Shown piece by piece: positions 1-43,182 of a DNA stretch of 43,182 bases. This DNA comes from Bacteroidales bacterium (GTDB lineage Bacteria > Bacteroidota > Bacteroidia > Bacteroidales > Prolixibacteraceae), in assembly GCA_015654795.1 (NCBI GenBank), contig JAATGF010000054.1, forward strand, positions 1-43,182. Direction: 5' to 3'. Below the pieces are notes generated by a model. That model was not told where the DNA came from and ran no database searches. It saw only the letters and a program-made list of their open reading frames with translations. Each line of letters opens with the position of its first letter. Position 1 is the first letter of the stretch. Made by a program: the position numbers and the translations under genes.

Positions 1-303
1 GGACCAGATACGAAGGAAGTGGGGCGCCTTTATCGATAGATAAAGGTAGTGAAAAAACGTATAGTCCGGATTGACTTTTTCTTAGATGGACGGAGATGGA
101 CGGCCGTGGACGATTCGTTGCTCCTTTCTTTAATGATTTTTATCCCCCCAACTTTTCAGTTTGATCCATAGTAAGCCGTATTTTTCGATTAAAAGGGAAT
201 TTTGTCGTACACCCCTGATAACTAATTCATCGATCCTATTTAATAATAGTTGATTTTGCAATGTCCTTATATTCAATATTGTACAATTAGTTATATCGTA
301 GTA
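1..303. other. Non-coding stretch at window edge
   Basis: No convincing gene. A perfect 8 bp hairpin (CCTTTATC, loop GATA) lies at 27-46, and a 10 bp unit (AGATGGACGG) is repeated at 84-93 and 94-103 with a degenerate third copy at 104-113. Neither has a recognised function. The T-rich DNA after 120 resembles ordinary AT-rich spacer. Confidence 0.5.
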
Positions 304-428
304 GGTTAAAGAGAATCAGAAAATAAGGTTTTCCACGCAGGAAAAGGTTCACGCAAAGGTATCGAGATACAAAGCGCGGAAAAAACCAGTGATCGTGTTT
401 CTACAATACCGTAACCGCTACGCGGTAA
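304..428 (+). repeat. Dispersed direct repeat, copy 1, with REP-like palindrome
   Basis: About 125 bp that recurs at 638-764 with only scattered substitutions. It runs from GGTTAAAGAG through GGTTCACGCAAAGGTA to a terminal TTTCTACAATACCG followed by the palindrome ACCGC-TAC-GCGGT. A further, shorter palindrome unit of the same type (TTTCTACAATACCG plus TCTCC-TGC-GGAGA) follows at 449-477. A weak minus-strand reading frame crosses this region, but it lies inside repeat DNA and is not called. Such elements are common between genes in Bacteroidota. Confidence 0.7.
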
Positions 429-637
429 TTGTGCCTTGGGAGATCTTCTTTCTACAATACCGTATCTCCTGCGGAGAAAGATGAGATTGGTATGTTGTTG
501 AATAATAAATATTTGCGAAAACATTATTTTATTCAAAAAACCATAGAAGTCTGATATCAACAAAAAAAACAAACCTTTTATTAAACAACATGAAGGGAAT
601 AAGGTCTGGGATTGAGAAGGATTGCCTCTACTACTGA

Positions 638-764
638 GGTTAAAGAGATTCAGAAAATAAGGTTTTTCCAGGTAGTAAAAGGTTCACGCAAAGGTACAGA
701 GATACAAAGCGCGGAAAAAAACCAGTGATCGTGTTTCTACAATACTGTAACCGCTATGCGGTAA
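638..764 (+). repeat. Dispersed direct repeat, copy 2
   Basis: Second copy of the element at 304-428, again ending in TTTCTACAATACTG and the palindrome ACCGC-TAT-GCGGT. The loop base change (TAC to TAT) leaves the stem intact, which suggests the hairpin rather than the primary sequence is kept. Confidence 0.7.
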
Positions 765-817
765 AAAGTACACCCAGGTCACTATTCTCAATCCTACACA
801 AAAAATAATTTTAAATG

Positions 818-869
818 TTAGGACGTAAATATACGTCGCATTGAAAATAGACGTATATTTACGTCCTAA
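818..869. promoter_or_regulatory. ArsR operator: perfect 20 bp inverted repeat
   Basis: Arms at 818-837 and 850-869 are exact reverse complements over 20 bases, separated by 12 bases (838-849). The site ends 14 bases before the arsR start codon and its right arm contains TATATTTA (854-861), a plausible -7 box (consensus TAnnTTTG). A repressor bound here would cover the promoter, the usual arrangement for autoregulated ArsR/SmtB repressors that release DNA when As(III) binds. Which protein binds is inferred from position. Confidence 0.75.
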
Positions 870-883
870 TTAAAACAAAAGAT

Positions 884-1219
884 ATGGTTGTATCAAAAAC
901 AGATCTTTTCGAAGAAGTGCTCCAGGAAAGGGCCTATTTATTCAAGGCTTTGGCACACCCTGCGCGATTACAGATTCTGCAGTTTTTGTCGCAAACAAAA
1001 ACCTGTATTTCATGCGATATCTCAGAAGAGTTGCCATTGAGCCGAACAACAGTTAAACAGCATCTTAAGGAACTTAAGAATGTGGGGCTGATCAAAGGAA
1101 CTGTTGAAGGGGTAAAAACAAACTACTGTCTCGATTACGAGAAAGTGGATGAGATGAAAAAGATCCTGAACGGCTTTCTCCAGGAAATCGAGTTTCCGAA
1201 AGATTTTTGCTGCAAATAG
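884..1219 (+). CDS. arsR: ArsR/SmtB-family arsenic-responsive repressor
   Basis: A 111-residue winged-helix repressor at the head of an arsenic resistance operon. The N-terminal helix [14 protein letters not shown] and the recognition region [15 protein letters not shown] are typical of ArsR/SmtB proteins. Cys41 and Cys44 (KTCISCDIS) sit where ArsR proteins place their As(III)-binding thiols just before the DNA-binding helices; Cys109-Cys110 at the C terminus could add ligands. The ATG at 884 follows a 20 bp inverted repeat that is the likely operator. The following four genes run the same way and encode arsenic functions, so As(III)/Sb(III) is the most likely inducer. Family assignment is firm, effector is inferred. 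Confidence 0.93.
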
Positions 1220-1259
1220 AATAATTCGACAATTGACAAATTCGTTTCATGAAATCATT

Positions 1260-1589
1260 ATGGCAATCATTAAATCTTTATCTATATTTCTTCTGGCCGG
1301 GCTTTGTGAAATTGGGGGAGGATATCTTGTTTGGCTTTGGCTTAAAGAAGATAAACCATTTTGGTATGGGCTTTTAGGTGGTTTTATTCTTGCTCTGTAT
1401 GGTGTTGTTGCAACTTTGCAATCATCAAATTTTGCAAGAGTTTATGCAACTTATGGCGGGATTTTCATCGTATTATCATTGCTTTGGGCATATAAGGTTG
1501 ACAATTATTTACCTGATAAATATGACATCATCGGAGCAGGAATTGCATTATTAGGAGTTTGTGTAATTTATTATGCACCAAGGCAATGA
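1260..1589 (+). CDS. YnfA/UPF0060-family small membrane protein
   Basis: A 109-residue protein with four predicted membrane helices, matching the UPF0060 (YnfA) family in length and in the conserved segments [14 protein letters not shown] and [13 protein letters not shown]. YnfA proteins resemble small multidrug resistance (SMR) exporters and usually work as dimers in the inner membrane. A TTG at 1233 would give a longer form, but the ATG at 1260 fits the family N terminus. It lies 40 bases after arsR and before arsC, so its substrate may be linked to arsenic or thiol stress; that is inference from position. Confidence 0.88.
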
Positions 1590-1646
1590 GGCGCAGAAAA
1601 TATCGCAAGAATTAAAGTAAGAACAGCAGAACGCAACAGTGAAAAT

Positions 1647-2078
1647 ATGAAAGTCTTAATTCTTTGTACTGGAAATAGTTGCCGAAGCCAAATGGCACAC
1701 GGCTTTTTACAATCATTCGATCCGAATATTACAGTTTGTTCCGCCGGTACAATACCCGCAATGCTGGTTAACCAAACTGCTGTTAAAGCGATGAAAGAAA
1801 TTGGTATTGATATAAGTCGTCATACCCCCAAAATGGTGGACCAATATCTGAATGAAGAATGGGATTATGTGATAACGGTTTGCGATCATGCCAATGAAAC
1901 TTGCCCTGCATTTTTGGGTAAGGTGAAACATCGCCTGCATATTGGTTTTGAAGATCCTTCTCATGTTACAGGAACTGATGATTTTATCTGGAGCGAATTT
2001 ATCCGGGTGAGGGATGAGATTAAGGAAGGATTTTATCAGTTTTATAAGAATGAGTTAATTCGTCAATCCGGCACTTAG
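1647..2078 (+). CDS. arsC: Thioredoxin-coupled arsenate reductase
   Basis: A 143-residue enzyme of the low-molecular-weight phosphatase fold that reduces arsenate to arsenite in the cytoplasm. The P-loop CTGNSCRSQ places the nucleophile at Cys7 (Cys7-x5-Arg13). The resolving pair Cys79 and Cys86 (CDHANETCP) has the same spacing as in Staphylococcus-type ArsC, where the disulfide passes to the surface and is reduced by thioredoxin. The DPS motif near residue 103 holds the general acid Asp. The enzyme should therefore use thioredoxin rather than glutathione, although a glutathione synthase gene comes next. Confidence 0.95.
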   Translation: MKVLILCTGNSCRSQMAHGFLQSFDPNITVCSAGTIPAMLVNQTAVKAMKEIGIDISRHTPKMVDQYLNEEWDYVITVCDHANETCPAFLGKVKHRLHIGFEDPSHVTGTDDFIWSEFIRVRDEIKEGFYQFYKNELIRQSGT

Positions 2079-2151
2079 GACATTGCTTTATAAGTCGTTT
2101 CATTTGTCTAATTAAAGTCCCACAGAATCAAATTTACATTTTAAAACAAAT

Positions 2152-4503
2152 ATGTTGCAACTAAAAGGGAATATCTGGCTCAAAGGCTTATTTGGTGTTG
2201 AGAAGGAAAATATTCGTGTTGATAATCAGGGAGTGATTGCGCAGACGCCGCATCCTGCGATTTTTGGTGACAAACTGAACCATTCGTATATCACCACCGA
2301 TTTTTCGGAAAGTCAGGTGGAAATGATCACGCCACCATTGCCCTCCATCAATCAAACACTGGGCTTCCTCGAAACCATCCATGATATTGTGAGCCTCGAA
2401 CTTAAAGATGAATATCTTTGGCCGCAAAGTATTCCGCCCATTTTACCCAACGAGGAACATATTCCCATTGCCCGTTTTGCAAATGGTGATCATAAAGAAG
2501 AGGAATACCGAAAAGAACTTGCACTGAAATATGGGAAAAAAAAGCAAGTAGTTTCGGGCATTCATTTCAATATTTCGCTCGAAGAAACCTTGCTGGAAAT
2601 ACTTTGTCAAAGCACTTCGCAAGAGGTTTCTATTGAGAAATTTAAGGATGAAGTTTATTTGAAAATCACGCGGCAGCTTTTACGTTACCGATGGCTTTAT
2701 GTGTTGATTTTTGGGAGCAGTCCCATTGTCGATCCTACCTATGAGTTAAAATGCTGTGACCTCCCGATCTTTTTTAACTCCAAAACGCGTGGTTTATCGC
2801 TTCGCAACAGTTGCTTTGGTTACGGAAACATCGTTGATCTTTATCCCGATTATCATTCTGCAAAAGGATATCTTCGGAGCATTGAGCAAATGGTGAAGAA
2901 CGGAACGCTAACTGCGACGAAAGAACTCTATGCTTCTGTCAGACCAAAATTCATCAATAATTCCGATTCGATTTCTTACGTTGAAGCCCGGTTTCCCGAT
3001 ATCAATCCGCTAAGCAAGATTGGTCTTACGCCCGAAATGCTTCATTTTATTCATTGGCTCGCTATTTATGGACTGCTTTCCGAGGAGACTAATGATTTCT
3101 CTCCTGAATTTCAAACTATTGCGAATTCGAACCATGGAAATATTTCGTTGTATGGTTTGCACGAAAATGTTGAGTTTATAGTTGAAGATGGTTCGACCGT
3201 AGATGCATGGGTCGAAGCTAAGCGAGTGATCAGCGAAATGATCGGGTTACATTCAAAACTGGAAATTGATAATAACGATTATTTTAATTCGCTGCTTTAT
3301 GCACAGGAAATGGTCAATCATCCTGACCGCAGAATTGTTCAACAAATCCTGACCGAAACGGATGTAAAAGGGTTTATTCCTTTTCATCTTGAAAAAGCAC
3401 AGCAATATTTGAAGGAGAGCAAACGAAATAGCTTTAATTTTAAAGGTCTGGAGGATATGGAATTGTCAACGCAATTGTTGCTTCGGGAAGCCGTTCGCAG
3501 GGGTGTTGCGTTTGATATTCTTGACAGAGGCGAAAATTTCATTCGTCTAAAACGGGATGAAAATATCCAATATGTGCGCCAGGCAACAAAAACCGCACTC
3601 GATAATTACGCAAGTATTCTGACCATGGAGAATAAAGTGATCACCAAACAAATCCTCGAAGAGCATGGTATCAGAGTTCCCAAAGGATTGGATTATACTG
3701 ATAGAATAAATGCAAAAGCCGATTTTCAGTATTTCAGGGATAAGGCTGTGGTGATCAAACCCAAGCTTGCAAATTTTGGATTGGGGATCACAATTCTAAA
3801 AAGTAATACCGACAAAAGTGTTTTTGAAAGAGCTATTGATATTGCTTTTGGGTTCGATTCAAGTATTCTTATCGAAGAATTTATTGAAGGCAAGGAGTTC
3901 AGGATATTTGTGATGAATGATGAAGTTGTGGGTATTCTGCACCGGGTTCCGGCGAATGTGACTGGCAATGGGATAAATACGATACGCGAACTGGTTGTTG
4001 AAAAGAACAAAGATCCCTTGCGGGGTAAAGGATATCATACCCCATTGGAGAAAATACAACTTGGCGAAGCCGAATTAATGTTTCTAAAGACCCAGGATAA
4101 AGATTTTGAATCCATTCCCGCTAAAGACGAAACCGTATTTTTGCGTGAAAACTCAAATATCAGTACGGGAGGCGATAGCATTGATTTTACAGATGATATT
4201 CCCGAATCGTATAAACAAATTGCCATAAAAGCAGCACAAGCACTGGGTGTAAAAATCACGGGACTCGATATGATAATCCCCGACTTTAGACAAGAGGCTA
4301 CGAAAGGTAATTATGCGATCATCGAATTAAATTTCAATCCGGCAATTCATATTCATTGCCATCCTTTCAAAGGAAAAAATCGCAGGTTAAATGAGAAATT
4401 ATTGGATCTGCTGGGTTTCCCAATCTTAAAGGAGACGCAACCAACAATTCACAAAAGAAGAATCTGTCTGAAGTTGGAATGCTGTGAATTAATTAAAAAC
4501 TGA
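2152..4503 (+). CDS. gshF: Bifunctional glutamate-cysteine ligase/glutathione synthetase
   Basis: A 783-residue fusion enzyme that makes glutathione from Glu, Cys and Gly in two ATP-dependent steps. The first half (about 1-420) has glutamate-cysteine ligase features: FGVEKENIRV at the start, TTDFSESQVEMITPP, and GIHFNIS. The second half (about 485-760) is an ATP-grasp domain with VVIKPKLANFGLGI, LIEEFIEGKEFRIFVM and the metal-binding IIELNFNPAIHIHCHP. Length and order match GshF (about 750-780 residues in Listeria and Streptococcus). It lies 73 bases after arsC and 41 before the arsenite pump gene, so its product probably buffers As(III) or supports its export. No separate gshA or gshB is seen in the window. 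Confidence 0.93.
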   Translation: MLQLKGNIWLKGLFGVEKENIRVDNQGVIAQTPHPAIFGDKLNHSYITTDFSESQVEMITPPLPSINQTLGFLETIHDIVSLELKDEYLWPQSIPPILPNEEHIPIARFANGDHKEEEYRKELALKYGKKKQVVSGIHFNISLEETLLEILCQSTSQEVSIEKFKDEVYLKITRQLLRYRWLYVLIFGSSPIVDPTYELKCCDLPIFFNSKTRGLSLRNSCFGYGNIVDLYPDYHSAKGYLRSIEQMVKNGTLTATKELYASVRPKFINNSDSISYVEARFPDINPLSKIGLTPEMLHFIHWLAIYGLLSEETNDFSPEFQTIANSNHGNISLYGLHENVEFIVEDGSTVDAWVEAKRVISEMIGLHSKLEIDNNDYFNSLLYAQEMVNHPDRRIVQQILTETDVKGFIPFHLEKAQQYLKESKRNSFNFKGLEDMELSTQLLLREAVRRGVAFDILDRGENFIRLKRDENIQYVRQATKTALDNYASILTMENKVITKQILEEHGIRVPKGLDYTDRINAKADFQYFRDKAVVIKPKLANFGLGITILKSNTDKSVFERAIDIAFGFDSSILIEEFIEGKEFRIFVMNDEVVGILHRVPANVTGNGINTIRELVVEKNKDPLRGKGYHTPLEKIQLGEAELMFLKTQDKDFESIPAKDETVFLRENSNISTGGDSIDFTDDIPESYKQIAIKAAQALGVKITGLDMIIPDFRQEATKGNYAIIELNFNPAIHIHCHPFKGKNRRLNEKLLDLLGFPILKETQPTIHKRRICLKLECCELIKN

Positions 4504-4544
4504 AATCCCGGATTTTTTAGTTGCCTCAAATTCAAATTTTATTT

Positions 4545-5588
4545 ATGAAAACCCGCCTCAAATTTTTAGATCGTTTCCTTACCCTCTGGATTTTCCTTGC
4601 CATGTTTATCGGAGTTGCTGCGGGATGGAGTTCCCCGGGCGTGGCCAAATTCTGGAACAGCATATCGTCCGGAACAACCAATCTTCCCATTGCGATAGGG
4701 CTGATTGTGATGATGTATCCGCCTTTGGCAAAAGTAAAATATGAGGAATTAGGCGATGTATTTAGAAATACACGAATTCTTGGGCTTTCACTGATCCAGA
4801 ATTGGGTGATCGGTCCGGTATTGATGTTTCTGTTAGCAGTAATCTTTCTCCAATTCAATATCGATTATATGTACGGATTGATATTGATCGGACTTGCACG
4901 CTGTATTGCAATGGTAATCGTCTGGAATGATCTTGCGAAGGGGGATACGCAATATGCCGCGGGATTGGTCGCTTTTAATTCGATCTTTCAGGTGCTGTTT
5001 TTCTCTGTTTATGCATGGTTCTTTATTGCTGTTTTTCCGGGATGGTTTGGATTACCTGTCAGTGATGCAGTTGCGAATGTCACAATTGGTCAGATTGCCA
5101 AAAGCGTATTTATTTATTTGGGAATCCCCTTTATCGCGGGATTTCTAACCCGGTTTATCTTGATTCGTGTTAAAAGTAAGGTCTGGTATCACACAAAATT
5201 TATTCCAAAGATCAGTCCGCTTACCCTGATTGCTTTGCTCTTCACAATTGTGGTCATGTTTTCGTTGAAGGGCGAATATATTATTAGAATCCCATTCGAT
5301 GTTGTTCGTATCGCAATTCCGTTATTGATCTATTTCGTTGTGATGTTTGTCCTTTCTTTCTGGATGAGTAAAAAAGCCGGAGCCAATTATGAACAATCAA
5401 CAACGCTCTCATTCACAGCTGCAAGTAATAATTTCGAATTAGCCATTGCCGTTGCGATTGCCGTTTTCGGAATCAATTCAGGAGAAGCTTTTACCGCGGT
5501 GGTTGGTCCGCTTGTCGAAGTTCCTGTAATGATTGCGTTGGTAAATGTCGCGTTTTATTTTAAGCGGAAATTCTACACAAATAAGTAA
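4545..5588 (+). CDS. acr3: Acr3-family arsenite efflux permease
   Basis: A 347-residue integral membrane protein with about ten helices. N-terminal [15 protein letters not shown], the segment [19 protein letters not shown] and the fourth-helix motif [15 protein letters not shown] with Cys120 are diagnostic of Acr3, where that Cys is essential for As(III) transport. [17 protein letters not shown] near the C terminus is also conserved. A TTG at 4521 would add eight residues, but the ATG at 4545 fits the family. It exports the arsenite made by ArsC, driven by the proton gradient, without an ArsA ATPase (none is seen). It is the last gene of the operon. Confidence 0.95.
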
Positions 5589-5670
5589 TTGCCAAAGTAA
5601 AATATTGCATTACATTTTCCTTATACTTTTCACCATACCTTCTCCGCAGTTTAAGTAAGTTTTAAATATG

Positions 5671-5721
5671 TTTCTGTAACAGCTGTAATATTTGTAACAG
5701 ATGTTACAGCTGTTACAGAAA
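5671..5721. repeat. Five 9 bp units forming an 18 bp inverted repeat
   Basis: Heptamers TGTAACA, TGTAATA, TGTAACA, TGTTACA and TGTTACA start at 5675, 5684, 5693, 5702 and 5711, exactly 9 bases apart. The first and last parts also form a perfect 18 bp inverted repeat (5671-5688 with 5704-5721, 15-base spacer). The centre TGTAAC-AGAT-GTTACA has the GTAAC-N4-GTTAC form used by some Crp/Fnr-family regulators such as HcpR. It lies 83 bases after acr3 and 28 bases before a small decayed reading frame. It could be an operator array or a hairpin at the end of the ars transcript; there is no U-tract right after it. Confidence 0.6.
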
Positions 5722-5748
5722 GATTACACAAAAACCGGAGGTAGTGGT

Positions 5749-5890
5749 ATGAAATTGTATTTTAAGCAATGGAAGAATCCCTCATTTGTGGGGATAAGTT
5801 CAATCGTTTTATGATTTATTTGGTGCAATTTATTTGTGGATTCTGTATTTTGAAATGTTATTCTCATTACTTAAGTCAATAAATGTATAA
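5749..5890 (+). pseudogene. Frameshifted small membrane protein gene
   Basis: A strong ribosome site (GGAGGT, 5737-5742) precedes an ATG at 5749 that reads MKLYFKQWKNPSFVGISSIVL and stops at 5812. In another frame the sequence continues as GAIYLWILYFEMLFSLLKSI up to a TAA at 5888. Joined near 5809-5824 by one missing base or two extra bases, the two halves give a ~46-residue hydrophobic protein. I do not recognise the family. The good ribosome site and the hydrophobic continuation argue for a once-real gene; a sequencing error is an alternative. Confidence 0.35.
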
Positions 5891-5920
5891 AAAAAGAGAG
5901 AGCTGTTGCGGAAGATATTA

Positions 5921-5940
5921 TAGCTTTGTCAACTGACAAA
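5921..5940 (+). promoter_or_regulatory. Promoter -7 box overlapped by a palindromic operator
   Basis: TAGCTTTG (5921-5928) fits the Bacteroidota -7 consensus TAnnTTTG. It overlaps a perfect palindrome, TTTGTCA-AC-TGACAAA (5925-5940), whose TTGTC-N4-GACAA core resembles Crp/Fnr-type sites. The TSUP gene starts 20 bases downstream, so a bound protein would block transcription start. Confidence 0.45.
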
Positions 5941-5960
5941 TTTTTAAGCGATACCTGCGA

Positions 5961-6758
5961 ATGGATATTTCCGTCTTTTTTTCGGATTACAGTTTACTGA
6001 CATTATTGATTTTATCGGTCCTTGCTTTTATAGCCGGCTTTATTGATGCGGTTGTTGGAGGGGGAGGACTGATCCAGCTTCCGGCTTTGCTTGTGACTTT
6101 ACCAAATGCTCCGCTTCCCACCGTCTTTGGGACGAACAAAATTGCAGCGCTTTCGGGAACGTCGATGGCCGCATTTCAATATGCGAAACGAATTAAATTC
6201 AATATAAAGCTATTGATTATAATTTCGTTAGCATCTTTTATTGCGTCCTATTCTGGTGCAAAGATTGTGAGTATCATCAATCCTGCAACATTAAAACCGA
6301 TCATTCTGATTATCTTAATAGCGATTGCGATTTATACCTTTATCAAAAAGGATCTCGGGAAAATTGCGACAAAACAGCTTTCAGTTTTTCTTCAGATGAT
6401 ATTGGGAGCAGTAATCGGTTTAATTATTGGATTTTATGATGGATTTTTTGGTCCCGGGACCGGGAGTTTTTTCGTGCTTGCATTTGTCGTTATACTTGGA
6501 TTTGAATTTGTCCAGGCATCGGCTTATGCAAAAATTGTGAATTGCATGACAAATATCTCGGCGCTTATTGTTTTTATCCGTCAGGAAAATTATATCATCG
6601 AGATCGCGATTTTAATGGCCATTTTTAATATAACCGGAAGTATTATCGGAAGTAAGATGGCCCTTAAAAGAGGGAACGGTTTTATACGCATCTTCTTCCT
6701 GATTATCGTTACTGTCATGATTATCAGATATGGGTACGATGTTTTTAAATCAATATAA
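5961..6758 (+). CDS. TSUP (TauE/SafE) family membrane exporter
   Basis: A 265-residue inner-membrane protein with about eight helices and the internal duplication of the TSUP family: GFIDAVVGGGGLIQLPALL near residue 26 and GFYDGFFGPGTGSFF near residue 155. TSUP proteins move sulfite, sulfonates, sulfur compounds or other small organic anions. The substrate cannot be told here. It follows the ars region by about 370 bases and has its own likely promoter and operator, so it is probably a separate unit. Fold assignment is firm. Confidence 0.9.
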   Translation: MDISVFFSDYSLLTLLILSVLAFIAGFIDAVVGGGGLIQLPALLVTLPNAPLPTVFGTNKIAALSGTSMAAFQYAKRIKFNIKLLIIISLASFIASYSGAKIVSIINPATLKPIILIILIAIAIYTFIKKDLGKIATKQLSVFLQMILGAVIGLIIGFYDGFFGPGTGSFFVLAFVVILGFEFVQASAYAKIVNCMTNISALIVFIRQENYIIEIAILMAIFNITGSIIGSKMALKRGNGFIRIFFLIIVTVMIIRYGYDVFKSI

Positions 6759-6850
6759 GGATAGGGGAACAATAATAATTGGTTTGTAAATGCCAATTTA
6801 AAGTTCGGGTTAAACCTTACGTTACAGCAAACTATTTTTAAGAAATTTTG

Positions 6851-6858
6851 TAACTTTA
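6851..6858 (+). promoter_or_regulatory. Likely -7 promoter box of the decayed toxin-antitoxin unit
   Basis: TAACTTTA lies 11 bases before the antitoxin start codon and follows T-rich DNA (TTTTTAAGAAATTTTG). It differs from TAnnTTTG in one base. Short leaders of this kind are common for toxin-antitoxin units. Confidence 0.35.
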
Positions 6859-6869
6859 CGAAAAAAAGA

Positions 6870-7175
6870 ATGGACTTACAGCGCAGGAAAATAATATTAG
6901 TCCAGGAAGTTCTTAGGTTACAAAACGAAGAAATAATTAGCAGACCAGAGAATTTGCTCAAAACGAAGAAGAGCGAATTATTCGGGAAAAAATTAACTCC
7001 AATGAGCATTGATCAATTTAACCATGAAATTGATCAGGCAATGACTGATTCTGAAAATGAACGGATTACTTCAGCTGTGGATTTAAGGGGAAAAGTAAAA
7101 AAAATGGGGCTGACGGTTTACCGGACTCAATTTGCAGAAGATAAACCCGAAGATATTTTTTTGTATATTTATTAG
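6870..7175 (+). CDS. Antitoxin-like protein running into a toxin start
   Basis: A 101-residue reading frame. Residues 1 to about 78 (MDLQRRKIILVQEVLRLQNE, then a charged helical region) look like the small antitoxins that precede RelE/ParE toxins in Bacteroidota, which normally end with their own stop near KVKK. Here no stop occurs: the frame continues at Met79 into MGLTVYRTQFAEDKPEDIF, which reads like the first residues of a RelE/ParE-superfamily toxin, and then ends at a TAG. The protein is thus an antitoxin carrying about 23 residues of a truncated toxin. Family names rest on pattern recognition only. Confidence 0.6.
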   Translation: MDLQRRKIILVQEVLRLQNEEIISRPENLLKTKKSELFGKKLTPMSIDQFNHEIDQAMTDSENERITSAVDLRGKVKKMGLTVYRTQFAEDKPEDIFLYIY

Positions 7176-7283
7176 CTAAATCAAAATAAAAGAAGGATTG
7201 AAGTTGTGACCGTGTTCGATTGCAGGGCAGAACCCACGAAAGTTAAATGCGATATAAATAAAGCGCGCAGATTGTACCGTTAA
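7104..7283 (+). pseudogene. RelE/ParE-superfamily toxin remnant, interior deleted
   Basis: Starts at Met79 of the upstream frame (VYRTQFAEDKPEDIFLYIY) and hits TAG at 7173. The same frame then goes on, without any shift, as RRIEVVTVFDCRAEPTKVKC and ends at TAA 7281. VTVFDCR-x-x-P-T-K is the typical C-terminal strand of these toxins. Only about 55 codons remain of the usual 95-100, so the middle has been lost and a stop has arisen at the junction. The toxin cannot be functional. Confidence 0.6.
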
Positions 7284-7374
7284 TCGCCGCTTATCAGAAA
7301 AAGGTCTTTGAAAATCAAATCAGCACAATCTGCGGGCTCAGCCAAAAATTGTTTCCCATGAATGTTATTCTATT

Positions 7375-9150
7375 TCAATTTTTACTTCGTCGCGTATAAA
7401 TGGTATGCAATAATTCATGCGATTTATGTCCAAGCGGAACGCCAAGGTAGTCATGATACAACAGCAGGATATCCTGATTCTCATGTGATTTACGAACAAT
7501 TTTTCCTTCATCCTCGCGGTAAATGGCTTCAAGTCGTTTTGTTCGTATCGCATCGTTCACTGGTCGCGGTTGTCCGCCACCGCTGATACAGCCACCGGGG
7601 CAACCCATTATTTCAATAAAATGGTAAGGACTTATCCCTTTTTTTATCTCGTCGAGCAGGATCGCCGCCCCTTTTAATCCGCTTGTAACGGCAACCTTTA
7701 CGGTTACTCCATCCAAGAAGCTGTATGCTTCCAATGGATTTTCAATTTTAATATCAGCGGTTTTAATTCTGTCTAATCCTTCAAGCGGTACAATATGAAG
7801 ATTAGCGGCTGGGAATTCCCGTCCTGTGACTAACTCATAAACTGTACGCAAAGCAGCTTCCATCACACCACCTGTCGTTCCAAAAATATCGGCGGCTCCT
7901 GTTGAAAGACCTAACGGACTGTCAAATTCACCGTCGGGTAAATTTCTAAAATCGATTCCAGCATCTTTAATCATGCGTCCCAGTTCCCTTGTCGTAATTA
8001 CGGCATCAACATCGGCCAGGCCATTATTAAACATTTCGGGACGTGTGATTTCGAATTTCTTCGCAGTGCAAGGCATTACCGAGACTACAAATATATTTGC
8101 AGGATCGATATTCATCTTCTCGGCGAAGTAGGTCTTGGTCAAAGCGCCAAGCATCATGTGAGGTGATTTACAGCTCGACAGATGAGACAGTTGGTCGGGA
8201 TACCTGTGTTCCATAAATTTTATCCATCCGGGGCTGCAGCTTGTAATCATCGGCAAGACTGCATCTTTTTCAGGTGCAGTGAAAGCATTTTTCACCCTTT
8301 CAAGAAATTCAGAACCCTCTTCCATAATCGTAAGATCGGCTGCGAAATTGGTGTCAAAAACGTAATTGAAACCCAGTTCGTGCAAAGCTGAGGCCATCTT
8401 ACCTGTTACCAATGTTCCGAGTTCATAGCCAAATACTTCGCCGAGTGCGGCCCGTACGGCGGGCGCGGTCTGAACAATAACCGTTTTTGATTTGTCATAC
8501 AATGCTTCCCAGGTTATTGCAGTCGAATCTTTCTCCTTTAAGGCTCCAACAGGACAAACCAAAACGCACTGCCCGCAATTGGTACAAACCGATTCACCAA
8601 GTAGTTCGTCCTCCGATGGCCCAATAAAGGTGGAGAAACCGCGATGGTGCGGATTCATTAATCCAACTCCCTGTATTTCATTGCATATCGTGACGCATCG
8701 GCGACAAAGAATACATTTTGAACTGTCGCGCACAATCGAAGGACTTGATGTATCTATAATATCTTTTGATTTCGCACCTTCATACCTGAATTCGCTGATT
8801 TGAATCAGATTTCCCAGATCCTGTAATTCGCAGTTTTGATTTCTCCAGCAACTGAGACATTCTTTCGGATGATCTGAAAGCATTAATTCGTAAATCACTT
8901 TTCTGACATTGCGAACCCGTTCAGAATTGGTATGAACGATCATTCCCTCCTTAACCGCTGTGGCACAGGAAGCCATCAGGTTTCTTCCCCCTTCGACTTC
9001 AACCACACAGATACGGCATGAACCAATCTGATGGACGTTTTCCATGTAACAAAAGTGCGGGATTAAAATATTGTGATGTTTGGCGGCTTCAAAAATTGTA
9101 GTCCCTTCTTCGACCTGAATCGCTTTATTATTGATGGTAAGATTTATCAT
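7375..9150 (-). CDS. hndD: [FeFe] hydrogenase catalytic subunit (HndD/HydA type)
   Basis: A 591-residue M3-type [FeFe] hydrogenase, the H2-forming or H2-oxidising subunit of a soluble multi-subunit enzyme. From the N terminus: a [2Fe-2S] domain (Cys34, Cys45, Cys48, Cys62), a His-Cys3 [4Fe-4S] site (DHPKECLSC...NC), two [4Fe-4S] motifs (CILCRRCVTIC and CTNCGQCVLVC), then the three H-cluster signatures TSCSPGW, MPCTAKKFE and MGCPGGCISGGGQP, all intact. A start 15 codons upstream (9195) would overlap the previous gene; the ATG at 9150 begins MINLTINNK, which fits the family. It is the last gene of the operon. The hydG/hydE/hydF maturases are not in the window. Confidence 0.95.
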   Translation of the reverse strand: MINLTINNKAIQVEEGTTIFEAAKHHNILIPHFCYMENVHQIGSCRICVVEVEGGRNLMASCATAVKEGMIVHTNSERVRNVRKVIYELMLSDHPKECLSCWRNQNCELQDLGNLIQISEFRYEGAKSKDIIDTSSPSIVRDSSKCILCRRCVTICNEIQGVGLMNPHHRGFSTFIGPSEDELLGESVCTNCGQCVLVCPVGALKEKDSTAITWEALYDKSKTVIVQTAPAVRAALGEVFGYELGTLVTGKMASALHELGFNYVFDTNFAADLTIMEEGSEFLERVKNAFTAPEKDAVLPMITSCSPGWIKFMEHRYPDQLSHLSSCKSPHMMLGALTKTYFAEKMNIDPANIFVVSVMPCTAKKFEITRPEMFNNGLADVDAVITTRELGRMIKDAGIDFRNLPDGEFDSPLGLSTGAADIFGTTGGVMEAALRTVYELVTGREFPAANLHIVPLEGLDRIKTADIKIENPLEAYSFLDGVTVKVAVTSGLKGAAILLDEIKKGISPYHFIEIMGCPGGCISGGGQPRPVNDAIRTKRLEAIYREDEGKIVRKSHENQDILLLYHDYLGVPLGHKSHELLHTIYTRRSKN

Positions 9151-9170
9151 AGCAATTGGATTTTCGATAT

Positions 9171-12100
9171 TTAACGCCTTGAACATTGTAAACATCTCAT
9201 CGCTTCGGCGATAGCATTTATTTTATGAAAACCTTGCGGAACCTCGTCAAAATTCCCTTTTCGCTGTTCCAGATCGAGGTAATGCATTGGAAAACGCTCA
9301 TGTTCGACAGCGTTTCCCTCTTCAGCGCCTTTTGATGGAAGCTCGATAGGCTCGCCAATATTTAATTTGCCTTTCCCTCCGAGGTATTTGTCAATCGATT
9401 TAGCGGCATTCTTTCCGTCAGCAATAGCTGTGATTACAACATCCGAGCCACGGGCAACATCGCCACCGGCAAAAACTCCGGGTTGCGTAGTCATTTGAGT
9501 ATCCGGATCAACAATAAATGTTCCCCAATCAGTAATGCCGACTTCAGCCTTCGAGATAAAAGGAAAATCGGAATACTGACTTACTGCGGGAATTGCCAGA
9601 TCAATCTCAATCATATAATTTGATCCCGGAACGATAACAGGTTCGCGCCGTCCATCTTTTCCAAACTTGCCAGGCTTCATTTTCACACATTCTATGCGTG
9701 AAACTGTTTTAGTGCCGATGAAGCGGACAGGCGCCACAAGCTCATGTAAAACAACGCCTTCGTCGAGCGCATCCTGAATTTCACGCTTGTCCGCCGGCAT
9801 TTCTTCTCTTGTCCGCCGGTAAAGAATATGAACCTTTTGAGCGCCAAGGCGAAGAGCCGAACGCGCTGCGTCAATTGCCGTGCTACCTCCGCCGATCACA
9901 GCTACAATCCCTTTTGCCGACACATTTTTTTTCAGATTAATATCCCGAAGGAAGTCAAGTCCATGATATACGCCAGCCTTCTCTTCGCCTTCGATTCCGA
10001 TTTTACGCGAAAGCTGTGTTCCCGTTGCAATATAAACGGCATTGTATTTTGATTTTAACTCATTGAATGAAATGTCTTTTCCAATTTTTGAATTATAAAT
10101 AATGTTTATCCCGGCTTGTGTAATCGAGTTAATTTCTTTGTTCAGAGCCTCTTTCGATAACCGGTATTCCGGTATTCCGTAAGCCAGAATTCCTCCGGCA
10201 ACACTTTTCTCTTCATAGATATCAACAGAGTATCCCAACCTTGCGAGGTAGTATCCGCAAGTCAAACCTGATGGTCCTGCTCCGATTATTCCAATTGACT
10301 TTCCGTTTTTCTGGAAAATAAGACTCATAAATGGTTCTCCGGAATTAAGCACATAATCAGCCGCATAGCGCTTCAGGTCTGCAATTGCAATTGGTTCGTC
10401 AATCTGTGCACGGCGACATTTGCTTTCGCACGGATGTGTGCAAACCCTGCCACAGATGGATGGAAAAGGATTTTCCTGACGGATCAGGTTATAGGCATCG
10501 CGCACCCTTCCTGCTGCAATAAGCGCAATATACCCGGGAACATTAACACCTGCAGGACAGGCGTTCTGGCACGGAGACAGGAAAAGATCACTGCAAACTC
10601 CGGCCCGACAATATTTATGCCTGATGTGCTCCTCATATTCGTGCCTGAAGTATTTGATTGTGCTGAGAACAGGATTAGGAGCTGTCTGTCCTAAACCACA
10701 AATAGCCGATTCCTTGATTGAATTACCCAATTCCACAAGCAATTCCACATCACCCTCTTTCCCTTCACCGCGTGTTATTCGTTCAAGAATTTCGAGCATT
10801 CGTTTTGTACCAATGCGGCAGGGGATGCATTTCCCGCAAGATTCATCCTGCACAAAATCCATGAAAAAACGAGCCATATCGACCATACACGTATCCTCGT
10901 CGGCACAGATCAGACCACCCGATCCCATGATGGCTCCATGTTGAACCAATGAGTCGTAATCAATTGGTATATTGAGATGATTTGGGGTGAGACAACCTCC
11001 TGATGGTCCTCCGGTTTGTGCAACTTTGAATGTTTTCCCTTTTGGAATTCCGCCGCCAACTTCATAAATGATTTCACCCAAGGTTATTCCCATGGGTACT
11101 TCAATCAACCCCTTGTGAACGATATCCCCTGCAAGGGCAAACACTTTTGTGCCAGAGCTCTTCTCCGTTCCGATAGATGAATACCATGCGCCACCTTTCA
11201 GAATAATGGAGGCGATATTGCCGAATGTTTCGACATTATTGATTACGGTTGGTTTGCCGAATAAACCGCTTTGCACCGGGAAAGGTGGTTTCTGCCGGGG
11301 TTCGCCCCTTTTCCCTTCCACCGAATCCATTAAAGCCGTTTCTTCGCCGCAAACAAATGCGCCTGCTCCAATCCTGATTGTAATATCAAAACTAAAGTCA
11401 CTGCCAAGAATATTATTCCCCAGAAGTCCGTTTTCCTGTGCAGCCTTAATCGCCATTGTCAGTCTTTCGACGGCAATCGGATATTCGGCCCTGATGTATA
11501 CAATCCCTTTGGAGGCGCCGATCGCGTAACCACCAATCAACATTCCCTCAATAACGGAGTGTGCATCGCCTTCGAGCAGACTTCGATCCATAAATGCGCC
11601 GGGATCGCCTTCATCTGCATTACAAATAATATATTTCTGATCGTTTTTCGCGGCGTTCGCCATTGCCCATTTAAAGCCAGTCGGGAAACCACCGCCACCG
11701 CGGCCACGCAATCCCGACTTCTTTATTTCGTCAATCACTTCAAGGGCGGTCATCGAACTAAGAACTTTCGCTAATGCAAAGTAACCGTCATGGGCAATGT
11801 ATTCATTAATTAATGCATAGTCAATGATTCCGCAATTCTGAAGGACGATCTTTTTCTGATGTTTGAAAAATGGGATGTTATTCAGATCGGGAATAAACTC
11901 GCCGGTGTCGTGATCCTTGAAGCAAAATTTCTCTGCAATTCTTGCTTTTTTAATATGCTGATTAACAATCGTTGCGGCGCTTGCAGGATTAAGATTGCAA
12001 TACAAAGTGTTTCCGGGATTGATAATCAAGGTTGGCCCCAGCGTACAGGCTCCCATACATCCGGTTAATTTTATTTTGACTTTCGACTGAAGGTTTTCCT

Positions 12101-12257
12101 TTTCAAGCGCCTGCACGAATGCCTCTTTAAAATCTTTACAATCAGATGAGATGCAGCCGGCAGCGTAACAAATATGAGCTGTGTACTCAAATTCCTTCTC
12201 CTGATTCAGAAAATTATTTCTGATCGCTTCAAGATCGTTTAGGTTATTTATTCTCAT
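9171..12257 (-). CDS. hndC: NuoF/HydB-like subunit fused to GltD/NfnB-like flavoprotein
   Basis: A 1028-residue, two-part flavoprotein. Residues 1-105 form a thioredoxin-like [2Fe-2S] domain (Cys30, Cys35, Cys67, Cys71). Residues about 140-545 are NuoF: NADEGDPGAFMDRSLLEGD and GAGAFVCGEETALMDSVEG for FMN and NADH, and a [4Fe-4S] site (Cys474, Cys477, Cys480, Cys520). From about 560 the protein becomes GltD/NfnB-like: cluster cysteines 563-614 (CQNACPAG, CGRVCTHPCESKC), FAD site GAGPSG (659-664), second dinucleotide site GGGSTA (789-794) followed by YRRTREEMP, the usual NADPH-phosphate region, and GGDVARG near 940. Ordinary HydB/HndC proteins lack this second half. The protein may thus exchange electrons with both NAD(H) and NADP(H). 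Confidence 0.92.
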   Translation of the reverse strand: MRINNLNDLEAIRNNFLNQEKEFEYTAHICYAAGCISSDCKDFKEAFVQALEKENLQSKVKIKLTGCMGACTLGPTLIINPGNTLYCNLNPASAATIVNQHIKKARIAEKFCFKDHDTGEFIPDLNNIPFFKHQKKIVLQNCGIIDYALINEYIAHDGYFALAKVLSSMTALEVIDEIKKSGLRGRGGGGFPTGFKWAMANAAKNDQKYIICNADEGDPGAFMDRSLLEGDAHSVIEGMLIGGYAIGASKGIVYIRAEYPIAVERLTMAIKAAQENGLLGNNILGSDFSFDITIRIGAGAFVCGEETALMDSVEGKRGEPRQKPPFPVQSGLFGKPTVINNVETFGNIASIILKGGAWYSSIGTEKSSGTKVFALAGDIVHKGLIEVPMGITLGEIIYEVGGGIPKGKTFKVAQTGGPSGGCLTPNHLNIPIDYDSLVQHGAIMGSGGLICADEDTCMVDMARFFMDFVQDESCGKCIPCRIGTKRMLEILERITRGEGKEGDVELLVELGNSIKESAICGLGQTAPNPVLSTIKYFRHEYEEHIRHKYCRAGVCSDLFLSPCQNACPAGVNVPGYIALIAAGRVRDAYNLIRQENPFPSICGRVCTHPCESKCRRAQIDEPIAIADLKRYAADYVLNSGEPFMSLIFQKNGKSIGIIGAGPSGLTCGYYLARLGYSVDIYEEKSVAGGILAYGIPEYRLSKEALNKEINSITQAGINIIYNSKIGKDISFNELKSKYNAVYIATGTQLSRKIGIEGEEKAGVYHGLDFLRDINLKKNVSAKGIVAVIGGGSTAIDAARSALRLGAQKVHILYRRTREEMPADKREIQDALDEGVVLHELVAPVRFIGTKTVSRIECVKMKPGKFGKDGRREPVIVPGSNYMIEIDLAIPAVSQYSDFPFISKAEVGITDWGTFIVDPDTQMTTQPGVFAGGDVARGSDVVITAIADGKNAAKSIDKYLGGKGKLNIGEPIELPSKGAEEGNAVEHERFPMHYLDLEQRKGNFDEVPQGFHKINAIAEAMRCLQCSRR

Positions 12258-12328
12258 GGCTTAAAGAATGATTGTATGATATCACCGATGATTAAATCGG
12301 ACGTAATTAGATAGGAAAGGGATTTCCT

Positions 12329-12829
12329 CTATTTCAACATACCAAGAATCCGCTGAATTTTATTGGGATTCACCTGTTTGTAGACTTTATTGTTAATCGT
12401 CATAGCTGGTGCTAATCCGCATGCCCCGATGCAACGCATGACCGACAGCGAAAAAACTTTATCATCGGTAGTTGCACCAACGTCGATGCCCAGCACCGAT
12501 TTTAGTTTGTTCAAAACCTCCTTGCCTCCACGCACATAGCAGGCAGTTCCCAAACAAATTGAAACCGAGTATTTGCCCTTGGGTTGTGTGGAAAAAAATG
12601 AATAAAAGGTCAAGACGCTGTTGACTTTCGACACGGACAAATCCATCTGATCAGCAATAAAATGCTGTACTTCAGCTGGTACATAGCCAAATATGGCCTG
12701 CGCCATGTGCAAAACCTGTATCAGGTTGCTCTCTTTCTTTTCATAATCGATAATGACATCTTTAAGCAGGACGTATTTCTCCGCCTCCGTCATCGTCTGA
12801 ACTTTGCAAACTTCATCTTTTGTAATCAT
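12329..12829 (-). CDS. hndA: NuoE/HndA-like [2Fe-2S] hydrogenase subunit
   Basis: A 166-residue homologue of the 24 kDa subunit of complex I. A helical N-terminal half is followed by a thioredoxin-like [2Fe-2S] domain with CLGTAC (C-x4-C) and CIGACG (C-x3-C). In HydABC/HndABCD enzymes it binds the NuoF-like subunit and relays electrons. It is the first gene of the operon and has a clear ribosome site, AAGGAGG, seven bases before the ATG (12837-12843 on the plus strand), which is strong for this group. The next gene starts 71 bases downstream. Confidence 0.93.
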   Translation of the reverse strand: MITKDEVCKVQTMTEAEKYVLLKDVIIDYEKKESNLIQVLHMAQAIFGYVPAEVQHFIADQMDLSVSKVNSVLTFYSFFSTQPKGKYSVSICLGTACYVRGGKEVLNKLKSVLGIDVGATTDDKVFSLSVMRCIGACGLAPAMTINNKVYKQVNPNKIQRILGMLK

Positions 12830-12925
12830 TTTCCGTCCTCCTTAAAATTAAGTTGTCAGAATATATTGATGAGATCTATTGTCTGCTGTAATGTTTATGA
12901 TTCTAAGTTAGTTTGATAATGTCTC

Positions 12926-12958
12926 CAAATTTAAAAAATATTTTTCAATAAAAATCTG
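12926..12958 (-). promoter_or_regulatory. Promoter of the hydrogenase operon
   Basis: On the minus strand TAAATTTG (12926-12933) matches TAnnTTTG exactly. A TTG at 12956-12958 lies 22 bases upstream, a suitable -33 element. Transcription would start near 12920, leaving a ~90-base leader before hndA. Confidence 0.5.
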
Positions 12959-13032
12959 ATATTTGTTTGTTATATCGATTAATTTTAGCAAACCAAAATA
13001 TCTGCTAATTCAACAACTTCAATCGAAGTATT

Positions 13033-15441
13033 ATGATCTCAAGATTTCTCGCTTTTAGCATATTGCTTTTTAGTTTGTGTATCTCAAATGCAATTTCTCA
13101 GCCCGCCGATAGTATAAAGATTAACCCTGAATTGCTTAATAATCATTGGAAAGCATCCTGGATCACACATCCTTCGGAGTCAGTTCTCGATTACGGTGTA
13201 TTTCATTTCAGGAAGAGCTTTGATTTAAAATCAATCCCATCATCGTTTATCATTCATATTTCGGCTGATAATCGTTACCGTCTGTTTGTGAACGGAAAAG
13301 CAGTGAGTTTTGGACCATCAAGAGGAGATCTCGCTCATTGGTTTTACGAAACTATTAATATTGCACCTTACCTAAAGTCTGGAAATAATTTACTTGCCGC
13401 TGAGGTCTGGAATTTTGGTGAATCAAAACCCTGGGCACAATTCTCGATAAAAACGGCATTAATTGTTCAGGGAAATTCGCCGGCTGAAGAGATTATTAAT
13501 ACCAATTCTTCATGGAAAGTAATTAAAAACGGTGCCTATTCCTCCGCTTCTGCAAGTGCTAAAGAGACTGCCGGTCAGTTTGTTGTCGTAGGTCCGTGCG
13601 ATCGTGTTGAGGGAGTCAAATATCCGTGGGGATGGGAAACGTTGGGGTTTGATGCCGCGAACTGGAAATCTGCGAAAACGATAGACGTTGGCCATCCGCG
13701 CGGGGTTGGAACTGATATTAACTGGGTATTGACACCGCGCCGGATTCCAATGATGGAGCAGACGTGGCAGCGTTTATCAACCGTGCGCAGGACAACCGGA
13801 GGAGCTGTTCCTGAGGGATTTATTCATGGTAAAGAAAAATGGGTGATTCCGGCAAATACCAAAATGACTGTTTTGTTTGACCAGGGAAACCTTACAACAG
13901 GATATCCTGAATTGCTGACATCAAACGGGAACGGAAGTCAGGTAAAAATGACCTATTCCGAATCGTTGTTCGATGCAAACGGGCAAAAAGGGAACCGTAA
14001 TGAAATAGAAGGGAAAACGATAGTGGGTTATTCCGACTTTTTTCTTCCTGACGGAGGAGATAACCGATTGTTCCGACCATTGTGGTTTCGCACGTGGCGT
14101 TACCTTCAATTCGAGATTGAGACGAAGGACAAGCCTTTGACAATTAATGATTTTAAAAGCGAATTTACAGCTTATCCATTACAGGAAAAGGCTGTTTTTG
14201 AATCGGATAACGAAAACCTCAAGAAAATCTGGAACGTGGGGTGGCGCACAGCCCGGTTATGTGCTAACGAAACTTATTACGATTGTCCTTATTACGAACA
14301 GCTTCAATATGTAGGCGATACAAGGATTCAATCATTTATATCGCTCTACGTGGCGGGTGACGATCGTCTTATCCGGAATGCGCTTTCAGATTACAAGGAA
14401 TCAATTATTTATGAGGGATTGACCCAAAGTCGTTATCCTTCGGCAAATACACAGATTATTCCTCCATTCTCACTTTACTGGGTAGATATGGTACATGATT
14501 ACTGGACACTTCGCGACGATCCTCAGTTTGTGAAAGGATTTATGGGCGGAATTGATCAGGTTTTAGGTTGGTTTAATGCACGAATCGATCCAAAGACAGG
14601 TATGCTTGGGAAAGTGGAATACTGGAATTTTGTGGACTGGGCAATTGAATGGCCGTGGATTTCAGAAAGCAGGGTAGGCGGAGTTCCTGATGGCGGGAGT
14701 GTCGATGGCAATTCGTCCATTCTTACAATGCAGTTTGCCTATGCAGTGCAACGGGCTGCTGAACTAAACGAATATTTTGGAAATACTTATGAGGCAGCGA
14801 AATATAAGCAATTAGCCCAAAATCTCACTGAGGCTGTTTATAAAAATTGCTGGAATGAGCAAAGAGGATACCTTGCTGATACTCCTGCAAAAAAAAGTTA
14901 CAGTATGCATGCCCAGATTTTTGGTGTATTGACCAATACTATTCCGGAAATCAGTCAAAAAGCGCTTGTTACGAAATTTATTGATGACAAGACACTTATC
15001 CAGCCAACCATGTATTTCAGGTTTTACCTTACACAGGCGTTGAAGAAAACAGGATTGGCCGATCGTTATCTGCAAACGCTTGGTCTATGGGAGACTATGT
15101 TGCAAAACGGACTGACCACATTTGCCGAAAATCCCGATCCATCCCGTTCCGATTGTCATGCATGGAGTGCAAGTCCGAATTACGATTTTCTGGCTACTGT
15201 TGCAGGGATCAGGCCTGCTACTCCCGGTTTTCGGTCCGTACAAATGGAACCGGCTTTAGGTTCGCTGAAATTTATTAAAGGACAGATGCCGCATCCTTTG
15301 GGACTAATACGTTTCGATTTAAAAAAATCAGGCAGCGATGGCATAGAAGGTTTTGTTGAATTGCCTGATCAGCTGGCAGGTACGTTTGTCTGGAAAGGAA
15401 AATCGGTAACTTTGAAGGGGAAAGCTGCCATTAAATTTTGA
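13033..15441 (+). CDS. Secreted GH78-like alpha-L-rhamnosidase
   Basis: An 802-residue exported glycoside hydrolase. A signal peptide (about 1-22, ending NAISQ) has no lipobox, so the protein is probably periplasmic. The N-terminal half is beta-rich (NRYRLFVNGKAVSFGPSRGD is the typical sugar-binding jelly-roll segment of GH78 proteins). The (alpha/alpha)6 barrel begins near residue 395; DCPYYEQLQYVGDTR (417-431) occupies the place of the GH78 motif DCPQRDERxGWxGD, keeping one Glu (Glu422) as possible acid. The C-terminal DCHAWSASPNYDFLATVAGI and PHPLG are typical GH78 features. It starts about 200 bases from the divergent hydrogenase operon. The exact linkage cut is uncertain. Confidence 0.82.
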   Translation: MISRFLAFSILLFSLCISNAISQPADSIKINPELLNNHWKASWITHPSESVLDYGVFHFRKSFDLKSIPSSFIIHISADNRYRLFVNGKAVSFGPSRGDLAHWFYETINIAPYLKSGNNLLAAEVWNFGESKPWAQFSIKTALIVQGNSPAEEIINTNSSWKVIKNGAYSSASASAKETAGQFVVVGPCDRVEGVKYPWGWETLGFDAANWKSAKTIDVGHPRGVGTDINWVLTPRRIPMMEQTWQRLSTVRRTTGGAVPEGFIHGKEKWVIPANTKMTVLFDQGNLTTGYPELLTSNGNGSQVKMTYSESLFDANGQKGNRNEIEGKTIVGYSDFFLPDGGDNRLFRPLWFRTWRYLQFEIETKDKPLTINDFKSEFTAYPLQEKAVFESDNENLKKIWNVGWRTARLCANETYYDCPYYEQLQYVGDTRIQSFISLYVAGDDRLIRNALSDYKESIIYEGLTQSRYPSANTQIIPPFSLYWVDMVHDYWTLRDDPQFVKGFMGGIDQVLGWFNARIDPKTGMLGKVEYWNFVDWAIEWPWISESRVGGVPDGGSVDGNSSILTMQFAYAVQRAAELNEYFGNTYEAAKYKQLAQNLTEAVYKNCWNEQRGYLADTPAKKSYSMHAQIFGVLTNTIPEISQKALVTKFIDDKTLIQPTMYFRFYLTQALKKTGLADRYLQTLGLWETMLQNGLTTFAENPDPSRSDCHAWSASPNYDFLATVAGIRPATPGFRSVQMEPALGSLKFIKGQMPHPLGLIRFDLKKSGSDGIEGFVELPDQLAGTFVWKGKSVTLKGKAAIKF

Positions 15442-15572
15442 TTTTTCACGATTCAAACAAAAACAGGACAATTGTGTTTGAATAAAATAGATGTCCAAAA
15501 GCATGCCTATATTTCAAAAAAGTGGTTTATGTGCTCTTCAGGTATATATAAATATAGACGAGTTTTAACTTC

Positions 15573-16181
15573 ATGACCATCGCTTGCAAAATTAATAAGC
15601 AAATGTTCGATCAGTTTAGAAATAAATTTCCGCTTGATGATGACAAATGGACAGACTATACCAATTGCTTTAACCGCATGGAAGTTCCTGCCAAAACCAT
15701 TCTCATACAGGAAGGTGATATCCCGAAGAAAGCATTTTTAATTGAAAAAGGATGTGTTCGTGCCTGGTTTAACAACGCCGGGAAAGACGTCACATTTCAG
15801 TTTTTCTTTGAAAACAATACTGTTGCTTCTATTGAAAGTTTTAGAAAGAAACACCCAAGCACTGTTACAGTCGAAACTATTGAGCCAAGTGTGTTATGGT
15901 TTATCAGGAAAGAAGATATTGATAGAATTATTGCTGAAATAAGTGAAATTCCTGCGTTAAGAGATAAGTTTACCGATGCCATATTTGAACGCACATTTGT
16001 TTACATGAAACATCACTTTTCTTTTATAAAGGATACTCCGCAACAGCGATACCTCAATCTGATAAAAGAGATGCCACAGATTATACAACGCGTACCTCAG
16101 CATTACATCGCTTCCTATTTGGGAATCAGCACGGTTCATCTCAGCCGTATAAAAAGTCAGTTAGCCAGAGGAAAAAGCTAA
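15573..16181 (+). CDS. Crp/Fnr-family transcription regulator
   Basis: A 202-residue regulator with a cyclic-nucleotide-binding-like domain (about 20-125; ILIQEGDIPKKAFLIEKGCV) and a C-terminal helix-turn-helix (about 158-195; HYIASYLGISTVHLSRIKSQL). No iron-sulfur Cys cluster is present, so it is not a classical Fnr; the usual cAMP phosphate-binding motif is also missing, which is common for this Bacteroidota subgroup. A palindrome GATAACAAATGTTATC begins nine bases after its stop, in front of the quinone-reductase-like gene, and is a likely target. Confidence 0.9.
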   Translation: MTIACKINKQMFDQFRNKFPLDDDKWTDYTNCFNRMEVPAKTILIQEGDIPKKAFLIEKGCVRAWFNNAGKDVTFQFFFENNTVASIESFRKKHPSTVTVETIEPSVLWFIRKEDIDRIIAEISEIPALRDKFTDAIFERTFVYMKHHFSFIKDTPQQRYLNLIKEMPQIIQRVPQHYIASYLGISTVHLSRIKSQLARGKS

Positions 16182-16190
16182 CATGCATTT

Positions 16191-16236
16191 GATAACAAAT
16201 GTTATCGTCTCACTGTATTACACCAGCATACCTTTG
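16191..16236 (+). promoter_or_regulatory. Crp/Fnr-type operator and downstream -7 box
   Basis: The palindrome GATAAC-AAAT-GTTATC (16191-16206) has the TAAC-N4-GTTA form of Crp/Fnr-superfamily sites. TACCTTTG (16229-16236) matches TAnnTTTG. If transcription starts about seven bases later, the operator centre is near -44, close to the class II activator position. It should drive the dehydrogenase gene at 16461, with a ~220-base leader (16240-16460) in which I see only short unconvincing frames. Confidence 0.55.
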
Positions 16237-16460
16237 TCAAATAAAAGCAACAGGTAAAATAACGACTACAAAAAGATGGATAACAGGTGCATTATACGCA
16301 GGATGCTTAATTTATTTGGTTTTGCAGCCCGAGTGATTTCAAAAAATCTATAATGAAAGGACTGAAGTCTTCGGGATTTAACATGCACTACTTTCATTAC
16401 GAAGATTTTAGTATGCGTTAAGTTGTGTAATAGGCAGTATTATATAAAAAATCAGAAAAA

Positions 16461-17432
16461 ATGAAAGCAGCAGTAATGTATCAAAAAGGCGATATGCCGC
16501 AATACACGGAAGATTTTCCTGAACCGATTATCTGTGGCAAAGATGAGCTTCTAATCTCCATGAAAGCAGTAGCCATTAAACACATCGATAAGTCGAGGGC
16601 AAGTGGCAAACATTATTCAACAACAGGAGACATTAGTCATGCAAAAGTAATCGGTGGCGATGGAGTTGGAGTATTGAAAAACGGTACAAGAGTATTTGCA
16701 TTAGGAAACGGTATGATGGCAGAAAAAGCCGTAATCGAAAAAGATAGAATGATAAAACTGCCGAAAGGCATAGATGATGTCACGGCGGCAGCCTTGCCCA
16801 ATGCTGTTGCGGGTTCAGCAATGGCACTTCGTTTCAGGGCAGGGATGAAAAAAGGCGAAACAATTTTGATAAATGGGGCGACAGGATTTACTGGTAAAAT
16901 AGCGGTACAGGTTGCAAAATACTATGGCGCAAAAAAAATAATTGTTACAGGGAGGAATGAGGAAACACTTCAATCGTTGCTGGCATTGGGTGCAGACGAA
17001 ATCGTTTCTGTAAAACAAAATGACGAAAATTTTATTGCACAGATAGAAATGATCCATAAGAGCACACCCATTGATATCATCATTGATTATTTGTGGGGGC
17101 ATACGGCAGAACTTATTCTTGAAGCACTGAAAGGAAATGGTTCGTTTACGCATAAAACACGATTTGTCTCGATTGGTTCTGTAACAGGAGACAAAATTCA
17201 ATTATCGGCAGAGATTTTAAGAAGTGTTGATCTTCAGCTATCAGGTTCAGGCATGGGCAGTTGGACAAAAGATGAAATGAGAAAATTGTTTCGTGACATT
17301 GTTCCCAAAATGTTTAGGTTGGCCGCTAATAATAAATTAAAGGTTGAGACAAAAAGCGTAGACCTGAAAGAAATTGAAAGATTATGGGATATGGATGTGT
17401 CGGATGGCACAAGATTGGTGGTAATAATCTGA
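16461..17432 (+). CDS. Zinc-free MDR-family quinone reductase-like oxidoreductase
   Basis: A 323-residue medium-chain dehydrogenase/reductase. The N-terminal GroES-like fold is followed by a Rossmann domain with GATGFTGKIAVQVAKYYGA (from residue 139), the NADPH-binding loop of the quinone oxidoreductase subgroup, and IIVTGRNEETLQSLLALGAD. The structural-zinc cysteines of alcohol dehydrogenases are absent. Such enzymes reduce quinones, enones or aldehydes with NADPH in the cytoplasm. Gene pairs of a Crp/Fnr-like regulator and an MDR oxidoreductase recur in bacteria; here the operator between them supports control. True substrate unknown. Confidence 0.88.
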   Translation: MKAAVMYQKGDMPQYTEDFPEPIICGKDELLISMKAVAIKHIDKSRASGKHYSTTGDISHAKVIGGDGVGVLKNGTRVFALGNGMMAEKAVIEKDRMIKLPKGIDDVTAAALPNAVAGSAMALRFRAGMKKGETILINGATGFTGKIAVQVAKYYGAKKIIVTGRNEETLQSLLALGADEIVSVKQNDENFIAQIEMIHKSTPIDIIIDYLWGHTAELILEALKGNGSFTHKTRFVSIGSVTGDKIQLSAEILRSVDLQLSGSGMGSWTKDEMRKLFRDIVPKMFRLAANNKLKVETKSVDLKEIERLWDMDVSDGTRLVVII

Positions 17433-17454
17433 CAAACCGCCGGTGCGGATTTGT
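17432..17454. repeat. Palindrome at the end of the oxidoreductase gene
   Basis: ACAAA-CCGC-CGGT-GCGG-(A)-TTTGT: a nine-pair stem with a four-base loop and one bulged A, overlapping the stop codon of the oxidoreductase gene. The tail lacks a T-run, so it is better called a REP-like hairpin that may protect the mRNA end than a terminator. Confidence 0.45.
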
Positions 17455-18163
17455 AACCCCAGTAATTATCGGGATAAAATGCTGCACATTCCGGGGATCA
17501 GTGTTTAAGGCTAAGATTCAAACCGACTGTTTTATTTTTGTTCCGGAAAAATTATAAAAATGGAATAGCCCGTTTAGTTAAGGATTTTGATGCTGTTTTT
17601 TGTTTCGTGTCCCGAATTTTCGCATAGCCGTCAAGCTAACAACTATTTATTTTCGAATCTCCTGCATTTTGAAACCATGCACGATAATGAATGAGACAAA
17701 TAAAAAGCGTGTTATCAAACTATCGTGTAGTGATTAATACCGCATGTGCGGTATTGTAGAAACATCAAAGTCGCAGATCTCCGGTATCGCGTTGCGGTTA
17801 AACTTTTTTCTGGCAGAAGTTTTGCAATAAAGGCGCACAGAACATCGATTTTTCAATTAACCACGCAGATGCGCTAACATTGCCCGGAACAAACAACGGT
17901 TATAATCTCATAATCCGTCCGTAATGGAATGAATTGTACGGAAACCCCGTTTATATAAACAAACCTCAGTTTGGCAGAATACCTCGTCCCCTAATAGGTT
18001 AAAGACAATCAACCTGAAACTATGTACAGAACATATTGTCGTTATAAAACTTTCGAAGAAGAAAACAAAATATTTCCCCCGTTTAAAATATTTGTCTGGC
18101 TTATTCGTCTATCTATTTGTAGACAGTAAGGCCAGATAAGTATTAATAGCAATATCAGATAGT
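17455..18163. other. Gene-free spacer with REP-like element
   Basis: About 700 bases without a credible gene. At 17736-17762 there is a minus-oriented copy of the REP-like element (TACCGC-ATGT-GCGGTA then TTGTAGAAA). GGTTAAAGACAATCAACCT near 17997 recalls the start of the repeats at 304 and 638. An imperfect inverted repeat (TCTGGC...GCCAGA, about 18096-18137) lies just before the sigma factor gene and may carry its promoter. Confidence 0.5.
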
Positions 18164-18712
18164 TTGGAACAAAAACAAAATACAGCCGAAATAGCCCGGA
18201 ATTACAGAAGTCGTTTAAAGCGTTTTATCTGGAAAAGGGTTAGCTCTGCCGAAGATGCCGAGGATATTTTGCAAGACGTATTCTATCAGCTTGCAGAAGC
18301 CGACCGGTTGATGAAGCCAATTGAACATATTTCCGCATGGCTTTATACCGTTGCCGGAAACCGCATAACCGACTTGTATAGGAAAAAAAGACCGGAACCG
18401 TTGTCAGAATACTTTTCCGAGAACGAAGATATGGTTGCAGAATTTGTCGGTTTGATTTATGAAACTGAGAATACACCTGAAAATGAATACCTAAAATCGC
18501 TTTTTTGGGAGGAGTTGGAAATTGCCTTGAAAGAACTTCCGCGGGAACAGAGAATGATATTTGAACTGAATGAACTGGAAGGCATCTCATTTAAAGAACT
18601 TGCCGGATTGACAGGCGAAACCGTGAATACGCTCATCTCAAGGAAACGATATGCCGTTTTACATCTGCGAAAACGCTTGCAAACATTATATAACGAATTA
18701 ATAAATTTTTAA
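18164..18712 (+). CDS. ECF-type RNA polymerase sigma factor
   Basis: A 182-residue extracytoplasmic-function sigma factor. Region 2 spans about residues 10-75 (SAEDAEDILQDVFYQLAEAD, then WLYTVAGNRITDLYRKK); region 4 spans about 125-175 (LPREQRMIFELNELEGISFKELAGLTGETVNTLISRKRYAV). The start is a TTG: in-frame stop TAA lies at 18137 and no ATG occurs before region 2. No anti-sigma gene of the FecR type follows; instead a small membrane protein gene starts ten bases downstream and may control it. Confidence 0.92.
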   Translation: MEQKQNTAEIARNYRSRLKRFIWKRVSSAEDAEDILQDVFYQLAEADRLMKPIEHISAWLYTVAGNRITDLYRKKRPEPLSEYFSENEDMVAEFVGLIYETENTPENEYLKSLFWEELEIALKELPREQRMIFELNELEGISFKELAGLTGETVNTLISRKRYAVLHLRKRLQTLYNELINF

Positions 18713-18722
18713 ATTATAAGTC

Positions 18723-19112
18723 ATGAAAAGATTAACAAGAAAGAAAAAATATGTTGTAGTGCCGTTAATGCTGGCTGCTGTGGCAATTCTTGGTTTAATA
18801 ACCATGTTGTTATGGAACGCTCTTATGCCTGAAATTCTCCACCTGTCCCAGATTTCTTTCTGGCAGGCTGTTGGTTTACTTATCCTATCACATTTACTTT
18901 TTGGTTTTCATGGACTGAAGCACGCCTGCAATAACCATAGCAAGGATTCTCTGCATGAGAAATTTAAGAGCAAATTACATGAAAAACTTGAACATATGAC
19001 TCCTGAAGAAAGGGAAGAATTCAGAAAACACTGGTACCACCACGCGCATTCACGGGAAGAATCAAAAGACCATTTTGATGACAAAGAAACCACCAGCACT
19101 GAAAATTCCTGA
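18723..19112 (+). CDS. Small His-rich membrane protein, possible sigma-factor partner
   Basis: A 129-residue protein with two predicted membrane helices (about 11-32 and 44-64) and a charged C-terminal tail. The tail holds MTPEEREEFRKHWYHH, like the LTPEQR segments of the CpxP/Spy/ZraP periplasmic stress and metal-sensing proteins, plus many histidines (HHAHSREESKDHFDD). It is the next gene after the ECF sigma factor, ten bases away, so the two are probably cotranscribed. I infer it may sense metal or envelope stress and restrain the sigma factor; no experiment or family name supports this directly. Confidence 0.6.
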   Translation: MKRLTRKKKYVVVPLMLAAVAILGLITMLLWNALMPEILHLSQISFWQAVGLLILSHLLFGFHGLKHACNNHSKDSLHEKFKSKLHEKLEHMTPEEREEFRKHWYHHAHSREESKDHFDDKETTSTENS

Positions 19113-19207
19113 TTGTTTAAATATCTCTTAACTAAATACAAGTCAGGATAAACCTGCTGTTATAAAACAATCATGTTTATTAATCACCTATTAAAAATTG
19201 TTCACTA

Positions 19208-19540
19208 ATGAGGAATCAACTAAAAAGCTATTTAATAAAACTTAATTCCCGGAATAAACAGACAGCGATGGCGGGAGAAGTAATCATCGACAAATCATCT
19301 TGCGATGGTTGTGGCGTATGTGTCAATAATTGTCCAAATAAAGTGTTGATATTAAAAGATATATCGGACAAAGAATTAACAGATTTATCATTTAAGGGAA
19401 AACTGAAAGTTGCATTCAAAGGCAAAAAGAAAGCGTATGTATGCCATTTGGATTCGTGTATATTTTGTGGATTATGCGAGAAAAACTGTCATGAATTTGC
19501 CATACAGGTTGGCAATAGCGTTAAAAAGCAGAAGGCTTGA
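19208..19540 (+). CDS. Two-cluster [4Fe-4S] ferredoxin-like protein
   Basis: A 110-residue protein with two complete cluster motifs: Cys32-x2-Cys35-x2-Cys38-x3-Cys42 (CDGCGVCVNNCP) and Cys84-x2-Cys87-x2-Cys90-x3-Cys94 (CIFCGLCEKNC). A ~40-residue insertion separates them, longer than in clostridial ferredoxins, and the usual Pro after the second motif is His. The ATG at 19208 is used; an ATG at 19268 (MAGEVIIDKSS) would give a more typical N terminus. It follows the His-rich membrane protein by 95 bases and may belong to the sigma factor's operon. Confidence 0.82.
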   Translation: MRNQLKSYLIKLNSRNKQTAMAGEVIIDKSSCDGCGVCVNNCPNKVLILKDISDKELTDLSFKGKLKVAFKGKKKAYVCHLDSCIFCGLCEKNCHEFAIQVGNSVKKQKA

Positions 19541-19691
19541 CGATTTAAAACAGATTTAGCGTACAAATGACCGCAAGATAAGTCAAGGCATAATAGATAT
19601 TATTTTATTGATCGGATTCATAAGGATTGTCATTAAAAATCAACAATTTGTGTTTACACCATTATTGCAGGTATTTGAATCTTTGTTGATT

Positions 19692-19723
19692 ATTTGCCGT
19701 TTATCTTTTTTAATCCTAACTTT
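19692..19723 (+). promoter_or_regulatory. Strong consensus promoter, copy of a repeated module
   Basis: TTTG (19692-19695), then 20 bases, then TAACTTTG (19716-19723): a full match to the Bacteroidota -33/-7 consensus. About 50 bases around it are closely similar to the promoter region at 30470-30520. Transcription would start near 19730, 70 bases before the secreted protein gene. Confidence 0.65.
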
Positions 19724-19801
19724 GGAAAGACATTAAATAAAACGCGATTATGTTAGCGAGCAATAAAAAATAGGCTATTGATAATCACCAATAAATGCGA
19801 A

Positions 19802-20485
19802 ATGAAAACATTTTACTATTTAATTCTCCTGATTCTGTTTTCTTCAAACACAGTATTTGCCCAGTTAAAGAAGGAATCAGTTCCATTAATTAACAATAAA
19901 GATCTTGTATCAGTTAATGTAGCGGCAGCAGAAGAAACTTACCTGGGCCGAAAATCGTTAAAAGTAACTGATATTGGCAAAGATACTGAAGCGCGGTTTG
20001 TGAAAATCAGCAATCTGGATTTTAAGAATGGAAATATTGAAATCGATATTTCGGGAAAACCAGCTGAAAATTCAGGAGAAGGAGCACGTGGATTTGTTGG
20101 TATTGCGTTTCGAATCAATAATGACAATTCGAAGTTTGAATGTATTTATATTCGTCCGACCAACGGAAGAGCAGATGACCAAATTCGAAGAAATCATTCG
20201 GTGCAATATATCTCTTTTCCTGATTTCCCATGGTTTAAATTACGCAAGGATTTCCCCGAAAAATACGAATCATATGTTGATTTAGAGCCAGGAGTATGGA
20301 CAAAGATAAGGATCGAAATTAATGGAGACCGGGCAAAATTATATGTACATGGAAATACCCAGCCAACATTATTAGTGAACGATTTAAAACTGGGTTCCGA
20401 TAATAATGGTAATATTGGATTGTGGATAGGCCCTGAAACAGAAGCTCATTTTACAAATTTACAGGTTACAAAGAGTGATAAATAA
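19802..20485 (+). CDS. Secreted LamG/DUF1080-like protein
   Basis: A 227-residue exported protein. A signal peptide (KTFYYLILLILFSSNTVFAQ) gives a mature protein of about 206 residues. The rest is a single beta-rich domain with the concanavalin-like/DUF1080 pattern: DFKNGNIEIDISGKP, GFVGIAFRINND, FECIYIRPTNGRADDQ, GVWTKIRIEINGDRAKLYVH and GNIGLWIGPETEAHFTNLQV. Such domains bind or cleave carbohydrates. A TTG at 19778 is an unlikely alternative start. It stands alone behind its own strong promoter. Catalytic activity is not evident. Confidence 0.8.
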   Translation: MKTFYYLILLILFSSNTVFAQLKKESVPLINNKDLVSVNVAAAEETYLGRKSLKVTDIGKDTEARFVKISNLDFKNGNIEIDISGKPAENSGEGARGFVGIAFRINNDNSKFECIYIRPTNGRADDQIRRNHSVQYISFPDFPWFKLRKDFPEKYESYVDLEPGVWTKIRIEINGDRAKLYVHGNTQPTLLVNDLKLGSDNNGNIGLWIGPETEAHFTNLQVTKSDK

Positions 20486-20888
20486 ATTAGTGCCCGCCAT
20501 TATATTATTAGTTGCCTTTGCTGTAGTGATGCCATTAAAAAAACAGATCAAAGCAATAGTGGCATAAAAAATATGTTCCATACATTCCCGATCGTTAAAA
20601 TATTGGCAATAAAATATATAAGCCTTTAGATGCTGGTTTTATCGATAAATAAAGCGAATAAAATATCTTTCCGGTAATATTTAGTTTTGTAAATTCCGAT
20701 AAAATAACACTACATTTGTTATGCAAACGAATGGTAATTGTTATGATGAAACGAGCATGGCAATTTATCATAAAAGAAGATGTGTAATCCGTCAGCTGAC
20801 GAATGCGAGTTCCACACCGTTGATTATTTCGAAAGAGTGATGTTGTCGATACGAATTAAATATTAATAACTTACAAAAATTTAAACGT
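20486..20888. other. Spacer with a consensus promoter
   Basis: A 400-base stretch before the barrel-protein gene. TTTG (20686-20689) and TACATTTG (20712-20719), 22 bases apart, form a good promoter that could serve a short frame at 20722 and the gene at 20889. Nothing else recognised. Confidence 0.5.
20722..20841 (+). CDS. Possible short leaderless gene (39 residues)
   Basis: ATG two bases after the -7 box TACATTTG opens a 39-codon frame (MQTNGNCYDETSMAIYHKRR...) ending at TGA 20839. No ribosome site is possible if transcription starts at the usual distance, so translation would be leaderless. No family recognised. It may be chance. Confidence 0.22.
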
Positions 20889-21479
20889 GTGAAAAGACTA
20901 TTGCTTTTACCCATCCTGTTATTATCTTTAAGCGCATTTAGCCAGGAGAACTGGGAAACCACCTTTAAGGGCGGGATTAACTGTTCATTCCTGAGCAGCG
21001 GGGTTTCCTCATCGGGCAACAAAATCTATTTTGGCGCAACCGCAGGTTTGGAACAGACCTATTATTTCGATAATTCAATTTTCTCCGCACAATCGGGTCT
21101 CGAATACGAAAACATAGGGGCAGGACTCAATTCGATAAGTGTAACAGTGGGAGGCAGTAATCCGGGAATGGGTACTTTGTCGAGAGAAAATGCCAATTAT
21201 CTGACTGTTCCCTTGCACCTTAAATGTCAGATCAATGAGCGGTGGGGCGCACTTGCCGGGGCAGGTTACCGTTTTGGATTGGGAGACCGGCAATCGGGAA
21301 ATAGCAGAGCCAGTGATGATATTTCGCTCGACGCCGGATTCTTTTATAAGCTGGATAAGATGAGGTTTAACCTGATCTACCAGCATGGCCTGCAAGAAGC
21401 AGATCCAGGTTATCAGATGATTCAGTCCAAAAACCGCACAATTACATTTACAGTTTCCACCAGCCTATGGAAAAAGTAA
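20889..21479 (+). CDS. Outer-membrane beta-barrel protein
   Basis: A 196-residue exported protein starting at GTG. The signal peptide KRLLLLPILLLSLSAFSQ is cleaved after A-F-S-Q or close by. The mature part has alternating hydrophobic strands with aromatic ends and Gly-rich turns (FKGGINCSFLSSG, YFGATAGLEQTYYFD, WGALAGAGYRFGLGD, TITFTVSTSLW) as in the outer membrane protein beta-barrel (PF13568-like) family of about eight strands. It ends in the hydrophobic/aromatic C terminus SLWKK. Function is unknown; such proteins are usually structural or porin-like. Confidence 0.8.
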   Translation: MKRLLLLPILLLSLSAFSQENWETTFKGGINCSFLSSGVSSSGNKIYFGATAGLEQTYYFDNSIFSAQSGLEYENIGAGLNSISVTVGGSNPGMGTLSRENANYLTVPLHLKCQINERWGALAGAGYRFGLGDRQSGNSRASDDISLDAGFFYKLDKMRFNLIYQHGLQEADPGYQMIQSKNRTITFTVSTSLWKK

Positions 21480-21826
21480 ATATTGGGTTGGGTAAAGTTA
21501 AGATGTAAAAATTATAGCATTGATTTATGAATCTTAACAGCGGTAATTTTTGCATTTGAATAAAATAGGCTTGCCAAAAAAATATATACACGTTAAAAAC
21601 ATGAGGATATATAAACTAACGAACGTTCATTGTAAAAAGAGAAAACAGAGACAGAATGATGAATGAATTTTTGCTGCATAAAGACAGAAAAATGAAGGGC
21701 AACTGATCCTTCGCAAAATTACAAGATGTGCATACACACAGCGAATAGAGTGGTTGTCATTTTGGACTGATTTATTGATTACAATGGGAGCAAAAAATGT
21801 AACTTTACAACTTTAGAAAATTCATA
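21480..21826. other. Spacer carrying the restriction operon promoter
   Basis: About 350 AT-rich bases. A small palindrome GAACGTTC lies at 21621-21628 within TAACGAACGTTCATT, which resembles TetR-type sites but has no regulator next to it. TTG (21775-21777) and TAACTTTA (21800-21807), 22 bases apart, form the probable promoter of hsdR, with transcription starting close to its ATG. No gene is seen. Confidence 0.5.
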
Positions 21827-24361
21827 ATGTCAAAAGAAGCAAAATCAAGAATTAAAATAAACAAACTGCTGGAGGAAGCAGATTGGCGTTTCTTTGACGA
21901 TGAGAAAGGTACAGCCAATATTGTATTAGAAAATAACGTCAAACTTACCAAAACAGAACTTGATGAGTTTGGGGAAGATTTTGAAAAGACTTCAAATGGT
22001 TATATCGATTATCTTTTGCTTGACAACAAAGGATTTCCTTTTATTGTATTGGAGGCGAAGAAAGAAGAAATAAATCCACTTGCGGCAAAGGAACAAGCAC
22101 GTACATATGCACAATCGCAGAATTGCAGGTTTATCATTTTATCAAATGGGAATTTGCATTACTTCTGGGATTTGCAAAGAGGAAACCCAAATATTATTTC
22201 CAAATTCCCAAGACCTGAGATGGTTATTGGCTATACAGATTTTAAACCAAATTCAGAAACGCTTATTAATGAAATAGTTAATGATGATTACGTTGTAAGA
22301 ACCCAAAAGCATGATTACGAAAACGATCCAAGATATAATTACGAAGGACAACGCGACGCTTTTATTGAAGAACACAAACTCCGCTTTTTAAGAAAGTACC
22401 AGGTACGTGCTGTTGAAAGAATTCAGGAAGAAGTAAAGAATGGGAAAGACCGTTTTTTATTTGAAATGGCAACAGGTACCGGTAAAACTTTAACTGCGGC
22501 TGCTGTTATCAAACTGTTTTTGAGAACCGGAAATGCGAGGCGCGTTTTGTTTTTAGTTGACCGTTTGGAATTGGAAGATCAAGCGGATAAAGCATTTAAA
22601 CAGTATCTTAAAACTGATTACAAGTGCAGCATTTATAAAGAAAACAGGGATGATTGGCGACAAGCTGAGATTGTTGTTTCAACAGTACAGTCCTTTTTAT
22701 TCAAAAATAAATACAAACGTATTTTTCAACCTACTGATTTTGATCTTGTTATTTCAGACGAAGCACACCGAAGCATTGGCGGCAATAGCAGGGCGGTTTT
22801 TGAATATTTCATCGGTTACAAATTAGGACTAACTGCCACACCTAAAGACTATTTAAAGAAGTTTGACAAAGACGCTTTAAATGATAAGGACCCAAGAGAA
22901 CTCGAAAGAAGAATGTTGTTGGACACTTATATAACTTTCGGTTGTGAAGATGGCAAACCGACTTACCAATACAGTCTTTTGGATGGAGTCCGCGACGAAT
23001 ATTTAGTCAATCCCTGTGTGGTGGATGCAAGAACAGAAATTACAGCAGAACTGCTAAATGACGAAGGATATACGGTATTAATAACTGATGAAGACGGAGA
23101 AGAAACTTCTACTACATTTTCGCAACGGGATTATGAAAAGAAATTATTCTCAGAAAATACAAATCAAATATTTTGCAAGACATTTATAGACAATGCTTTT
23201 GTTGACCCAATTTCCGGTGAGATTGGCAAAACCATTGTTTTCTGTGTCAGCCAAAACCATGCAGCAAAGATAACTCAGATTCTCAATGAATTTGCCGACC
23301 AAAAGTTTCCCGGTAAATATCAATCGGACTTTGCAATGCAGGTAACTTCATGGATTCCAGATGCACAACAGTTGACGATTAATTTTACGAACAATCGATT
23401 AGGAGGGAAAGGTAATTTCTTTGATTTGTATCAAACAAGCAAAACAAGAGTTTGTGTTACAGTCGGAATGATGACAACGGGTTACGACTGTCCAGATTTG
23501 TTGAATGTATGTTTGATGAGGCCCATATATTCACCCACCGATTTTATTCAGATTAAGGGACGAGGAACAAGAAAATGCAATTTTGCAAATAAAGAAATAC
23601 TAAAAGACAAGACTCTAATTGAAGGCATTCAACCTGAAAAATTAAAGAAATCAAAATTCAAACTCTTTGATTTCTTTGCCAACTGCGAATTCTTTGAAGA
23701 GAAATTCAATTATGATGAGGTAATCAAGTTGCCACCCAAAGGTTCATCGATTAACTTTAAAAGAGGCGGAGAATACGTTACTTCCGGTGATTACGACAGC
23801 ATTTTATCAGACCCGTTGAAGTCAATGACAGTAAATGAGATTGGGCTTGAGGGAATGAAGATAGACCGAATGTATTTTGACAAATTTGAAGATAAGGTAA
23901 AAGAAGACAACAATATTCAGGAAATGGTTTTACAAAAGGATTTTGAAGCCATTGAGCAATACATCTATGACAACATTTTTGAAAAGCCGGAAGAGTATTA
24001 CAACATTAGCAAATTGAGAAACGCGGTAAAAATTGACCGCAGATTACAGCTACGTGAAATTATCGAAAAAATATTTGGTTTTATTCCATACTTCAAAAGT
24101 AAAGACGAATTACTTGAAGATGAGTTTGAAAAATTTGACAGCCGTTATTTGCCGACCGATGAATATTTTTCGTTTGCCAAAGACTATTTTAAAAGCTATA
24201 TCACTGACACAGAATTCAGGGATATTATTGAAAACAAAAAGTATGCATTATTAAACACCAATCCAAATGGTGATGTCTTCAGGAAATTGACACCCGAACT
24301 GCGCACGGCGATTCCAGAGTACATAAAAGATAATGTATCATTAAATAAATTTATAGCATAG
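21827..24361 (+). CDS. hsdR: Type I restriction enzyme, R subunit
   Basis: An 844-residue DNA translocase and endonuclease subunit. The N-terminal PD-(D/E)XK nuclease is visible as Asp61 (GYIDYLLLD) and Glu76-Ala-Lys78 (VLEAK). The superfamily 2 motor follows: Walker A MATGTGKT (214-221), DEAH box (ISDEAHRS, 311-314), LTATP, and the late motif GRGTRKC near 578. A helical C-terminal region (about 700-844) should dock onto the methylase. Length and motifs match the EcoEI-like (type IB) HsdR group. The gene starts the defence segment and its stop lies one base before the next ATG, so translation is coupled. Confidence 0.95.
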   Translation: MSKEAKSRIKINKLLEEADWRFFDDEKGTANIVLENNVKLTKTELDEFGEDFEKTSNGYIDYLLLDNKGFPFIVLEAKKEEINPLAAKEQARTYAQSQNCRFIILSNGNLHYFWDLQRGNPNIISKFPRPEMVIGYTDFKPNSETLINEIVNDDYVVRTQKHDYENDPRYNYEGQRDAFIEEHKLRFLRKYQVRAVERIQEEVKNGKDRFLFEMATGTGKTLTAAAVIKLFLRTGNARRVLFLVDRLELEDQADKAFKQYLKTDYKCSIYKENRDDWRQAEIVVSTVQSFLFKNKYKRIFQPTDFDLVISDEAHRSIGGNSRAVFEYFIGYKLGLTATPKDYLKKFDKDALNDKDPRELERRMLLDTYITFGCEDGKPTYQYSLLDGVRDEYLVNPCVVDARTEITAELLNDEGYTVLITDEDGEETSTTFSQRDYEKKLFSENTNQIFCKTFIDNAFVDPISGEIGKTIVFCVSQNHAAKITQILNEFADQKFPGKYQSDFAMQVTSWIPDAQQLTINFTNNRLGGKGNFFDLYQTSKTRVCVTVGMMTTGYDCPDLLNVCLMRPIYSPTDFIQIKGRGTRKCNFANKEILKDKTLIEGIQPEKLKKSKFKLFDFFANCEFFEEKFNYDEVIKLPPKGSSINFKRGGEYVTSGDYDSILSDPLKSMTVNEIGLEGMKIDRMYFDKFEDKVKEDNNIQEMVLQKDFEAIEQYIYDNIFEKPEEYYNISKLRNAVKIDRRLQLREIIEKIFGFIPYFKSKDELLEDEFEKFDSRYLPTDEYFSFAKDYFKSYITDTEFRDIIENKKYALLNTNPNGDVFRKLTPELRTAIPEYIKDNVSLNKFIA

Positions 24362-24362
24362 C

Positions 24363-26822
24363 ATGTTAGACCAGGAAACAAAAAGACGAATAGATACTGC
24401 ACGCGATATATTGGTAGGAAAACTACCAAACCCACAAAGTCAGGTTGAGCAAATTACCATTGCCATGATTTATAAGTTCATGGACGATATGGATAAAGAA
24501 GCGATGGAATTTGGGGGTGAAGCCACTTTTTTTACGGGCGATTACGAAAAATACAGTTGGTCGAAAATATTTGATCCCAAACTCGGAGGTTATGAAATGC
24601 TCGCTTTATATGGCGAAGCCATTGTAAAACTGAACCAAAACCCTAATATTCCGCAACTGTTCAGAGATATTTTCAAAAACGCTTATTTACCTTATCGCGA
24701 TCCAGAAACGCTAAAAATGTTCCTGAAAGTTATCAATGAATTTACCTATGAACACAGCGAAAAATTAGGCGATGCGTTTGAATATTTATTATCGGTTTTA
24801 GGCTCGCAAGGCGATGCAGGACAATTCCGTACACCGAGGCACATCATCGATTTTATGGTGGAAATTATACAACCTAAAAAAGAAGAAACTATTTGCGATC
24901 CTGCTTGCGGGACTGCAGGATTCCTGATTTCTTCCTACAAACATATTTTAAAAGAGAATGCCAAAAAGACAAAAGGAGATTTACTTACTCCAGTTGATCG
25001 GAAAAAACTAATCAACAACTTTGTGGGTTATGATATTTCCTCTGAAATGGTTCGCTTAAGTTTGGTAAACTTATACTTACACGGCTTTACTACGCCGAAG
25101 ATATTTGAATACGACACCCTTACCAGTGAAGAACGTTGGGGTGATTATTTTGATGTTATTTTAGCCAATCCCCCTTTTATGACACCAAAAGGTGGAATAC
25201 GTCCGCACAAAAAATTCACGATGCAAGCCAACCGCAGTGAAGTTCTTTTTGTGGATTATATTATGGAACACATAAACCCTACGACGGGAAGAGCAGGAGT
25301 TATTGTACCGGAAGGTATAATTTTCCAAAGCGCCACTGCCTACAAAGCATTACGTAAATTGTTGGTGACCAAAAAATATTTATATGGAGTAGTGAGTTTA
25401 CCTGCAGGTATATTTCAGCCGTATAGCGGTGTAAAAACTTCGATTTTACTCATTGATAAAACACTTGCAAAGAAAACCGATAAAATCCTTTTTGTCAAAA
25501 TAGAAAATGATGGTTTTGGATTAGGCGCTCAAAGAAAAGAATTGGCTACGAGTGATTTACCTGATGCAGCAAATTTAATTAAACAATACATTACGGCAAT
25601 TCGGAACGATGATTATTCAGCATTAGATTTTGACAACTTGCCATTGAATGCATTGGTTGTTGATAAAAGTCAAATTGCTGAAATTGACGATTATAATTTG
25701 TCAATAGATAAATATAGAGTAACTAAAGTAAGGCATAAAGGGAAGTTCGATTTTGTTGAGCTGTCAGATGTTACATTAATTAAAAGAGGTAACACAATAA
25801 CAAAAAAGGATTCAGTTGAAGGTGCAATTCCTGTAATTGCCGGAGGGCAGCAACCTGCATATTATCATAATGAGGCAAATCGAAAGGGGAATGTAATTAC
25901 GGTCAGTTCTTCTGGTGCTTATGCAGGATTTATTAATTTTTTTGAATATCCTATTTTCGCTTCTGACTGTTCAACCATTGAAACAAAAGACGAAAATGAA
26001 CTTAATATTAAATTTGTATATTATTTATTAAAGTCAAAGCAAGAAGACTTTTATAGATTTCAAGTTGGAGGAGGACAGCCTCACGTTTATGCAACACACT
26101 TTGCAAATTATAAAATACCACTTCCTCCATATTCAATTCAGCAAGAAATTATTGCAAGAATAGAGCACTTTGAAAAAATAATTTCCGGAGCTAAACAAGT
26201 AGTAGAAAATTACAAACCTCAAATTGACCTAAATTCAGAATGGGAATTGGTTGAATTGGGGAAAATTTGTGAGATAAATCCAAAGAAATCAGAATTAAAT
26301 GGTATTGACGAAAATACCTTAGTTTCCTTTGTTCCAATGGTTGATCTTAATGACAATTCTGAAAATTTCACTCCAAAAGAAGTAAGGAAATTGTCTGAGG
26401 TTTATTCTGGATATACTTATTTTAAAAATAATGATGTATTAGTCGCGAAAGTAACACCTTGTTTTGAAAATGGGAAAGCAGGTATTGCAAAAGATTTGGT
26501 AAATGGAATTGGTTTTGGTTCTAGTGAGTTTACCGTGTTAAGGAACTCCGATAAAGTTTTACCATATTGGATATACTTAAATGTTACTTCATTAAAATTT
26601 AGAGAACAAGGTAAATTGAGAATGACAGGAACCGGCGGATTACAAAGGGTTCCAAAAGATTTTGTTCTGAGTTATAATATTCCACTTCCTTCAATTAATG
26701 AACAAGAAGCCGTAGTGGAAAAAATAGAAAGGGAACAAGCGTTGGTAGATGGGAATAAAGAACTTATACAACTATTTGAGCAAAAGATAAAAGATGAGAT
26801 CAATAAACTTTGGGCTGAATAA
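24363..26822 (+). CDS. hsdM: Type I HsdM-HsdS fusion (adenine methylase plus specificity subunit)
   Basis: An 819-residue fusion. Residues 1 to about 455 are the N6-adenine methylase HsdM: helical N-terminal domain (IAMIYKFMDDMD), SAM-binding motif I DPACGTAGF (179-187), catalytic NPPF (269-272). From about 460 the protein becomes HsdS with two target-recognition domains (TRD1 about 460-600, TRD2 about 630-790), each followed by a conserved helix: SIQQEIIARIEHFEKII and INEQEAVVEKIEREQALVD. HsdM and HsdS are normally separate proteins. A complex with HsdR would need one or two copies of this chain instead of M2S. The next gene overlaps its stop by one base. Confidence 0.93.
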   Translation: MLDQETKRRIDTARDILVGKLPNPQSQVEQITIAMIYKFMDDMDKEAMEFGGEATFFTGDYEKYSWSKIFDPKLGGYEMLALYGEAIVKLNQNPNIPQLFRDIFKNAYLPYRDPETLKMFLKVINEFTYEHSEKLGDAFEYLLSVLGSQGDAGQFRTPRHIIDFMVEIIQPKKEETICDPACGTAGFLISSYKHILKENAKKTKGDLLTPVDRKKLINNFVGYDISSEMVRLSLVNLYLHGFTTPKIFEYDTLTSEERWGDYFDVILANPPFMTPKGGIRPHKKFTMQANRSEVLFVDYIMEHINPTTGRAGVIVPEGIIFQSATAYKALRKLLVTKKYLYGVVSLPAGIFQPYSGVKTSILLIDKTLAKKTDKILFVKIENDGFGLGAQRKELATSDLPDAANLIKQYITAIRNDDYSALDFDNLPLNALVVDKSQIAEIDDYNLSIDKYRVTKVRHKGKFDFVELSDVTLIKRGNTITKKDSVEGAIPVIAGGQQPAYYHNEANRKGNVITVSSSGAYAGFINFFEYPIFASDCSTIETKDENELNIKFVYYLLKSKQEDFYRFQVGGGQPHVYATHFANYKIPLPPYSIQQEIIARIEHFEKIISGAKQVVENYKPQIDLNSEWELVELGKICEINPKKSELNGIDENTLVSFVPMVDLNDNSENFTPKEVRKLSEVYSGYTYFKNNDVLVAKVTPCFENGKAGIAKDLVNGIGFGSSEFTVLRNSDKVLPYWIYLNVTSLKFREQGKLRMTGTGGLQRVPKDFVLSYNIPLPSINEQEAVVEKIEREQALVDGNKELIQLFEQKIKDEINKLWAE

Positions 26823-27568
26823 TGGCTAATACAAATGACATATTAACCTATTTGCCCAACTCTTACAAAACTAAGGACGAAGAGGATTATATTAATTTTC
26901 TTTGGGAGAGTTATGAGAGTAATTATAACAACGAGAAATATCCGTTTGCATTTATTGCAATTCATATGCTCTATATGTGTTTTGTCTATTTTGAAGTGTG
27001 GCAAATAAAGGAAAACAGAAAGACAGATTTTGAAAAGGCAATGATTGGGGTAAGCAAAGAATTTGAAAATAAATTTTTAGCAGCAACTACACCATTTGCT
27101 TTTGTGGAATTAGGCGAAAGTAATTTTATTCGTTTCTTAAAATTGATTGGTTGTGACAACTCTCAAATAGGCAACTATTGCCTAAGTGTTAAATCAAGAA
27201 ATGATGCAGCACATTCTAATGGCAGAATATTTTTTAACGACCGATCGATCATTGACAGTAAAGTAGATGAAATATTGCGCTTTATAGATGAAATTCAAAC
27301 ACATTCAAAACCAATCCTAACAGAATGTTTGATTAAATTCCTAAAAGAAAACCACAACCCTGACGACAGAGAATATATTGACGACACTGACCAAATCAGA
27401 GAAATACTGATACACGGTAATTATATGTCCCAAAAAGATATAGAATATTTGCTCACTTTTGATATTACACAATTAGTAGGAGATGTTAACTATTTAAAAA
27501 TAAGATGTTTGTTTGAAGCTTTTAAAGATAATTATTTACATGACCGTGGATACAATATTTTACAGTAA
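26822..27568 (+). CDS. HEPN-motif protein coupled to the restriction operon
   Basis: A 248-residue protein I cannot assign to a named family. Its ATG shares one base with the hsdMS stop (TAATG), which implies coupled translation. The sequence is helical and contains Arg126-Asn127-Asp-Ala-Ala-His131 (KSRNDAAHSNG), the R-N-x3-H form of the HEPN RNase active site used by many abortive-infection toxins and by Cas13. The following segment VDEILRFIDEIQTHSK fits the last HEPN helix. A C-terminal part of about 80 residues (from ILTECLIKFLKENHNPDD) is unassigned. A plausible role is an RNase that kills or stalls the cell when restriction fails, as PrrC does beside EcoprrI. Role is inferred. Confidence 0.75.
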   Translation: MANTNDILTYLPNSYKTKDEEDYINFLWESYESNYNNEKYPFAFIAIHMLYMCFVYFEVWQIKENRKTDFEKAMIGVSKEFENKFLAATTPFAFVELGESNFIRFLKLIGCDNSQIGNYCLSVKSRNDAAHSNGRIFFNDRSIIDSKVDEILRFIDEIQTHSKPILTECLIKFLKENHNPDDREYIDDTDQIREILIHGNYMSQKDIEYLLTFDITQLVGDVNYLKIRCLFEAFKDNYLHDRGYNILQ

Positions 27569-27635
27569 ATTATTGTGACGAATATTCAATTTTGAGTCGT
27601 CCCGTTTTGTGATCTATTAACAAGACCACTAAACT

Positions 27636-27659
27636 AAATCCGCTCATGCGGATTTTTTT
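27636..27659 (+). terminator. Intrinsic terminator of the restriction operon
   Basis: Perfect eight-pair stem AAATCCGC / GCGGATTT with loop TCAT, running straight into seven T (three of them in the stem). It lies 67 bases after the HEPN gene and separates it from the next nuclease gene. Confidence 0.8.
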
Positions 27660-27870
27660 ACTTTGCAATAAATTGATAACTAGGCAATAATCAAAATAAA
27701 AGCATCTTACGACGGATGAACAAACACAAAACAAACCGAATTTTTATTTGCAATAAAATTATTATAACTAAATTTGCTTTCAAGAAGAAATGTACGATAT
27801 AAGTTCTGTGTTACTGCAGAGATCATTATGATATTTTATAAAAAGTACTCAGTTGGTTATTAAGAGATAA

Positions 27871-29601
27871 ATGAAAGATGCAATTCTTGAACGGCAATTT
27901 TTTTTAGCATATAGCGATATATATGAGGATTTTGATTCTTTCAATATCAAAAGTATTTTAAGAAGTATACCAAAAATAACAGCTATTGAAAGGATTTCAT
28001 ACTTATTGTGTCAATTAAGTTTACCTGGGGAAACAACAAAGAAGACTCATGCATCTATTCTGCTGCAATGGGTATTACTATTAGCAAGTGAAGATAACAA
28101 GCGTGTTTCAAAAGTAATTCGGGAAAGAAGCCTTCATGAAGATCCAAAATTTCATTTTATAGATGCGACATCTTCTTTGATGCTCATTGAATACCTACTG
28201 GAAGATAATAACTTCATCGAAGATAAATTATCAGCAGAGCAGGAATCTGACCTATTCAAGGCTTATTTATGGTGCATTGAAACGTCGATAAGAAAGCAAC
28301 AAGCAGCATTTAATTGCGATGATAATGATAGTATTGATGATTTAGTACGCAAAATGCTTCCAGCAAAGTTAAGTTTCAGAGAAATTGATTCATTTAAAGA
28401 TTATCGAATCCAGTTTATTAAAACATTCTATTTTTTTAGTTTTTGTGAAACCGATGTTGAATATAAGGAGTACCTATTGCTTTTCTTGCGTGAATATAAT
28501 GTCGCTACTTGGGATAAATATCTACTCAATTTAATCACATTTTATCTTACGCTGTTGCAACAAGATATTCAATTAACGCCAAAGCTTTGTGCTCCGAATT
28601 TAAACAAGCAAACAGCTGACTTCCTTGATGCGTTCTGTTTGAATGAGCATAGAAATTATAAAAGATCTGATGATTTTACTGAGTTAAGAAATACGCCTAT
28701 TTACAAATATGAAAACTATTATTTGTTTCTATATTTCAATTTTTTTGTCGACAAAATTTATCAGGGATTTTTATTTGACTTTGCAAAAGTATTAAGTAAA
28801 AACAAATGTAGAATTAAGGATTTCGGAGATTTAAAATCAGATTTAGGTGAAAAATTTGCGGAGCACTTTGCCTTTTATAAGACAATTGACTTGTGCTTTA
28901 AGAATTATGCCGACATTCAGTTAAAAGGTGAAAATATTAAAATTATTTTAAAAGAAGGAGAACCTGATTTTTACATGAGACAAGGAAATAAGGTCTTCCT
29001 ATTCGAATTTAAAGATCCAACATTAAATAAAAAAACCAAACATTCGGGGGATTTTGAGGAAATAAAGAGATGTATTTTAGAAAAATTTGAAGAAACGTCA
29101 AGCGATAAAAAGAAAGGTATTAAACAATTAGTTAATACAATTAAACAAATCCAAAACTTACAGTATAATCGATCTGAATTAGATGAATTTATCCCTAACA
29201 AAATTGTTATTTATCCTATATTAGTACATACTGACTGTAGTTTTGAGGTAGAAGGAATAAATTATATTTTAAAAGAGAGGTTTAAGCAATTACTGATTGA
29301 GGGCAACATAAAGAACCATCATCAAATAAAGGATGTAGTACTAATTAATCTTGACACACTAATTTCGTTACAAGACCTTTTTCAGTCAAACAAATTGAAA
29401 ATAAGTACATGTATAAATGAATACCTAAATTATTCAAGCGATAATAAAAAAATTATTAATCGGATATATTCTTTTGATTACTACATAAGGTATTATGCAT
29501 TTAATAAAGGATTTAAGAACTTAGCCCCAATCGAATTTCGTAAAATAGTAGACGGTTTTGTTGAAAAGGAAAAGCAGATAAAACTGAAATCCATTTTATA
29601 A
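27871..29601 (+). CDS. Unrecognised 576-residue protein with PD-(D/E)XK nuclease core
   Basis: No named family recognised. The first ~300 residues are helical and rich in Leu, Phe and Tyr, without membrane segments. A nuclease core follows: Glu329 in a helix (GEKFAEHFAFYK), Asp366 (GEPDFYM) and Glu379-x-Lys381 (FLFEFKD), separated as in PD-(D/E)XK enzymes (beta hairpin D-x12-E-x-K). The region after it (391-576) is charged and includes IVIYPILVHTD, a strand typical of the fold's core. The gene is AT-rich like the restriction genes and has its own leader beyond a terminator, so it may be a separate defence gene with a helical sensor or oligomerisation part. Target (DNA or RNA) unknown. Confidence 0.72.
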   Translation: MKDAILERQFFLAYSDIYEDFDSFNIKSILRSIPKITAIERISYLLCQLSLPGETTKKTHASILLQWVLLLASEDNKRVSKVIRERSLHEDPKFHFIDATSSLMLIEYLLEDNNFIEDKLSAEQESDLFKAYLWCIETSIRKQQAAFNCDDNDSIDDLVRKMLPAKLSFREIDSFKDYRIQFIKTFYFFSFCETDVEYKEYLLLFLREYNVATWDKYLLNLITFYLTLLQQDIQLTPKLCAPNLNKQTADFLDAFCLNEHRNYKRSDDFTELRNTPIYKYENYYLFLYFNFFVDKIYQGFLFDFAKVLSKNKCRIKDFGDLKSDLGEKFAEHFAFYKTIDLCFKNYADIQLKGENIKIILKEGEPDFYMRQGNKVFLFEFKDPTLNKKTKHSGDFEEIKRCILEKFEETSSDKKKGIKQLVNTIKQIQNLQYNRSELDEFIPNKIVIYPILVHTDCSFEVEGINYILKERFKQLLIEGNIKNHHQIKDVVLINLDTLISLQDLFQSNKLKISTCINEYLNYSSDNKKIINRIYSFDYYIRYYAFNKGFKNLAPIEFRKIVDGFVEKEKQIKLKSIL

Positions 29602-29899
29602 ATAAAACAAGTCCACCACTAAAAATATTCATTCAGAAAAACTTCTGTTTTATTCATTATAAATTCAAGATAATGGTCCCCCCAAAGAAGAATTTAGACA
29701 TAGATTATTGTCCTTATTGATATTTATATATGCGCATATGCCTTATTAATAACCTATATACGTGTATAATATTCTGTCCTGCAAGGGATAATTATTACTC
29801 AGAAGTATCTTGAGAACTTTGTACAAAGTGTACTCTATAATAATTCCGAAATAAATTATATTTATGTATGTTATGGGATACAACAATATATTTACCCTT
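29602..29899. other. AT-rich spacer with several palindromes
   Basis: No gene. Palindromes: ATATGCGCATAT (29728-29739), TATAC-GT-GTATA (29757-29768) and ACTTTGTACAAAGT (29816-29829, perfect 14 bp). They could be operators or a recombination site at the edge of the defence segment; no integrase is present. TATATTTA (29887-29894) is a possible -7 box for the structured RNA that follows. Confidence 0.4.
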
Positions 29900-30135
29900 C
29901 AAAGTGGGGTGTTAAATATTCAAAATTGAATTTTTCTAAATAGCTGTAATTTAATTTGTTGTGATTAAGGTTTCAAGATATCTCAACAGCTCTAAATCTA
30001 CTAAAGAAGACAGTACTTAATCACTTGAATTTAAGTTTATCTAGGCAGTCCTGAATATTTAAAACTAGAACGAAGTTCTAAAAAGACATTTAACACCCCA
30101 CCCTCAAGGTTTCAAAAACCTTGAGGGTTTATTTT
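29900..30135 (+). ncRNA. Candidate structured non-coding RNA
   Basis: The segment is bounded by a 14-pair closing stem (29904-29917 with 30088-30101). Inside are a small hairpin ATTCA/TGAAT (29918-29931), pairing TAAATA/TATTTA (29937-29942 with 30056-30061) and CTG/CAG, a perfect nine-pair stem GTGATTAAG/CTTAATCAC (29961-29969 with 30016-30024), and a hairpin TAGAAC-GAA-GTTCTA (30066-30080). An intrinsic terminator follows directly, and TATATTTA (29887-29894) could be its -7 box. The long, bubbled hairpin of ~200 bases recalls 6S RNA, but I cannot confirm that. A miniature transposon with inverted ends is the main alternative. Pairings were found by eye, without covariation support. Confidence 0.4.
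30101..30135 (+). terminator. Intrinsic terminator after the RNA candidate
   Basis: Eleven-pair perfect stem CCCTCAAGGTT / AACCTTGAGGG (30101-30111 with 30117-30127), loop of five bases, then TTTATTTT. It shares one base with the closing stem of the RNA candidate. No plus-strand protein gene ends within 450 bases upstream, which argues for a non-coding transcript. Confidence 0.75.
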
Positions 30136-30166
30136 ACCATTTCGGCACTCATTCCGATTCCCATCC

Positions 30167-30247
30167 CATTTTATCTTTTTCATCAGCAACCCCATTTCCT
30201 CTTCAAAATACAAGTATCCGGACAGTAAATCTTGCAGTGGCTTCCCC
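30167..30247 (-). repeat. Decayed coding repeat, copy 1
   Basis: About 80 bases that recur at 31809-31890 with roughly four of five bases alike. On the minus strand both copies read KPLQDLLxGYxYFxEEMG; here it lies in a 74-codon frame (30112-30336) that looks like a remnant and runs into a terminator. The parent family is not recognised. Confidence 0.55.
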
Positions 30248-30476
30248 GGATACTTCTCGTTTGCAATCCCGAAAGTCGGGACCCCGTTTTTACAGGGAGG
30301 AGTTAGTTGTCCGTCGTTTGTAACGGTTATAATCACCTTACTTTAAAAAGGTTCTCGCATAAATTCATCCGGAATTGTAAATTTATACAAAATATTGATA
30401 TGTAAAGACTTTCAATCGCCGGTCACGAATCCCGCTCCATTTTGCCATACATTTCAATCCTAAATTCAACTGATTA

Positions 30477-30508
30477 TTTGCTGTTGATTTTTTTTAAACT
30501 TAACTTTG
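30477..30508 (+). promoter_or_regulatory. Strong consensus promoter, second copy of the module
   Basis: TTTG (30477-30480), 20 bases, TAACTTTG (30501-30508), the same spacing and very similar surrounding bases as at 19692-19723 (shared GATTATTTGC, T-run, TAACTTTGG). It lies about 130 bases before the flavin reductase-like gene. Confidence 0.6.
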
Positions 30509-30640
30509 GGAAACCGTTAAGTGATCAATATCGGATAAACAAATATTGAAAAAACCTGCAGCAGGCGGGAGAAGTACGAACTATGAATTAATCGACTCAG
30601 ATGAGAGGATTTGTTAAATGATAGACTAAAGAAATAAGGT

Positions 30641-31186
30641 ATGAAAGAATTTCCACTTTCAAAAGCATTTCAGTTTTTAGAACCAGGGCCAGTGGTTTTA
30701 GTAACAACGCTAAATAAGGGAAAGACCAATATCATGACTATGAGCTGGCACATGATTATGGATTTTACACCACAAATCGGTTGTATCATAGGCTCGTGGG
30801 ATTACAGCTATACGGCATTACGGGAGACAAGGGAGTGTGTTATATCAATTCCAACCGTTGACATTGCAAGTAAAGTAGTTGAGATAGGTAATTGTTCAGG
30901 TCGCGATACAAATAAATTTGAAATATTTGGATTGACGCCTCTAAAATCAGAAAAGATTAAAGCACCGCTAATCGCTGAATGTCTAGCCAATATTGAGTGT
31001 AAAGTATTAGATATTAGTTTGATAAACAAATATAGTCTTTTTATATTAGAAGGTGTCAAAGCATGGTACGATTATGAGCGTAAAGAAAAACGAACGTTTC
31101 ATGCAAATGGAGATGGCACTTTTGTTGTTGATGGAGAAACCCTAAATCTAAAAGACAAAATGGTTAAATGGACTGAATTCACTTAA
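30641..31186 (+). CDS. Flavin reductase-like FMN-binding protein
   Basis: A 181-residue protein with the split-barrel fold of the flavin reductase-like domain. PGPVVLVTTLNKGKTNIMTMSW at the start and CIIGSWDYSYTALRETRECVISIP are typical FMN-contacting segments; FEIFGLTPLKSEKIKAPLI matches the family's middle. Such proteins bind FMN and pass electrons from NAD(P)H or act in anaerobic detoxification. The ATG at 30641 fits the family. It has its own strong promoter and no operon partner; the next gene begins 165 bases later. Confidence 0.88.
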   Translation: MKEFPLSKAFQFLEPGPVVLVTTLNKGKTNIMTMSWHMIMDFTPQIGCIIGSWDYSYTALRETRECVISIPTVDIASKVVEIGNCSGRDTNKFEIFGLTPLKSEKIKAPLIAECLANIECKVLDISLINKYSLFILEGVKAWYDYERKEKRTFHANGDGTFVVDGETLNLKDKMVKWTEFT

Positions 31187-31351
31187 AACAAGATAGATAC
31201 CGTAAATTCCAAATGATACGATTATGAAAACGATATTTCCAGTTTAAGTATGTTTGAAAACAAGAAATTATTCCGTTCTGTACCATGCTGAAAGCAACTA
31301 ATTTCCCGGTTATTGCATCTATTATAGCGATAGCTTATAAAATTAATCAAC

Positions 31352-31765
31352 GTGAAAACCATAATCTTAATAGTCTGCTTAATTGGTATCATAAGTTGTG
31401 AAAAAGAAACTGATGAACAGGTAATTGTATCAACCGGTGTTACTGGAAATATAAAATATGGTATCGGTGATTGCATGCCAATGATTGATGAAAATCGCAG
31501 AATTTACAATAATTACAATGGCGATTTACATTTTATTAAAAAATCAGACTGGGATAATCAGGTTAACGGGGATTTTGAGCAGTTAAAAGCAAAGAGTATA
31601 AAAACAGCTGTTAAAAATGGCAAATTAGCCATTGAATTACCACCCGATACATTTTTGATCATTCCGTCGGATGTGTACTTATATTCTGATTATAATACAG
31701 TTATAATTAAAGAAGGAATCGTATTGGAGAAGACTTTGAATTTTTGGAAATGCACTTCCTATTGA
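31352..31765 (+). CDS. Small lipoprotein of unknown function
   Basis: A 137-residue exported lipoprotein starting at GTG. KTIILIVCLIGIISC is a lipoprotein signal with the lipobox I-I-S-C (Cys16), followed by acidic residues, so it is probably carried to the outer membrane. The mature part has a GDCMPMIDENRR motif and beta-like segments but no domain I recognise. A later Cys (WKCTS at the C terminus) could pair with the Cys in GDCMP. It stands between the two copies of a decayed repeat. Confidence 0.75.
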   Translation: MKTIILIVCLIGIISCEKETDEQVIVSTGVTGNIKYGIGDCMPMIDENRRIYNNYNGDLHFIKKSDWDNQVNGDFEQLKAKSIKTAVKNGKLAIELPPDTFLIIPSDVYLYSDYNTVIIKEGIVLEKTLNFWKCTSY

Positions 31766-31808
31766 CAGGGAAAGATGATTAGACGTTAATCGGCTAAAGT
31801 AATAATCG

Positions 31809-31890
31809 CATTTCATCTTTTTCATCAGCAGCCCCCATTTCCTCGCCAAAATAAAAATACCCGAACAATAAATCTTGCAGGGGTTTCCTC
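31809..31890 (-). repeat. Decayed coding repeat, copy 2
   Basis: Second copy of the sequence at 30167-30247, same orientation, with a one-base shift after EEMG that breaks the reading frame. The two copies flank the flavin reductase-like and lipoprotein genes, so that segment of about 1.6 kb may have been inserted or the repeat duplicated with it. Confidence 0.55.
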
Positions 31891-31906
31891 CGTGCCATAT
31901 CCATAT

Positions 31907-32005
31907 CTTATGTGCATTTTGTGTGTACTTCCTGTACAGTTTATGTATAGTTTGTGTGCTGATTTAGCACAGATAGTGCACAGATAGTGCACAGATGGTG
32001 CACAG
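31907..32005. repeat. 11 bp tandem repeat, nine units
   Basis: Nine consecutive 11-base units, degenerate at the left (CTTATGTGCAT, TTTGTGTGTAC, TTCCTGTACAG, TTTATGTATAG) and more regular at the right (ATAGTGCACAG twice, then ATGGTGCACAG). The period is close to one DNA turn, so equal bases would face the same side of the helix. It lies between a decayed repeat and REP-like elements. A minus-strand frame crosses it but is not credible as a gene. Confidence 0.7.
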
Positions 32006-32877
32006 AAAGACAGACCATGATACCTATAAAACTCTGCCATGTTAGCCCGACTAATTTTAGAAAAAAGATGTTTGATAAAAACGATTAGGCCGTTTGAAAA
32101 TTTCACGTAGGGAAATGGCTTGGTAAAACGGCTGTAACTTATCATTGGCAGGGGCTGGAAAAGGTGAAAATGAAAACCACAAAGATCACAATATACTTGA
32201 TTATTGGTGTCCGGGTAAAATTTAATTGATTCTTGTAATATGAACATTATTAAGTTTTTACTAAGATACCACCACTCGTATGTGGCTTACTTCTACAATT
32301 CTGTTTATTTCTACAAAGACGATCCCGCACATGTGGGACTACGCCGTATCCCTTTTTAGAACGTAGTTGCTATATCTTTGTAGATAAGTGCATTATAGGA
32401 TCAAAAGAACAATCCCGTAAATACGGGACGACATTTTAATTTGTTAATATTCGAACCGGACAACAGTGATTCTTATTTTACTATATTTTAACCTTGTGTT
32501 CCTTGTGTAAACTTAGCGACCTTTGTGGTAGAAATAATATCTTTGAACCATATGGATGATGATTGAAAATTTATTCTGCCGGCATCCGGTTTCTTACGGA
32601 GCCATTAAATAAAACGAAATAAATATCTGGAAGTTTGTTATGAAGATAAAAATACGATTTCAGGAAAAAGGATCGTCATCAAAAAACCACGTTATCGTTA
32701 CCTGCAACAGGCGCGGAATAACAGGCTAATCCTGAAACTTTAAGCATAATCAATGCCCCACTATTACTTTTGAGTGAAGACTTAACATTTTTTAATTAAA
32801 TCATACCTCTTAACACAATTCAAAACACTATTTTCGTAACCGTTTTTAAAGCACAATAATTAATTATCTATTGGATT
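32006..32877. other. Gene-free spacer with REP-like elements
   Basis: No credible gene in about 870 bases before the Bat operon. REP-like elements: TTTCTACAAAGACG plus CCCGCA-CA-TGTGGG (about 32308-32339), ATCCCGTAAATACGGGAC (about 32412-32429) and a lone TTTGTAGA near 32388. CTTTGTGGTAGAAA near 32523 is another related piece. The last 100 bases are AT-rich and should hold the moxR promoter, but no clear TAnnTTTG is visible. Confidence 0.5.
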
Positions 32878-33873
32878 ATGAATCAAACATTGGACATTAG
32901 AGAACTTAACGAACGAATTCAACGTGAAAGCTCATTTGTGGATCTTATTTCCATGGAAATGAACAAAGTGATTGTTGGACAGAAACATCTGGTTGAGAGC
33001 TTGTTGATCGGATTACTGTCCGATGGGCATATACTTTTGGAAGGTGTGCCCGGTTTGGCAAAGACATTGGCTATCAATACACTTGCGAACACTATTGATG
33101 CCAAATTTGCCCGTATTCAGTTTACCCCCGACCTTCTGCCTGCCGACTTGCTCGGCACGATGATCTATAGCCAGAAGAATGAAGAGTTCGTGGTTCGTAA
33201 AGGACCTATTTTCACCAATTTTGTATTGGCTGATGAAATCAACCGTGCCCCGGCGAAAGTACAATCTGCTTTATTGGAGGCGATGCAGGAACGCCAGGTA
33301 ACGATTGGTGCCAGCACCTATAAGCTTGAGAACCCATTTTTGGTAATGGCGACTCAGAACCCAATTGAACAGGAGGGAACTTATCGTTTACCCGAAGCAC
33401 AGGTCGACCGTTTTATGCTGAAGGTCGTATTGAATTATCCTAAAAAGGACGAAGAGCGATTAATCATCCAGATGAACCTTCTGAAGGAATTTCCAAGGGC
33501 AAAAACGGTGTTAAAGCCCGAAGATATTGTCAGGGCAAGGGATATTGTGAAAGAAGTTTACATGGATGAGAAGATCCAAAAATATATTGTCGATATTGTA
33601 TTTGCTACACGTGAACCAAAGGAAGCAGGATTGGCAAAATTCGAGGAGATGATTACTTATGGTGCCTCGCCCCGTGCTTCAATCAGTCTTGCGCAGGCCG
33701 CCAAAGCCTATGCATTTATCAAACGACGTGGTTATGTGATTCCCGAAGATATCCGTGCCGTATGTCACGACGTTCTGCGTCACCGTATCGGGTTAAGTTA
33801 CGAAGCTGAAGCGAACAATCTTTCCACCGAAGAGATCATCAGCGAAATATTGAATACAATTGAAGTCCCTTAG
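32878..33873 (+). CDS. moxR: MoxR-family AAA+ ATPase
   Basis: A 331-residue cytoplasmic AAA+ ATPase and the first gene of the Bat operon. Walker A is GVPGLAKT (56-63); Walker B with the signature DEINRAP starts at Asp119, followed by KVQSALLEAMQERQVT, typical of MoxR. ATQNPIEQEGTYRLPEAQ is sensor 1. MoxR proteins act as chaperones for von Willebrand A-domain proteins, here encoded by the genes downstream. The next gene starts 79 bases later. Confidence 0.95.
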   Translation: MNQTLDIRELNERIQRESSFVDLISMEMNKVIVGQKHLVESLLIGLLSDGHILLEGVPGLAKTLAINTLANTIDAKFARIQFTPDLLPADLLGTMIYSQKNEEFVVRKGPIFTNFVLADEINRAPAKVQSALLEAMQERQVTIGASTYKLENPFLVMATQNPIEQEGTYRLPEAQVDRFMLKVVLNYPKKDEERLIIQMNLLKEFPRAKTVLKPEDIVRARDIVKEVYMDEKIQKYIVDIVFATREPKEAGLAKFEEMITYGASPRASISLAQAAKAYAFIKRRGYVIPEDIRAVCHDVLRHRIGLSYEAEANNLSTEEIISEILNTIEVP

Positions 33874-33952
33874 TGGAAGGATAGGAGCGATCATTTTCAA
33901 AGATCAGCACTGTCGGAATTGTTATTAATCAATAATTCAAGTATAAAGAAAA

Positions 33953-34834
33953 GTGGAAGCATCGGAACTGTTAAAAAAAGTTCGGAAAATTGAGATAAAA
34001 ACGAAAGGGCTTTCCCGGAATATCTTTGCAGGAGAATACCACAGCGCGTTTAAGGGGCGGGGTATGGCTTTCAGCGAAGTGCGTGAATACCAGTTCGGTG
34101 ACGATATCCGTAACATCGACTGGAACGTAACTGCCCGGTATGGCCACCCATTTATCAAGATATTTGAAGAAGAAAGAGAGCTGACGGTCATGTTGCTTGT
34201 TGACGTGAGCGGCTCGCGCGATTTTGGTACGGTAGAACGAATGAAGAAGAATGTGATCGTCGATATTGCTGCAATACTTTCATTCTCGGCAATATCGAAC
34301 AACGATAAGATTGGTGTTATCTTCTTTTCCGACCGCATCGAGAAATTTATTCCTCCACTGAAAGGGCGCACGCATACCTTACGCATCATTCGTGAACTGC
34401 TCGAATTTGAGCCTGTTTCGCGGAAGACCGATATTGCGATGGCCTTGCGTTACCTTACCAATGCGATGAAACGAAGGGTTACAGCCTTTATAATATCCGA
34501 CTTCATGGATAAACTGCCTTCAATGGAGCAGGCCCTTTCGATCGCCAATAATAAACACGACATGGTGGGCCTTCGGATTTACGACGAACGTGAATCGTGG
34601 CTTCCGTCTGTTGGGATGATCAAACTCAAAGATGCCGAAACGGGCGAATATCTTTGGGTCGATTCGTCAAGCAGCCGTGTACGCGAAACATACAGTCAGC
34701 AGTGGAGTGAAAGAAGCAATCAATTGGATAACTTACTGAAAAAAACAGGTTTAGATTACGCCAATATCAGTACGCGCGAAGATTATGTGAAATCGCTCGT
34801 TGCGCTTTTCAAGAAAAGGGAACACAAATTATGA
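33953..34834 (+). CDS. DUF58 protein with VWA-like domain
   Basis: A 293-residue DUF58 protein, usually encoded beside MoxR. The N-terminal DUF58 signature GRGMAFSEVREYQFGDDIRN and DWNVTARYG is followed by a von Willebrand A-like fold with a metal site Asp84-x-Ser86-x-Ser88 (DVSGS). It starts at GTG. Its stop overlaps the next start by four bases (ATGA), so translation is coupled. It probably works with MoxR at the membrane on protein assembly. Confidence 0.93.
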   Translation: MEASELLKKVRKIEIKTKGLSRNIFAGEYHSAFKGRGMAFSEVREYQFGDDIRNIDWNVTARYGHPFIKIFEEERELTVMLLVDVSGSRDFGTVERMKKNVIVDIAAILSFSAISNNDKIGVIFFSDRIEKFIPPLKGRTHTLRIIRELLEFEPVSRKTDIAMALRYLTNAMKRRVTAFIISDFMDKLPSMEQALSIANNKHDMVGLRIYDERESWLPSVGMIKLKDAETGEYLWVDSSSSRVRETYSQQWSERSNQLDNLLKKTGLDYANISTREDYVKSLVALFKKREHKL

Positions 34835-35862
34835 ACAGATCGCATCAATTAAAATACTTGTTTTCGTTTTCTGTCTTTTTTCTGTCCCTCTTAATTGTGA
34901 ACGGACAGGAGATAAAGCTCAGAACTGCCCTTGAACATGACTCAATATGGCTCGGCGATCAGATTAAATTAATGATTGTCGTCGAACAAACATCGGGGAC
35001 GAAGATTGAATTTCCGCAGTTGCCCGATTCGATCCAAAAGATTGAAATTCTTTCGAAATCGAGGATCGATACCTCGAAACTGGAGGGAACCCGAATTCAA
35101 TTAAAGCAATCTTATCTCGTTACTTGTTTCGACAGCGGAGCTCACTTTATTCCGCCGTTTACTTTTAAAATAAGGAAAGAGGGAAGTATTGATTCGCTCA
35201 GGAGCAATGATTTAACATTGTTTGTAAAATATCCCCCCGTCGATCTTAAAAAGGGGCCTGTCGATATTAAAAAACCATTTGCCGCACCTGTTACGCTAAA
35301 AGAGATCGCGCCCTGGTTGCTTGGGATTATCCTGATTGGCACGATTGTTTTCCTCGTGATTTACGCAATCAGCCGCCGGAACAGAAACAAACCTTTGTTT
35401 CAGCGCCCGCCAAAACCAAAGCTACCTGCGCATGTTATCGCTCTGCAGGAACTGGACAAGCTGAAAGGCGAGGAGTTGTGGCAACATGAAAAGGTGAAGG
35501 ATTATTATACACGACTTACTGATATCGTGAGGGTTTATATTGAAGAAAGATTTATGGTTTCGGCAATGGAACAGACTACTTTCGAGATATTAAACAGCTT
35601 AAAAGCGAAGGAATCGCAAATTGAGGCTAAGTCGGTTACCGAATTAAAGGAGATTCTCGAAGTTGCGGATCTTGTGAAGTTTGCGAAGCTTACTCCACTT
35701 TCCGACGAAAATCACCATATGCTTTCGAACGCTTATCTGTTTGTGAAAGAGACAACTGTTGAAACGGTTACCGAAGTTCCCAAACCTGCCGAAACAAAAG
35801 GAAAGGAAGAGACAAAGGTAATTGTTGATTTAAGTGACAATAAAGGGGAAAGTAAATTATGA
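34831..35862 (+). CDS. Bat-operon membrane protein (BatD-like/DUF4381-like)
   Basis: A 343-residue protein with a signal peptide (to VNGQ), a periplasmic beta domain (about 25-150), one membrane helix (about 162-182; WLLGIILIGTIVFLVIYAI) and a cytoplasmic helical tail of about 160 residues. Such a protein sits between DUF58 and batA in most Bacteroidota Bat operons. The N-terminal part resembles the periplasmic repeat of BatD; the tail resembles DUF4381. It overlaps both neighbours by four bases. It may link periplasmic proteins to the MoxR machinery. Confidence 0.85.
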   Translation: MNRSHQLKYLFSFSVFFLSLLIVNGQEIKLRTALEHDSIWLGDQIKLMIVVEQTSGTKIEFPQLPDSIQKIEILSKSRIDTSKLEGTRIQLKQSYLVTCFDSGAHFIPPFTFKIRKEGSIDSLRSNDLTLFVKYPPVDLKKGPVDIKKPFAAPVTLKEIAPWLLGIILIGTIVFLVIYAISRRNRNKPLFQRPPKPKLPAHVIALQELDKLKGEELWQHEKVKDYYTRLTDIVRVYIEERFMVSAMEQTTFEILNSLKAKESQIEAKSVTELKEILEVADLVKFAKLTPLSDENHHMLSNAYLFVKETTVETVTEVPKPAETKGKEETKVIVDLSDNKGESKL

Positions 35863-36851
35863 ATATGATCACATTTGCCAAACCTCAGGTATTTTATCTT
35901 TTATTGGGGTTAATCCCAATGATTGTCTGGTATGTTCTTCAGCAAAAAAAGTCGAAGGCAAGTATTCAGATCAGTACGCTTGAATCGCTGAAGAAAGCGC
36001 CATTAACCTGGAAACATTCGTTGCGACATGCTGCGTTTGTTTTGCAGATTGCCGTACTGTCGCTGATTATTACTTGTCTTGCACGTCCGCAATCTTCGAA
36101 CAGTTGGCAGAATCAAACCGTTGAGGGGATTGATATTATGATTGCGCTTGATATGTCGAGTTCGATGCTTGCCCGCGACTTTCAGCCCGATAGGCTCGAA
36201 GCCGCGAAATCGGTGGCTACTGAATTTATTTCAGGACGTATGTACGATAGGATCGGGTTGGTTGTTTTCTCGGCGGAGAGTTTTACGCAATGTCCGCTCA
36301 CTACTGACCGCGCTGTTTTAATCAACCTGTTTCAAAATTTACAGCCCGGGTTGCTTGAAGACGGAACCGCTATCGGACTTGGATTGGCCAATGCTGTTTC
36401 GCGGTTAAAGGACAGCGAAGCGAAAAGCAAGGTTGTCATCCTTCTTACCGATGGTGAAAATAACCGTGGAGAGATTGCGCCGATCACTGCTGCAGAAATT
36501 GCTAAGACTTTTGGAGTAAGGGTTTATACGATCGGAATTGGAACAATAGGGATGGCCCCATATCCAATTCAGACACCTTTTGGCATCCAGATTCGCGATA
36601 TTGAGGTGAAAATTGATGAAAAAACATTGCAGGAAATTGCTAACATTACTGATGGTAAATATTTCCGCGCCACCGACAATAAAACATTGGTCGCTGTTTA
36701 TAAAGAGATCGATCGGCTCGAAAGAACCAAAATTGAGAACAAAGAATATAGCAAAAAGAGTGAAGAATATCGCAAGTATGCAATTGGAGCTCTTGTTCTT
36801 GCACTATTTGCCATGATTCTGCAATTTGTAGTATTCAGGCATATTCCGTAA
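35859..36851 (+). CDS. batA: BatA, VWA-domain membrane protein
   Basis: A 330-residue protein with two N-terminal helices (about 8-26 and 58-76), a von Willebrand A domain (about 90-280) and a C-terminal helix (about 305-325). The metal site is Asp98-x-Ser100-x-Ser102 (DMSSS), with TDGEN as the third loop. BatA and BatB act as paired VWA proteins in the inner membrane; the operon was named for aerotolerance in Bacteroides fragilis. It starts with a four-base overlap with the gene before it. Confidence 0.95.
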   Translation: MNMITFAKPQVFYLLLGLIPMIVWYVLQQKKSKASIQISTLESLKKAPLTWKHSLRHAAFVLQIAVLSLIITCLARPQSSNSWQNQTVEGIDIMIALDMSSSMLARDFQPDRLEAAKSVATEFISGRMYDRIGLVVFSAESFTQCPLTTDRAVLINLFQNLQPGLLEDGTAIGLGLANAVSRLKDSEAKSKVVILLTDGENNRGEIAPITAAEIAKTFGVRVYTIGIGTIGMAPYPIQTPFGIQIRDIEVKIDEKTLQEIANITDGKYFRATDNKTLVAVYKEIDRLERTKIENKEYSKKSEEYRKYAIGALVLALFAMILQFVVFRHIP

Positions 36852-36873
36852 GGAATCAGAAAAAAATTGAGTT

Positions 36874-37914
36874 ATGGAATCGTTTAGATTTGCACATCCC
36901 GAATATTTCTATTTTCTGCTGGTCATCCCGGTATTCACGATATTTTTTATCATATCGCGAATTAACAGGCGCCGGTCATTACGGCAGTTTGGTGATCACG
37001 CATTGATTGAACAGCTGATGCCCAGTGTATCGGCCGCACGACCCGTCATCAAATTCATCTTATGGATGTTTGCGTTGGGTTTTATCATTGTATCGCTTGC
37101 ACAGCCACAGTTTGGATCGAAACTTTTAACCTCGAAACGTAAAGGGGTTGAGCTAATTATTGCGCTTGACGTTTCGAACAGTATGATGGCTGAAGATATC
37201 AAACCAAACCGGCTTGAAAGGGCCAAAAGGGCAATTGCCAAATTGACCGAACGGCTTCGCGACGATAAACTGGGGCTGATTGTATTTGCAGGTCAGGCCT
37301 ATGTTCAGCTTCCGATTACAACCGACTATGTATCTGCTAAATTGTTTCTCGATGCAATCAATACAAGTGTCGTGCCCGAACAAGGAACGGCGATTGGAAC
37401 GGCGATTAACCTTGCAACGAAATCTTTCTCTCCCAATTTTGTAGGAAGTAAAGCGGTCATCGTAATAACCGATGGTGAGAATCATGAAGATGATGCTGTC
37501 GGAGCGGCCAAAGAGGCATTGGAGAAAAAAATTGTTGTTCACACAATAGGTATGGGACTTCCGCAGGGAGCCCCGATTCCTATGGGACCAGGAGGAAGCA
37601 GTGATTTTCTGAAAGACAGGAATGGCAATGTTGTGGTCACAAAGTTGGACGAAAGCATGTTAACACAGATTGCCACAGCTGGTGGCGGAACTTATATAAG
37701 GGCCAATAATGCTGAAGTTGGGTTGAATAATCTTTTCAACGAGATCGAAAAAATGCAGAAGACAGAAATGGATTCGCGCCAATACTCTGAATACAACGAT
37801 CAGTTTCCGCTATTTCTTACGCTTGCCCTGGTAATGATTCTGATTGATTTTATGGTCCTCGACCGGAAAAACAAATGGCTTCGTAACTTCAGGTTATTTG
37901 GCAATCAAAAATGA
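36874..37914 (+). CDS. batB: BatB, VWA-domain membrane protein
   Basis: A 346-residue paralogue of BatA with the same layout: two N-terminal helices, VWA domain with Asp99-x-Ser101-x-Ser103 (DVSNS), TDGEN, and a C-terminal helix (LFLTLALVMILIDFMVL). The region GAPIPMGPGGSSDF is a BatB-type loop. It lies 22 bases after batA and overlaps batC by four bases. Confidence 0.95.
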   Translation: MESFRFAHPEYFYFLLVIPVFTIFFIISRINRRRSLRQFGDHALIEQLMPSVSAARPVIKFILWMFALGFIIVSLAQPQFGSKLLTSKRKGVELIIALDVSNSMMAEDIKPNRLERAKRAIAKLTERLRDDKLGLIVFAGQAYVQLPITTDYVSAKLFLDAINTSVVPEQGTAIGTAINLATKSFSPNFVGSKAVIVITDGENHEDDAVGAAKEALEKKIVVHTIGMGLPQGAPIPMGPGGSSDFLKDRNGNVVVTKLDESMLTQIATAGGGTYIRANNAEVGLNNLFNEIEKMQKTEMDSRQYSEYNDQFPLFLTLALVMILIDFMVLDRKNKWLRNFRLFGNQK

Positions 37915-38687
37915 GCATTGTTATGAAGAAATTATTAATGATATTACTCGCTTTTGCCATCACACCAACTGTGTTTGCCCAGAAAGAACGGAAATTTGTC
38001 CGCGAAGGGAACGGTTATTATGCTGACGGGCTTAAGGATACTACAAAGTTGGATACGATTACTTTCGGCAAGGCTGAAGTTGCCTATCGCCGGGCGTTAC
38101 AAATAAAGCCCGACGATTTCCATTGGAAATTTAACCTGGCAAATTCCATTTACAAACAGAATAAAGCCGATCAGGCTGCATCAGAGTTCGAAAAACTTGC
38201 AGAGGAAACAAAGGAACCGGCAGAGAAAGCAATGGTCTATCACAATTTAGGTAATTCGTTGCTTGCTCAGAAAAAGTTTGATCCGAGTATTGATGCCTAT
38301 AAAAAGGCTTTGCGTATCACTCCTAATGATCCTGAAACGAAGTATAATCTCGCTTATGCGATGAAAATGAAGAAGAAAGATCAGGAGCAGAAGAAAAAAG
38401 ACCAGGATAAGGATAAAGACAAAGATAAGGACAAGGATAAGAAGGATCAGAACAAAGATAAAGATAACAAGGACCAGAATAAAGATAAAGACAAAAAAGA
38501 TCAGAATAAGGATCAGCAAAATAAAGATCAGCAACAACAACAGCAACCACAGCAGAATAAGATTTCGAAGCAAAGCGCCGAACAGATGTTACAGGCTCTT
38601 GAGAATGACGAAAAACAGACACAGGAAAAAGTAAAGAAAGCACAGGCTCTGAAAGGCGAAAGGACTAAAGTGGAGAAAAACTGGTAA
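37911..38687 (+). CDS. batC: BatC, TPR protein with a Lys/Asp/Gln-rich tail
   Basis: A 258-residue exported TPR protein. A signal peptide ends at FAQ (residue 24); about two TPR repeats cover 54-150 (FGKAEVAYRRALQIKPDDF, YHNLGNSLLAQ). Residues 152-219 are almost only Lys, Asp, Gln and Asn, (DK)n followed by poly-Gln. Such a segment is flexible and highly charged. The start overlaps batB; the ATG at 37923 is an alternative that would leave a better signal peptide. TPRs probably bind other Bat proteins in the periplasm. It is followed 53 bases later by batD. Confidence 0.92.
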   Translation: MSIVMKKLLMILLAFAITPTVFAQKERKFVREGNGYYADGLKDTTKLDTITFGKAEVAYRRALQIKPDDFHWKFNLANSIYKQNKADQAASEFEKLAEETKEPAEKAMVYHNLGNSLLAQKKFDPSIDAYKKALRITPNDPETKYNLAYAMKMKKKDQEQKKKDQDKDKDKDKDKDKKDQNKDKDNKDQNKDKDKKDQNKDQQNKDQQQQQQPQQNKISKQSAEQMLQALENDEKQTQEKVKKAQALKGERTKVEKNW

Positions 38688-38740
38688 GAATGATTATTTT
38701 TGAATGATTTTGATTAATAAATAAAATATTTAAGAACACT

Positions 38741-40540
38741 ATGAGGATAAAGCAACTCTATCTTTTAGTTTGTGTTTTGCTAATAAGTTTGTCCGGTTTT
38801 GCCCAGCAGGTCAGCTTTACGATGGAAGCACCTAAAATAGTGGAACTTGGCGAACAGTTTAGGCTTGCTTTCACTGTTAATGCCAAAGGTCAAAACTTAA
38901 AACTACCCGAACTCTCCGATTTTGATATCCTGATGGGACCATCAACATCACAGAGCAGTTCCTACCAGATTATCAATGGTGTTAGTTCGCAATCCGTATC
39001 TTTTTCGTTTTTGTATGTATTGACTGCAAAGAAAGAGGGGCGATTCACAATTGGCGCCGCATCGATCAATGTAAACGGTACGCTCTACACTTCGAATACG
39101 CAATTAATCGAAGTGGTAAAAGGGTCTGCAAAGCCTTCTGGAGGAGGGGTTGATAAGCCAACTGCTACTCCCGGTTCAGTACCTAAGTCTGATCTTTTTG
39201 TAAGATTGATTCTCGATCGCAAAAGTCTTTACAAAGGCGATCATGCGATGGCAACCATAAAAATCTATTCGAAAGTTAACCTGAATGGATTTGAAGATAT
39301 CTCTCTCCCCAATTTCGAAGGCTTCTGGTCGCAGGATGTTGAGTTGCCGCAACAGATTTCACTGCAGCGCGAAAGTTACAACGGCGAGATTTACAATGTC
39401 GGCACGTTGAAGAAAACGTTGTTATTCCCTCAGCAAACGGGAGTTATTACAATCGGGAAAGTGAAGATTGATTGTGTCGTACAACAACGTGTGAACAAGC
39501 CTAAAGGCTTTTTCGACGACTTTTTCGATAATTTTGCCAATGTACGTGCTACCGTCACGAGTGATCCTGTCATCCTGACGGTCAATCCTCTTCCTGCCGG
39601 ACCTGCTGATTTTTCCGGGGCTGTCGGACGATTCGATCTTCGGTCATCTATCACTTCAACGAGTGTTAAAGAGAACGATGCCGTCACGTTGCGTATTGAT
39701 GTAACCGGAAGCGGAAACATTAAACTGATTAATGCCCCAAAATTAAATCTGCCTGCCGACTTTGAAGTATATGATCCCAAAACACAAAGCAATTATACAG
39801 CTACTGCCGAAGGTCTCAACGGAAATATTTCATTTGAATATCTTTTCCTCCCTCGATTTGCCGGCGATTATACAATTCCACCGGTTAATTTTGTCTATTT
39901 TGATGCCGGATCAGGGAGATATGTGACCAAGTCGTCGCAGGAATTTAAAATTCATGTTGACAAAGGTGACGGAACACAATCGGCCAACTTGAGGAGTACT
40001 TTTGCAAAGGAAGATGTAAAATACCTTGGCAAAGATATTCGGTTCATCAAAAGCAATATTGAATTGCATCCCAGGGGAGAGATTTTCTTTGGAAGCTTCC
40101 TCTTTTACCTGATTTACCTGATCGGAATATTAGGGCTATTGGCGCTTTATCTCCTTTATCAGAAGCGAATCCGCGAAAATGCGAATGTTGCACGCATGAA
40201 AAACAAGAAAGCGAGCAAGGTTGCGCTGCGGCGATTGAAAGAGGCAAACGGACATTTAATTAGCGGAGCTACAGAGAAGTTCTACGAATCCGTTGAACGC
40301 GCATTTTGGGGCTACCTGAGCGACAAAATGACCATCCCTGTAGCTGAGCTGAATAAAGATCGTGCTACAGCCGAATTGGTGAACCATAAAGCGTCTGACA
40401 GTCTCGTTACACGTTTTATTCAGATATTGGATACCTGTGAATATGAGAGGTTTGCGCCGGGTGGAGGTGATAAGAAAATGCACGAAATCTACGATGAAGC
40501 CTGTGATGTGATGAGTCTGATGGAAAAGGAGATCAATTAG
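38741..40540 (+). CDS. batD: BatD, oxygen-tolerance protein
   Basis: A 599-residue protein of the BatD family. Signal peptide to FAQQ (about 1-23), then a long periplasmic part of repeated immunoglobulin-like beta domains (GEQFRLAFTVNAKGQNLKLPEL, KSLYKGDHAMATIKIYS, NDAVTLRIDVTGSGNIKLIN), a membrane helix near 450-470 (FYLIYLIGILGLLALYLLYQ) and a cytoplasmic helical tail of about 130 residues. Length and layout are as usual. It lies four bases before batE. Confidence 0.95.
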   Translation: MRIKQLYLLVCVLLISLSGFAQQVSFTMEAPKIVELGEQFRLAFTVNAKGQNLKLPELSDFDILMGPSTSQSSSYQIINGVSSQSVSFSFLYVLTAKKEGRFTIGAASINVNGTLYTSNTQLIEVVKGSAKPSGGGVDKPTATPGSVPKSDLFVRLILDRKSLYKGDHAMATIKIYSKVNLNGFEDISLPNFEGFWSQDVELPQQISLQRESYNGEIYNVGTLKKTLLFPQQTGVITIGKVKIDCVVQQRVNKPKGFFDDFFDNFANVRATVTSDPVILTVNPLPAGPADFSGAVGRFDLRSSITSTSVKENDAVTLRIDVTGSGNIKLINAPKLNLPADFEVYDPKTQSNYTATAEGLNGNISFEYLFLPRFAGDYTIPPVNFVYFDAGSGRYVTKSSQEFKIHVDKGDGTQSANLRSTFAKEDVKYLGKDIRFIKSNIELHPRGEIFFGSFLFYLIYLIGILGLLALYLLYQKRIRENANVARMKNKKASKVALRRLKEANGHLISGATEKFYESVERAFWGYLSDKMTIPVAELNKDRATAELVNHKASDSLVTRFIQILDTCEYERFAPGGGDKKMHEIYDEACDVMSLMEKEIN

Positions 40541-40544
40541 AGTT

Positions 40545-41345
40545 ATGAATTATAAGTTAGAATTAGAAATTATGAAAAATCCGATCATAAAATATAGTTT
40601 ACTTCTGCTGATTATAGTTTCTTGTCTGATTTCAAAAGGACAATCAAGTGCTGTAAAAGATTCGGTTTCAGCTGCTAATCAGCTTTACAATACGGCTAAA
40701 TATCAGGATGCTATCCGGAAATATCAATATGTAATCGGTCAAGGATTCGAATCTTCGGAATTGTATTTCAATCTGGGGAATGCCTATTATAAATTGGGGA
40801 ATGCCACCTATTCTATTCTGAATTACGAACGGGCAAAAAAACTGGCCCCCAATGATGGCGATGTCCTCTATAATCTTGAACTTGCTCGTACGCTAATTGT
40901 TGATAATGTGGTTACGCTGCCTGAAGGCGGATTCCTGCGTTGGTTGAAACAATTGATCAGCTCGAAATCAATTAATTTTTGGGGGACATTTAGTATTGCT
41001 ACTTTTTTCTCTTTTCTGTTTCTGTTTGGGCTCTTCCTGTTGTCCAGTACGTTCAGGACTAAAAGGTTGGCATTTTGGTTTTCGGTTGCCGCAATCTCTA
41101 TTTCTGCTGTTACTTTTACGTTTGGAACAACCATGAAATCGAAGTTGGTTAATCACAACTCTGCTGTAATTACCGACCGAAGTGTGAAGGTTAAAGCTTC
41201 GCCCAGTGAAACGGGTACCGAATTATTCATTGTGCACGAAGGAGTTACTGTTCAATTGACCGACCAGCTTGGTGATTGGGTTAATGTCAGCCTTCCCGAC
41301 GGGAATAAAGGTTGGGTGAAAGAGTCCTCGATCATAAGGATATAA
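40545..41345 (+). CDS. batE: BatE, TPR and SH3-domain membrane protein
   Basis: A 266-residue protein. Signal/membrane helix (about 15-32), a TPR region (about 40-115; AVKDSVSAANQLYNTAKYQDA, YFNLGNAYYKLGN), two membrane helices (about 145-170 and 175-195) and a C-terminal SH3-like domain (about 205-266; DRSVKVKASPSETGTELFIV). A second ATG at 40572 (MKNPIIKYSLL) is the more usual start. It is the last Bat gene; the next gene starts 18 bases later in the same direction. Confidence 0.93.
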   Translation: MNYKLELEIMKNPIIKYSLLLLIIVSCLISKGQSSAVKDSVSAANQLYNTAKYQDAIRKYQYVIGQGFESSELYFNLGNAYYKLGNATYSILNYERAKKLAPNDGDVLYNLELARTLIVDNVVTLPEGGFLRWLKQLISSKSINFWGTFSIATFFSFLFLFGLFLLSSTFRTKRLAFWFSVAAISISAVTFTFGTTMKSKLVNHNSAVITDRSVKVKASPSETGTELFIVHEGVTVQLTDQLGDWVNVSLPDGNKGWVKESSIIRI

Positions 41346-41363
41346 TTCCTTTTTAAAGAAGCT

Positions 41364-41981
41364 ATGAAACTCATCGATCTTACCCATACGATTCATCGTA
41401 ATATCGCTGTTTTCCCCGGTGATGATCCTATTCAGCTTGATCAGGTCAGTACCCTTGAAAACAATGGATATAATAGTTTCAGACTGACGGCTGGAATGCA
41501 CTTTGGGACGCATATCGATGGGCCAAAGCATATGACTTCCGATACCAGAATGATGGCGGATCTTCCGCTTGAAATGTTTACGGGCAAAGGAGTGCTGATT
41601 GATGTAAGAGGAGAGGAGAAGGTCGCTTTTAGAGAATCGTTCCGTACAATCATTCAACCTGGCGATATTGTATTATTTTACTCCGGATTAGATCAGCATT
41701 TTGGCGAGCCAACCTATTTTACGGCCTATCCCGATATCACCGAAGAGCTTGTTCATTTTTTAGCTGACCAACATGTGAAAATAGTCGGTTTTGATTGGCC
41801 TTCGCCCGATCATGATCCTTTCCCGAGTCACAGTATTTTTTTTAAGAGCAATGTGCTGATTCTCGAAAACCTCACTAATCTTGGTCAGTTGTTACACGAA
41901 ACCGACTTTGAGGTCTTTGCCTTTCCGTTAAAGATTGAAGCCGATAGCTCAATTGTAAGGGTGGTGGCAAGAGTATTTTAG
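41364..41981 (+). CDS. Cyclase/kynurenine formamidase-like metal hydrolase
   Basis: A 205-residue metal-dependent hydrolase of the cyclase family (PF04199-like). The metal motif His46-x3-His50-x-Asp52-x3-His56 (HFGTHIDGPKH) is complete, and GFDWPSPDHDPFPSHSIFF supplies later ligands. Relatives hydrolyse N-formylkynurenine, isatin or close cyclic amides; the substrate is open here. It starts 18 bases after batE and may be read through from the Bat operon. Its last 27 codons are repeated, in diverged form, at 42574-42654. Confidence 0.88.
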   Translation: MKLIDLTHTIHRNIAVFPGDDPIQLDQVSTLENNGYNSFRLTAGMHFGTHIDGPKHMTSDTRMMADLPLEMFTGKGVLIDVRGEEKVAFRESFRTIIQPGDIVLFYSGLDQHFGEPTYFTAYPDITEELVHFLADQHVKIVGFDWPSPDHDPFPSHSIFFKSNVLILENLTNLGQLLHETDFEVFAFPLKIEADSSIVRVVARVF

Positions 41982-42234
41982 CGGGATGTTTGGGTTTGCA
42001 ACTTATTCTATTGTGCTATTTTAAGCAATCCGTTGATTGATAAGTCCTCGTCTAAACGACCCCAATGGATTCCATAACCTGAAGGTGATATTTTAAAATC
42101 ATTTTTATCGACCTCCGATGCTTTTGCTAATTTATTTGAAGCCTCGCTAATCTTCACTTTTAAAATAGAATTATCCACGTTGATAATCAGATAATCATTA
42201 TCAAAGTGAATGTCTGAAATATTATATACTTTAT
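41901..42234. repeat. Segmental duplication, left copy
   Basis: A stretch of about 333 bases, running from the last 27 codons of the cyclase gene through the DUF2442 gene, that reappears at 42574-42906 with an offset of 672-673. The DUF2442 part is nearly identical, the cyclase tail is clearly more diverged. See the findings. Confidence 0.8.
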
Positions 42235-42238
42235 TCAT
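42008..42238 (-). CDS. DUF2442-family protein, copy A
   Basis: A 76-residue DUF2442-type protein (MNKVYNISDIHFDNDYLIIN, SEASNKLAKASEVDKNDFKI, SGYGIHWGRLDEDLSINGLL). Its ATG at 42238 overlaps the end of the DUF4160 gene upstream by eight bases. DUF2442 and DUF4160 genes commonly occur as a pair and have been suggested to be toxin-antitoxin-like, but the function is not established. An almost identical second gene lies at 42680-42970. Confidence 0.82.
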   Translation of the reverse strand: MNKVYNISDIHFDNDYLIINVDNSILKVKISEASNKLAKASEVDKNDFKISPSGYGIHWGRLDEDLSINGLLKIAQ

Positions 42239-42494
42239 TGCCCTGGTTTTTATTGAAAAATTGATTCCATTCAATCACGATATAATCAAAATGCTCATAA
42301 ATTATCCTTTTAATTTCACGTTTGGACTGGGACGTCATATTATAGGTCAAAGCCTCCTTTATTTCAAATCCCTCTACATCAATCCAATATTTACACTCCA
42401 TATCCCCTTTTTCAGCGTGTACATGAATGGGTTCGGTATTTTCGTTGGCCCAAAAATAAATTCTCCAACCTGATATAAGTAAAATTGTTGGCAT
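42231..42494 (-). CDS. DUF4160-family protein
   Basis: An 87-residue DUF4160 protein (MPTILLISGWRIYFW, EPIHVHAEKGDMECKYWIDV). The conserved P-H-V-H and the strand structure fit the family. An ATG eleven codons upstream (42527) is unlikely. Reading direction and eight-base overlap with DUF2442 copy A show a two-gene unit. Confidence 0.85.
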   Translation of the reverse strand: MPTILLISGWRIYFWANENTEPIHVHAEKGDMECKYWIDVEGFEIKEALTYNMTSQSKREIKRIIYEHFDYIVIEWNQFFNKNQGNE

Positions 42495-42547
42495 TTTTAT
42501 TTCAAAGGTACAACAAATCAAATTCAAAAATCCTGTCTTTGATAAAA

Positions 42548-42654
42548 AACCTTATCGGTCATCTGTTATCCGCACCAATTTCGAGATATTTGCCTTTCCG
42601 CTAAGGATTGAAGCTGATAGCTCGATTGTTAGGGCGGTGGCAATGGTATTTTAA
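42548..42654 (+). pseudogene. Cyclase gene tail fragment
   Basis: The last 27 codons (TNFEIFAFPLRIEADSSIVR, then AVAMVF and stop) match the end of the cyclase gene with conservative changes (V to I, K to R). The preceding bases read NLIGHLL, like NLGQLL of the intact gene, but in a different frame, so the fragment is broken by a short deletion. It is the stub of a second, diverged cyclase gene. Confidence 0.75.
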
Positions 42655-42906
42655 CGGGATGTTGGGTTTGCAACTTATTCTATTGTGCCATTTTAAGCAA
42701 TCCGTTGATTGATAAGCCCTCGTCTAAACGACCCCAATGGATTCCATAACCTGAAGGTGATATTTTAAAATCATTTTTATCGACCTCCGATGCTTTTGCT
42801 AATTTATTTGAAGCCTCGCTAATCTTCACTTTTAAAATAGAATTATCCACTTTAATAATCAGATAATCATTATCAAAGTGAATGTCTGAAATATTATATA
42901 CCTTAT
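42574..42906. repeat. Segmental duplication, right copy
   Basis: Copy of 41901-42234. One base is missing in the GGGATGTTTGGG stretch between cyclase tail and DUF2442 (GGGATGTTGGG here). Similarity stops within the 5' end of the DUF2442 gene, where the two copies have different starts. Confidence 0.8.
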
Positions 42907-42970
42907 TATTCGATTTTGGCTCATTTACAATTTGCATCTTTAGTCCAAAAATAAAATCGTAGGATGACAT
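42680..42970 (-). CDS. DUF2442-family protein, copy B
   Basis: A 96-residue version of the protein at 42008-42238; from NKVYNISDIHF on it differs in only a few positions (ENDL to EGLS-type changes, IIN to IIK). Its first ~22 residues (MSSYDFIFGLKMQIVNEPKS) are unique. The ATG at 42937 (MQIVNEPKS) is an alternative start. No DUF4160 gene precedes it in the window, so this copy is unpaired here. Confidence 0.78.
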   Translation of the reverse strand: MSSYDFIFGLKMQIVNEPKSNNKVYNISDIHFDNDYLIIKVDNSILKVKISEASNKLAKASEVDKNDFKISPSGYGIHWGRLDEGLSINGLLKMAQ

Positions 42971-43013
42971 CTTTAAAAACTAATTTTTAGAAGCTCACCG
43001 CCTTAATTCCCGG

Positions 43014-43182
43014 TGTCACAGTTAAAGTCACAACTTGTATTGTCATATATGCTTATTAAACAGTGTATTATATAGATATTTTAGTAAATAATGTCACAGT
43101 TAAAGTAACAATAAAGTAACCAATTATCGATCTTTTTCAGAAATTTCATTGTAATATTTTAATGAATAAAGATACAGTTAAA
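43014..43182. repeat. Short repeats spaced 78 bp at the window end
   Basis: TGTCACAGTTAAAGT(C/A)ACAA occurs at 43014-43033 and 43092-43111, and ACAGTTAAA again at 43174-43182, each exactly 78 bases apart. Weak similarity also precedes the second and third copies (ATATTTTA-x-T-x-AATAA). The copies are too unlike one another for a CRISPR repeat, and the array is cut by the window edge. No gene is seen in 42971-43182. Confidence 0.45.

Follow-up and report, generated by a model that had tools for sequence, protein, structure and literature searches.

A compact Upx-like PD-(D/E)XK nuclease family of Bacteroidota with a likely role in single-gene defence

A reading frame of 576 codons stands beside a type I restriction operon in the DNA analysed here, a stretch of 43,182 nucleotides from a Bacteroidales bacterium of the Prolixibacteraceae (contig JAATGF010000054.1; hereafter the window). 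Does this gene serve the neighboring restriction system, or is it a defence gene in its own right? An earlier reading of the letters alone (the sequence-only reading) had proposed an unrecognised PD-(D/E)XK protein with a helical part of ~300 residues, possibly a separate single-gene defence system. We assign a probability of roughly 0.7 to the gene encoding a horizontally acquired, stand-alone nuclease directed against phages or mobile elements. The single-gene defence reading is supported by the stand-alone gene, its invariant core, a context of defence and mobile genes, a patchy distribution and a whole-length structural match to one half of the defence protein Upx. The locus comprises the following features.

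21480-32719, no strand: accessory island with hsdR, hsdMS, a gene for a 248-residue protein and the nuclease gene; in a genome of the same genus this site holds ~285 bp
21827-27568, + strand: type I restriction operon with hsdR, fused hsdM-hsdS and the 248-residue HEPN-like gene; a neighbor rather than a component of the system
27636-27655, + strand: intrinsic terminator between the upstream restriction operon and the nuclease gene
27747-27776, + strand: candidate Bacteroidota-type promoter TTTG-N18-TAAATTTG, a weak pattern match
27871-29601, + strand: gene of the 576-residue compact Upx-like PD-(D/E)XK nuclease, with an open frame, 61 full-length homologues and a confident model

The nuclease gene begins with ATG, and an open frame of this length has a chance probability of ~2e-23 at the local composition; the frame is real and not a product of chance. 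The island of 11.2 kb is bordered by a conserved gene (20889-21479) on one side and the moxR operon on the other; at this place the same-genus genome G737 (locus L170) has ~285 bp instead. Protein identity between the genes flanking the island and those of the same-genus genome is 79% and 98%. The base composition had been said to match that of the restriction genes, which holds for low GC as such, but the nuclease gene is lower still (29.1% versus 35.5% in hsdR and 34.9% in hsdMS), with 43-45% in the adjacent core operon. The position beyond a terminator was borne out by a fold z of -5.3, with none of 200 shuffles equally stable. A leader of its own, also suggested earlier, is plausible from the intergenic gap of 302 bp and the promoter match, but the promoter pattern is common by chance, with 5 occurrences in the window against 2.2 expected from shuffles, which often yield it.

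The gene could belong to the type I operon as an accessory subunit; it adjoins these genes on the same strand and has low GC in common with them. This is very improbable, given that the terminator and 302 bp intervene, that only 3 of 86 loci have a homologue of the HsdR or HsdM of the window within 10 kb, and that most homologues have other neighbors. The subunit role was rejected on these neighborhoods.

The C-terminal part of the protein is a PD-(D/E)XK nuclease, whose E331/D366/E379/K381/Q419 centre is invariant. Its elements map as follows, with conservation counted among 61 full-length homologues.

28831-29349, + strand: PD-(D/E)XK core, residues 321-493, with helix, strands, helix and strand in canonical order (Nt.BspD6I Z 11.6, FokI Z 8.6)
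28861-28863, + strand: E331, the motif-I glutamate (not residue 329), within helix 321-343; 61/61
28966-28968, + strand: D366, the PD-motif aspartate that binds metal; 61/61
29005-29016, + strand: E379-x-K381-D382, the (D/E)XK motif at the end of strand 374-381; E379, K381 and D382 each 61/61
29125-29127, + strand: Q419, opening the helix that follows the core strands; 61/61

These homologues share only 20-26% identity with the query, and their invariant positions are D268, P276, E331, D366, E379, K381, D382 and Q419. The earlier assignment of Asp366 and Glu379-x-Lys381 to the nuclease core was correct. Glu329 was misplaced, as position 329 is a phenylalanine and the conserved motif-I glutamate is E331; the other glutamate near motif I, E327, is not conserved. 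Homologues lacking the D...E-x-K residues, which the sequence-only reading had named as evidence against itself, were not found among the 61. The AlphaFold2 model contains the complete alpha-beta-beta-beta-alpha-beta core (helix 321-343, strands 349-352, 367-371 and 374-381, helix 417-428, strand 446-453). E331 sits in the first nuclease helix, the second strand starts after D366, the third ends with E379-x-K381, and Q419 lies in the second helix. Both marks of the PD-(D/E)XK superfamily, a catalytic triad kept in homologues and the core fold, are thus present.

In VIA-align, the nuclease domain is nearest in fold to the cleavage domains of the type IIS enzymes Nt.BspD6I (Z 11.6), R.BspD6I2 (9.7) and FokI (8.6), which are likewise multidomain chains with a C-terminal nuclease. 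This similarity, together with restriction-modification genes near the gene in the window and among some homologue neighbors, favors a solitary restriction endonuclease of type IIS or type IV character. Such an enzyme would depend on modification or sequence, recognize DNA through its helical half and be constitutively active rather than triggered by infection. We regard this as unlikely. No cognate methyltransferase accompanies the gene, no neighbor is constant, and the helical half matches Upx rather than a DNA-recognition domain. The recognition domains of the type IIS enzymes are unmatched by the helical half, and identity is 7-11%. No DNA-recognition domain occurs among the chains that the helical half matched, though absence from that list rules out no such domain. 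The restriction and defence readings are not cleanly separable, because the depositors of the Upx cryo-EM entry 9wuf label the protein 'Restriction endonuclease'. Antiviral PD-(D/E)XK effectors of related fold include Shedu SduA, LmuA of Lamassu, HamA of Hachiman and Can2/Card1-like nucleases (Z ~5-7). They differ in other regulatory domains or partner proteins, lower Z and the lack of a sequence match.

For the defence nuclease proposed here, structure prediction and fold searches of both halves, as the earlier reading had suggested, recovered the nuclease fold and gave the helical half a likely structural relative.

27871-28800, + strand: helical N-terminal module and beta-hairpin, residues 1-310, with invariant D268 and P276 and the fold of Upx 735-1113

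The full-length AlphaFold2 model is confident (pLDDT 86.5, pTM 0.89) and bears out the helical part of ~300 residues. Residues 1 to ~240 are all-helical, and a conserved beta-hairpin with D268 and P276 joins this module to the nuclease. The helical part had been described as impossible to assign, which still applies to sequence libraries, where it has no match, but no longer to structure. The best whole-length Foldseek match in the PDB was 9wuf (E 1.2e-3, probability 1.00, 572 columns), and VIA-align placed model residues 11-495 onto Upx 735-1267 with Z 10.1 over 364 residues. Modelled separately (pLDDT 86.9), the helical half aligned with Upx 735-1113 at Z 10.9 over 243 of 310 residues, and the next-best chain reached Z 2.7. 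The nuclease of the model continues colinearly after this match. Because helical models can score high Z by chance, weight is placed on the gap to the next chain, on coverage and on the colinear nuclease. The rmsd of the structural match is 5.8-9.5 A for a predicted model, and Foldseek with the helical half alone gave a weak result (E 4.6). A fold search of BFVD gave no match at E<=0.001.

Upx is a known single-gene anti-phage protein of ~1270 aa, for which PMC10855318 cites Gao et al. (2020, Science) as the source. It is represented in PADLOC by PDLC02221 (1271 positions), and six Bacteroidota homologues were collected for comparison, one of which matches 9wuf at E 6e-25. The compact family has the domain order of Upx, whose C-terminal helical module is followed by a PD-(D/E)XK nuclease, and the predicted fold of the 576-residue protein matches Upx 735-1267. 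Both carry an E-x-K-D motif (ECKD/ECKN in Upx), and motif spacing is similar, with E331-35-D366-13-E379 here and ~36 and 15 in the Bacteroidota Upx homologues. In contrast, Upx is ~1270 aa long against 576 here (homologues ~551-610 aa, partial genes aside). The first ~730 Upx residues are missing, including the N-terminal SecC-like motif of most Bacteroidota Upx homologues, and GDIDV...IECKN in Upx stands against PDYY...FESKD here. No significant sequence or profile similarity joins the two. The PADLOC Upx profile matched none of the 61 family members at E<=0.1. Profile-profile comparison (hhalign) of the family with the six Upx homologues, whole and as halves, was not significant (P 0.2-0.6), and the motif segments vFLFEsKD and iiYLIECKN align without significance. 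We name the family Upx-like rather than Upx, because it is without the first ~730 Upx residues and no sequence test joins them. In its predicted fold and in the order of its domains the protein corresponds to the C-terminal half of Upx; the family is built like this half in its models and probably works like it. In the Upx homologues L141 and L148, an N-terminal Upx stretch (profile 216-264) aligns weakly and not significantly with the hairpin region of the family (246-292). These alignments raise the possibility that Upx contains two related segments.

The family was previously unnamed. Sequence searches of Pfam, PADLOC, NCBIfam, PHROGs and the PDB with the single protein gave no meaningful match, as the description of the protein as unrecognised had implied, and profile or per-member library searches with the 61 homologues gave isolated chance-level matches only. 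A confident match to a housekeeping family, which would have spoken against the earlier reading, was not among them. None of 60 relatives of the host, 17 of them of the same genus, carries the nuclease gene. A housekeeping role was rejected on its absence from the 17 same-genus genomes. Of 395 sampled Bacteroidota genomes, 14 carry a homologue (~3.5%, the query's own counted), as do eight Hymenobacter plasmids. PADLOC and the general libraries miss the family entirely despite this frequency. Upx is much rarer in the same draw of genomes (1/395). A first scan of a genome collection with the single protein found nothing; an alignment-based scan of the species-wide collection returned 96 relatives, of which 80 were kept. 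The kept records are all from Bacteroidota except one Limnohabitans metagenome bin, which is maybe misassigned. The family is found essentially only in Bacteroidota, in a scan that used peptide patterns of Bacteroidota members and could miss members elsewhere. Two IMG/VR contigs carry homologues, and phage records yielded none.

Gene neighborhoods point towards defence. Counting homologues beside defence genes, a check already proposed, revealed flanks strongly enriched in anti-phage genes. The immediate flanks of 42 non-redundant loci (84 ORFs) matched 105 PADLOC families at E<=1e-8, versus 15 for 80 ORFs flanking randomly placed genes of carrier genomes; PADLOC families are redundant, and these figures are a comparison and not a gene count. 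Taken one by one, at least 8 of these 42 loci adjoin a known defence gene (Tmn, SoFic, AbiEii, LmuA, type I methyltransferase or type IIG). The confirmed immediate neighbors include Tmn and SoFic (L050), SoFic (L083), AbiEii (L068), type IIG with PDC-S18 (L110), a type I methylase (L099) and LmuA (L064, L075 and L100). L114 adjoins a PDC-S01 candidate, and PDC-S01 is present in the control too. Some flanking genes are ordinary or belong to conjugation. No constant partner gene was found across loci, and strand and gap to neighbors vary. A defence role drawn from neighborhoods is guilt by association.

Members of the family reside on plasmids as well as on integrated or conjugative elements. 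In 40 of 86 loci, a tra gene or a gene for an integrase, a resolvase or a coupling protein lies within 10 kb. On the Hymenobacter plasmids the gene sits in an accessory slot close to tra genes, in which AbiEii/DUF6088, HigB, DUF4238, MmeI or Piwi genes are likewise present. Such proximity to conjugation or integration genes, as well as a ParB gene beside one lineage, could indicate a host-directed toxin or a nuclease for plasmid or transfer maintenance, with no role against phages. This is quite improbable: the type of mobile element varies, no transfer gene is constant, the enriched families are anti-phage ones, and no constant antitoxin-like partner accompanies the gene. An identical protein was observed in records of Aquimarina, Zeaxanthinibacter and Maribacter (L056, L057 and L059). 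The Aquimarina and Zeaxanthinibacter records are 99.98% identical over 13.9 kb around the gene, with ParB and ssb-like genes alongside, which reflects either recent cross-genus transfer or a mixed-up record.

The gene most likely encodes a defence nuclease that forms a single-gene system and is gated by the helical half of the protein, and we infer its activity and trigger as follows. Before infection, the helical module would keep the nuclease off or dock it. An infection product, be it a phage protein, a DNA structure or a modification, would act as the trigger, and the nuclease would then cut phage DNA and possibly host DNA. DNA is the expected substrate because of the type IIS-like nuclease fold and the relation to Upx. 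The single protein would act without a partner protein. The larger Upx would have an extra N-terminal half with which the compact family dispenses. More tentatively, and at somewhat less than even odds, the helical module and nuclease might be a minimal sensing-and-cutting unit common to Upx. The family would then be an unrecognised immune system of one gene, widespread in Bacteroidota: a helical fold of ~300 residues, otherwise unseen, would sense infection directly and switch the nuclease on, and Upx would be this unit plus a second module. The literature searched contained no paper on the mechanism of Upx and nothing on comparable single-gene nuclease defences. Should the protein prove to be a compact Upx, its half size would help in working out which signal the helical module senses and what restrains the nuclease. 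It would also add one more single-gene system to the defences of a phylum important in gut, soil and sea.

The island holds further features of its own. In the restriction operon, HsdM and HsdS are fused in one ORF of 819 aa (24363-26822), and the adjoining HsdR is short (844 aa). The start of the gene for the 248-residue protein (26822-27568) overlaps the hsdMS stop, and its product carries an RNDAAH (R-x4-H) HEPN-like motif with a sub-threshold RiboL-PSP-HEPN match (E 0.26). This protein could serve the type I system as a back-up RNase. Downstream of the nuclease gene, an inverted repeat (29896-30128) has 22-nt arms 170 nt apart, the right arm entering a strong terminator hairpin. It may be what is left of a small element, or else an RNA gene; an Rfam search over the island gave no match. 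Two degenerate direct copies (30163-30245 and 31805-31888, 84-90%) lie ~1.64 kb apart and flank a flavin reductase gene.
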